Shown here in pieces: positions 1-64,000 of a DNA stretch of 64,000 bases. Origin of the DNA: Zingiber officinale (taxonomy: Eukaryota > Streptophyta > Magnoliopsida > Zingiberales > Zingiberaceae). Under the pieces are notes generated by a model that was not told the DNA's origin, ran no database searches, and saw only the letters and a program-made list of their open reading frames with translations. The stretch spans positions 15,859,317-15,923,316 of the forward strand of contig NC_055996.1 in assembly GCF_018446385.1 (NCBI RefSeq). The letters run 5' to 3'. The translations under genes and the position numbers were made by a program. Within the stretch, counting starts at the first letter, position 1; the number at the start of each line of letters is the position of its first letter.

Positions 1-1318
1 TTTTCTAAAACTAATTGAGCAGTGGGATAATAAACACCGGAAAGTTGTTCGATGGCATCATTAAATACTTTTAAAATTTCACAAATACTACTACAGATAT
101 TCCATTGTTGTGAAAATAAATATATATTAGCATTAGTGTTTTGTGCAAAAATGAACATAATAATTCTTTATATTGAAATGAATCTTGTAATAATTGGTAT
201 GTTGAATTCCAACGTGTTGGTACATCACGTGGAAATTTTTAGGTCTCATTCCATTAATTTTACAAAACCTACCCCATTGTTTCATTATAGATGGATGAGA
301 CCATAAATAAGAAATTGCAATTTAATTGGTTTAATATAACTTTCTAAAATTTTAAACCATCTTGAACACATAAATTTAAAACATGGCATACACAACGAAT
401 ATGAAAAATAAACCTCCAATAATAGGTTGACAAACAAATTTTAGATCATCTATACAAGCGGTATTAGAACTAGCATTATCTAATGATATTGAAAATATTT
501 TATGAGTTAAACCATATTCTTCTAAAATTAAACATAATAATTGTGCGATATTATGAGCATTATGTGATTCATCAAAAACTCTATAAGCTAATAATCTTTT
601 TTGGAGATTCCAAGAGTTATCGATCCAATGGCAAGTCACACCCATATACGAATGTGTTTGCCAATGATCACTCCAAATATCGGAACATAAAGAAACTTTA
701 TTATCTAATTTACTAAATTCATCAATTAAATTCTTTTTTTCTTGTTTTACTAATTTTTTAATTGTACGAGTAAGTGTAGTCCTAGGAACACGTTTAGCAC
801 ATGGATTAAGAGATTCTTTACAAAAATCTTCAAATGTGCATTTTGATCGAAAACTAAAAGAAAGATGTTCTACGGAAACAAATTTAGCTAATGATTCTCT
901 TAATTTATTATCCGAATATAAAAATAAACCGGAATCGGTACTACCGCTAGTTAAAGAAAATCTTGATAATTGTGTTTGAGAACGGTCGAGTCCATATTCC
1001 GTCGGGTGCTTCGTTTCTACATGTCTCTCAACGACCCATAGCCACGGCTTGGAATTTGTAGAAGCATTATAGTGCTTACATTTTGACGCATTTCTCCCGA
1101 TAGAAGAGTGACTTCTCAAAATGTTTAGTAAAATAGAAGATTTTAGAGGAGGAAGTTCCAACCTTAGAAGTAATTGCATCGGTACTTCCTTGTGTGTCGG
1201 GTGTTGAAAGATGCTCGATCTCATCATCGATGGATTGAATGTTGGGGTCCTCCTCCGGATTCATTATTTGGTTTCCCTTCCGAGCTCGAGATGATGCACC
1301 TCCACGGCCTTCTTCCAT
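1..1318 (-). pseudogene. hAT-family transposase, 3' part outside window, frameshifted
   Basis: Read on the minus strand, the start at 1318 gives an N-terminal region with a degenerate BED zinc finger (a Cys-x2-His where Cys-x2-Cys is expected, around 1085-1050). The frame changes between about 1140 and 1080. The open stretch to about 400 then carries the RNase H-like fold of plant hAT (RICESLEEPER-type) transposases, with motifs SDIWSDHW and SLDNASSN. A second frame change near 400 leads into a segment running to base 1 with recognisable family motifs such as LSGVYYPTAQ. The C-terminal dimerisation region must lie left of the window. The frame breaks imply an inactive copy. The family call is firm; whether the element still moves with help from another copy is unknown. 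Confidence 0.85.
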
Positions 1319-1499
1319 TGTAATTGAAAACGAAAGCGCTAGAGAATACGAAAATGAGATTAAGAGTAGAGAAGATGTGTGTGAAAATGATGAAATAAGC
1401 TCTCTATTTATAGAGTTTTGATAGTAACAAATAATTGATCAAAAACGGTCAAATGATCTGAAAAAATACCTAAAAAAATCCCCATCCTCTCTCTCAAAA

Positions 1500-1683
1500 A
1501 TTCTGCGGTTGAACCGCCGGTTCAACCCGCCGGTTTTACATCCAATGAACCGGAACCGGCCCGGCAACTTGCCGGGCCGGTTCCGGTTCGACCCGGCGAA
1601 CCGGGTCAACGGGCAACCGGCCCGTTGACCCGGTTACGGGCCCGGGCCGGGTCCGGGCCAGACCCGGCCCGGGGTCGGGTCTA
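1500..1683. repeat. GC-rich subterminal palindrome cluster of the hAT element
   Basis: The block is built from CCGG and GGGTC(A)AC words and folds into three hairpins. One has perfect 21-bp arms (1547-1567 and 1569-1589) around a single base. One has perfect 16-bp arms (1599-1614 and 1620-1635). One has 9-bp arms (1507-1515 and 1519-1527). Subterminal repeats of this kind bind transposase in hAT elements; that role here is inferred from position. Confidence 0.8.
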
Positions 1684-2460
1684 GCTACAATAGGTAGTTA
1701 ATAAAATATTATTATAGTACTATAGCAGCTATTTGATAACTATAACAATTACTTAGTAATTTTTATAATTATTTTGAAATGATTTTAATCAATTTAAAAT
1801 TGACAAAGTTTAAATATTTTTAAACAAGTCGATAAAGAGTATGTTAATACAATAGTATTCTAAACTTAAAATTTAGAATTCAAAATTTTAAGATTTAGAA
1901 TTTATTTTATAACTATGTATTAGTTATTTTAGTAACTTCTACCACTCTATAGTAACTATTTAGTAGTTTTTATAATTTTTTTATTTAGTAGTTTTTATAA
2001 TTTTTTTTAAATAGCTGTATAGTAACTATTTAGTAATTTTTATAATTTTTTTTTATAATTATGTAGTAACTATTTAGTAGTTTTTATAATTTTTTTTTAT
2101 AACTGTATATATAGTAACTATTTAGTAGTTTTCTATTTAGCAGTTTTTATAATTTTTTTATAATTGTATAGTAACTATTTAGTAGTTTTTATATTTTTTT
2201 AAAGTGATTTTGATTAATTTAAAATAATCAAAATCTTAAGATTTATAAGATTTAATTATAATGGTGTAATAGTGATTTAATAATTTTTATAATTATATAT
2301 AGCTGCTGAGTAGTTGCATAACTATTTTAAAATAATTTTGGTCAAATTAAATTTATTATAAAAAATTAAATAATTTTAATAATAATAATAATAATTGTGT
2401 ATAATAATTTTTATTAAAATGAAATAATTCATTTTGGACCGTAGCAAGGAAGGATAATTT
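1684..2460. other. AT-rich intergenic DNA
   Basis: No gene is visible. The stretch is strongly AT-rich, with poly-T runs and an imperfect minisatellite in its middle (listed separately). Confidence 0.7.
1949..2200. repeat. AT-rich imperfect minisatellite
   Basis: At least five imperfect copies of a unit built from AGTAACTATTTAGTAGTTT followed by TATAATTTTTTT and a variable spacer. Unit spacing is about 30 to 60 bp. Confidence 0.75.
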
Positions 2461-2526
2461 GGAAAAGTGGAGTGTTTTTTATTTTTATTTAAAAAAAAAA
2501 AGAAGAGATTCCATGTGATACAAATG

Positions 2527-2548
2527 GTCGGTCACCGCCCACGTGTCC
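2527..2548. promoter_or_regulatory. CRT/DRE core next to a G-box/ABRE
   Basis: GTCGGT (reverse complement of ACCGAC, the CRT/DRE core bound by DREB proteins) at 2527-2532 is followed by CACGTGTCC at 2540-2548, a G-box overlapping an ABRE. They lie about 460 bp upstream of the AP2 start codon. The motifs are seen; their activity is inferred. Confidence 0.5.
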
Positions 2549-2623
2549 TTCTGCACCGGATCTCAGTAAATTATTCCTATTTGTTATTATTCCGTACTAA
2601 ATTGAGGCCAGCTCACGGCCAAC

Positions 2624-2632
2624 GGACACGTG
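2624..2632. promoter_or_regulatory. second G-box/ABRE, inverted copy
   Basis: GGACACGTG is the exact inverse of the CACGTGTCC at 2540-2548. The two form an inverted pair 84 bp apart upstream of the AP2 gene. Confidence 0.5.
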
Positions 2633-2885
2633 AGCGGAGATGGATTCGGAGGTGTCTACCTTCGGCTCACCACGCGCCACCGCACGCCACGTCCCAATTT
2701 GAATTGAATTGTTGACGATGAAACCGCCCCGGGCCCACTGCATCCCATAACTCCCCAAGAATCATCGTGGAGTAAGCAAACGGTTACCTGCTTGCACTTG
2801 ACTTGCTCCAGCTGTCCTCCGCGTCGAGAGCGAGTGCCATCCCTTCTACCTGCTTCCCCGCCGCAACGGACACGAGAGAGATAGC

Positions 2886-2893
2886 TATATATA
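2886..2893 (+). promoter_or_regulatory. TATA box of the AP2 gene
   Basis: TATATATA 110 bp upstream of the chosen ATG, which would leave a short 5' leader of roughly 80 bp. There is no other good TATA candidate in the preceding 300 bp. Confidence 0.6.
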
Positions 2894-3003
2894 TGTGTGG
2901 CCGCCTCCGCATGGATCTCCCAGTCTTCCCAACACCAAGCAGAAGCAGCCGCCAAAGAGGAAAGAAAGAAACAGAGAGTCAATTCGAAGCAGAGAGAGCC
3001 AGC

Positions 3004-3675
3004 ATGGAGGGATTCAATTCGGGATTCAATTCAGGATTCAATTCGGATTCCGGCTCACCGTCGGCGGGGGAGACGTGGGACTACGAGACGGTGTCGTCGG
3101 CGCCGCCGAAGCGGCCGGCGGGGCGGACCAAATTCAGGGAGACGCGGCACCCGGTGTACAAGGGCGTCCGGCGGCGGGGAACGGCGGGGCGGTGGGTGTG
3201 CGAGGTGCGGGAACCCAACAAGAAGTCTAGGATCTGGCTAGGGACCTTCCCAACGGCAGATATGGCGGCGCGCGCCCACGACGCCGCCGCCATGATGCTC
3301 CGCGGCCGCGCAGCCTGCCTCAATTTCGCCGACTCCGCCTGGCTCATCCAGGTCCCGTCCTCCTTCTCCGGCCCGAGGGATATCTCCAGGGCCGCCGCGG
3401 AGGCGGCGGAGCAGTTTCGGCCCCGCGCCGCCTCCTCCTCCGCGGCCACACCTTCGCCGAAGTTTTCCACGGCCGCTACCGCGGCCTCGCGGGAAGAAGC
3501 AACTCCGACCGCCAGCGCAATCGATTTGATGAACTACGATGACATCGATTTAGGGTACTCTTACTACGCCAGCATGGCGGAGGAGTTGCTGGTGGCGCCG
3601 CCGCTGCACGGCGGGAACAATTGGGAAGACCTGGAGACGTGGGCCGATGTGCCACTCTGGAGCTACTCTATTTGA
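3004..3675 (+). CDS. CBF/DREB1-type AP2/ERF transcription factor
   Basis: An intronless gene for 223 residues. The single AP2 DNA-binding domain covers about residues 51-108. It has Val65 and Glu70 at the two positions that separate DREB from ERF proteins, so CRT/DRE (RCCGAC) binding is expected. It is preceded by the CBF signature [16 protein letters not shown] (36-50 region, also the likely nuclear localisation signal) and followed by DSAWL (110-114), close to the canonical DSAWR. The protein ends in an acidic region and LWSY (218-221), the CBF C-terminal motif. Together these place it in the A-1 (CBF/DREB1) subgroup, activators of cold and drought genes in the nucleus. The ATG at 3004 was chosen over the upstream in-frame one at 2803 because it follows the TATA box and a leader-like stretch. 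Residues 3-14 are three tandem GFNS units. It converges with the P450 gene downstream. Confidence 0.93.
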
Positions 3676-4012
3676 TGATATGCAAGATCTCGCCCTGTAC
3701 ATCAGCGAATCTAAGCTACTCTATTTGATATCTAAGATGGCTGAATTCCCAATTCCTTCTAGTAATTTTCTTCTCGGAGGAGGAATGGTCTCCGCATCAG
3801 ACCAGTGCATGTGGATAAGGCTATCAGTTGATGTGGGCTCCAGCAAATCTTCCACATGGCTGCTGATGGGCCCTAGCCGCCGGCTGGCCTATCAGGTGAC
3901 GGCAGCAGGAGATATTTTGTTGAGAGATTTGTATACTTAGCTCTCAGTTTTATATACGTGTCTAATACACATTTGTCTATTGTTTAATACACACCATGTC
4001 CAAATGCAAAGA
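3676..4012. other. convergent 3' region between AP2 and P450 genes
   Basis: About 340 bp that must contain the 3' ends of both converging transcripts. No further gene is visible. Confidence 0.6.
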
Positions 4013-4529
4013 TCAGTTCTTAAAACACAGATGTTCCTCTTCCTCATAAACAATATCAGGGGTTTGCCTGTGGCTTGCAAGAAGCTCAAGGCCTCCATCT
4101 ATTCGAAGAGTAATCGAACTTTTATATCGCACATTCCTCGACTCATCCTTCAGCTCGAACCTGAAGAAATGGAGGAGAACTGCTGACAGAATCTTCATCT
4201 GTAAGTAAGCAAAATCCTTTCCGAGGCAAATCCTTGGGCCTGCCTGTGGGAATGGAAGAACAGGAATGAATAAAAATTTGTTATACTAATTGATCGAGTG
4301 GCCGGCCGGCCTTCAGTTTGCTTACTTGAAATGCAGTGAACTTGAAGGGGTTCTCAGCTTGGAAAGCTCCATTCTCGTCGAGCCATCTTTCCGGCCGGAA
4401 GTCCTCTGCATCCTCTCCCCACAAGAACTTCATTCTGCCCATGGAGTAAGGCAAGTAGCAGATCATGTCTCCTTTTTTTATATCCAAGCGGCCTGGCAGC
4501 GTATCATCACAGAAGCATATCTTTGGATC
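4013..4529 (-). CDS. CYP704: CYP704 exons 5-6 (3' part of the P450 gene)
   Basis: Exon 5 (4529-4326, residues 383-450) carries DDTLPG, GRMKFLWG and RPERW. Exon 6 (4243-4013, residues 451-526) begins with the haem-loop AGPRICLG. The 82-bp intron between them has donor GTAAGC and acceptor CACAG. Taken alone this block would look like a truncated P450; the matching reading phase, family and order show it is the 3' end of the gene at 22033-23424. Confidence 0.88.
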
Positions 4530-7500
4530 CTTCAACATTGCAATTAACACTACAGCGAAGTCAGTGAGGCCACATCACGTTCAAAATGTTGGATATAATT
4601 ATCGCTATTAGATGAGTTTATTTATAAGTTGCACGTATAAATACGATCTAAACTCATTTAAGTGATCTAACTTAAAATTATTGAGTTTTCGGATTATTGA
4701 ATATGGATCTCATATGTATAGAATTCATTAGCCGCATTCATTGTCATCTATAGGCTGATAATGGATGTGCATTATATAATGGGTTGGCCATCAAAAGATT
4801 AGGGTATCTTTTTGAGACGTCTCTTCGTTCTCCATTGACGAAGAGAATTCGACACCGTTGACCCTAACTCCTCCGGAAGATCAACCTTCTTCTCCTTCTT
4901 CTTCCGTAAAATTGTCGGATTGACGATCTCTACACGAAGAACAATAATAATTCTACTACGTTTAGGTTATTTATAATTACAGTTGATACGGTGCATGATG
5001 GTAGGGTCAGGTCGTTAGAAGTCAAGGGGACGTGACAGTTAAAAATCAAGGGGACATGACCGTCAAAAGTCAAGAGATGTGGCAGTCAAAAGTTAAGGGA
5101 TGTGGCAGTCAGAAGTCAGAGGGCGTGGCGGTTAATATGCGGAGTAGGACCACTGGGGGCCACCCAATGTATAAAGCCAGGGCGGGGTCTAACGGTATGG
5201 AAACCAGGTATGTGACAGGACGCGTGATCAGGGCAAAACTCGACCTGGCTTTACTGGTCGGGTTTTCTTAAGCTAACTCGCGTAAACAGACTTGTCACTC
5301 TCGGTCGGGCCTGAATCATAAAAGCTGGTAGAGAGAGACTCTGATCGCCCCCTATCCATCCAACCGGTTCATCAACACGTAGCGGATCGGCCAGAGCAGC
5401 CTAGATCACTCCCAGACAGGATAATAAGCACTAAACGACAATAGGTCAGGGAATCATAACCACCTATCAGAGAATACCTGTTGCATGTTATAGAATATTT
5501 CAGCGGTTTGAGTCACCTGCAAGCAGAACTTTCCTCTAGTCTATAGAAGAAGGCCACGTGTCCTCAGCCACCTGATACCCTCTGACAGGGGTCAGTCTCT
5601 AGAAGGTACGCATTGTCATATAAAAAGGGACGTTATCTCCCTTGCGCAGGTACGCTCACTCGCACACTTGTCTACTTTTCTTTTTCCTTCGTACACTATT
5701 CTTCTGGGGAAAAAGTACCTGACTTGAGAGTCAGAGGACCTGCTCCAGGGACTTTTTCCCTAGTTTTTGGTCTTTAACGTTCTGTGTGCTTGTCTGAGTG
5801 TGCGCAGAGTCCTAGTACCGCCGGCTCAGGCCCAGTAGTCCTTCATAGCCACGTGGGGGTCTGTTTGCCGAAGCCCGCACGATCGCCGCCTCATAGTCTC
5901 TCCTCCGTCAAAACCAACGACACCTCATCCGACCTTCATCTGACTCAGATTCCAGACGGGATCAACAGTATTTATGTATTTTTTTTATGCCATGTTCTCG
6001 ATGAAACGAAGATCCATGCTTATATGTTTTTATATTTCTTATATACGAATTCTTATACAGTTCTTAGAATCAATGCAATTTAGGTTTTAACAAGAACTAT
6101 CAATTGACATCAGAGCAAGATTTTGTTTTATTATTTTTCATTGGCAATAAAATTTAAAATTTTTGTCGATTTATTATTTATATGCTAGATCAAGTTTTCC
6201 TAGTATAATACAAATTTTTGATCATCGAAAATTATGTAAGAGAAAACTATGATAGACTTTTTTTTTAAGTTTTTTGTGTTTCTGTGAAGAATACGAAAAA
6301 TGACGGAAATCATTGCTATTTAACCTAATTTTAGGTAAAAGTATGATGGTTCAATTAATTGCTTTAGTCAAGCAATCGATTGTTGAGTCTAAAATTTTGG
6401 AAAAAATTAAATTCGATTGGAATCAATTAACTAATTGATTGATATTTTTAATTAATCGAATAAGATTGAAATTCAATTAATTAATAATTTTAAATTCATG
6501 ATTATTACGTCAATTTTAATCGATTAATTTGATCAATTGAGATTTTTTTAATTGATTTAATTGAAACAGAAATTAAAAAACACTGTTTCACATTTCACTG
6601 TTTCAATGTGAAACACTGAACGAAAGACGTTAAAAAAAAAATGATGGTTTCGTTGAAACAATGAACTGAAAAAACAAAAACCATTAAATTTTTAATACCT
6701 AAATAATTAAGAAATTAAATTAAATAGTATTAAATAATACTATTTAATTATAGATCTTAAAATAACTTTTAACTTGTTACAAAAGAGTTTTATATATAAT
6801 TATATGTAGATTTTTAATCGATTAAGATAATTTATTAGATTATACCAATCAATTATTATAAGGTATCAATTGATTAATAAATTTAATTTTATATTATGAA
6901 GTAATTTTAATTCGAATTAAGTTTTTAGAGTTTTCTTGAGTCTATCTACACAACGTGCTATTAAGTTGAACTACTATATCAGTCCAAAGGAAGATATCTT
7001 AGGTAGGATTAGTGTATTTTGTATTGGTAGATATATATTTATGATAAAAATAATCGGCCCAAAGGAAGGTTATTTTTATACTAGATATATGTACAAGATA
7101 GGAACAAAATATTATTTTATTCAGATTATGCACAAAATATGTCAGTCCAAAGGAAGACATATTATGTAGCTGATTATGGTTGTTATGAGCTATGGACCAA
7201 AATATAACTCATATAAAGTATCATATTATACGCACAATGGGTCGGCTTAAAGGAAAACATATTGTGTGACCAATTAAAGTTTAAGTTATATCATAAAATA
7301 TCACTAACAAATAATGTGTCAGCCCAAAGGAAGATATATTATGTTGTATTTGGTATCTAATAAATAACTCATTTATGTGTATTTAAAATTTTATTTTATT
7401 TGCATAATTTTATGTTGCTTATATGTTCTTGGCTTTAGTTAAATCGTGAGCTTAAATAAATTTCTTTTTTTAATTTCAGTGCAATCTGTAACTGCCAATA

Positions 7501-10500
7501 TTAATAACATCCCAACACTAACTGGTTCGAATTTTGATGAATGGAAAAAAAAATACGTGATTGTAGTCTTAAGCTGTATGGACTTAGACTATGCATTAAG
7601 GAATGATCGCTTTGCACCTCTGACAAGTGCTAGCACTATAGAGTAGAGGAATGAATTTCAATTGCGGGAGAAATCAAATAGCATGAGTCTAAGTATCATG
7701 AGGCTATCCATATTAGCACCAAATAAAGAGTCGATAACTGAGGGAGAAGATGCTAAGAGTTTTCTAAACCAATTGACAGACCGATTCATCTCAAATGAAA
7801 AGATCCACACTACCACACTTCTTACGAAGTTGGTAACCATGCGGTATACTAGAAAAGAAAACATAAAGGAGAGACTGAGGCGTGAGACACCTAAAAGTGC
7901 TCACCTAACATCTAGATCTTAAGCTAAGGTTCAAGAAGAGACAGAGGATCAATAAAGAAAAGTTAAAGCAGACTGCAGATTCTGGGAGTTTTCAAAATGT
8001 TGTTAGTTCGGAAGTTAATTTAGCTATACTACCCACTGACACTTAGTGGATAAACACCGGTGCTACTATTCATATAAGTGTTATCTTAGGAGCCATCATC
8101 CACTTGATGGTGAAAGACATCTATATGGGGAATGACAAGAAGGCTAAAGTAGAGTTCATAGATGTTTTTAGGCTTAATTTAAGAACTGATGTCTTTCTGA
8201 ATTTAGAAAATACATTTATTGTACTGTCTTTCAGACGGAACTTAATTTCAATTCCCTTTTTTGGACAAATCAGGTTATTCTTGTTCATTTAGAAATGAAA
8301 TATTTAGTATTTTCTTTAATTCAGTTTTAATTGGCAATGGTTCCTTAGTTGATAATGTTGGTACCCAAGGTTGTTTTGATGTGATCAAATAAGTTAAGTT
8401 AGGTCTTATTATGTTTAACCTTGTGTCTAAGTGTGCAGGAGCTAGGAGCATAAGAAGTCGAGCAAAAGACGCGGCTAGTGAGAACGACGACACGGGAGAG
8501 AGCCGACGGGCTCGGTGCGTCCGAGGGACGATGTGCTGCGAAAGAGTACGCGGGCAGACGAGAAGGAGGCGCGAGGCATTTCCGAGGGATGAGAAGTCGG
8601 AGCGGAAGGTTGCTCGAGAAGGTCGGAAGTTGGGTTCGGGTGAGCCCTATTCCGGGTGGCTGAAATCATACAAGTGATCGGAGCCGGAGCGGAAGACCCG
8701 GACCGAGACGAGCAGCACCGGAGCAGAAGGCTCGGACCAAAAAAAGTCAACCTTGCTGACTTTTAGGGTCCGAGCGCCTAGAACCTATTTTTATCCACAT
8801 CCGATGTGGATGTTGACCATTGCGTCAGGGATAGAATTCTATCCCACTCTAGGCGCCTGGAATCTTTCCAAGCGCCTCGACCAAGACTATAATATAGCCT
8901 TGGTCCAGAAGCTAAATAACAACAAACATCTTGAGTAACAATACTTGTACGCTTTCAGTTTTCATTTAGCTTCTTCCTTTCTGAGCTTTCATTACTGTAA
9001 AGAGGCTTCTCCGCCTGAAGGAGATATTAGTGCGTTCCATTTTCTTGGATTAACAACCTCCCCGGTTGTAACCAAGTAAAACTTCGGTGCCTCTATTTTT
9101 CAATTTATCTTTTATTTATGTAAGTGTTTGTTTAAGTTATAAGCCGAGAAAGGTTTGCTTGTTTCTGTTTTTGTGCAGGGCTATTCAACCCCCTTCTAAT
9201 CCAATATAGGTTCCAGCCAACTGGATTAATTAAATATTTTTTAGGAACATATTTCTTTGAAATTTTCCTAATTTATCCTTTGTGATATTTAAAATATCAG
9301 TTTAAATTATATCTTCTAAAACTTGCATTATATGTCCATGTATGATTTTTCAAAATTTTTATTTTTTTTATAAATTGTCATTTTCTAGCTTTAATGCATC
9401 ATCTTCTAGCTGGCCAATTAAAGTTCAAGTAAACCTTAACTTGAACTTTAATTGACTTAGCGCTTTCAACGAAAAAATTAGACGTTTAATTTTCTTATGC
9501 GGCTTTGTCTAGAAAATGGTTATTGCTCCAATAACCAAGAAGGTCTAGTGCCTCGCCACAGTCTGGAAGTCAAATATTGAAATAAAATATTTAATTGATT
9601 AACTGTTAAAATATTAAAATTGAAATTAGATAATGATTTGAATAGTTATTTAATTATTTTTGGAAATTCTAAAATTTTTCTATGCAAATATGTTTAACTT
9701 AAAAATAAAATTTCTCATTTTTTTTAACTTAAAGTTTTTTTTTTAACTTGTGCTTTACCAAAATGTATTTTATATATTACACAGATCTTTTTTAAAAACT
9801 TAGAAAAAAAATTTTCTTAGAAATTTTTTTCTTACTTAGAAATTTTTTACTTAAATTTTTTTCTAACTATCAGATTTACTTTATCAAAATTTCTACAATT
9901 TTTTTTTAAATTTGTTTACTAAGGAAATTATTGATTGTTTCACACAATTTTTACTTATATTTTTTTTAAAAAATTTTAGTGTTATCAAAAGTATTTTCAG
10001 TATTTTCAAAAAGCTTGATAAATTTTCTAAAATTATTTGGAAATCATAATTTTATAAACATTACCCTTAGATTTTTTTTTTTTGTACTCCATTTTTTATG
10101 TGATCAAAGGGAGAAAAGGGAGAATTAAGTCTAGGGGGCGGTAGCTTAATTTTTTTTTTTTTGCACTTTATTGTAAAATTTAGTGTTATAAATTTATAGC
10201 TGTTTACTCTATTTTAACTTGGGTTGCTTATATCAAAAAGGGGGAGATTGTTAGTACCCCAAGGTTGTTTTGATGTGATCAGATAAGTTAAGTTAGGTCC
10301 TATTATGTTTAATCTTGTGTCTAAGTGTGTAAGAGTTTAGAAGCACAAGAAGTCGAGCAAAAGATGCAGCTAGTGAGAACGACGACACTGGAGAGAGCTG
10401 ACGAGTTCGATGCGTCCGAGGGACGAGGTGCTGCGGAAGAGTACGCAGGCGGACAAGAAGGAGACGCGAGGTGTTTCCGAGGGATGAGAAGCCGGAGCGG

Positions 10501-13500
10501 AAGGTTGCTCAAGAAGGTCAGAAGTTGGATTTGGGTGAGCCCTATTCCGGATGGCCGAAATCACCCAAGCGAGCGGAGCCAGAGTGGAAGACCCAGACCG
10601 AGGCGAGCAACATCGGAGCAGAGGCTCCGGATCGAAAAAACTCAACGTTGTTGACTTTTAGGGTTCGGGCGCCCGGAACCTATTTTTATCCACATTTGAC
10701 GTGGATGCTGACTGTTGTGTCGGGGATATAATTCTATCCCACTCCAGGCGCCTAGAACCCTTCCAGACGCCCCTACCAAGGCTATAAATATAGCCTTGGT
10801 CCAGAAGCTAAATACAACAAGCATCTTGAGTAACAACACTTGTACACTTTCAATTTTCATTTAGCTTCTTCCTTTCTGAGCTTTCATTGCTGTAAAGAGG
10901 CTTCTCCGCCTGAAGGAGATATTAGTGCATTCCATTTCCTTGGATTACAAACTCTCCGATTGTAATAAAGTAAAACTTTGGTGCCTCTGTTTTCCAGTTT
11001 ATCTTTTATTTATGCAAGTGTTTGTTTAAGTTATAAGCCGAGAAAGGTTTGTTTGTTTCTATTTTTGTGCAGGGCTATTCAACCCCCCTTTTAGCCGACC
11101 AACGGGTCCTATCAGATAAGCTTTATAAATTGAACATCTTTATTTCTACAGTTGACAACGTAATAATGTATAGTATAGGTACGAAATGCAAATTGACTAA
11201 TGAGAATTCTTCCATGTTTGGGCATAGGCGTTTAGGACATATATCCAAACAACGCCTAGAAATATTAATATCACATGGAATTCTCGATTTTCTTGACATG
11301 TTAGACTTTGATGTCCACATAGAGTGTATCAAGGAGAAGACTATTAACAAAAGGAATAAGTGGGCTAGTTGTTGTAGTGACGTTTTGGAGTTAATACATA
11401 CGGACATTTGTGGACTATTCCCTAAAGCATCTTGGACATATATATTTTATTAGCTTTATGGATGACTATTCTAGATTTGACTATCTGTACCTTATTCATG
11501 AGAAGTCGTAATTTTTGGACATGTTCAAAATTTTCAAAGCTGAAGTTGAATTTCAACTAGGTAAGAAAATTAAAGTCGTTCGATCCGACTATGGAGGTAA
11601 ATATTACGGTCGATATGATGGATCAGGTAAACAATGTCCAAGACCTTTTGCAAACTACCTTGCTGAGTGTTGGATTGTGTCTCAATATACCATGCCTAGT
11701 ACACCCAGTAAGAATGGTGTAGCTAAGTATCACAATCGAATCCTAAAAGAAATGGTAAGAAGTATGTCGGCTTTCACTTCTCTACCAGAGTCCTTGTAGA
11801 ATGAAGCACTCAAGACTACAGTTTACCTACTCAATAGAGTACCTAGTAAGGCAGTAACTAAAACCTCATTCGAGATGTGGACAGGTAGAAACCTTAGCAT
11901 TAGGTATTTACACATTTGATGTTGTACAGCTGAAGCTAGGCCTTATAAGTCTAATGAAAGGAAACTGGATTCAAGAACAGTTAGCTGTAATTTTTAGGTT
12001 ATTTTGAGAAGTCAAGAGGGTATAAATTTTATGATCCCCCTAATAGATCCTTTTTTGAAACGGGAAAAGTCAAATTCATTGAGGACAGTGGGAGTGATAA
12101 GGTCAGGAAAATATTTTTTGAGTAATGTGTTGGCAATCCTCCTATGGTCACTACTAGTGCAATCAGTAGCGGTATGATTATCATATTGTACATTATAGAC
12201 ATCACACATCCAGTGAGCGTAGTGAATCAAAATATTTTCATTACATCTCCAATACAATTGGAGGAGTCTGCCATTGAAATTGAAGTATTGCCTTATATTA
12301 ATGAGCAACTATCTCAACCACCTTAAACAGAAGTGCCTTTAAGGTAATCCACAAGGGAACGGAGAACCATTAATTCTCGTGATTATATTTATCTCCAAAA
12401 GTAAGATTTTGACATAGGGTTGGAAAGTAATCCTACATTTTTCCAAGAAGTCAAACAATGCTCTAACCTTGAAAGGTGGATTAACGCTATGCAAGAAGAG
12501 TTGAAGTCTATGACAGACAATGACGTTTGGAAACTTATCGAATTGCCTGAAGGTAAGAAGTCCGTTGGTTATAAATGAATATTTAAAACCAAGCGGGATT
12601 CAAGGGACAATGCCAAAAAGTATAAGGCTCGTCTTGTTGCCAAGAGATTCACTCAGAAAGAAGACATTGATTACAAGGAGACTTTCTCACCTATATCGAT
12701 GAAAGACTCATTTAGGGTAATTATGGTACTTGTAACTCATTATGATTTGGAGTTACATCAAATGAACATAAAGACTGCATTCCTCAATGGAGACATATAG
12801 GAGTCTATATATATAGTGCAACTAGAGAACTTTGAGTCTAAGGACTCAGAGCACCTAGTATGTAAATTAAAAAAGTTCATTTATAGATTAAAACAGGTAT
12901 CCCATCAGTGGTATCGAAAATTTGATCAAGTGGTTGTCTCATATGATTTTAAAGAGAACCCCATTGATCAGTGCATATATGTCAAGTTCAGTGGAAGCAA
13001 GTTTTTTATACTTGTTTTGTACGTGAACGATCTATTGCTTGCGAGTAATAATAAGGGTCTGTTGCTTCAAACTAAGTCATTTCTATTTGGTAATTTTAAA
13101 ATAAAAGATCTTGGTGAAGCATCCTTGGTTTTAGGCATACAGATCTATCATGATCGTTCAAGAGACATTCTTGGACTTTCACAATAGACTTATATTGAAA
13201 AGATGCGTATAAGGTATGTTGGTGCAGGAAGCATCAATGATTGAACCTATGTTTTGATTATGTCAAAGAGTTCAAAGTTAAGGTATTTTGTTATCTGATA
13301 TCTTGAATGAGCATTGCAGGAAAGTCCTAAGTTTATTTAGGTAAAAGTCCTAGCTGCGGTTAGGCAAAGGGAAAACCCTAGGGGGCGGTAACCCTAGGTC
13401 ATAGGGGGCGGTAACTCTATGCGGAAAGCCTTAGCGGATCGGAGCTTCGGGCAAAAATCCTAGGGGGCGGTAACCCTAGGTTAAAATCCTGTTGTCGCGA

Positions 13501-16500
13501 ACCGGGTAGAAGTCTGGACGGGTCGTGGACCGGACGTCCAGCATGAAGACCGGAACATCGGACGTTGAGCAAAAGTCCAGTCGGTCTGGAGGACCGAACT
13601 GACAAAAGATAAACTCTCCTGAGTGGAGTAGGTGATGACGCGTTCCCCAGAAGAGGGAACAGTAGGCGTCGGTTCGACCTAAGATTTTCGGTCGAAAATC
13701 TGAAGTCAGAATCGGATAGTTCGATGACTGTCGAGTATTTTATTTATCATATTTAATATGTGCTAACTTTGTTTTACAGGATATGTTGTGTTTGTATGGT
13801 CTAACATGTCTTGCAGGGTCAAAAAACAAAGTTATGCCTCGGATGAACAGTGCCCGAGGCGCCCTCATGGAGCTTGGAGGCGCCTCGGGTGCAAAGGAGC
13901 TGAGTTTGCGCACAGCAGAGCTGGAGGTACCTCAGACTGAGCTGGAGGTGCCTTAGACAGCTTGGAGGCGCCTTTAACCGGATCAGCAAAGAAGATTTCA
14001 GCGCTTATCCATGCGGTTGACTCGGCGGGTTTGAGGTGCCTGAGTGAACCTTTGAGGCGCCTCTAGTAGGTTATATAAGGGGGTTCGAGCAGCACCTTTC
14101 AAATGCAAGTTCACAAGTAATCCAGCTATTGTTTGCTGCTCAAGAGACGCCCTGAAGTGCTGTTGCAAGTCCCCAACGACCCGGAGTTCCAGTTTCAATA
14201 TTTTTGTTGCCGATATAGCCTTTTAATTATTGTTTTGTAATACATATTTGTAACCTTGCGCTTTAATAGTGAATTGCCCAAAGTAAACGCTCAATGAGCC
14301 TGGGTCTTGGAGTAGGAGTCGCCCAAGACTCCGAACCAAGTAAAACAACTTGAGTCCTTATGTGTGCTTTATTATTTCCGCTGCTAATTCTCGATTGTTT
14401 TATGATTCCGAAACGCGTGAAAGCCACGAGCGATATTCACCCCCCCTCCCCCTCTAGTACTTTCGATCCAACAATTGGTATCAGAGCGGGACCGCTTTGA
14501 TTTGGTGCAACCACTAGTTAAGCAAATGTTTTCATGGTCTTTTCAATTTTCCAGAGTCGATCGGAATTAGTATAATTGCTATAATCCGATCTATTTTCTC
14601 GTTCGAATCGATTTTTTGCTCGAAGTTGGTGCAATACCACTCGAGTTCGTTTACTTTTATCATACATCCCACACTGCTAATCTAGGATCAAGTCCTGGGA
14701 TTTGTTTTTCATTTTATTGTGTGCTAGATTCTTTAATGGCTCTCCAAGAAGGTTTTAGCATAGTCCACCCGCCACTCTTTTCCGGCGAAGACTTTGGATA
14801 TTGGAAGAACCAGATGGAGTACCATCTCAAGACGCAAGTCGAGATGTGGATTATTATCCAGACCGGTCTCGAACTTCCACGTGACGACGCTGGAGAACTA
14901 GTTTCATGCGTCAACTGGGATACCAGCATAAGGAAGAAAGTTGAAGCCGACGCCAAAGCAACTTGCATGCTACAATGCGGGTTAACAAAAGAAGAACTAA
15001 ATAGAGTCGGACCATTCTCAAGCGCAAAAGAGTTATGGTAAAAGCTAATTGAGCTGCACGAGGGCACTTCCGACGCTAAGGTAAATAAACACGACTTAAT
15101 TTTAAATAAATTATATAACATCAAAATGCAGGAAAGTGAGACGGCGAGCCAGCTGCATGCGCGCATCCAGGACCTCCTTAACGACCTTCACGCAATCGGC
15201 CAGAGAATAGAAAATCACGACGTAATAAGGTACGCGCTTAGTGCCTTTCCGAGGAATACATTATGGGCATCAATGGTAGATGACTACAAAGTTTTCAAGG
15301 ATTTATCTTTAATTAAACTTGATGAACTTTTTTCTGATTTTGAATTGCATGAGCAGACTAATGCACGTCCGGTCGAGAAAGGTGTTGCTTTGGTTGCAGG
15401 TACAAACACAACCCGGGAAACTAAAGCAAAGCACAAAACCAAACCCGAAACCAAAGATGAATCGGAAGATGACGACGAGATTGTTTTCGAGCTATTAAGG
15501 CTCGTACGAAGGATCTGTAGAAATAAGAAGGCGACTCAAACACACACGAAGGACAAGTCCGGAGTCACCTGCTACGGCTGCAACCAGAAGGGGCACTACA
15601 AGCCGGATTTCCCAAACAAAAAGCAACGGAGAAAGAGGGTATTGAAAGTAACTTGGTCCAAGTCATCAGAGGAATCCGAGACTAATGAAGAAGAACTGTC
15701 GAGCTTCCTCGCGTTACCAATGCAAGCAAACATCATCGAAACCGAGTCCGAGTTCGAGTCTGAAACCGAGTCCGGGCGAAGCCACGGATCCACATCCGTT
15801 TTTGAAGGACCGAACCCCACTGTAAGTTTGCTACTCGCCGAAACTCAATTAGATGAATTAAAGAATTTAGTGCCTTATTTATTAAAGAAGTTGGCTAAAT
15901 CCAACGTTCGAGTCAAGTCACTTCTAAAGGAGGTAACATCCCTTAAGGAAGCGATTGACTCGAGTTCCTTAACTGAGCCAGTTCAAAATGGAAACTCAAC
16001 TCATGTCCAACAACTTGAGGAAGAGAATTCTAATTTGAAAACTCAAATTAAAGAACTCAAGGACACATTGAAACGGTTCACCCCGGATTCTAAGAATCTT
16101 GATCTAATTCTTGGAAAATAATGAGCTATTTTCAACAAATCCGGACTTGGGTTTAAAACCAAAAGAAAATACAAAGCATATCTATCCTTAGTTAATAGAA
16201 ATAAAAGAAAAATTGTCCAAGCATGGGTGCCAAAGTCCAACTTGGTTAATCAAGTTGGACTTGGTCACTATTGGGTCCCCAAGGATCAGATCCATTTCCT
16301 TGATAGACCATATCGAGGCTATGATCCAGGGGGAGCCAATAGAAAAACTATCTCAATAAATAGATAAAATTGATTGATACTTGTTTATTTATTTTCCTTG
16401 CAATATACATGCTTAGACTAGGATTGCTTAAGGATCTAGGCGTAATTTACACTTGCTAGTTAAATCTAGGAGTTTCAAAAAGAAAATTAAATATATATTT

Positions 16501-19500
16501 TTTGAACGGTTCTGTCTAGGAAGGGGTGGATGATCCCATACCCAAGAAGGCCTAGAGCCTCGCCCTGACCTGGGAACCAATCATGGAAAGACATATTTAA
16601 TTGACTAATTGGAAAACCGTAGTTTAACTCAAATGTAAATTAATCCTTAGAAATAATCAAAAATCAAAGATAACTATCTCACAAAATTACTTAAGATTAC
16701 CTGATTGATAACTTAGAATCGGGTGAGATGGACCTAGGGTTAACTTAGTTGAACAAATTCAATTTATTCAATGTTTAATTAAACAATTTAATTTTAACTT
16801 ATTTCAAAATCATTTGAAAAATTATTTAAATAATACTTTGAAAATTATTTCAAAATAATTTGAAAAATTATTTAAAAAATAATACTTTGAAAATTATTTG
16901 AAAAATTACTTAAAAAATACTTTGAAAATTATTTCAAAATCATTTGAAAATTATTTTAAAAAGCTTTCAAAAGAATTTAGCATAGTGTTTCTCAAAATAA
17001 TTATTTAAAGAAGCTAAGTTTTTGTTGACAATACTAAGATTTTTCAAAACACTTTCAAAATTAACTAAGTGTTTTTCAAACATTTTTTAAAATTTAGCTA
17101 CTCTTCAGGGGGGCTAAAAATTACATGAAAAATAGAATCCTTCTTCCTAAGTAATTTCTTTTTGATTTATGTTAAAGGGGGAGAGAGATCAAAGTTAAGT
17201 AAGGAGAGAATATAAGGAATTTTTCTTTTCTTATCTCATTTACTCCTTTGTTTTAAATTCCTAACATTACTGTAATATTTTCTTAACTTTGAACTATATT
17301 GTCATAATTAAAAAAGGAGAGATTGTTGGTACAGGAAACATTAATGATCGAACCTATGTTTTGATTATGTCAAAGGGTTCAAAGTTAAGGTGTTTTGTTA
17401 TCTGATATCTTGAATGAGCATTGCAGGAAAGTCCTAAGTTTACTTAGGCAAAAGTCCTAGCTGCAGTTAGGCAAAGGGAAAACCCTAGGGGGCAGTAACC
17501 CTAGGTCATAGGGGGCGGTAACCCTATACGGAAAGCCTTGGCGGGTCGAAGCTTCGGGCAAAAATCCTAAGGGGCGGTAACCCTAGATTAAAATCCTGGT
17601 GTTGCGAACCGGGTAGAAGTCTGGACGGGTCGTGGACCGGACGTCCAACATGAAGACCGGAAGCATCGGACGCTGAGCAAAAGTCCAGTCGGTCTGGAGG
17701 ACCGAACTGACAAAAGAGTAGGTGAGGACGTGTTCCCCGGAAGAGGAAACAGTAGACATCGGTTCGACCTAAGATTTTTGGTCAGAAATCCGAAGTCAAA
17801 ACCGGACAGTTCGGTGACTATCGAGTATTTTATTTATCATATTTAATGTATGCTAACTTTGTTTTGCAGGATATGTTGTGTTTGTATGGTCTAACATGTC
17901 TTGCAGGGTTAAAAAACAAAGTTATGCCTCAGATGAGCAGTACCCGAGGTGCCCTCATGGAGCTTGGAGGAACCTTGGGTGCAAAGGAGCTGAGTTTGCG
18001 CACAGCAAAGCTGGAGGTGCCTCAGACTGAGCTGGAGGCGCCTTAGACAGCTTGGAGGCGCCTTCAATCGGATCAACGAAGAAGATTTCAGCGCTTATCC
18101 GTGTGGTTGACTCCGCGGGTTTGAGGCGCCTCAGTGAACCTTTGAGGCGCCTCCAGTAGGTTATATAAGGGGGTTCGAGTAGCACCTTTCAAATGCAAGT
18201 TCACAAGTAATCCAGCTATTGTTTGTTGCTCAAGAGACGCTCTGAAGTGCTGTTGCAAGTCCCCGACGACCTGGAGTTCCAATTTTAATATTTTTGTTGT
18301 CGGTATAGCCTTTTAATTATTGTTTTGTAATACATATTTGTAACCTTGCGCTTTAATAGTGAATTGTCTAAAGTAAACGCCCAACGAGCGTGGACCTTGG
18401 AGTAGGGGTCGCCTAAAACTCCGAACCAAGTAAAATCACTTGAGTCCTTCTGTGCTTTATTATTTCCGCTGCTAATTCTCGATTGTTTTACGATTCTGAA
18501 ACGCGTGAAAGCCACGAGCGATATTCACCCCCCTCCCCCTCTAGCGCTTTTGATCCAACAAGGTATGTTATATGTAGAACTGTACACCTGGTGACACACC
18601 TGTGTCAAGAGGTGACAAGTTCAGCCTGTAGCAGTGTCCACAGCTTAAACTTGAAATAAAGGAGATGGAATAATTCCTATATGCGTCAGCAGTGGGAAGT
18701 CTCATGTATGCATAAGTTTGTACTCAACCAAATATAGCATTTATAATGGGGATGTTAGGCAGATATGTAAGTAACCCAAGACCATCGCAATGGAAAGCGA
18801 TAAAGAGTGTGATACGATATTTGCAAAGAACTAAAAGGACATATGCTCATGTATAGGAGATCAGATCATCTGGAGGTGATTGGATATTCATACTCCGATT
18901 TTACTAGATGCTTGGATAGCAAGAGATCTACTTTGGGCTATGCTTTCATGCTAGCTGGAGGGGCTATATCTTGGAAGAGCATCAAGCAAATGCTAGTAGC
19001 CACTTCTACTATGAAGGTAAAGTTGGTAGCATGCTACGAAGCATCTAATCACGAGATTTGGCTGTGGAACTTTATCACAGCATTACAGATCATTGATGGC
19101 ATTGATAGACCACTAAGGATCTACTGTGATAATAAAGTCGTAAAACTTTATACCATGAACAACTGCAATTCGTCGAAGTCAAAGCACATTGACATTAAGT
19201 TTCTAGTGGTTTAATAAAGAGTTTAGAGTAGTCAGATTATGGTAGAGCACATAAGCACAGATTCCATGTTGGCCGATCCACTCACCAAAGGCTTGGTGCC
19301 TAAGGTGTTTCATGCGCATGTTGTGGATATGGAAGTCCTTCTTATGGAAGAAGAACTCATCTAGTGGGAGTCTGTATTTATCTTATTTCTCTAGATTTGA
19401 TAATAAATATAAACATTTTGTTTTGATTATTGTACGTACTTAAAGTTCAAAACATTAATGAGAATTTATATGTTTGTTTGACACTTTGACTGTAATATCA

Positions 19501-22500
19501 TCATTTACTCTTGTTCAGTATTTGATGTTTGTAAATATGATACAGATTCTTTTTGGAATCATATAGTTTGGATCATGATTTGTTATTGTAGTATAACATA
19601 AAGTATTTTGTAAATATGATCTGATCTCTTTTGAGGTCATCTTAGGACTAGTTGGAAATTGACATGTATTGATCATATTTCATGTAATTTCCACTCTACA
19701 CATCCACATCTTGATTTATGTCATTAATGACATTGGTATTATGATTACTCCTATATGAATAAAGTTAATAGATCAGATTGTTTACAGAGATATTTTGTAC
19801 CAATAAAGTTTGATATCAACTACAGTTTTATTTGCATTTAACATACAACTCATATTAGCCCAAGTGGGAGATTGTTGGATATAATTATCTCTATAGGTGA
19901 GCTTATTTGTAAGTTGTACATGTGAATATGATCCGAACTTATTTAAGTGATATGAAAGTTATTGAGTTTTCGAGTTATTGGATGTGGATCTCATATGTAT
20001 AGAACTCATTACCCGCATCTATTATCATCTATGGGCTGATAATGGATGTACACTATATAATGGGTTGATTCCCAAAGGATTAGGGTATCTTTTTGAAATG
20101 TTTCTTCATTCCCCATTGACGAAGAGGATTCGACGCCGTCAACCCTAACTCCTCCGGAAGACCAACCTTCTTCTTCTATAAGATTGTCGGATCGACGAAC
20201 TTTACACGAAGAACAATGATAATTCCGCTATGTTCAGGTTCTTCGTAATTACAGTTGATCCCGTCCGGAATCTGAGTCGGACGGGGGCCTGTTGTGCTGT
20301 TGTCGACGTCGTTGAGATGCATCGCTGACGCTGTACTTCCTGCAAGGATTACCGCAGGAGGATGACGGAAGACGATGACTAGGATGACGAGGTGGAGATC
20401 TCCTACACACACTCAGACGAGCACCCTGGTCATTAGAGACCAAAAACCAGGGGAAAAGTCCCCGGATCAGGCCCTCCGACACTCAAGTCAATTACTTTTT
20501 CTCCAGAAGCATAGTGGAACAAAAGGACGAAATGTAAAAGACGAATGTGAAAGGATCAGTGAGCGTACCTGCATAAGGGAGAAAGCACTGCTTTTTATAT
20601 GGCAGTGGGTACTTCTAGAGTCTGATAAGTGTCAGGGAATGTCGGGTGTCAAGAGTTGCCTGGCGGTGAATGACACATGACATCTTCCTATAGGACGGAG
20701 GAGGGATCGAGGGGGATTAAACCCTAGACCGTTAGCATATTCCCTGACATGCGATGATTATTCTCTGACGGGTGGTTAAGATTCCCTGGCTTGATTGTTG
20801 TATAGTGCGTGCCCACCCAGGTCTGTTATCCCTGGACTAGGTCCCCGTACCTACAAACCTTGATCTGTGAGCACAGACCTGCATTCACTAGCCTGTGTTT
20901 GTCGCTCCATAAATCCAGATCTGTATGTCCAGCTCTGCATTTGCCACCCGGTGAATCTGGTAAATTCAAACCTGCATTTGCTGCCCCGCAACTCGAGACC
21001 CCCGCTTGTCGTTCCTTAAGTCTGGTCCTGTATGCATGGCCTAGCTCAATATTTTGTCTTGTAAGTTCTGAACTGTATGTCTTGGTCCACATATCCTATT
21101 CTGCATGTCTTATCCTGTAAATCTTGACCTATGAGCCTTAGTCTGCCTTTCCTAAACTGTAGGTCCTGGCCCACATATCTTGTTCTGCCTATCTTGTCCT
21201 GTAAGCCTTAGTCCGTCTCCGCTTATCCTGACCTGTACGTCCTGATCCTGTTCTGCATATCTTGTCATGTAATTCCTGATCCGTAAGCCTTAGTCCGTAT
21301 CCGCCTATCCTAACCTGTACGTCCTGATCCTGTCCTGCATATCTTGTCCTGTAATTCCTGACCTGTAAGCCTTAGTCCGCCTCCGCCTTTCCTGAACTGT
21401 ACGTCCTACATTCTGAGTTCCTACTTGCCATGTAGGCCTGATCCCTGACTGTCATGTAATCTTGACTTTTGACTACCACGTAGGCTGGACCTTTGACCAC
21501 CATGTAGGCTTGACTTCTGACCTCCGCGTAAGCTTGAGTAAGCCTTAGTCCGTCTTCGCCTATCCTGATCTGTACGTCCTAATTCTGTCCTGCATATCTT
21601 GTTCTGTAATTCCTGACCTGTAAGCCTTAGTCTGCCTCCGCCTTTCCTGAACTGTACGTCCTACCTTCTGAGTTCCTACTTGCCATGTAGGCTTGATCTC
21701 TTACTGTCATGTAATCTTGACTTTTGACCACCATGTAGGCTGGACCTTTGACCACCCCGTAGGCTTGACTTCTGACCTCCGCATAAGCTTGACTTCTGAC
21801 CTCCTCATGGGCTTGACTCCTAACCACATCGGCTATCCGACCCCTCACTCACGCACCGTATCAATAGTATTTATGTATTTATTTTTTTATGCCATGTTCT
21901 CGATAAAACGAAGATTCATGCTCATATATTCTTGTATTTCCTATATACGAATTCTTATATGGTTATTAGAATCCATGCGACTTATGTTTTTAGTAGAACT
22001 ATCACAAAACCCTAATGGAATGAGACTCTCACCTCAGGAATGGCAGGGTGAAGCCTCAGGGTTTCAGTCAGTGCTGCATGGAGAAACTGCATCTTGCTGA
22101 GGGATGCTTCTGTGAGGGTTTCAGTGAAACCAGCTGCCCTGTCCGTGCAGCAGTGATCTGCTGCAGTTGAATCCTCAACTTCTCGAGCCAACTGGTCCTG
22201 TAAAGAAGAATGCTTGCAGTTGCAGAGCATGTAGAAGAACCAAGAAAGCGTGATGGCTGTGGTGTCTCTTCCTGCTATTATTATGTTCAGAATGATGTCT
22301 CTCAGGTACTTATCGTTCATGTTCTCTGAATCCTTCTCCTTCTCCACCATGAACCTTGATAGCATGTCCTGCTTCCCAACCTACAGATCGATCGATGATG
22401 CAGATTGTAGTAATTTGATTGAAATTGCTAAAATATTATACAAGTCAAAGCAAGATGAGTACACACAGTCTGATTTTGCTGCTCAGAGAGAAGCTCCTTC

Positions 22501-23424
22501 TTATTGGAGATCAACTTGTAGATGAACTCGTCGATGATTTGGATGTCCTTTTTCAGGGTGGCTTCTGATCCAACATTGAGCAGTTTCTTGATCATCCACG
22601 AAGGATCGGCGTAGCGCCAGAGCACGAGATCGCCCGCCTCGTCGAACGCCCTCGCGAAGGCCATCCCTTCTTTGCTCAATCCAGAAAGAGTGTCCAATTC
22701 TACATCAAACCCAATCTTGAATATAGAATCCATGGTCGACCTCATGAACAGATCCTGCAGCAGATCAAAACCACAAGGTGTACGTTCTAGCAAACTAGCA
22801 TTTGGGAAACAATTCCACACTACTGTTTTGTGATCTTGACCTGGATGTCCACGGATTCATTGGAGCGAGCTGAATTGGAAATCGCCGCGGCAAGCTTGGC
22901 CGCAGCCTTCCTGAAAACGTCGCCGCTGAAGTCTCTCAAATTCTTTGTGGAGAACTCATAGCTCGAGAGCTTCCTCTGGTGCCGCCACTTCTCTCCGTCA
23001 ACGGCGAAGATCCCGTCGCCGAGAAGATCCTTGAGGGTATGGTAGTTGTAGAATCCCTGTTGGTTCATCGCATCAAGATTATTACGGATACAAACACACT
23101 GATCAATATAATAAATTGAAGAACAAATACCTTTCCATATTTGGCAAAATTGGTTCTAAGGACGTGCTCGACGACAAGGGGATCGACGGTGTAGAAGTAG
23201 CTCCTGCTGGGTCCGAGGAGCCGGAAGGTCTTGCTCTCGCCGGCGAGGTCGGTGTGGTAGTCATGGATCCTACTGAAGTAGAGGAGTTGGTGCAAGATTG
23301 AACCTTTAAGAGGAGGAAGTCTTCTCTTCTTCCCAAATCTGTGGAAGGAGGCAGCTAAGAAGAACACAAGTAGAAGGGTGGCTGCAAAAGAAATGGGGGC
23401 ATAGGAGAAGAAGAAATCCTCCAT
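4013..23424 (-). CDS. CYP704: Cytochrome P450, CYP704 family, six exons with a 17.5-kb intron
   Basis: Exons on minus: 23424-23131, 23056-22841, 22754-22467, 22380-22033, 4529-4326 and 4243-4013. All junctions are GT/AG and in phase 0, giving 1581 nt and 526 residues without a stop, a normal P450 length. Residues about 8-28 form the N-terminal membrane anchor. The I-helix oxygen-binding motif AGRDTT is at 302-307, ExxR at 372-375, the PERW segment in exon 5, and the haem loop FQAGPRICLG at 449-458 with Cys456 as iron ligand, split by the last intron. Similarity is to CYP704, fatty-acid omega-hydroxylases at the endoplasmic reticulum; the CYP704B members act in pollen exine and cuticle lipid synthesis. 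The subfamily is not settled from the sequence. Intron 4 contains Copia A with a 5-bp duplication; without it the intron would be about 80 bp. Expression in spite of that insertion is unproven, but nothing in the exons is broken. Confidence 0.85.
4587..6102 (+). repeat. 5' LTR of Copia A, split by a solo LTR
   Basis: LTR sequence occupies 4587-4983 and 5970-6102. The interruption is the solo LTR at 4984-5964 with its ACAGT duplication. It matches the 3' LTR along its length, with moderate divergence visible by eye. Confidence 0.9.
4984..5964 (+). mobile_element. Solo LTR (family G, forward) inside the 5' LTR of Copia A
   Basis: 981 bp beginning TGATACGGTG and ending GACGGGATCA, flanked by ACAGT (4979-4983 and 5965-5969). 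Short inverted ends (TGAT..ATCA), a TATA box at 5619-5626 and no coding sequence fit a solo LTR. The parent superfamily (Gypsy or Copia) is not established. The same family lies reversed at 20256-21863. Confidence 0.75.
6103..7445 (+). other. Leader of Copia A
   Basis: About 1.3 kb of AT-rich untranslated sequence between the primer-binding site and gag. Its first 800 bp show no pattern beyond AT-richness. The last part holds five hairpins (listed separately). Confidence 0.8.
6971..7342 (+). repeat. Five-hairpin array with a conserved loop in the Copia A leader
   Basis: Five copies of a 14-nt loop with consensus CRGYYYAAAGGAAR lie at 6980-6993, 7055-7068, 7143-7156, 7243-7256 and 7320-7333, spaced 75 to 100 bp apart. 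Each is flanked by complementary arms whose sequence differs between copies: 6971-6979/6994-7002, 7044-7054/7069-7079, 7132-7142/7157-7167, 7231-7242/7257-7268 and 7311-7319/7334-7342. Stems have 7 to 11 pairs with few mismatches. A constant loop on variable but complementary stems indicates selection on RNA structure. A role in packaging, dimerisation or gag translation is conjecture. Confidence 0.8.
7446..8336 (+). pseudogene. Copia A gag and protease remnant
   Basis: The gag portion starts with NNIPTLTGSNFDEWK, typical of the UBN2/DUF4219 capsid region. A stop at 7644-7646 is followed by a same-family segment at 7662-7922. No zinc knuckle is preserved. Around 8042-8095 the protease motif reads WINTGATIHIS, with Asn where the catalytic Asp (DTG/DSG) belongs. 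The pre-integrase region that follows is cut at 8351 by the element at 8356-11114. Dead copy. Confidence 0.8.
8356..9210 (+). repeat. 5' LTR of the non-autonomous element
   Basis: Matches 10249-11114 along nearly its full length. It holds GGCGCC-type palindromes (8770-8880) just ahead of a TATA-like tract near 8890. Confidence 0.8.
10249..11114 (+). repeat. 3' LTR of the non-autonomous element
   Basis: 866 bp, with TATAAATA near 10785 and palindromic AGGCGCC words upstream of it. It ends TATCA immediately before the GATAA duplication. Confidence 0.85.
11115..12140 (+). pseudogene. Copia A integrase remnant
   Basis: The pre-integrase zinc region (GHRRLGHIS at about 11220) is degraded in its second half. 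The DDE core is partly readable: HTDICGLF (first Asp), VRSDYGGKY (second Asp, about 11576), and a degraded Lys/Glu region KNGVAKYHNR in which the catalytic Glu is replaced. Stops interrupt it at 11451-11453 and 11797-11799. Confidence 0.8.
12400..13216 (+). pseudogene. Copia A reverse transcriptase remnant
   Basis: Recognisable blocks are KARLVAKRFTQKE, YKETFSP, KTAFLNGD, and the active-site box as LYVNDLLLA, where the YVDD second position Asp is Asn. In-frame stops lie near 12576 and 12798. The frame is cut after TYIEK by the gag-only element at 13217. Confidence 0.82.
13217..14473 (+). repeat. 5' LTR of the gag-only element
   Basis: 1257 bp. It includes a cluster of GAGGCGCCTC-like palindromes at about 13850-14070, immediately followed by TTATATAAGG, a probable TATA box near 14073. 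Confidence 0.88.
14736..16121 (+). pseudogene. Gag polyprotein of the gag-only element, one in-frame stop
   Basis: The reading frame spans 462 codons with one internal TAA at 15039-15041, in the capsid region just after KELW. Domains in order: DUF4219-like start (PPLFSGEDFGYWKNQME), UBN2 capsid region to about residue 210, an acidic linker, and one zinc knuckle CYGCNQKGHYKPDF at about 15570-15612, where the last Cys of CCHC is Phe. A Ser/Glu-rich stretch and a coiled-coil-like C-terminus follow (about 15840-16110). Apart from the stop and the knuckle the frame is preserved, so decay is recent or selection for gag was relaxed late. Confidence 0.85.
17324..18560 (+). repeat. 3' LTR of the gag-only element
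   Basis: 1237 bp, matching the 5' LTR with scattered substitutions and a short deletion near 17716. The palindrome cluster is at about 17940-18160. Confidence 0.88.
18566..19400 (+). pseudogene. Copia A RNase H remnant
   Basis: Resumes the frame cut at 13216. The readable part (18843-19214) has GYSYSDF (first catalytic Asp region), STLGYAFMLAGGAISWKS, and IYCDNKVV (later Asp), followed by ADPLTKGL near 19275. Stops separate these blocks. Confidence 0.82.
20256..21863 (-). mobile_element. Solo LTR (family G, reversed) inside the 3' LTR of Copia A
   Basis: 1608 bp beginning TGATCCCGTCC and ending CACCGTATCA, i.e. the reverse of the 4984-5964 copy. It is flanked by ACAGT (20251-20255) and ATAGT (21864-21868). 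It is longer than its relative because of tandem repeats at 21110-21800, and the two are clearly diverged. Confidence 0.75.
21110..21800. repeat. Tandem repeats inside the reversed solo LTR
   Basis: Units of about 80-85 bp containing CCTTAGTCCGCCTCCGCC and TCTTGTCCTGTAA recur at least five times. A roughly 253-bp block (start near 21357, repeated near 21611) is duplicated as a whole. Confidence 0.75.
22033..23424 (-). CDS. CYP704: CYP704 exons 1-4 (5' part of the P450 gene)
   Basis: This block encodes residues 1-382: membrane anchor, substrate-recognition region, I-helix (AGRDTT) and ExxR. Exon 4 ends in GAG followed by the donor GTGAGAG at 22032, right beside the 3' end of Copia A. The next exon lies 17.5 kb away. 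Confidence 0.9.
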
Positions 23425-24015
23425 GGACAGGAACTCAAGGATCGAAAAGTATCCTCACCGGAGTTACTCATCTACTACAATAAATTATGCAAGGTGACAA
23501 CACAAACAGACAGATTTTCCACCGTGAACAAACAAAACTTCACATCAATAAGTCAGAAAAAATTTTAAAAAAAGAAAGACGTTTCAGTATTAAATGGGCA
23601 AAAGTTATTAGATTATACTTTCGATTCGGTAAACATGACGTGTTTATTTGGTGAAGTTTGGCCAAGTGACATGCAAAGAAGAATGGATTGGTTTGTTTAC
23701 CTAAGATTAGGTGCATTCATTCTTTATACGCAGTTGCATCCTTTGTTGTTTCAAAAGTTAAATCGAAAATAGATTCGAGTAAGAGGAAAGAACTGTTTAA
23801 GGAGAGAATTTATGCTTAGTTTAGTTGTGATTTTACAAGATTGTAGTTGAGAGTTGAAACAAAGAAGGGAAAAAAAACATATTTTTAATCTTTTTGCGGT
23901 GGCGTTGACGATGGTCGGGCGGCCTACTATTAAACCCCGGCCATGCCAGAATCTACTTGAGACGACGAAGCTAGCGGCGCCAAGATCCAACGGAATCTAC
24001 GTAATTCGAAGGCAG
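23425..24015. promoter_or_regulatory. Divergent intergenic region between P450 and small basic-protein gene
   Basis: About 590 bp separate the two start codons, so promoters of both genes must lie here. A TATTAAACC motif at about 23929 may serve the + strand gene. No other gene is visible. Confidence 0.5.
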
Positions 24016-24348
24016 ATGGCGGCGGAGAGAGGAGCAGGGGATGGCGGAGGCGCGTCGACGGCGCTGTTGCGGGGGGACTTTGCGTGCCTGTGGGAGAAGC
24101 AGGGGGAGTATGTGGATCGTCGCCGGGCCTTCCTCCGGAGCTACCCCTTGTGCCGCGAGCAGCCCCGCCGCCGCGTCCGCCGCCTCGTCTGGGCCCGCCT
24201 CCGCGACGCCCGCAGGCTGCCGCGCCTCTTCTGGGCTAAGCTCCGGGCAGCCTTCGCCGGCGGCCGCAGCAGCGGGCGGCGCCTCTTCGCCTTCCAGCTT
24301 CTTCCGCACCCCGGCGCTCGCACCGGAGGCCCCGCCGCCAGGAGCTAG
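24016..24348 (+). CDS. Small arginine-rich conserved plant protein, function unknown
   Basis: The frame encodes 110 residues at high GC, against an AT-rich surround. After a Gly/Ala-rich start it reads LLRGDFACLWEKQGEYVDRR and an Arg-rich middle with alternating hydrophobic residues (LVWARLRD, LFWAKLRAAF) suggesting one or two amphipathic helices. No catalytic motif or clear signal peptide is seen. The pattern resembles a family of small uncharacterised plant proteins, but I cannot name it. The start at 24016 was preferred over an upstream in-frame ATG at 23854 because coding-like GC content begins there. It may share a divergent promoter with the P450 gene. Antisense open frames across it are composition artefacts. 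Confidence 0.6.
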   Translation: MAAERGAGDGGGASTALLRGDFACLWEKQGEYVDRRRAFLRSYPLCREQPRRRVRRLVWARLRDARRLPRLFWAKLRAAFAGGRSSGRRLFAFQLLPHPGARTGGPAARS

Positions 24349-25031
24349 CCAAATTGGTAGGCGGCGGCGGCGGCAACATCTTCTCTGCTTTCCTTGTCAA
24401 AAACTTCGTGATCATGTATGATTGCTAAATAAAACTCTGTTTAGAATTTAATCAAATCCTCTATTTCTCTACAAGAATCAAAACCGGAAGAAGATCTCCA
24501 TGAACAAGAATGCCTATCAAGAAAAAGAGATATAAAAGGAAGAATCTATCTTCTGAGGAACTCGATCAAGAATAAGAAGAAGAGAAGACGAATCAGTCTT
24601 CACTGGGACTAGAATCATAATAAAATTATTGAATCGGACCAAGTAAAATTTGATTAATAATGGAGAAGATATCTATAAAAAGATCCTTTGGCCCTTGACA
24701 ATCTGTATGATTGAGAAATCACTCATCTAACGACAGCAGGGTCGAGTTCTTGCATGGCAATCTGTCTTTAAGTTATTATTTAGCATGAATCACAGTTGGA
24801 ACAGAGATTTGATTGTTCAGCTCGTAAAAGTTACAGCACACAAGCAAACTGAAGCAAGCTTTATTATCTTCAATGGAGTTCAGATCAAGTCCCACTCTCT
24901 CTCTCTCTCTCTTTCTCTAAATATTCATATCAAACCCTTTATATATATATATAAATGGAAAAATCTGTGAGACACACCTGTCGACTATGACAACTTTTGC
25001 TTTCCCCTTTCATGTTCCAATTTCTGCATAT
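24349..25031. other. Intergenic DNA with microsatellites
   Basis: No gene seen. A (CT)n microsatellite is at about 24894-24917 and a short (TA)n at 24940-24952. The stretch includes the 3' ends of the small + gene and the MYB gene, which converge here. Confidence 0.65.
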
Positions 25032-25973
25032 TTAAAGCTGAGGAGGTGGAGGAGGAGGTTGGATCTCGTGCCAATAACTGAACCCACTCTCTGAGAATGC
25101 TTGGCTTTCTTCTTTGCTCGATGACCCATGCAAACCATGGGCTTGGCTCTCCCAGTCTTTTATGGACAGAGCGGTGCCATTGAGATACTCTGACCATTTC
25201 AAATCCTCTGTCTCAGCACTCAAGTGGACTGGAACACCTTTGTTTGGCAGCATATCCAGCCATTGGAGGATGCCACTGTCAAAGAGAACGCCAGAGCTTG
25301 GGAGCTCAAACTGGCTGCCGGGGAAGTTGGTCGAGGGGATCGTGTTCGAGATCGGAGAAATGACAGGCGGAGGGAGCGGTTCAGAGTTCCCGGGGAAGTG
25401 ATTCATAGAGTTGGGGGCGGAGGAGTCACTGCACATGGCCTCGACTGCGTGCGTGCTGGGGTTGATGCCACTCTGCACCAGCTTCTTCTTGATGCACGAG
25501 TTCCAGTAGTTCTTGATCTCGTTGTCCGTCCTCCCTGGTAGCCGGGCTGCAATTTGAGACCACCTGACAGTGACCAACGCCAAATCGTGAAGAAAAGATA
25601 GCAATAAATCAAGTGGAGCGAGCAAAAAACGTACTTGTTGCCCATGACTTCATGGAGCTGGACGATGAGGTCCTCCTCTTGCTGAGAGAACGTGCCCCTC
25701 TTCAGATCAGGCCTCAGATAGTTAATCCACCTCAATCTGCAGCTCTTCCCACACCTCTGGAGACCTGAAACGGTGCAAGTGTTCATCAGATGAGAAACTC
25801 AAGGTGCATTTCAAATCTCATACCGGAATCGAACCAGGACCTGCCAATTTGGGGACAGAGGTCCAGCTCCCATGGCCATACTTGGCGATGTGCTCCACGA
25901 GCTTCTCGTCCTCCTCAGGAGACCACAACCCCTTCCTCAGCTTCTGCTTGTAGCAGCAGGAGTGCCTCCCCAT
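25032..25973 (-). CDS. R2R3-MYB transcription factor, three exons
   Basis: Exons on minus: 25973-25841, 25764-25635 and 25563-25032, giving 795 nt and 264 residues. Intron borders are AG/GTCCTGG..TTCAG and AA/GTACGT..GTCAG, the classic R2R3-MYB intron positions. R2 (about 13-61) has Trp17, Trp37 and Trp57; R3 (about 65-112) has Phe70 in place of the first Trp, then Trp89 and Trp108. These repeats bind DNA in the nucleus. The start [20 protein letters not shown] and the tail of R3 ([14 protein letters not shown]) resemble the MYB61/MYB55/MYB86 group, which regulates secondary wall and lignin genes; that subgroup call is inference. The bHLH-binding motif in R3 is absent. The C-terminus is Pro-rich and ends in a run of six prolines. 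The start matches the family N-terminus exactly. Confidence 0.92.
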
Positions 25974-27394
25974 TCACTGCGAGTTAAGAATGAGGAGGAA
26001 GCTGGGTGAGCTTAAAGCAAGAGGAGGAAGAAAGAGCAGAAGGTCACTGTCAAAGTGGTTTCGATTGGATTTGTGTGTTCTTTTGCTTTATTTCATTTTC
26101 CATCAATGGCTGCCTCTAACTCTTGAGCTGCGGGTGTGGTGGCGTAATGGTGGTGGGGCAACAATCGAGCAAGGACCTTTTGACAAGTCTGAGAAGAGAA
26201 AACGTCGCAGCTGCGAGATGAGAGGATTATTTGGTGAGCATGGATTTGGGCATGGAGGAATCCAGTTCTAAATCTCATTTACTACTTGTAGATTCTCTGA
26301 CAAAAGGAGCTCCTGGCTGATGGTTCATTTCCCAGGTGATCTCCTGTCAGAATCACTTCCTATTCATTCAATTCATTCATTCATTCACCATCTTTGCACA
26401 GTAGAAACTTCACCTATCGACAATAAAAGGCCCTACAATAATTCATGCAGTTTCTTGTCGATTTCTCTCTTTTCTACACTTTGCATGGGGCTGCACACCA
26501 TGCTTAAACTGAACCCAAGCAGATTTGTTTGATGCCTTGGATGTTAATACACCACTAGCTACCTTCCAATTCTCTGCCATTTAATTTCTTCTTTAAAATC
26601 TACACACGTCTCTTTAAATTGTTACTGCGTGTACAAATTGACTGTTTGCAGTATTTGGTCGATCCAATTCTCTGCCATCTTTTCATGCAGAGGCTCATTG
26701 TTTGATTGGCCGTTAGCCATCTTTTATCGACAATGTTTGATCTAATCATTAGCCTTTTTTTTTTCTTTTCTTTTCTTTTTTGTGTTTCTTATTTATCCAC
26801 AGGAGGAGATGTCTAATTAATTAGAGGATGATAATGTAATAAATGGAGATCAAATTTATTACAAGGTGCCAACTAAAAACAAGGTGTACTGTCAAAGAGC
26901 CTCCATGTTGGTGCAATTGGTAACTACCTCTTGGAATCAATTTTAAGTGAGTCCAAAATATCATTGAGTGTCTGATCTCTCTATACAAAGTGCTACTGAG
27001 TCAGGGCAAAATGTCTCTGTGATTGACCTACTTGTATCTTACAGTGTGACCGACAATGCTGGACCGTTTGGGGTAAGCAAGATCATCTTTTTTGCACCAA
27101 TGCATGCTCTGGAAGCTTCGCCCCGAGGGATAATACAGCAGCAGGGCACCTTATCAATTTTTGAGGCATTTAAGGACCAATTCTCAACTTCAGTGAATTA
27201 ACAAATGAATTTCTTTTAATGAGCGGTGATCTAAGAATGATGGGCTGATGGATGTCCGCTGCAATCACTTTCTAATTTATTTTAATAGCCGATAGAAAAT
27301 TTTTATGGGGCCGGACAAGTCACCTCCACAAGTAGTCGGAGTGAGCTGGATGCCTAGTACAAACTAAAAAAAGTGTGTTATAAAATTATCTCCA
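25974..27394. other. Intergenic region upstream of the MYB gene
   Basis: Contains the MYB promoter on minus. I see no convincing gene; open frames here are short and lack known motifs. A fragment at about 27083-27125 resembles the end of the SINE-like unit that follows at 27395. Confidence 0.6.
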
Positions 27395-28045
27395 CAGGCG
27401 TAGCCGAGTTGGTACTCGAATGAGGAGTTATCATAATAGATCTAGGGTTTGAATCGTGGGATTTACTTGTGCTAGGCGCTCTCACCTAGGAGGTCACTCG
27501 GCTGGCCGAATGTCCTCCGTAATTTACTCCCTTTCTATGCTTGGGCGGTCTTGAAAGGGCCTCAGGGTGAAGGTTGTCAACTTTTTGCCACAATGTCTGC
27601 TATGAAAGTGTCCCACGAGCATAGCTGAATTAGTACTTGATGGTAGATTTTCACATGTGAACGGAGATAGAATCCCCAAGATCAATTCTTTAGGAAATAA
27701 AATCTCTTCCATTTAGAGAGGTCACTCATCGTGATTTATTCTCTTCATCTTGTTATTGTGAGACTGACTATGAGGAATACTTGGGATGAATGAGTCATCT
27801 TTTACCCTATGCGTGCTTTGAAAGCGCCCCCATGAGCATAAATGAATTGATAATTGGATGATAGATTGTCATATAAGAGTATGAATTGAATATCAGAGAA
27901 ATAATTTTTTGAAAAATAAAATCTCTACGACGTAAAGAGTCGGTCGATTATAGTAATTTATTTTCTTTATCTTTATCTCATCCTGACGATGGAGGACGTT
28001 TGAAATAGACGAGTCACCTTTTGCTAGGTTTGTGCTCCGAAAGCA
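27395..28045 (+). repeat. Tandem array of three tRNA-like SINE units
   Basis: Three consecutive units of about 215 bp (about 27395-27609, 27610-27824 and 27825-28045). The first has RNA polymerase III promoter boxes: A box TAGCCGAGTTGG (27401-27412) and B box GGTTTGAATC (27446-27455). The second has degraded boxes near 27621 and 27664, the third poorer ones. Each unit ends with the same kind of sequence (TTTTGCC..TGTG/CTATGAAAG). tRNA-like heads identify plant SINEs; the tandem layout is unusual. Confidence 0.7.
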
Positions 28046-28915
28046 AGTTGATTTCTTCACTTGACTCAGTCGACTATGTAGCTTTTATTAAAATTAAAGT
28101 AATGTCTTTTTTGGTTCCTTTATCATGCATTGTTGGGAAGTAGAAAGTGAGCTTAGTAGGCACATGATGATCCAAAAGGGCATTAATTAAATTGAGGACC
28201 ACGAATTGATTGAAAGAAGGGTGGTTGCATGGCAAAATAATTAAAGGACCAAGTGATTAAGCTAATTATTTGCCACCTTTAATTAATGATATGTTGCGGA
28301 TTTGGAAAGGAAAAAAAGAAAGTGTGGTGTTAGTTTCATGGTTATTAGATATTCATGATGATGCCGATGTAGAGGTATCGAATCGGCTGGGATGAGGATG
28401 ATTTGTGATCAGGTTCGATTTAGTACGATTTCTAAGTTCTAACTATATGTGTCATGGTGGCCCATCCAAATTAGGATATATCGTGTTAGATTCGACTTGA
28501 ACTAGTGAGAGGGGTGGGAAAAGAAAATTAGAGTTTAGTATTTTGAGTAATTTAATTTTAGAATTATCAAATTGAACTTAGGAAATTTTAGAAATTCATA
28601 AAATATCCTTATAAATACAGTAAATTATCTAAGGTTTCTAAAAAAGAAGTTTATTTTTTAAAATTTTATGTCTTTTGAATTTTTTTTATTTTACTACATT
28701 TTTTTATCTCTAACATTTTAGGTTTTTTTTTTAAAGATTTTACTGATTTTTTTAATTTTTTAGATCTTTATATTTAGTTTTTTATTTGTAAAAATAGTTT
28801 TGGATAAAATACATATAATTTCATTAGATGTAAGGAGCCTATAAATGTAGTTGTTTTAATATAAAATGTTAATATTTTATGGAATTTAAAAATTATGTAG
28901 TGGTTAAGAATCTTT
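28046..28915. other. AT-rich intergenic DNA
   Basis: No gene or recognisable repeat family. AT content rises sharply after about 28550. Ends at the target-site duplication of Copia B (TCTTT, 28911-28915). Confidence 0.6.
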
Positions 28916-29390
28916 TATTAGAAATATTTTATTTTGATTATGAATCTTGACACATATTAATTTTATTTATACATAATTTTTTTATCTTAATAAAGAGATT
29001 ATATATTATAAAATTTAAATACGTATAATTAATTAAAATTTTACCTTAATATGAATATCATATCTTTTAATATGGTATGATTATTATTTTATATTTTTTT
29101 AATATGATATGGTTATTTCATCATGATTTACCTATTAAGGATTGACTCAATATGTTAATGATTACTTATAAATAGTAGCCTTTAGGTTCCAAAATATACA
29201 CATCTTTCAAAAATAACAACATCATCTATATAAGAGGTTTGGAATGTTTAGACGCCTCTAAAGCATTAAGCATCAAAGGGTGTGTCAAGGGTTCTTCAAA
29301 TGTCAATGGCTGAAGGTAACAATAGTTTTATTTTTCTACATTCAATTATCATGTTTATTTAAAAATAAACTTGATCTATTAGTTCTAATA
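28916..29390 (+). repeat. 5' LTR of Copia B
   Basis: 475 bp. It aligns with 52143-52637, including the shared GACTCAATRTG and CTCTAAAGCATTAAGCATC tracts. A TATAAATAG motif lies near 29168. Confidence 0.87.
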
Positions 29391-29449
29391 GTTGGTATCT
29401 GAATAACTTTTAATTTCGTCTTGATATAATTATCAATCAAATAATTTGA

Positions 29450-30679
29450 TGAATAGAGGTTTCATCAAATTTTATATTTATGGTTTCCTCAATTCTTAGG
29501 GTACTTTTATTGTAAACTCGGTAGACTCTACTATTTAGTGAGTACCATACAAAGATTCCATTTTTAATTTTTGATATAAATTTTCCTAAGTGTTCTCTCG
29601 TATTTAAGATATAAACATTATATCCAAATACTTTAAGATAATTAATGTTAGGTTTTTATCTTGATAAATTTCATAGGGAGTTTTATTATGTATTTTGTGA
29701 ATTGTTGTTCTATTTTGGACATAGCAAGATGTACTCACAGCTTCAACCCAGAGGTATTTGGATAGTTGATATTCATTAAACATTATTCTAGTGACTTCTT
29801 GTATGGTCTTATTTTTTCTTTTAACTACTCCATTTTATTGAGATGTTTTGGGACATAAAAATTCATGATAATAACCATTTTCTAAACAAAATTTTGTAAA
29901 CTTATGGTTTTTAAATTCTCCATCATTATAGCTCCTAATTCTTTTAATTTTTAATTCCTTGTCATTTTCAGTTTGTTTACAAAATTACTATATGTTTCAT
30001 CTTTGTTTCTTAAGAATTTTATCCAGGTAAATCTTGAATAATCATCAATTATTACAAAAGCAATATAGACTACCATTAATTGATCTAACTCCATGTGAGT
30101 CAATAAATCTAAGTGTAGTAATTCTAGCATAGAATTGGTTTGAATTTGATTAGTCAGTTTGTAAGTTGATTTGATTTATTTTCCTTGTTGGCAAGTATTA
30201 TAAATAGTTGGCTCAATGTTAGGTACTTTTGGTAAACTTCTAACTAAGTCATTTAATCTTGTGATATTCCTAAAGTGAGTGTATGATAATCTTTTATGTC
30301 ATAGTCAGGTTTTCGCTTTTTTGTATAAGTGACATTTAAGTGAAAAGCTACTAGGTTGATTGTGTAAATATTATTATGCGCATATCCTTTTAATTTTGTG
30401 TTAAGATTTTTTTATGTGTTTAATTAAACATTCAAATGATAAGAACATAACCTTATAGCCAGAGTCACATAATTGACTAATGCTAAGCACATTAAATTTA
30501 AACTTTTCAACAAGTAATACATTGTGAATAAAGAAATTAGATTCAAGTTCAATATTACCTATTTTAATTACCTTAAGTTTGTCGTTGTTTCCAAAAGTAA
30601 TTATTTCTAGGCTTTTAGATTTTAGTTTCATAAATTTGGTGTGATCCCCAGTCATATGTCTGGAGTAACTACTATTCAA
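29450..30679 (-). pseudogene. Protease/integrase remnant of the SIRE-like element
   Basis: The frame at 30679-30401 has NSSYSRHMTGDHTKF, the SIRE-type protease/pre-integrase start with Asn for the catalytic Asp, then VLSISQLCDSGYKV. Further left, integrase motifs are readable in broken frames, for example VIIDDYSRFTW near 30045 and an NGVV-type Glu region near 29835. Numerous stops and frame changes. Confidence 0.75.
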
Positions 30680-30719
30680 GATTCACTTAGATTCCTAAAA
30701 AAGGTAGGAGTCGTGATTA

Positions 30720-31344
30720 GGCTCTAAGTTTAAGTTAAATGTAATTAAGTTTTAACAAAGTTTAACTAATTAACTTTAAATTAATTTTTAGTTTAAGTTT
30801 AAGATTTTAATTATATTAAGTTTAATATTATAATTAAGTTTTTAATTACGTTGTAATTAAATTAAGTTTTTAAAATAAGTTTTTAGTTATTTTTAATTAA
30901 TTTTATCTAAGTTTTTAAATTAAAATTTGAGTTTAAGTGTTAAATTAATTTAATTAAGTTTTAGATTAAGTTTTAAATTGAGTTTTAATTTAAACCGTTA
31001 ACTTAAAAATTTAAGTTTTTTTTAACTTAAGTTTAATTGATTTTAAACATTTAATAAATTAATTTAAAATTTTAAAGGATTTAGTTAATGTTGATTAAGT
31101 TAATTAATTATTTTAATTTAAAATGGTTTAATTAAAAAAGTTTAATTAGTTTTAAAAGAGTTTTTAATTAATTTTAAAATATTCAATAATATTTAAAGTG
31201 TACCTAAATTAACGTTTAATTAATATCCTTATTTATCTCACCCGATCTATGTTTTCAATCGAGGGTATCCTATAATTTGTTAGATAATTAATTATAGATT
31301 TATTTTTGAAGATCGTTTGACTTTGTATTAAATTCAGTTTTAAC
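30720..31344. other. AT-rich spacer of the SIRE-like element
   Basis: Dominated by repeated TTTAATTAAGTTT-like words. No coding sequence. It corresponds to the gag-pol spacer of the host element. Confidence 0.6.
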
Positions 31345-31473
31345 TAGGGTGTAAACGAATCAAGCTGGTTCGCGAGCCATTCGAGCCGGCTCGTTAAATA
31401 TTTGATTCGTATTCGAACTTATCGAATTCGATCCGAACTCGAATATGTTCGAACTTTTTTTCAATGTGAACTC

Positions 31474-33020
31474 TGTTAGGATCCTTCGTACGGAGGCTAG
31501 AGAGGGGGGTGTGAATAGCCGACCCCAAATCGTCGCGTTTCTTTCTACAAACTAGGGTTAGCGCAGCGGAAATAAAAACAAGAAACGAAGACAAGAAATC
31601 AAACCTCAATACGCGTCGATGTAACGAGTTTCGGAGATGAAACTCCTACTCCTCGGCGTGTCCGTAAGGTGGACGAAGCCTATCAATCCGTCGGTGGATG
31701 AGTCCCCGGAGAACCGGCTAATATATACTCCTTGTGGGTGGAGAAACCTCGCCACAATAACTCTTGCAACAGCAAGATAGAAGTACACAAAATACAAAGA
31801 AGCACAAGACAATATGAATGTAAAACAAACACGCTTGCCATCTCGTCGACTGGTTGAAGCAGCAACTTCACGAGATGCCTACAACAGCAGGAACCCAGTC
31901 GAAGAAGCTCACACGAAGCTTCGGAACTCAACAAAGCTCAAGAGCACAGCAGCAGCTCAGTAGGAAGAAGAGCAAAAAGAGAAGAAGTAACATTGGAACA
32001 GTAGCTCCTCAATCCTTTTATAACCTGCGAAGAAGAAGACACAGGAACTAGCCGTTGTGTCGCAACGGCTAGGACCTGGACCGATCAGGCTCCACCCTGA
32101 TCGGTCCAGAGCCTCTCTGATCGGTCATGGGACCGATCGGGCTCTAGTCTGATCGGTCCCCAGACCGATCAGCCATCTCTCTGTGAGAGTTGGCTCGTCT
32201 CTGATCGGTCTCCGGACCGATCAGAAGAGCCTCAGTGAGAGATTGGTCTCCAGACCGATCAGAAGAGCCTCAGTAAGCCACTGATCGTTATCTGATCGGT
32301 CACCAGACCGATCAGATACCCAGCGTATCGCTGGATCGATCCACTGATCGATCCAGAGCTTGGTTTCTGCCCAAACCAAGTCCCAAGTCTCCCACACCAA
32401 CCTCCAGTCAACCTTGACCAGTTGGTACATCATGCTTAGCATCCGGTCACTCCCTTGACCTGCTAAGACTCCCCACCAAGTGTCCGGTCAATCCCTTTGA
32501 CCCACTTGGACTTTTCTCTTCGTGTCAAGTATCCGATCACTCCCTTGACCTACTTGACCTTCTCAACACCAGATGTCCGATCACCCTTGATCCATCTGGA
32601 TTTTCCCTTGCCCGGCTTCACTCACCAGGACTTTCACCAACTGCCTGGCTTCACTCACCAGGACTTTCCCTTGCCTGGCTTCACTCACCAGGACTTTCCC
32701 ACTGCCTGGCTTCACTCACCAGGACTTTTGGTTTCACTCACCAGGACTTCCCGACTGCCTGGCTTCACTCACCAGGACTTTCCGAACTGCCTAACATCCC
32801 AGTTAGGACTTCCCAGTCAAGTATCCGGTCAACCTTGACCTTACTTGACTCTTCTTCATTCAACCTGATCAGACCCTGATCAGTATCTCTCCGCATGGAC
32901 AACTGCACCTGCATTGTCCATGTCTACACGTCTTCCTGTATTGTCAAACATCGAAACCATGACCGAGGTTTACTCTTGGTCAACTAGGTCAACCTTGACC
33001 TATTGGAAATTGCACCAACA
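31474..33020 (-). repeat. 3' LTR of the young gag-only element
   Basis: Contains a cluster of CTGATCGGTC/GACCGATCAG palindromes (about 32075-32350) and six copies of a unit with CTGGCTTCACTCACCAGGAC (about 32609-32790). Confidence 0.92.
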
Positions 33021-34870
33021 ATCTCCCCCTTTTTGATGTTTGACAATACCTTTAAGTTAGGCTAATCCAATAGCCTCAACTTTCCTCATGCCACTAGGTA
33101 ATGAAACATAAGTTACAACCTTACATTCTCCTTCTAAGAAGGCAACCTCCTTCTTAGATAATGAAGGCCTAACTTAAACCCTTCATTCTCCCCCTATTGG
33201 CACACATCAATAAACTCTCCCCCTGAAGAGTAAGTTATCGTTGTTCACGACTTCACTCGTCATGATCAACAAACTCTCCCACTAACTCCAATGTTCTTCC
33301 TTGAACATTCTCTAGACATTCTTCTCCTTTTTGACACACATCAAAAGGAGTGAATCAAGGTCAAGAGTTTCTTCCTAATGAAAGTCCCATACCTTTCATT
33401 GAAACCCTTAATTTCCCTCTTTGATACTAAATTCAACAATCAACTTAGTGATAATCCCATATCACTCAAGTCTTTAGGAGTAAAAACTCCCCCTAAAAGT
33501 CAACTCCCCCTTGACTAATAGGTAAAACTCCCCCTAAAGGTAACTCCCCCTTGACCATTGCACCAACAATGTCTTGGTGAGTTTCAAACCTTTAGAAACC
33601 TAAAACACCACTTCCCGAGCTGAAATTTTAGACAACCAGTCGAATTTCAGCAAGTTGGCACACGCTGATCGGTCACCAGACCGATCAGGCTCCCTCTGGA
33701 TCGGTCCAGTGACCGATCCACACAGAACTGGACCGATCAGGGAACCTCCTGATCGGTCCACAACTCTGATTTCTGATTTCTGAATTTTTCTTCTCCCGAA
33801 ATTCAGAAACCTCTAGAAAATCACAGAAAATTCGAAAAATTGTGAAATTTTGAGGATACATCCCTCATAACATATACTATCATGGAAAAATAGTTTTATA
33901 TGAAAATAACTTCCATTTTTCAATCTTGATACAAAGTTCAAAAGTCTTTGAAATAGCTCAAAGTTAACTTATCTTTGTATCAACTTATTCAATGATGAAG
34001 GCTATCACTAGAAAAGCTTCATCAAGGTTTTTCAAAACAATTTTGAAATGATTTTAAACCCTTTAATTTAGGACCACAATCTTTGGGCTAAATGTACATG
34101 ACTTGTACACAAGCTTTCCCTATGATCCCCAATTAGAATTAGGCTCATCTAGGCACAAGAACTATGCACCTTGATCCTAACTCATCATCCTAATATCTCA
34201 CACACATCTAAGGTGTATCAAACACATCCAAGTCAATTTTGGTGTGAGATATGAGTTTAGGTTAGCTTAATCTAAGTTCTCATGCATTTTTCTAAACATG
34301 AATTTGATCTCCATATCAAATTGTGTTTTTAACCTTAAATCAATTTCATTGATTACAAATTCAAGAAATGATGACATGGCATAAAATGATATCATACATA
34401 ATAACATGTGCCAATGTCATGATGTCATGGCATAAAGTATGAAACTTAAATAAAGCATGACATTTAACTAACCTAAGCATTATCATGACATTTTAAATGA
34501 TCATAAAATAAATATGATGTCATGACATGGCATATGACAAACAATACATGGCAAATAACATATAAAGGTATAGAAAATACCTAATTCTAGCCTTAGTTGC
34601 CATTTTTGATAATTTTGATCATTTTGCTATAATTTCTATATTCCTAAGTGTGATAGACCTAAAATCATATCCTCAAGACTTTTAGATCATTATGTGCCAA
34701 TTAGATTGACTCTAGAAAACTCCTCAAATTTGATTGGCACATTCTAATCACCTTAGGAATAGTTGTTAATTTCATTTTCAAGGCTTGATTACCCCTTGAA
34801 AATTCCTCAAATGCCACCTTTTGCTATGAATAGATTAACTATCTATCCAAGTAAGGTTGGCACACCCTAA
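33021..34870. other. Non-coding interior of the young gag-only element
   Basis: Where pol should be there is only AT-rich DNA and short CCCCCT tracts (33170-33550). The GACCGATCAG palindromes recur at 33665-33760. No protein motif was found. Confidence 0.75.
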
Positions 34871-34875
34871 CTCAT

Positions 34876-36348
34876 CTAGCGTGATGGAATCACGCTCCTA
34901 GGAACCCAATACCTATTGGAGCTCATTGGGTTCACTAAGTATTCACTAGGGATGACTTCCCTAGCAACCCTCCTAATGACCCTCTTAGGCTTTAAAGCCT
35001 TGGTCATTTGGGACTCATCAAGATCAACTCTAGGGGTGACTCCCCTTGTGACCTTGGTGATGGTCTTCCTAGCCCTAGATTTTGTTCCATAATCGAATGG
35101 AACATTGTGATAAGTGGGCTTGACCACTTGGGACTTAGGTTTGTGACCCAAACCTTTCTTGTCCTTGGACATTGGTTTTTGACCCTTAAACCCTAGAGAT
35201 GACTTCTCCAAGTTCTTAAGAGCCTTTTCCAAAGTATCAAGTCTTGACCTCAAGACTTGATTCTCCTTCTCTAATACCTCAATTTTTAATTTTTAATTTT
35301 TCTTTGAGGTATTCCTAGGCATGTGTCTAATTGATTTGGGATTCCTACCTAGGTTTTCCTTAGCCTTAGATGGGTTAATTCTAGGGTTGGCTTTCCTAGT
35401 GTTATCCTTATCTAGGCTCACATGTTTGGCACCTAAGCATGTGTATCGATTTCTAATGTTATCATGCTTATCATTATTAGCAATTGCAATAAAACTACTA
35501 GCATGTGTCTTATTAGAATTGCAATAATGAGCCTTAAAGGTTACCTTAGGGTTTGCCTTAGCTCCCCCTATCGATGTGCTCGGTTTCTTGTCCTTGTGAG
35601 GTTGCCTCCCCCTCGGACATTGGCTCCTATAGTGTCCCCTTCGCTTGCATTGGAAGCACACCACGTGCTCCTTGCCCTTGCGTGTTGGGACTCCAGCTTC
35701 CTTGACCTTTGGCGCCGGTGGAGTCTTTCTAACCCTCTTTGGACACTTACTCTTGTAATGTCCATACTCCCTACACTCAAAGCATAATATATGCAATTTA
35801 TTTGAAATTGAAATGCTTGAGTTACCTAGGGTTGAGAATGGATGTAATCTCTCTTCTTCATCCCTTTCGGAGGTAGAAGCTTCTTCTTGCACCAATCTTG
35901 AAGAAGAACTCTCCTCCTCTTCTTCCATAGATGTTGAGTAGCCCTCAACTTCTAATTCCTTACCTCCATGATGTGAGCTACTTGGCTCACTTGACTCCTC
36001 TTCATGACTTGAATTAGAGCTCTCCTCATGGAACTTAGCCAAGTTGTTCCACAACTCCTTGGCATTGTTGTATCCACCTATCTTACATAAGATATCACTA
36101 GGTAATGAAAATTCAAGGATTTTCGTTACCTCGTCGTTGGTTGTGGATTGGTGGATTTGTTCTTTCGTCCACTTCTTTTTCTTGAGAAGTTCTCCCTTTC
36201 TATCCACCGGAGGAATAAAACCTACTTGTACACAATTCCAATTTGCTAGGTTAGTCATAAGAAAATACTTCATTCTTACCTTCCAATACGCGAAGTCGCA
36301 GCACTCGTAGAAGGGTGGAATCGTGATGTCTTCTCCGAGTCGATCCAT
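34876..36348 (-). pseudogene. Gag of the young gag-only element, one in-frame stop
   Basis: Starts at 36348 with a DUF4219-like capsid start (ITIPPFYECCDFAYWK). The UBN2 region is shortened: it jumps from KELWNNLAKFHEE into a Ser/Glu-rich linker. Two intact zinc knuckles follow, CFECREYGHYKSKC and CFQCKRRGHYRSQC, both CCHC, so RNA binding could persist. A TAA at 35293-35295 interrupts the frame, which then continues in phase to 34876 through a predicted coiled coil (VLEKENQVLRSRLDTLEKAL) and a basic tail. Most likely a recently disabled gag; if the stop is read through or the upstream part suffices, it could still work. Confidence 0.83.
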
Positions 36349-36395
36349 TCTCTAGCTTGTGCTCCCCCGGGTGTTAATCCGACGAAGAGCAACCT

Positions 36396-36407
36396 TGCTC
36401 TGATACC
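36396..36407 (-). other. Primer-binding site of the young gag-only element
   Basis: TGGTATCAGAGC on minus, complementary to the 3' end of initiator-Met tRNA, three bases inside the 5' LTR. Confidence 0.9.
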
Positions 36408-36410
36408 ACT

Positions 36411-37958
36411 TGTTAGGATCCTTCGTACGGAGGCTAGAGAGGGGGGTGTGAATAGCCGACCCCAAATCGTCGCGTTTCTTTCTACAAACTAGGGTTAGCG
36501 CAGCGGAAATAAAAACAAGAAACGAAGACAAGAAATCAAACCTCAATACGCGTCGATGTAACGAGTTTCGGAGATGAAACTCCTACTCCTCGGCGTGTCC
36601 GTAAGGTGGACGAAGCCTATCAATCCGTCGGTGGATGAGTCCCCGGAGAACCGGCTAATATATACTCCTTGTGGGTGGAGAAACCTCGCCACAATAACTC
36701 TTGCAACAGCAAGATAGAAGTACACAAAATACAAAGAAGCACAAGACAATATGAATGTAAAACAAACACGCTTGCCATCTCGTCGACTGGTTGAAGCAGC
36801 AACTTCACGAGATGCCTACAACAGCAGGAACCCAGTCGAAGAAGCTCACACGAAGCTTCGGAACTCAACAAAGCTCAAGAGCACAGCAGCAGCTCAGTAG
36901 GAAGAAGAGCAAAAAGAGAAGAAGTAACATTGGAACAGTAGCTCCTCAATCCTTTTATAACCTGCGAAGAAGAAGACACAGGAACTAGCCGTTGTGTCGC
37001 AACGGCTAGGACCTGGACCGATCAGGCTCCACCCTGATCGGTCCAGAGCCTCTCTGATCGGTCATGGGACCGATCAGGCTCTAGTCTGATCGGTCCCCAG
37101 ACCGATCAGCCATATCTTCACAGAGCCACTGATCGTGCTATGATCGGTCTGTGGACCGATCAGGCTCTAGGCTGATCGGTCCCCAGACCGATCAGCCAAC
37201 TCTCTGTGAGAGTTGGCTCGTCTCTGATCAGAAGAGCCTCGATAAGCCACTGATCGTTATCTGATCGGTCACCAGACCGATCAGATACCCAGCGTATCGC
37301 TGGATCGATCCACTGATCGATCCAGAGCTTGGTTTCTGCCCAAACCAAGTCCCAAGTCTCCCACACCAACCTCCAGTCAACCTTGACCAGTTGGTACATC
37401 ATGCTTAGCATCCGGTCACTCCCTTGACCTACTAAGACTCCCCACCAAGTGTCCGGTCAATCCCTTTGACCCACTTGGACTTTTCTCTTCGTGTCAAGTA
37501 TCCGATCACTCCCTTGACCTACTTGACCTTCTCAACACCAGATGTCTGATCACCCTTGATCCATCTGGATTTTCCCTTGCCCGGCTTCACTCACCAGGAC
37601 TTTCACCAACTGCCTGGCTTCACTCACCAGGACTTTCCCTTGCCTGGCTTCACTCACCAGGACTTTTGGTTTCACTCACCAGGACTTCCCGACTGCCTGG
37701 CTTCACTCACCAGGACTTTCCGAACTGCCTAACATCCCAGTTAGGACTTCCCAGTCAAGTATCCGGTCAACCTTGACCTTACTTGACTCTTCTTCATTCA
37801 ACCTGATCAGACCCTGATCAGTATCTCTCCGCATGGACAACTGCACCTGCATTGTCCATGTCTACACGTCTTCCTGTATTGTCAAACATCGAAACCATGA
37901 CCAAGGTTTACTCTTGGTCAACTAGGTCAACCTTGACCTATTGGAAATTGCACCAACA
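36411..37958 (-). repeat. 5' LTR of the young gag-only element
   Basis: Near-identical to 31474-33020 but with a different number of palindrome units (about 37010-37330) and five rather than six copies of the CTCACCAGGAC unit. Confidence 0.92.
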
Positions 37959-38286
37959 AACACAAGTCCAAATTATTTAGTTTGATAGTTCACGAGTCGC
38001 TCACGAGCCTTAATATTTTATTAATATAATATAATTATATATTAAATAAATAAATTTTATGCTTTTCGAGTGCGTATGTTTGAGCAATAGTTCGAATATT
38101 TCACGCACATATTCGAATCTTTCAAGCCGAACTAGAACCTGAGCTATGATTCGAGCCGAATCATAGCCAAAAATTGTAAACTTTTCAAGCTTTGAATCGA
38201 GCTCGAACTCGAATATAACTAATTCAAGCAAAATTTGAGCCTTAGATTTTTTTTTCATGTTCGGGTCGATTTCATTTACACCCCTA

Positions 38287-38536
38287 GATTTTATCGTCAG
38301 TTAATTAAATGTATATTTAAAAATTAGCTTCTAGGCTATAGCGAGACACAAGGACCTACTTGGATATTGGAGCAACAACCACTTCTAGACAAAGCCTTTC
38401 TGAAAAATTGAACATTCAGTCTTCCTATTGATAAACCTTAGTCTAACTAGTATAGGATGTGACGAGATAGCATTGGTTAGTTCCACTTAGCTAAGTAGAT
38501 CAAATAGGGTATGCCTTACCCTACCTGACTCCCTAG
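38287..38536 (-). other. Spacer of the SIRE-like element with the conserved hairpin block
   Basis: On minus, 38400-38330 reads CTTTGTCTAGAAGTGG, then a hairpin of GGTTGTTG / AATATCC (38380-38362) and CCAAGTAGGTCC. The same block is found in the elements at 8356-11114 and 13217-18560. Confidence 0.6.
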
Positions 38537-40369
38537 TGTTGGTGCAATATCCCCTGGGTCAAGGTTGACCAGGTTGACTAGGCTTGAGTTGGCTCAAGCC
38601 TGAGTCTTGATGTTTTAGGTTTCAATGTTTGACAATACATGGAGATTTCGGATGCAATCGCCTGATTGGGGAGATTATTGATACAATTCCCCTCTGGTCA
38701 AGGTTGACCAGTTAGATGTGAAGAAGAGTCAAGTAGGTCAAAGGGTTAACTAGATACTTGATTGTGAAAGTCCTGGTGAGTGAAGTCAGGCAGGTGAAAG
38801 TACTAACTGAAGGTTAGGCAGTTGAAATTCCCGGTGAGTGAAGCCAGACAGTTTGGAAATCCTGGTGAGTGAAGCCAGGCAGGTGGAAGTCCTAGTGAGT
38901 GAAGCCTAACATTGTGAAAATCCTGGTGAGTGAAGCCAAGTGAAAGACCTAATGAGTAAAGCTAGGCAGTTGGGAAATCCTAGTGAGTGAAGCTAGGTGA
39001 AAGTCCTGGTGAGTGAAGTCAAGTAGGTGAAAGTCCCGGTGAGTGAAGTCGGGCAGTGTGAAAGTCTTGGTGAGTGAAGCCAGACATATGTGAAAACCCT
39101 AGTAAGTGAAGCTAGGTAAAAATACTGATGAGTGAAGCCAGACAGATGGGAAGTCCTAGTGAGTGAAGATAGGCAGATGGAAAGTCCTAGTGAGTGAAGC
39201 CAGGCACGTGGAAATCCAAGTGGATCAAGGTTGATCAGACACCTGGTGTTGGAAAGTCCAAGTCGGATACTTGGCACAAGGAAATCCAGATAGGTCAAGG
39301 GTGACCGGACATCTGGTGTAAGTTCAAGTGGGTCGTGGAGGGCCGGACACTTGGCATAAGACGGTAAGTCCAAGTGGGTCTAGGTTGATCGGGACCGGAC
39401 ACTTGGTGAAGGAGTTCTAACAGGTCAAGGTTGACCGGATGCTAGGCATGAGGTTCCAACAGGTCACAATTGACCGGATGTTGGGTTTGGGAACCTTGGA
39501 CTTGTGTTTAAGTAAGTTAAAGGTGGGTCAATTGATCAACTGATCGATTGAACCATAGTCCAATCGATCAGTCTATCGATTGGATGTGTGCTGCGAAAAA
39601 GGTTTGGCCCAATCGATTGGCCAATCGATTGAGAGTAATTGTCGCGAGCACAAAACCTTTCCCAATCAATTAGCCGATCGATTGGGCAACTCTAATCGAT
39701 CGACCGATCTATTAGGGAGCTGGAAATCACGCGATAGAGGTTGAATCGATCAAGCAATCGATTCAGGTATTTTCCAGTGAGCATAGAGGCACTCTAAATC
39801 GATCAGCCGATCGATTCACAACCTCCCCAATCGATTGAGAGTCATTCAATCAATTGGGATCCGACCGTTGCGTAGGTTATAGCCGTTGGCGAGCGTCTTC
39901 TTCAGGAATTCTGCTCCAGCGATGACAGTGCGATCTTAGCGACGATTCACGAGCTCTCTCCACACTTTTACAGCCAGTTCTTGAACGCTCTTGGAGACAA
40001 GTGTAGTTACACTTCCAAGGTTCAAGAGGCATAACAAGCAACAAGTAAGTAAGAAGAAAGAGTTTCCATTTGTATCTTTTGTATTTTCTTCTTGTGGATG
40101 TTGTATATTGTTGTGTGAGTTTGTACGAGGCTTCTCCACCTCCAGTTGTGATCGAGAAGGAGCATTTTTATTAGTGGAGAGCGTGTCGTATGTGGATCCT
40201 TGGATTAATCACCTCTTCTTGAGGTGGATATCAAGTAAATCCTTTGTGTTAGCGTTGTAAGTTTGCTTTGAGTTCATTCCGCTACATATCATCATCAAAG
40301 AAGCAAGCAATCAAGCGCGACGAGTTATTCACCTCCCCCCCCCTCCTCTAGCATATTTCAACCCTAACA
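38537..40369 (+). mobile_element. Solo LTR A in the SIRE-like element
   Basis: 1833 bp from TGTTGGTGCAAT to CAACCCTAACA, flanked by CCTAG (38532-38536) and CCTAT (40370-40374). It holds an array of a unit with GTCCTGGTGAGTGAAGCCAGG (about 38765-39210) and a cluster of ATCGATT palindromes (39530-39860). No coding sequence. Confidence 0.85.
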
Positions 40370-40542
40370 CCTATACCAAGTTTTTCTAATGTACTATCAT
40401 CTCACCCACCCTGGTACTATGGTTGGACTAGAGTCAACTTATCTTTTTAATATAAACCTAATTACCCAGCTGAGTAGATTATTATTTTGGAGGTGTTAGC
40501 TAGTTTGGCGCCTCCCCTGATTTATTGATCTTGGGTTTTATT

Positions 40543-43500
40543 TTAAGTTTTAGGTTTATGTCGATTTATTTTATAGTTGTAGTAAACCTGATTATAACTT
40601 GAGTTTAGATTTGTTTTGTTAGAGTTGAATTTGTAGTTTGAGTTTGGATTTGAGTTAAATTTGTAGTTTAAGTTTGGATTTGATTTATTAGAGCTTAAGT
40701 TTTGATTTGATTTGTTAGAGCTTAAGTTTTGATTTGATTTATTAGATTTGAGTTTGTAGGTAATTTTTGAATTTGAGTTATTAGGTTTATCTCGATTTGT
40801 TTTTAGGTAGTAGATTCCATTTTTGGGTATATAATATTGGTTTGACCCTACATGCTTGGTTAGACAAGCTTTTGGAACCAAAGCTTTGGTTTGATTTTTA
40901 TTTTGGCTTATTAATAAAATAAAAGTTTTGTTGGTTGAGCTGAAGTTATATCCGTGTCCGGATTTATTATACATAGCTCGATGGGATCCAAGTATCATAT
41001 CTAGGTACTTAGATCTAGTTGTGAATTTTTCTAATAGTTCTTTGAAATTTGTTATTTCAATTTTTAGGTTAGTATTTTCTTCCTTAAGTCTTTCAACTTG
41101 AGTTAAGTTAGAGTTTCCAATTTTGGAGTTTTGTTGTTTCTTAAGGTGTTGATTTCCCTTAAGGAGCAGGTTAACTTCATTTTCATATTTACTTAATTTT
41201 TTATTCATGCATGAAATATTTTTAAAAAATTTAGCAGTTAAGTTAGATTTTACCTCGTCAGAACCTTTGGAAATGAATACAGACTCGTGGCTTGACTTAT
41301 ACTCAGACTCATGTTCTTATTCTGACTCACTTTCTGACTCAAGTTTGATTGCCATGAGTGCAAGGTAGTTGTTCTGCTTCAGCTCATCATTGTCTGATTC
41401 CTCTAAGGACAACTCGTCCCAAGTTGCCTTTGAGGGCCTTCTTCTTTCTTGAATTTCTTCAGCTTGTTCTCCTTGAGATTTGGACATTCATTCTTATAGT
41501 GCCCTTTTTTGGTGCATCCGTAGCAAGTGATGCTTGATTTGTTGAGGTTAGGTTTGATAATCTTTTGAATGTCCTTTTTGTTGGTGCACTTGTACCTGGG
41601 TCAAAGTTGACTAGTTTGACTCAAGCTTGAGTTTTAATATTTGATAATATATGAAAATTACAAGTGCAATTATCCATTGGTCAAAGATTGACCAATTTTA
41701 TATAAGAAAGTAGTCAAGTAGGTCAAGATTGACTGAATACTTGATTAGAAAAGTTTTAACTGGAGGTTAAGCAAGGGCAAGACCAAAGGAATGATTGGAA
41801 GAAGAAGAAAAACCAAGTGAGTCAATGTTGACTAGCCACTTGGCGTGAGAAGTCCTGATGAGTGAAGTCAGACGGTGAGGAAAGTCCTGGTGAGTGAAGT
41901 CAGGAAGATGGAAAGTCCTGGTGAGTGAAGCTAGATAGATGGAAAGTCCTAGTAAGTGGAGCCAGACTTGGAAAGTCCTGGTGAGTGAAGTCAGGCAGTT
42001 GAAAACTCTTGGTGAATGAAGCCAGACAGCTAAAAAGTTTTGGTGAGTGAAGCCAGGCAATTGGAAAGTCCTGGTGAGTGAAGTCAGGCAATTGGGAAGT
42101 CCTAGTGAGTGAAACTAGGCAATGAGAAACTCTAGTGAGTGAAGCCATATGGGAAAATCCTAGTGAGTGAAGCTAGGTGGAGAAAAGTCTTAGTGAGTGA
42201 AACCAGACATTGAAAAATCCAGGTGGGTCAAAGATTGACCGGACACCTGGTGTTTAGAAGTCCAAGTGAGTTATGGAGGACCGGACACTTGGCATGAGAA
42301 AAAAGTCCAGGTGGGTCAAAGTTTGACTAGACACCTGGTGTTTGGAAGTCTAAGTGGGTCATGGAGGACCGGACACTTGGCATGAAGAAAAAAGCCCAAG
42401 TGGATCAAAGGATTAACCAGACACTTGGTGGAGAAGTCCCAACATGTCACAGTTAACCTAGTTTTGGGCAAGGGAACCCTAAACTTAGATTAAGCAAGTT
42501 AGGATTAACCAATAGATTGGAGAAATCTATTGGCCCTAAGCTAATCGATTAGATAATCAATTAGGAGGTTCTTGCTAGAACTCAGAAAGAGCCTGAATCG
42601 ATTAGTCAATCGATTGTGCTTAGCTTAATGATTGGACCAATCGATTACGGCTAAGAGACTCGCAAAAAGGAATTCATGAAAAATAAGGTTGAATCGATTG
42701 ACCTAATCAATTCAACCACTGATAATCGATTGGGTCAATAGATTAGATAGTGTTTTGTTACGAGAAGAGGGAATCAATTGAGACAATTGATTAAAAATGC
42801 TTAATCGATTAAGGCTCTCTGAATCGGGATGACTCACCAATTGATTAGAGTTCTAAAAAAGAGCTATTATGCAGGTTCTAAGTATGTTGCTAGTGTGGTA
42901 ATCGCTTAAGGGGAAGCTTAAGTGATTAAGGCGCCTGAAGTAATCTTAGAAAAGGATTTTTCATGACCGTTCTCCACAATAACTCTCACTCATTGTTTCT
43001 CAACCATACATGGCAAGTTCTTGGAGACTTAGAGTGAAGTGCTGGTGCATTTTCAAGTTGATCAAAAGATGGTTTCAAGCAAAAAGAGTGCAAGTTAGGG
43101 TTTTATTGTTGTAATTTTGTAAGATTTTATTTGTATTAGCTTCTCATCCTCTTCTTCTTGTATTTCTTCATGTGTGAGCCTATATGAGGCTTCTCCACTT
43201 CCGGATTGGTTCCGAGAAGGAGATCTTTCATAGTGTATGTGTGAGAGAGGGTCAGATCCTTGGATTAGTTATCTCAAGGAGGTGGATACTAAGTAAATCC
43301 TCGTGTTATCATTGGAAAGTTCTTCACTTCAAGTATTCCACTGTAAAACCATCTTCATCAAAGCGAGCGAGCCATTCACACACCCCCTCTAGCTCCCCTT
43401 AGTCCTAACACTTTTTGCTGAAATCCTTCTTCCTTCTGGTAAACATTTTCTTTACCATATTTACCAGTTTCTCTTCTTCATCTAAGTATGAGTCAAACTC

Positions 43501-44212
43501 AGTCTTTGGTTCAGGTTGGGTTCTGGTCTTTGCTTCTTTTGATGAATCTGTAAGAAAAGTAATACCTTTCTCACCCTATTTTAAGTTAGTATATTCGTGG
43601 AGCTCAAATTCACAAAATAACTCATCTAATTTTAATTTATTAAAATTCCTTTAAACTTTATGGGCATTCACTATATATGCTCATAGTGCATTTCGAGGAA
43701 AAGAATTCAAGGTACCTTATTACATCTCTGTTCTTTAGTATGTGGTCAATTAGATAGAGCTCATTCAGAATGTCCTTGATTCTCGTGTATAGTTGGTTTA
43801 CTGTTTCTCCATCCTGTATTTTAATATTAAATAGATTATTTAATAATAAATCACACTTTATTACCTTTGCATTACTTGTGCCTTCATGTAGCGCGATCAA
43901 TTTTTTCCAAAGTTCCTTGTCATTCTTGAACGATCTAACTCAGTTAAGTTCTTCCTTGGCCAGTCCACATTGAAGCATATTTACAACTTTGAATTCAATT
44001 TGCACATTCTTTTTCATCTCTGGGTTCCAACTTTCTAAGTCAAGAGGTATTTTTGTTGCTTTGTCCACTCGCGCCTTGTATCCTCATCGAATGGTGAACT
44101 ATTGATTGATATCAATCTTCAGATATACTTCCATTCTTGTCTTCCAGGAGGGGAAATCATCTCCGCTGAAGAGTAGAGGGAGAGCAGTACTATAACATTC
44201 GTTTTGGACCAT
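40543..44212 (-). pseudogene. Gag of the SIRE-like element, split by solo LTR B
   Basis: Starts at 44212 (MVQNECYSTALPLLFSGDDFP, a SIRE-type DUF4219 start). The UBN2 capsid region is at 43900-43660. Insertion of solo LTR B (41579-43410) follows, then the CCHC zinc knuckle CYGCTKKGHYKNEC, intact, at 41525-41484. The C-terminal coiled-coil part (VERLKEENTNLKIEI) and an Asn/Lys/Ser-rich repetitive tail run to 40543. Stops and frame changes occur in the capsid and after the knuckle. Confidence 0.82.
41579..43410 (+). mobile_element. Solo LTR B in the gag of the SIRE-like element
   Basis: 1832 bp from TGTTGGTGCACT to AGTCCTAACA, with a perfect CTTTT duplication (41574-41578 and 43411-43415). It is related to solo LTR A but diverged. 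The GTCCTGGTGAGTGAAG array is at about 41845-42215 and AATCGATT palindromes are at 42500-42870. Confidence 0.87.
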
Positions 44213-44482
44213 TAGAAAGAGAACCTTGTAAAAAAAACAAATTAACAAAGAAATCCTAAGACTCGGTCTTGGATTAGTAGTGTAGGAGAAGATAGAAATA
44301 AGAAGACTCGATTGGTGTTGCACCAATTCAAAGTATTTTGCAATGAGAAAACTTGTCCAAAAGAGGTGATCGCACCACTTTGAACTAGATCGAAAAGCTC
44401 AAAAAAGAACGAGGCTTAAAAAGAAAGAAAATAAGAGAACCCCCTGCTCGATTGGTGGTTGCACGAATTCATAGCGTACGAA

Positions 44483-44494
44483 GCTCTGATACCA
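44483..44494 (-). other. Primer-binding site of the SIRE-like element
   Basis: TGGTATCAGAGC on minus, complementary to initiator-Met tRNA, just inside the 5' LTR. Confidence 0.85.
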
Positions 44495-44496
44495 CT

Positions 44497-45920
44497 TGTG
44501 AGATCGGTGTGCATGTGAGAGGGGTGGGGGTGAATCACGTGTATTTTAAAAATAGAGTTCTTTTGTTAAAACTTAAAGACAAGTGCAACAGAAAAACTAA
44601 ATATAAGCGAAAAGCACAAAACTCAGTCAGTTACTTAGTTTAGAGACTTCGATGACTCCTACTCCAAAACCCACAATCTCTTGAATCGTATCATTGGGAA
44701 ATCCACTAAAGAACCTTTTTGGAACCGATGGAAAAGAGAATCGAGTACATGAATTAAGAAAAGTGTAACAATCTTACACTTTTCTTTTTGCAAGTATATA
44801 AAGGAAATGCACAATAAAAATAATTTGTTACCAACACTTAAAAGACGTGAACTTGATCGAGCTCGTGTATTAGTGTCGTTCTGTTGACAACTATAGGATG
44901 TCGCAAAGCAGTAGCACAGTAGCAGTATAACATAGTTGGGGCCACAGATTGATCATAGTAGCTCATAGAAGAGGTATTTTATTTAGGGCTACTGATCGTA
45001 GTAGCTTGTAGAAGAGGTATTTTATTTAGGGCTACTCGTGACCTTCTTTTATAGATGATCCGAGGCTCCTCTAGTTGATCTAGTCTTCACTGAAGACTGT
45101 GGTTCTTATCCGCGCGGAGGTGCCTCCTTCCCACTAGAGGTGCCTTGATTCACCGAGGCTCTATCCTTCACGACCGCAATTTTTATCTACGTGGGGAGGC
45201 GCCTTCTTCCTCCTAAGGTTCCTCTGCGCTTCTAGCACTGAGGTGCCTCCTTACCACTAAGGTGCCTCTGTGATTCCAGCGCAGAGGCTTCAGCCAGCTG
45301 CTTCGAGGCACCCCCAAACCAATCTGAGGTGCCTCGGGTGAATAGTATCCGAGGCTTCTTTTGCTTCTAACTCCTACAGAGATATATTAGTGCACAGAAA
45401 AATAATAGAACCTGCAAAATAGAGTTAGCATGAGTATAAGAATTATTAATTAGATCATGTTCTCTAGACTAGGACCTAGTCTTAGTCTCAGCTTAGACTT
45501 CTAAAATGGATCTAAGCTAGACCAGTGCCTGAAATCCCTAATTAGACTCCTCCTTATTAGATCACTCTCCTCTAGTGACTTACTTCACTTATCATACAGA
45601 ATCACTTGACTCCTTTGACCCACTAGGTCTTTCCGTCAGTTGTCAGATCCACAGACCTAATTGGACTTCTACTAGCTATCAGGTCCCACGGATCTGGCCG
45701 GACTTATCACCAGATATCGAGTCACTCTTTGATCTATCTAGACTCCCAACTAACTATCAAGTCCAATAGACCTAGCTGGATTTCAGCCTGGTGTCAGGTC
45801 CTCTAAATCTGTTAAGTTCTGCACACTTAGTAACAAGGTTAGATAATATAACATCTAACTTTAATCCATTTGTTATTCATTAAAATCTAAGTTCAATGAT
45901 TGGTACTTACTGCATCAACA
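44497..45920 (-). repeat. 5' LTR of the SIRE-like element
   Basis: 1424 bp on minus from TGTTGATGCAGT to ATCTCACA. It contains GAGGTGCCTC/GGAGGCGCC palindromic words (45110-45350). The partner 3' LTR is missing. Confidence 0.78.
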
Positions 45921-46046
45921 GATTTATTCACAGGAGTCAAAGAAAATATAATTAGATAGTTTTATTATAAAGTTATAGTAAAATCTAATTAAATTAAACT
46001 TTATCTCATAGGAAAGTTTTATGTCACTAGATTTTTTTCTCTAAAC

Positions 46047-47150
46047 ATGATTTATATTGGTAAACATGACATTTTCCTCAATTTTTTAATAAGCGCGTAT
46101 TTCATTTATGCAACACAATCTTCAAATTTCTCTAATATGCATTGTGATATCCCCAAATTCAAGGGTGATAACTATAAAGTTTGGAATGAAAGAATTCTCC
46201 TTCACTTGGGGTGGTTGGATATTGAGTATAAGGAAGATAAACCACTTGCTATTAATGATTTTAGCATTCCTGATGAGATTGACTTTTATAAAAAATGAGA
46301 GTGATGTAATCGTCTCTGCATAATGTTCATAAAGACCAAAATCTCTACTGATATTCGTGGTTTAATTAGGGAGCATGGAAATGTCAAGGACCTACTTAAG
46401 GAAATTGATGAACAATTTACAACTTCAGACAAGACCCTTGCTAACACCTTAATAATGGAATTTTCATCATTAAGGCTCACTAGCATGAAAGGTGTGCGAG
46501 AGTACATCATGAAGATAAGGGATATAGAGGCTCGATTAAAGACACTCAAGGTGGAAATATCTGAAACTTTCCTTGTGCACTACATCTTATGCACTCTTCC
46601 TTATCAATATGGTCTTTTCAAAATTTCCTACAATACATATAAGGATAAGTGGTAAATCAATGAGTTACCGACCATGTGCATACAAGAGAAAGGAAGGTTG
46701 TTGATGGAAATATGTGATAATGTTCTTATGACTATACAAGGGAAGCCCCAAAAATAAGCCACAGTCAAGGGAAAAGGGAAAGGGAAGATTCCATCCCAAC
46801 TTGACGTCAAAAAGGAATCCAAGTGTTTCTTCTGTAAAAAGAATGGGCATATGAAGAAGGATTGTACTAAATTTAAGGATTGGTTTCAAAAGAAAGGTAT
46901 TTCTATCGCATTTGACTGAATCTAATATGGTTAGTACAATTTATAATGCTTGGCGGATTGATTCTGGTTCTACAATATATATAACAAATACCTTACAGGG
47001 TATGCAAAACCTAAGGAAGCTAGTAGGAAGTGAACGGAGCATCTATTCTGGAAACAATATATGCTCACATATTGAGGAAATTGGAACATGTGTTTTAATT
47101 TTAGATAGTGGTTTTGTTTTAAAGTTGTAAAACATTTTATGTTCCTGATT
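46047..47150 (+). pseudogene. Copia B gag and protease remnant
   Basis: The capsid start has IPKFKGDNYKVWNERILLHLGW. After a frame break near 46297 the UBN2 region continues (46323-46655). An intact CCHC knuckle CFFCKKNGHMKKDC lies near 46830-46870. The protease motif WRIDSGSTIYITN at about 46953 retains the catalytic Asp. Stops occur at 46653-46655 and near 46916. Confidence 0.83.
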
Positions 47151-48500
47151 TTGTAAGAAAATTAATTTCTATTTCAAATCCTGTACCATTTGGATACTCT
47201 TTTAAAATTTTTAAATAACTCTATGAGTTTATTTTATAAATCCAATCTTGTTGGAAATGGTACAATAATTGATAACGTTTATTCTATATCTTTGCAAAAT
47301 AATAGCAATACCACTATGCATATTCGACTGGGTACTAAACGATGTGTTATAAATGAGGATTCCTCTATTTTGTGGCACCGGAGATTAGGGCATATCTCCA
47401 TAAAGAGGATAAAAAGATTAGTAAATGAAGGAGTACTTGATACTTTAGATTTTGCTAATTTTGAGACTTGTGTTGACTACATTAAGAGAAAGCAGACTAA
47501 CAAATCCAAAAGCGGTGCTAAGAGGAGTACTGCAATATTAAAGATCATACATTCAGATATATGTTGTCTAGATATGGATATGCTTGATCTGAAATACTTC
47601 ATCTCTTTCATTGATGATTACTCACGATATATGTATATCTACTTGTTTCATAATAAGATTGAAGCATTAAGTGAATTTAAGATATTTAAGGCGGAGGTAG
47701 AAAAATAATGTGAAAAATAAATTAAGATTGTGAGAATAGATAGACGTGGAGAATACTATGGTAGATATACTTAAAGTGGATAATCACTTGGTCCATTTGC
47801 AAAATTTCTTCAAGAAAATGGGATTGTTGCATAATACACCATGCATGGTTCACCAGACCAGAATAGTGTGGCTGAAAAAAGAAATCAAATTTTAATGAAC
47901 ATGGTTAGGAGTATGCACAATAACTTTAAACTTCTTAAATCCTTGTAGACTAAAGCGGTTAAAACAACAATGTATATATTAAACTGAGTTCCAATTAAGG
48001 TTGTTTCAAAGACCCTATTTGAGTTATGAAAAGGTTGGAAGTTGAGTTTGCTACATATACGTATTTGGGGATGTCTATTCGAAGTAAGAGTTTATAACCC
48101 ACAAGAAAAGAAACTTGACCCATGGACTATAAGTGAGTATTTCATTGGATATGCTGAAAAGTCCAAGGGATATAGATTTTATTGTCCATCTCATAGCACT
48201 AGAATTATGAAATCAAGAAATGCAAAATTTCTTGAGAATGACTTGACTAGTGAGAGTGATCATTCTCAAAACATAGTTTTTGAGAAAGATCACATTAATG
48301 ATCAACCATCTTGTTTAAGTTATGGATAGACTGTCATTCACACCCCTCAAGAACAAATGGGTGTTAGACAACCAATTGAGGAGATTCCATAAAATATTGA
48401 TGAAAATCTAGTCGATCAAATTGTTAATGAGGAACAACAAGGAATTGCTCAACCGATTTGACAACAAGTTCCTCAAGATGATAACTTAAGAAGATCTACT
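47151..48500 (+). pseudogene. Copia B integrase remnant
   Basis: Pre-integrase zinc region WHRRLGHIS at about 47370. First catalytic Asp in HSDICCLD (about 47550). The DYSRYMYIY strand follows. The second Asp and the Glu lie beyond a stop at 47706-47708 in broken frames (RIDRRGEYYGRY, NSVAEKRNQ). Several stops. Confidence 0.8.
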
Positions 48501-51500
48501 AGAATAAAGAAATCAATAATACCTAGTGATTATGTTGTGTATCTACAAGAATCGATTTGAATGTTGGATTTGAAAATGACCCCTGAAACATTTTCACAAG
48601 CTATGAGTTGTAGTGAATCAAAATTTTGATATGATGCTATGAAAGAAGAATTGAATTTTATGGCATCTAATGAAGTTTGGGATCTTGTTGAGTTGCCCGA
48701 TAATGCAAAAACCATAGTATGTAAATGGGTTTTCAAAACAAAGGACTCATTGGGCAACATTGAGAGATATAAAACAAGACTCATGACTAAAAGATTCACT
48801 CAAAGGGAAGGAATCGACTACAAAGAGATATTTTCTCCTGTCTCTAAGAAAGATTCTTTTCGCATTATTATGACATTGGTTGAACATTTTGACCTAGAAT
48901 TGTAACAAATAGATGTGAAAACTGTGTTTCTTAATGGAGATCTAGAGGAAGAGGTTTATATGAAACAACCAGAAGGTTTTTTCTCTAGTAATGGTGGGCA
49001 CTTGGTGTGCAACCTCAAGAAATCCATATATGGATTGAAATAAGCTTCCCGTCAATATTATTTGAAATTTCATGATGTCATATCTTCATTTGGTTTTTTG
49101 GAGAATGTCATAGATCAATGTATATGCCAGAAAGTTAGTGGGAGTAAGATTTATTTTCTTATTCTCTATGTGGATGATATTTTACTTGTGGCCAATGATA
49201 AGAGTTTACTATATTAGGTAAAACAATTTCTCTCTAAGAACTTTGATATGAAAGATATGGGTGATACTTCTTATTTCATTGGCATTAATATATACAAAGA
49301 AAGATTTCAAGGAATCTTAAGCTTGTCTCAAAAAACCTATATTAATAAAGCTTTAGAGATATTTCGGATGGAAAATTGTTCAACAAAAATAGCTCCCATT
49401 GTGAGAGGTGACAAATTCAATATGGATCAATGCCCGAAAAATGACTTTGAAAGAGAGCAAATGAAAAACATTCCTTATACTTCTGTTGTTAGAAGCTTGA
49501 TATATGCTCAGGTTTGCAGTAGATCTTACATTGCATTTGCTGTTGGTATGTTGGGAAAATATCAAAGTAATCTAGGTATAGACCACTGGAAAGTTACAAA
49601 GGTGATGAGAAACCTTCAAGGGATAAAAGACTACATGCTTGTATTTATAAGTGCTCAGAATTTAGAAGTGATTGGCTACTTTGCTTTAGACTATATCGGC
49701 TGAATTGATTCATGAAAATCAACTTCTGGATATATTTTTATGCTAGTCGGTGGAGTTGTGTCTTGGAGAAGTGCAAAACAGACGTTGACTATCACTTATA
49801 CTATGTGTTAGTTAGAGCCCTAGAGTCAATCATATAATGATTGTTGTATGGACTCGTTGTATCATATTCCTATATATCTATAAAGGCATTTGTTTTGGTT
49901 ATTATACTTACTTGTATTGGTGCCAAATAACTAAGTATAATAGCGTCCTTGAGTAGAAGGTTCTTACCTATATCAATCGATTAGTTGAATCGATAGTGAG
50001 ATGATATAGGGAACACTACTCTTAATCATTCCTAGTCAAGTATTAATATTCAGGGACAATGTTAATGCGATGAGACTAGCATGTAGGTCAACTCGATGAC
50101 TTGATCTCACAAGTCATGGATATAGAGATATCAAGTTGACACATGGGTATGCATTGGAGAATGTATACTGAATGACCCGCCATGAGAAAGTATCATGGAT
50201 CGTTATATGAGTGTCATATACTTTCTCATGTGGCTATTAGTATGACTACTAGTCCTTGGACCTGAAGTCACCATGGTTCTCTACATAAGGAGTTGTATAC
50301 TTTGGCTTCGTCAAACGTCACCCGTAACTGGGTGGACTATAAAGGCGATTACTGGGTATGTAACAAATTATGCGGAGGGATGTGAGTGATGTAGATGAGA
50401 TTTATCCCTCCTATATGACGGGAGTGACATCATTATTCTTGATAGAGTGAGACCACTAAGTGCATGACCATGCCCAAATGAGTCAATATGAGATATTGAG
50501 CTCATTTGATTAGAGTGAGTCTACTTGGAGTTCAAGATTTAGATTGATTAGAGGATGACACGGTCTATACCTCACATTGATCAATCTAGATGTCAAGGAT
50601 AGAAGGACATTGTCATATATTGTGAAGAGTCATAATTAGTAGTCACAAGGTGATGTTGGATCTCAACATTCTTGTAACTTGGGTAGTAATAATGTGTTGC
50701 TAGATACCGCTCATTACTTATGCTTCTAAATGAGTTTAGGAGCATTGCCAACGTTACAAGAACCTATAGGGACACACACAAAGGGCAATTAGATGGAGAT
50801 TCGGTTCATATGATGAACCAAGAGGATTAGGTTCATGTGATGAACCAAATTGGATTAAGAGTAATCCAAATTAGATTAATTGAGTAAGACTCGATTAAGT
50901 TAGACTTGAGTTAGACTCAAGTGAGGCTAGACTTGAGTTAGACTCAAGTGAGGCTTAATGATGATATTCATTGAATTTTGAATTCAATGATAAATGGAAT
51001 TCAATTTGAATTTTAGATTCAAATTTCGAATGAGTTTTAAAATGGTCATTTAATGAAGAATGAATATTCATTAAATATTCATTAAGGCTCATTAATGAGG
51101 CTCATTAATGGTGTTAATGAGCATTAAGTATTTTCATTAGATGAAAATACTTAAGCCATTTTTTACTCTTATTTTCATGATTGATCATTATTATTCCTCC
51201 TTGCTTCTTCTTCTCTCCCTCTCCTCCTCCTTGGCTGAAACCCTCAAAGAGTGCTAGCACACTCTAAGGTTTCCTCTCCACCTAATTATTCGTGTGGATA
51301 CACATAGAGGGGTGTTCACTTGACACCCTTGAGATTCGGCATCTTCTTGGACGAGCGGGATAAGCGAAGGGCTTCGCATCAAAGGTATAAACTCCTAAAC
51401 ATGTAGATCTAAAGTAGATCTAGGATTAGAAAATATGTACATGAAAAATTTAATATTCGCACGGATCCGGTGGCATGAGATTTCGGGGTTTCCGTAACAC

Positions 51501-51878
51501 AAAAAGTGGTTTTTGCGGCCCGAAAGACCCTACACTATGGAGACTGAGTTCGTATCTTATTTTGAGGTGACCTCGCATGGTGTTTGGATGAAGAGTTTCA
51601 TTTTGGGGCATAGAATTGTGGATTCTATTTCTAAGCCATTGAGGATATATTGTGACGATTCAACTGCTATTTTTATGGCTACGAACAATAAAAGTGGGAG
51701 TCAAACTAAGCCTATCGATATTAATTATCTAGCCATAAAAGAACGTGTTAGAGATAAGACAGTTGTTATTGAGTACATTAGCACTGAATTGATGATTGTT
51801 GATCCTTTTACTAAAGGTATGCCATCCTTGAAATTTAGGAATCAAGAAGTGAGGATGGGACTTGGTTCCCTTATGTAA
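48500..51878 (+). pseudogene. Copia B reverse transcriptase/RNase H, split by a solo LTR
   Basis: RT blocks: [37 protein letters not shown], and LYVDDILLVAND with the YVDD active site intact near 49170. Stops at 48903-48905, near 49040 and 49216. The RNase H region starts near 49660 and is cut at 49805 by the solo LTR. It resumes at 51535 with IYCDDSTAIFMATNN and ends MGLGSLM at 51878. Downstream of the insertion the frame is open. Confidence 0.83.
49806..51534 (+). mobile_element. Solo LTR of family X inside the RNase H of Copia B
   Basis: 1729 bp from TGTTAGTTAGAGCC to AAAGACCCTACA, with a perfect CTATG duplication (49801-49805 and 51535-51539). It is the same family as the LTRs of Copia X (56342-58171 and 63709 onward), in the opposite orientation. 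Confidence 0.9.
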
Positions 51879-52142
51879 TTTTTGTTGTTAGAACAATTTG
51901 CTATCAATGAAACTCAATTATGATATTTTTTTCATATTTGTGTACACATTAATTAATTTGAGAAATATCACTAAAGTTGGACCTTGAATAAATATAAGAT
52001 TTATTCATTAAGATATATTAGTCAAGAAACATGACACAATGTAATAAATACATGGAGGATAATACTCATGTTTAGATGACCTATCACCATGATTCATATA
52101 TCGTGTACACTCATTTAGTGAATGATGAAATACATATGTGAA

Positions 52143-52637
52143 TATTGGAAATATTTTATTTTGATTATGAATCTTTCCTTATTAAGTGACACATATTTGT
52201 TAAGATTTTATTTATTCACAATCTTTTGTCTTAATAAAAAGGTCATATAGTAAGATTTAAATGTGCATAATTAATTGAAATCTTACTTTAATATGAATAT
52301 CATATCTTTTAATATGGTATGATTATTTTATCATATCTTTTAATATGCTATGCTTATTTCATCACGATTTGTTACAATATTAAGTATTGACTCAATGATG
52401 GTAATGATTGCTTATAAATAGTGGTCTTTAAGGTCCCTAAACATACATACCTTTCAAGAATAATAACACTATCTATAGAAGAAGTTTGGAGTATTTAGAA
52501 GGCTCTAAAGCATTAAGCATCAAAAGGGGTGCAAAGCGTTCTTCAAATATCAATGGCCGGACGTAACAATTGATTTATTTTTCCACATTAAGTTATCATG
52601 TTTATTTAAAAACAAGCATTATTTATTATTTCTAACA
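52143..52637 (+). repeat. 3' LTR of Copia B
   Basis: 495 bp, matching 28916-29390, with a short internal duplication of a TCATATCTTTTAATATG tract near 52330. Confidence 0.87.
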
Positions 52638-54540
52638 TCTTCCCCTACTTACCTCATGTGCTCACCTTGTTAGCACAAACAATATTTTTTTTTCTTTATT
52701 TTTTTAAGCATGATTTAGGGTTCGAACTATAATATTAAAGCTAAAGAAATTTTAATAAAAGTAAAAAAAAAAGTTATGCATGGTGCTCACCAGCATAAGC
52801 AGTGGTTCTTAAATTTTATGTTAAAATTCATATCAGTTTTATTTTTTATTTTTTAATATGCTTTATAATTTATATTTTTATATTTTATAATCATACTTTT
52901 GATAAAAGTACCATTAAGATTGTCGGATTAAAGTTGACCAAGTTCGAGTTGACTTGAGTTGAGTTTCAATATGTAATAAATATGTTTGTTGTCTAGAGCA
53001 TAATGTCAAGTAGAAAGGATAGTTTGTTGGAGAGGGAAATTATCGATGTAATCTACCTTGATTCAGGTTGATCAAGATTGACTTGAATGTGGATCGTTGA
53101 GCAAAGAATCAAGTAGGTCTAGGTTCACTTGATAATTGACAGTGGAAAATCCAAATGAGTCACGATTGACCTGACACTTAACAATCAAAAATCTAAAAGG
53201 GAGTTGACAAAAGAGAAGTTCAAGTGAGTCACGATTGATCAAACACTTGACGGTTGGAAGTTCAACAAAAAGTTGGCATGAGAGGTCCATGTAGATCAAG
53301 GAAGATTGAACACTTAACTATTTAAAATCCAATAGAGAGTTGGCAAAGGTGAATTCTAAGTGAGTTATGGAGGACTGGACATATGACATGAGACGTGAAG
53401 TCCAAGTAGATCATAGAGGATCAGATACTGACAATGAGAGAAGTTCTAACGGGTTATAGAGGACTGAATGTTAAACATGCAAAGAGAAGTCCAAATAAGT
53501 TGAAGACCGAATGTTTGGTAATGGTGAAGTCCTAGCAGGTCAAGAGTGACTGAATATTAAACAACAGTGAAATGTCAACAGGTTAAGGTAGACTAGATAC
53601 TAGCAATAGTGAAATCTCAACGGGTCAAAGTTGATAGGATACTAGACAACAAAAAATTCTGACAAGTTAATAGGTTGACTGGATGTTAGGCAAAGAAGTC
53701 TTAGTAGATTAAGGTCAATTGAAAACTAAGCAAAGTGAGAATTCAATCTTGATAAGACTGAAATCATAGGTATCAATCGATTACTAGATAGTAACAATGA
53801 TTAATGACCCTTAAATCCTAAATTCAGGGTTTGAGTGACTTTGAGTGATTTAAGAGTTACTACATATCACTCGAGTATCTTAATTGAATGATGGATTTGA
53901 GCAATCAACCAATGGTATTGTAGTTGCAAATAAAATGTTTAAAACTATCAACTCATCAGTTGATTGATGGAGTGGAACTGTCGACTGTTGTCAATGTTGT
54001 AGTAAACAAAATATTTTGAACTTGACTGATTGAGCATTAGTTGATTAATGAATAGTAACAGACAATTATTGTTGTTAAAATTGAATTGGAAAGAACCATT
54101 CTATAGGCGCAACAATCGAATTCAGTGAAGCAATGTATTGATGAGTGCTTGTAGTCGATTAAAAAGTGAAAATAAGACCTGATCTTAAGGATATAAAAAA
54201 AGAGTTTTGTGAAAGTTTTTGTCGCCATTCTTAGAGGTTTTATAGAGTGTTGTTGCATTCTAGATTTTCAGGAGGTATTCTATAGAAACTACAAATGAGC
54301 AAAACGATATTCATTTATGTAAATTGCTATTTACAATGTTTTTAATTTTTCATCTTTATTTTTATTTTTTTATTTGTGTTACTAGTAAAGAATAAAGAAT
54401 TGTAAGAAATTTCCCCCACCTCCGGAAGATATTCGAAAGGAAAGATGTTGGACAAAGAATCTGCTAGAGATTTTAGAAATTAGAAGAATTTAAATATACC
54501 AAATTAAATTCACTTATTCGTCAAGATGACCTGAGCAGAT
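52638..54540 (+). repeat. Decayed LTR-like DNA related to solo LTRs A and B
   Basis: From about 52920 the sequence repeats the theme of those LTRs in worn form: GTTGACCAAGTTCGAGTTGAC at the start, then many units built on AAGTCCAAGTGAGTCACGATTGA up to about 53700, then ATCGATTA-type words. No intact ends or gene. 52638-52920 is AT-rich and unassigned. Confidence 0.5.
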
Positions 54541-56341
54541 AATCTCAGGCTACCGGCAGAGGCTGGCTTTTACGAAGTGCTGACCGCGAAGTGGCTGAGC
54601 GAGCAAAGCGTCTGAGCAGCAAAGTCAGAGTGGCCGAGTCTGTACTGATAAGAAGCTATGAGAGCAGGTCCGAGCGGACGAGTGTCAAGCAGGCAAGTGG
54701 ATGAATAAGCTGGGCGGCCTAATATCCCCGACGGCCGACAGGTCAAGCAGTGGAGACTATCGAGTACCGAGTCTCTAGATGAGTGGAGCAGAGCAGCTGG
54801 GCAGACTAAAGGGCCGAGCGGGCAAGCAGCAGAGTGGCTGACCAAGAAGACTGGCCGACCAAGTAGATCGTCCGAGGACAGAATGGCCGAGTGAGCGTAC
54901 GATCGGATGAGTGAGTGGCCGAGCGAGCGAGTGACCGAGTGAGTATTCAGCTGTCTGGGCAGAAAGGCCGAGTAGACGAACAGTCCGAGCAAGTGAGCGA
55001 CCGAGCGAACTTGCAATCGAGCGAATGAAGAGTCCGAGCTAGCTTGTGGCCGGATGGGCGTGCAACCGAACAGATGAAGGGATCGAGGTTTGTGAAAGTC
55101 GAGGTTTTATTGAAACAGATTCGCCCCACCTCCGGCTGTGCTTCGAAATTTTCTCGGGTCGTCTATTTTCCCAAGATATAACGGTAAACCGTGATTCCCA
55201 CCAAGTACTGATGGTCACGATAGACTGAGAGGTACCCGACTGGTCCTGCAAAATTCGTCCACTTACCCGCTCGATACTTCCTTTTAAGAGATAGGGCATG
55301 CCTTAGCTTTGTTGGACGATTACATTAAAGGGAAATGTCTTCATTTTTACCCTTTAATTAGTACTCTACTCTACATATTAAGACTTCTTTTTTATTCTCC
55401 TCCTCCTCTCTCACCTTCTTCCTCTTCGATGAGATGAACTCCTTTGCTCTCTCATTGACGTCTTTTTCCCTCAGCTGCAGACCGCTAAGGCTCCCCTGCC
55501 TCGCAGAATTCCTCGGTGGGATTATTAGGCTTCAACTTTACTCCTTCATAGAGTATTTCATGTCGCGCGGTGAGTATGGGTGAGTTTCAAGGTGGTCCTT
55601 CGCCGGACTACACACTATTGCTCGAATGTAGCTCCTCCTTCTCCCTCGACGTTGGAGACTGATACGGCAAATAAGGTAGGATCTCTGAATCAAATCAAAG
55701 TCCAGGAGATTGGCTGATACAATCAAAGTTAAGGAGGAATTAGCACTTGGGCGGCCAGTGCAATTGATCATTTAGGCCAAGAGGTTATCCAACCAAACCT
55801 TTGTGCTAGTCGGACACTGAGTCCCTCAGTATTGATGAAAGTCTAAGATAAGTTATTACCATCCAGAACCAAGTCCTCTTCATCATCTAGGGATAGCGCG
55901 ATTAACTATTTTTGGCACGATTAACTATTTTTGGCCAAGTAATCTAACGGATTGGACCTATGGTCCGATCGGACAAACTGGACACTTGGTCTAACCGGGA
56001 TGACTGAGCGAAGGACGAGTCCCCGACAACATTCCTCAAATCTAACCTAGTCGTTCCTTGAAGCGACAACTGATTAGACTATAGAAGGGGCTTGGTCAGT
56101 TTGCCAGCTAAGTATATTAAGGGTCCCTCACCTCACATTACTTTTTGGCACTTTGTGTCATGGATAATAGAGAATATTTCATATGCAAGATGTACTTTAG
56201 AAGCTTCTGCTCTGTCAAACGTAGAAATTGCGGGTCCATTTTGGGAGGTATCAAAGCATCTTTATAGTATGTCATTTTCCAAAAATATTTTGAGATTCGT
56301 GCACAAATGAATAGCAAGACTATGAAAGGGAATCTCCATCT
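54541..56341. repeat. GC-rich repetitive DNA, unassigned
   Basis: 54541-55080 is a low-complexity tract of GCCGAGCGAGCGAGTGACC-like words in shifting order. 55080-56341 looks like retroelement or LTR debris (long polypyrimidine tract at 55370-55430) without protein motifs. The open frames here are composition artefacts. Confidence 0.5.
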
Positions 56342-58171
56342 TGTTGAGACTTTCGGGCCACAAAAACTACTTTTTTCGTTGCGGAAACCCCGAAGTCTTG
56401 CCACCGGATCCGTGCGAAGATTAAAATAAATTCATGTACATGTTTGTTATCCTAGATCTACCTTAGATCTACATGATAAGGGATATACCTTTGAAGCGAA
56501 GCCCTTCGCAAATCCCGCTCGTCCAAGGTTCTTCGGATCTCAAGTGTGTTCAAGTGTACACACCTCTAGAAGTATCCACACGGGACAAGAGATGGAAGAA
56601 AAACACCTAGAGTGTGCTAGCACTCTTGGATGTTTCGGCCAAGGAGGATGAGAGGGAGAGAAGAGAAGCGAGGAGGAAGAAGAAGGAATGAATGAGCACA
56701 CAATGCTCTTGATTCCTCAATAAAAGTGGCCGACCACTTATTGGAAGGTTATAAACCTCCATGGAATATCAAGAGTCAAGGCTCTTGATCTCTCTCATTA
56801 GGTGGCACACCTTGATGATGTGGAACACCATGATTGGCCGGCCCATGCCAAGTGGTTTTGGTCAAGTCAAACTTGACCAATGAAGTGACATTTGGTCAAG
56901 TCAAACTTGACCCTTCACCTTCCCTCTCAAGTCAAGTCAAACTTGACTCATTTATCTCCCATGGTTGATCAAATCCAACCATAGATTCAAGTCAATTTGA
57001 TTTAATGAATCTCTATTCATTAAATTAAATTGATTCAATGAGTCATAATCTAAATTAGACTCATTGGACACATGAATCAAATTGAGTCCAACTCAATTAG
57101 TTTAATTTGGATTATTCTTACTCTAATTTGGTTCATCATATGAACCTAATCCTCTTGGTTCATCATATGAACTCATTCTCCATCTAATTGTCCTTTGTGT
57201 GTGACCCTATAGGTTCTTGTAACGTTGAAAATGCTCCTAAACCCATTTAGAAGCATAAGTAATGAGCGGTATCTAGCAACACATCATTACTACCCAAGTT
57301 ACAAGAATGTTAAGATCCAACATCACCTTGTGACTACTAATTATGACTCTTCACAATATATGACAATATCCTTCTATCATTGACATCTAGATTGATCAAT
57401 GTGAGGCATAGACCGTGTCATCCTCTAATCAATCTATATCTTGAACTCCAAGTAGACTCACTCTAAACAAATAAGCTCAATATCTCATATTGACTCATTT
57501 GGGCATCGTTATGCACTTAGTGGTCTCACTCTATCAAGAATGACGATGTCACTCCCGTTATATAGGAGGGATATATCCCATCTACATCACTCACATCCCT
57601 CCGCATAATTTGTTACATACCCAGTAATCGCCTTTATAGTCCACCTAGTTACGGGTGACGTTTGACGAAGTCAAAGTATGCAACTCCTTATGTAGGGAAC
57701 CATGGTGACTTCAGGTCTAAGGACTAATAGTCATACTAATAGCCACATGAGAAAGTATATGACACTCATATAACGATCCATGATACTTTCTCATGGCGGG
57801 TCATTCAGTATATATTCTCCAATGCATACACATGTGTCAACTTAATATCTCTATATCCATGACTTGTGAGATCAAGTCATCGAGTTGACATACATGCTAA
57901 TCTCATCGCATTAACATTTTCCCTGAATGTTAATACTTGACTAGGAATGATTAAGAGTAGTGTTCTCTATATCATCTCACTATCGATTAAACCAATCGAT
58001 TGATATAGATAAGAACCTTCTACTCAAGGACGCTATTATACTTAGTTATTTGGCACCAATACAAGTAAGTATAATAACCATAAAGAAATGTCTTTATTTA
58101 TATACAAGAATATGATACAACGAGTCCATATAACAATCATCATATGATTGGCTCTAGAGCTCTAACTAATA
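56342..58171 (-). repeat. 3' LTR of Copia X
   Basis: 1830 bp on minus, from TATTAGTTAGAGC (TG changed to TA) to AAAGTCTCAACA. Its outer end matches the 5' LTR start seen at 63709-64000 almost base for base. Confidence 0.9.
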
Positions 58172-58185
58172 ATCTCCCACTAGCA

Positions 58186-61100
58186 CTAGTGCCAATCAGT
58201 GTAGGCTCTAAGGCCCAATGAACTAGTGTGACCATCATGCTTTCTCTGTGCCAAAGCCTTGGTCAAGGGATCAACAACGTTAGCCTCTATGGGTACTCTG
58301 CAAATCTTCACATCTCCTCTATCGATCATCTCTCGAATGAGATGGAAGCGTCGTAGTATGTGTTTGGTCCGCTAGTGTGAGCGAGGTTTCTTAGCCTGCG
58401 CAATTGCTCCATTGTTGTCACAATAGAGCTCAATAGGATCTGCAATGCTAGGAACCACCCCAAGCTCAATAATGAACTTGTGGATCCAAACTGCCTCCTT
58501 TGCTGCTTCTGATGTAGCAATATACTCGACCTCTGTTGTAGAATCAGCAACTGTGCCCTGCTTTGAACTCTTCCTGCTCACAGCACCACCATTCAAGTAA
58601 AACATGAACCTAGACTGCGATCTATAATCATCCTGGTCAGTTTGGAAGCTCGCATCACTGTAACCCTTTACAGCTAGCTTATCATCGCCTCCATATATCA
58701 AGAAATATTCTTTAGTCCTTCTTAAGTACTTAAGAATATTCTTGACCGCTATCCAGTGACCTTCACCTGGATCTGACTGGTATTTGCTCGTCATGCTCAA
58801 AGCATACGAAACATCAGAACGAGTACATAGTATGGCGTATATGATAGATCCTATGGCTGAAGCATAAGGGATCTTATCCATATGGTCTCTCTCCTCTCTA
58901 GAAGAGGGACTTTGAGTCTTCGAAAGACTCATACCATGTGACATCGGCAGAAATCCTTTCTTGGAATTCTGCATGGCAAACCGTAGTAATACCTTGTCAA
59001 TATATGTACTCTCACTTAGGCCAAGAAATCTCTTAGATCTATCTCTATAGATCTTTATGCCTAGAATGCAGGCTGCTTCACCTAAGTCCTTCATTGAGAA
59101 ACAATTCCCCAGCCAAGTCTTTACAGACTGTAACAAAGGGATGACGTTCCCAATGAGTAGTATGTCATCCACATACAATACAAAGAAGACAACTGTGTTC
59201 TCAACAACCTTCTTGTAGACACGGGGTTCATCTTCATTCTTGATGAAACCAAACTGTTTGATCGCATCATTGAATCGAAGATTCCAGCTCCGAGAAGCTT
59301 GCTTTAGTCTATAAATGGACTTATGCAGCTTGCATACTCTGTCAGTATGCTGTGGATCTACAAAACCCTCAGGTTGTGTCATGTACACATCCTCGAGCAA
59401 GTTTCCATTCAGAAACGCGGTTTTGACATCCACCTGCCAGATCTCATAATCGTGGTATGCTGTAATAGCAAGCATGATCCGAATGGACTTAAACATCGCT
59501 ACTAGAGAAAAGATTTCATCATATTCAATACCATGAATTTTCTTGAAACCTTTAGCTACTAGACGACCCTTATATATAAGTCTATCCATGTCAGTCTTTC
59601 TCTTAAAGACCCACTTACACCCAATGGGTTTGACGCCTTCAGGTGGATCAACCAAAGTCCAAACTTGGTTGGTGTACATGGATTCCATCTCGGATCTCAT
59701 GGCCTCTAGCCATTTCTCAGAATCTGGTCTCATCACAGCTTTCTGATAGGAGGTAGGCTCATTCTCAACGAGCATAACGTCATCATGGTCAGACAAGAGA
59801 AATGGGTATCTCTCAGGCTGACGACGTACCCTATCAGACCTGCGAAGAGGTATGTCTACTTGAACTGGTTGTTGTTCCTCAACTCCTTGTGGAACAATCT
59901 CATCATCCACAACACTTTGTGGTTCCAGTTCAACTTCCATCAAGGCTTCAGTGCTATGGTCCATATCCTGAACTTTTTCAAGATTGAACGTACTCCCACT
60001 AGTTTTTCTAGAAACAAAATCTCTTTCTAGAAAAACTCCAGTCTTAGCCACAACTACTTTGTGTTGACTAGGAATGTAAAGTAATATCCCTTCGTTTCCT
60101 TGGGATATCCTATAAAATAGCACTTATCGGATTTGGGTCCTAGTTTGTTTGAGACTTGACGTCGAACGTAAGCCTCACAATCCCAAATCCTCATGAAAGA
60201 CACCTGGGCATCTCTTCCAGTCCATATCCTATATGGTATCTTTATCACAGCCTTGGATGGAACACGGTTGAGTATGAAGGCTGCTGTGTCCAGAGCATAA
60301 CCCCAAAGAGATATAGGAAGATCTGTGTGACTCATCATAGACCGTACCATATCTAATAGGGTACAATTCCTCCTTTCGGATACACCATTCCACTGTGGTG
60401 TTCTAGGAGGAGTGAGTTGGGATAGAATCTCACACCCAGTTAGATAGTCACGAAACTCATGGCTAAGGTTTTCACCACCTCGATCTGATTGAAATATCTT
60501 AATACTCTTGCCAAGCTAGTTTTGCACTTCATTCTTGAATTCTTTGAACTTTTTAAAGGATTCTGACTTATGTGTCATCAGATACACATAACCATATCTA
60601 CTGAAGTCATCAATAAATGTAATGAAGTACTTATAACCACCTCTGGCAGCGACATTGAAAGGGCCACATACATCACTATGTATAAGTCCTAATAAGTCAG
60701 TCGCTCTTTCGCTATGTCCACTAAAGGAAGTCTTGGTCATCTTGCCCAGTAGGCATGACTCGCATGCCTCATATGATTCGAAATCAAATGAGTCCAGCAA
60801 ACCATCTTTATGGAGCTGGGATAAGCGTTTGTCATTTATATGACCTAAGCGACAGTGCCAGAGATAGGTTTGGTTCATTTCATTTGATTTGAACCTTTTG
60901 GTATTTATGTTATAGATGAGGTTCTCTAAGTCTAGAATATAGAGTCGTTCATCAGAGGTGCACTACAATAAAACATATCATTTAAATAAACTGAACAACA
61001 TTTGTTCTTTATTATAAACAAAAAACCTTTCTTGTCCAAACAAGAAACTGAAATTATGTTCTTAGTAAGAGCAGGCACATAACAACATTCATCTAGTTCT

Positions 61101-62143
61101 AGTACAAGCCCAGAGGGCAGAGATAGATAGTAAGTCCCTACAGCAACAGTAGCAACCCGTGCTCCATTACCTACTCGTAGGTCCACCTCGTCCTTCGTCA
61201 ATGCCCTGCTATTTCTCAATGCCTGCACATTAGTACAAATGTGAGAAGCACATCCGGTATCTAATACCCATGATGAAGAAATAGATAGATTGACTTCGAT
61301 AACATATATACCTGAAGTAGAAGTCTCACTTCTCTTCTTCTTAAGATCTTCCAGGTAAACTTTGTAGTTCCTCTTCCAGTGCCCGGTCTAACCGCAGTGG
61401 AAGCAGGTAGCATCCTTGGCAACCCCTCCTTTGGGTTTCAGTGCCTTGTCTTTACTCTTGGCTTGAGACTTTCCCTTACCTTTAGGCATGCCCTTGCCTT
61501 TGTGCCTTTGCACCATCAAAATGGAGTTGGGCTTAACCTTCTTAAGGTTGAGCTCAGCAGTTCTCAACATACTCAGAATCTCAGGCAGTGACTTGTCAAT
61601 TTCGTTCATGTTGTAATTCATGACAAATTGACTATAGCTTTCTGGCAAGGATTGCAAGATCATGTCAGTGGCCAGCTCTTGGCCAAGTGAGAATCCTAAC
61701 CTCTGTAGGTTCTCTATGTACCCAATCATCTTGAGTACATATGGGCCTACGGGAGTCCCGTCTTGCATCTTGCACTGAAATAGTGCCTTAGAGATCTCGA
61801 ATCTCTCGTGCCTTGCTTGTCCTTGATATAGTTGACGAAGATGTTCAACCATATCATAAACACCCATTAACTCGTGTTTCTTATGAAGCTCAGAGTTCAT
61901 GGTTGGGAGCATGAGACATGACACATCTAATGCGTCATCTTGATGCTTCTTATAAGCATCTCTGTCAGCTCACGTGGCAGTGGCAGGAGGTGCCTCGGGA
62001 ATGGGCTGCTCTAGGACGTACAATTTTCTTTCTTGAGTGAGAACTATTCTCAGATTCCTGTACTAGTCCAGGAAATTAGCTCCATTGAGCTTGTCCTTAT
62101 CAAGGACAGAACGTAGAGAGAAGGTGTTTGTGTTTGTCGACAT
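58186..62143 (-). pseudogene. Copia X gag-pol polyprotein, several stops and two frameshifts
   Basis: The start MSTNTNTFSLRSVL at 62143 is a typical gag beginning. Capsid (61924-61480) is followed by a zinc knuckle CFHCG-TGHWKRNY near 61390, carrying a stop after CG and Tyr for the last Cys. Protease has VLDTGCASHI near 61270 with Asp kept. Integrase: RLGHIN (60850), HSDVCGPF (60735), QSDRGGE (about 60485), NGVSERRN (about 60390). RT: VDVKTAFLNG and LYVDDILL near 59180, an intact YVDD. RNase H: GYSDASF and LYCDNNGA. The end is YTDWH at 58189. Stops lie in gag (two), at the knuckle, near 60518 and near 58371; frame changes near 60945 and 60085. Inactive, but less decayed than Copia A and B. 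Confidence 0.88.
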
Positions 62144-63695
62144 GACAATCTATAACAAAAAAATGCAGAAAATAAAAAACATATTCCACTAATCATTTAA
62201 TTAGGCCTTTAATTAAACGATGCTCCCACGAGCTTTTGTAGAATCGAGTCATGGATGTGGTCAAACTACACTCACTAGATTCTAACCAACTAGCTATAAT
62301 TCCTGCGGGACAAGATTCACATCATACTACGCCTTGAGTTAGCTTTGGCTAAATCGCCCAAGACTTAGTATGATCGGTAGGTAACTAATTACCAATTACA
62401 TCTCTATGCAATTCTTGTTTATAGGATCAAGATCCGCATATATATTAAAACTTGAGTTAGCTTTGGCTAAATTGCCCAAGAGTTAATATAAATGTGATTT
62501 TGACCTATCTTCCAACCATTGGAAAAATGCCTATAGTTAAACCCGATCCAATTGAGTTAACTAGTTTTACTTAATCTAATTGAGTTTGTACTCATCCAAG
62601 CTTTGATAGGCGGGACCAAGATTGTCCCTCCGCACCCTACCAAGATAATATGCGTTGTTATGCTTTGGCAGATTCAACAACAACATGTGATCAAGGTAGT
62701 GATGGGTATCAAAACGTGGTAGGCATTTCGGGTTGACACGATTAAGATCTAATCTAATCGTTAATGTGTATCATATACGTGATTAAAATCTAATCCAATC
62801 ATTAAGATGTATCATATACGCGATTAAGATCTAATCTAATCGTTAAGGCACTAATTAATTACTCTACTCTAGCATGCATCACATACACACAAGCAATTAA
62901 TTAAAATTTTTGATTAGGTCATGACCCTACTATGATCTTCTCAAGCCAATGAGAAGATCGGACGGTCAACCTAGGGTCAACAGCTTCTTCAAGCTCCTCC
63001 CTTTGACCGTCATGTGTCGCTCGCACCCTCCTCGTAACTCCGTCTCGAGTGGACCTTCCACCGCTTCATTTTCATACATTACAAATTTGAAACTCGAGTT
63101 ACATTCGAGTCTAAAATCTATTTACAACAACAATTAAATTAGAAAGGCACAACGCGCAGGTCGCATATCAAATACAACACGCACAATCACACAAAACTGA
63201 CAAACAGACCATATTATAAATTACAACACATATTTCCAATCAAATTGGGTTCTTTGGGCCATGACCATCACAAAATTATACATAATTCTAAATTATGTAA
63301 TTTCCATAAATTTTAATAATTTTATTACTATTTTTACAATTTTATGAGTCGCAACTTCCCAGTGGTCCCGTTTAGCGATTTTCGGGCGTGATCGCTAGAC
63401 AATGCCCCTTGTGGGGTTAGGGGCAGCACCCCTTCTCGCGAAATGAGTCACACGAGTGTCCATTTACGATCTTACAGCGCCTTGAGCTGCTATCCCAAAA
63501 CAATTTGGGTGAGACCTTGCCGATTCGGAAGGTTTTTCTCGGTAGTCGAAGCCTACAAGTGTCTAAACACTTGTTGCTTCGCCTCTACGAGAAAATACTC
63601 ATAAAATACATAAAAAATAGCAAATTTATAGAAACTTACAGATCTGATATTTTTCATAAAAATACAAAATGAAACAAGTACATGCTTCGAGCTTG
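62144..63695 (-). other. Leader of Copia X
   Basis: A 1.55-kb untranslated leader. It holds three hairpins (62321-62680) and a 48-bp tandem repeat of about 2.8 units (62728-62846, words GATTAAGATCTAATCTAATCG and TATCATATACG). Near 63410 is a short GC-rich patch. Confidence 0.75.
62321..62680 (-). repeat. Hairpin set in the Copia X leader
   Basis: In element sense, hairpins at 62374-62321 and 62489-62442 share an apical TTAGC-CAAA-GCTAA and an inner CTTGGG/CTCAAG stem, while the outer stems differ in sequence and still pair (9 bp and 7 bp). A third, simpler hairpin at 62680-62652 has apical TGC-CAAA-GCA and an outer GTTG/CAAC. Confidence 0.7.
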
Positions 63696-63707
63696 GCTCT
63701 GATACCA
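63696..63707 (-). other. Primer-binding site of Copia X
   Basis: TGGTATCAGAGC on minus, an exact complement to initiator-Met tRNA, directly inside the 5' LTR. Confidence 0.92.
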
Positions 63708-63708
63708 C

Positions 63709-64000
63709 TGTTGGGACTTTCGGGCCGCAAAAACCGCTTTTTGCGTTGCGGAAACCCCGAAGTCTTGCCACCGGATCCGTGCGAAGATTAAAATAAATTC
63801 ATGTACATGTTTGTTATCCTAGATCTACCTTAGATCTACATGATAAGGGATATACCTTTGAAGCGAAGCCCTTCGCAAATCCCGCTCGTCCAAGGTTCTT
63901 CATATCTCAAGTGTGTTCAAGTGTACACACCTCTAGAAGTATCGACACAGGACAAGAGATGGAAGAAAAACACCTAGAGTGTGCTAGCACTCTTGGATGT
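63709..64000 (-). repeat. 5' LTR of Copia X, partial
   Basis: The 3' terminal 292 bp of the 5' LTR, ending AAAGTCCCAACA on minus. Close match to 56342-56630. Confidence 0.9.

Follow-up and report, generated by a model that had tools for sequence, protein, structure and literature searches.

In HIV-1, part of the packaging signal psi is removed by splicing. Retroviral Gag picks the unspliced RNA via 5′ structures, and in RSV psi is present on spliced RNA as well, according to the accessible sections of the source (PMC5035971). For Ty1, which like the element described here belongs to the Copia superfamily, a packaging region has been proposed near the 5′ end (+230–580), and the preferred Gag site is a pseudoknot and not a set of repeated hairpins, as given in the available portion of the article (PMC8396678). 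Among plant elements, splicing has been described for Ogre, EVADE, and BARE1 in the accessible parts of the respective papers (PMC12786077, PMC6317226, PMC3735527), and the available text of a 2025 review treats plant LTR elements as generally intron-less, with Ogre and EVADE as exceptions (PMC12786077).

The hairpin array considered here lies upstream of gag in a Copia element (RVT_2, E 3e-24; gag_pre-integrs, E 7e-10) within a 64-kb window, by which is meant the whole stretch of DNA analysed. Sequence comparison gives good support for a conserved multi-hairpin RNA element, with up to five hairpins, in one group of plant Copia families, the stems of which compensate between families. Judging from predicted splice sites and reading phase, the array probably sits in an intron that separates a first exon, located in the LTR, from the remainder of gag. 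As the best overall explanation we propose, with moderate confidence, that the array in this LTR–gag intron would be bound by Gag and mark the unspliced RNA for packaging.

In Ty1, the gag start is located in the LTR, as predicted here, but its reading continues across the PBS with no intron in between, unlike the layout proposed for the present element. As for retroviral psi, the candidate signal is structured RNA near the 5′ end composed of several stem-loops, here with compensating changes (compare the accessible sections of PMC5035971). The candidate differs from psi in that a single tip recurs up to five times within ~370 nt, the PBS would fall inside the intron, and the splice would be needed for gag itself. 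In Ogre, EVADE, and BARE1, splicing yields a second RNA, as predicted here (available parts of PMC12786077 and PMC3735527), but in these accounts the introns are found in or after gag or between ORFs, and none of them takes out the PBS and leader or links gag to a start codon in the LTR. The export elements of mouse IAP and musD are likewise cis-acting structures on unspliced RNA, in different hosts (accessible text of PMC12786077). Among the titles and abstract beginnings listed in searches of the open-access literature, none describes such an array in a plant element or an intron that spans the PBS there, and the entries listed for packaging structures included no packaging signal of known fold from plants.

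The five hairpins occupy positions 6965–7348 of the window and share one loop, CRGYYYAAAGGAAR, which starts at 6980, 7055, 7143, 7243, and 7320 (spacings 75, 88, 100, and 77). The spacing of 88 is 12 nt less than the 98–101 seen at that place in other complete copies. Coordinates of the individual features are collected in Table 1.

Table 1. Features of the hairpin-bearing Copia copy, in window coordinates
Feature	Position	Strand	Remarks
5′ LTR, upstream part	4586–4905	+	Matches LTR of relative L012
5′ LTR, downstream end	5980–6102	+	
PBS-like stretch	6105–6116	+	tgacatcagagc; relatives have TGGTATCAGAGC
Hairpin 1	6965–7008	+	12-nt loop 6981–6992; 9/12 stem positions paired; weak alone, z +0.5
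Hairpin 2	7040–7083	+	Loop 7056–7067; 12/12 stem positions paired, plus outer stem; z -5.0
Hairpin 3 (H3)	7128–7171	+	Loop 7144–7155; 11/12 paired; z -2.9; site of the comparison of eight families/subfamilies
Hairpin 4	7228–7271	+	Loop 7244–7255; 10/12 paired; weak alone, z -0.9
Hairpin 5	7305–7348	+	Loop 7321–7332; 11/12 paired; z -3.7; ~150 nt 5′ of predicted 3′ splice site
Predicted 3′ splice site	7461–7479	+	Pyrimidine-rich tract ending in CAG; gag frame goes on in phase 1
Gag exon start	7480–7646	+	Runs to an in-frame stop in this copy

With the 12-nt loop fixed and 12 flanking positions counted on each side, the five hairpins comprise 60 stem positions, of which 53 are paired, compared with 28.6 ± 3.9 in dinucleotide-shuffled flanks; none of 5000 shuffles equalled 53, and in 200000 draws no set of five positions picked at random from the leader was as good. 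This agrees with a preceding sequence-only reading of the window, which had described five tandem hairpins with a single loop at intervals of 75–100 bp and had named shuffled sequence as the check on the stems. When each hairpin is folded alone and compared with shuffles, 2, 3, and 5 are exceptional and 1 and 4 are not. Run over the 64 kb, a covariance model of 21 hairpins gives exactly five matches (E 5e-11 to 3e-8); as those 21 included the five from the window, this search tells only that the window holds no further copy. The less regular sixth stem suggested at 7182–7210 was rejected, as it has no model match, a z of -1.1, and 24 of 200 shuffles fold equally well. In agreement with the view that no described RNA family has this design, Rfam 15 gives four matches at E ≤ 5 in window positions 6500–7700, all under the gathering scores of their families.

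Relatives were sought in this genome only, a 3.09-Gb assembly. The 372-bp region gave 997 first-look candidates as query, 40 of which were scored (83–100% identical), and of 32 relatives fetched from the scored list, 29 carry all five loops at spacings of 75/100/100/77, give or take 4 nt, and the other three carry a smaller number. Genome-wide, the word TCGGCCCAAAGGAAG occurs 2467 times if one mismatch is allowed, compared with 109 for the reversed word. From a list based on the loop pattern 40 loci were drawn; two of them (L040 and L064) match singly and are unrelated, and one locus of family D (L074) has one model match only. Families B, C, and D, the stems of which differ, were found by the loop pattern, and the window copy belongs with family A.

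The covariation looked for among same-family relatives is nearly absent. Over 63 A copies, the window included, 3 of the 65 pair positions do better than every one of 200 shuffles, and these are all in hairpin 5, where they stem from a sub-lineage of four copies (L045, L053, L063, and L069) that has another stem, with A-U to U-A and G-C to U-A among the changes, and another tip. The A copies decay much like neutral sequence. Because there is almost no covariation within family A, it is not used as evidence here, and the survival of the array in the broken window element, which had been pointed out before, reflects limited decay and not present selection.

The comparison between families gives a different picture. 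For a sample independent of the loop, the genome was searched with the N-terminus of the family C gag (Retrotran_gag_2, E 3e-15), and 20 of 150 listed rows, spread over ~50 to 99% identity, were chosen before their leaders were viewed. A model match at E ≤ 0.01 is present in 18 of the 20 upstream stretches (E 10/10, F 4/5, G 1/2, B2 2/2, and C 1/1); L094 has no model match, and L093 has weak matches only, the best at E 0.11. Families E, F, and G were first met in this search. As control, 20 of 150 listed matches of other Copia elements to the Pfam gag model PF14223, from six sequence clusters, were used, and their leaders have no model match at E ≤ 1 and no CCAAAG in the 741–751 nt upstream. 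In these elements the PBS is 86–156 nt 5′ of the gag match, and because the leaders are this short, most of the control upstream stretches consist of LTR. The two samples together indicate that the hairpins accompany a group of Copia families with a long stretch between PBS and gag.

At H3, one hand-picked copy from each of eight families or subfamilies (A, B, B2, C, D, E, F, and G) gives 91.1% paired positions, as opposed to 70.8% in shuffles, and none of 500 shuffles reaches the observed pairing or covariation score. Both sides have changed in 9 of 14 pairs, a number reached by 4 of 500 shuffles. In a wider test with 19 family-by-position rows, also hand-picked at one copy per family and position, 199 of 228 positions are paired compared with 147.1 ± 9.2 with permuted partners (0/20000; H3 alone 3/20000, H4 alone 56/20000); the rows are ungapped, with gapped alignments left out of the counts, as are H1 of B, C, E, and F and H5 of B, C, E, F, and G, which have different loop lengths, while the poorly paired H4 of F (7/12) is kept. 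Other copies read at H3 in the same register have 10 or 11 of 12 positions paired in all ten E copies, 11 in both B2 copies, and 11 in C. In F the figure is 10/12 in L086, L088, and L090 and 5/12 in L085 and L093, and in G it is 11/12 in L095, with no H3 found in L094. The proposal of a conserved structure of RNA type, in which the tip is fixed and the stems compensate, is thus borne out across these Copia families, and selection on that structure finds support in the H3 and 19-row tests between families but not within family A.

The tip is fixed, as had been noted, but the constant unit is smaller than the 14-nt loop of the earlier description. Its core is a predicted CAAA loop cap with a C-G closing pair, followed outward in most copies by a second pair (C-G, U-G, or U-A) and then by an internal loop of GG/AA type. 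In B, C, E, and F, an extra short hairpin with a CAAA tip is found 5′ of the main array, and by eye its pairs seem to covary (for example UCAC/GUGA, UUGC/GUAG, and UCGC/GCGA).

On the 3′ side of the array, a pyrimidine-rich tract ending in AG precedes gag in families A, B, C, E, F, and G, with entry in phase 1 in 6/6 families as judged by eye; of the eight rows labelled F in this survey, three (L033, L040, and L057) are false anchors. The acceptor AG is kept in 42 of 48 copies of family A, and among the six families single copies have lost it, e.g., L081, L088, L095, and L096. Furthermore, 36 of the 48 A copies lack an in-frame ATG in the interval from the nearest stop to gag, and in the controls 19 of 20 have an in-frame ATG after the PBS. 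Of the 20 leaders chosen by gag similarity, 13 have an in-frame ATG close to the acceptor and seven do not, so that splicing is not strictly needed in those 13; in F, CpG decay may be the source of this ATG.

On the 5′ side, the LTR of relatives contains an ATG from which 3 to 16 codons lead to a predicted GT donor in phase 1. Family A has two types of this predicted exon 1, of 16 and 22 nt. A first count of 21/21 A copies with the ATG used a template that itself contained those letters, but a count with an anchor downstream of the donor is independent of the exon letters, and among 23 A copies it finds the ATG in phase 1 in 22, together with the GT in 20, and with a stop-free frame as well in 18. 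By the same check, the window copy has no exon 1 ATG or donor. From one copy each, exon 1 reads ATGAATTCAG followed by GTATGT in E, ATGGATTCTG followed by GTACGC in C, where it ends TG/GT, and ATG...GATTCAG followed by GTCAGC in B, with one stop inside. For F and G, exon 1 was not found, and in F the fetched stretch shows no PBS either. Under a strict donor test (open frame, AG/GT, phase 1, and at most 250 nt from the PBS), 7 of 9 LTR ends of the hairpin group pass, with B and C failing, compared with 1 of 20 controls. The usual plant donor is GTAAGT, from which the donors of A (GTTCTT) and B (GTCAGC) differ. Another candidate donor soon after the PBS (AG/GTAAAA, at about window position 6335) was discarded, as several A copies lack it, as do B and C, and it belongs to a further inverted repeat.

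The predicted introns measure 1503–1590 nt in four A copies, 1655 nt in B, 1499 nt in C, and 825 nt in E, and contain 21–31 ATGs. In the four A copies, the GC fraction is 0.27–0.28 in the intron and 0.42–0.53 on the exon side, whereas the drop at the donor is small in B (0.40 to 0.37) and C (0.40 to 0.34). The PBS is located 98–157 nt 3′ of the predicted donor, and the acceptor lies ~115–160 nt 3′ of the hairpin 5 tip where this was measured. The start codon follows a TATA-like word by ~162–176 nt in A and E and by 125 nt in C. Among eight A copies, three have no other ATG beyond the TATA box itself, and five have one 124–145 nt before the start; in E and C, an additional ATG occurs 22 and 31 nt after the TATA word, respectively. 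In several family E copies (L079–L092), the acceptor is preceded by ten bases, ATGAATTCAG, that are the same as exon 1 in the LTR, ATGAATTCAG (L119, ~990–999). Owing to this identity, which is possibly a trace of how the intron originated, spliced and unspliced RNA could yield the same Gag N-terminus.

Since the array apparently falls within an intron between the LTR exon and gag, "leader" is probably the wrong word for its location, and a direct role in gag translation, one of the functions first considered, becomes less likely. We predict that translation of gag would begin at the ATG in the 5′ LTR, with the phase 1 donor splitting the frame, and that splicing would provide a translatable gag mRNA devoid of PBS and hairpins. 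The intron-retaining RNA would be the genome; because the predicted intron includes both PBS and hairpins, only this unspliced RNA would carry them. The repeated tips may act as a multivalent site whose most likely ligand is the Gag of the element itself, and binding of Gag to the tips would select the unspliced RNA for encapsidation and reverse transcription. We infer that the array acts as a packaging or sorting signal on unspliced RNA, a reading preferred here because an almost unchanging tip recurs on stems that are free to vary, as would suit a multivalent protein site, and because the array would be present on genome RNA only. Whether a single splicing choice sorts the transcripts completely, so that spliced RNA would only be translated and unspliced RNA only packaged and copied, with PBS and multivalent array both held in the intron, is to us an evenly balanced proposition. 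If true, an array common to distant families within a PBS-removing intron would constitute a concrete, testable sorting device. The hairpin array would furthermore provide a structural marker for a Copia group and a new RNA family for annotation.

Control of splicing or RNA export would fit equally. The hairpins might restrain splicing of some transcripts or recruit an export factor, whereby genomic RNA would reach the cytoplasm, and the tips found in four A copies are all within ~510 nt 5′ of the predicted acceptor. Multivalent protein binding suits repeated tips also in this case, and export elements are known in mouse IAP and musD (accessible text of PMC12786077). Hairpin 5, however, is removed from the acceptor by the distance given above, where measured, and not placed upon it, and we consider a function in splicing or export possible but rather doubtful. 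It is less probable still, and in our judgement unlikely, that there is no intron and that the array belongs to a long 5′ leader serving gag translation (by ribosome shunt or internal entry) or dimerisation. The 21–31 ATGs within the predicted introns, the A copies that have no in-frame ATG before gag, and the agreement of donor and acceptor phases in the four families with both sites seen (A, B, C, and E) all argue against an uninterrupted leader, which on the other hand would account for the 13 gag-selected leaders with an in-frame ATG near the acceptor, for the weak donors of A and B, and for the failure of B and C in the strict donor test.

A diverged tandem duplication, in which pairing is an unselected by-product of A/T-rich palindromic sequence, appears highly improbable. 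The leader is indeed A/T-rich with many inverted repeats, pairing within family A is barely above shuffled, and window hairpins 1 and 4 are unremarkable when folded singly. Shuffles of the flanks that keep dinucleotides nevertheless never reached the observed pairing, and the stems change in a compensating manner between families in which the tip is almost invariant.

Other repeats are present in the same region. The leaders of A and B are rich in palindromes of the AATCGATT type, which are densest in B (window 6350–6900; reverse complement of L041, 800–1150). A second inverted repeat is found ~200–240 nt 3′ of the PBS in A and B, where by eye the sequence differs and the place is similar (window ~6310–6350; L013, reverse complement, ~1990–2030; L048 ~238–278). 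In B it is an almost perfect palindrome, which would suit dimerisation.

The window copy itself is broken, with its 5′ LTR in pieces and exon 1 gone, and the LTR stretch that contains exon 1 and donor in relatives has no counterpart between 4905 and 5980. Its two gag pieces are without Pfam match. Paired LTRs are seen in relative L012 at 675–1260 and 7473–8058, with 93% identity; L012 is the one of ten stretches in which an element-spanning pair is clear, whereas the others show damage, exceed the stretch in length, or are less clear-cut. Close to the broken 5′ LTR, two open stretches on the minus strand (4013–4574) contain PAGPRICLGKDF and resemble what we take to be the heme-binding end of a plant cytochrome P450. 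Between gag and integrase, the Copia copy is split by a nested element of ~2.7 kb (8356–11114) with direct terminal repeats of ~840 bp (8364–9202 and 10258–11096) that are 87–94% alike over matched blocks. Another nested insertion is found in L018, where ~2.6 kb of other sequence (2984–5586) lies at the end of hairpin 5.
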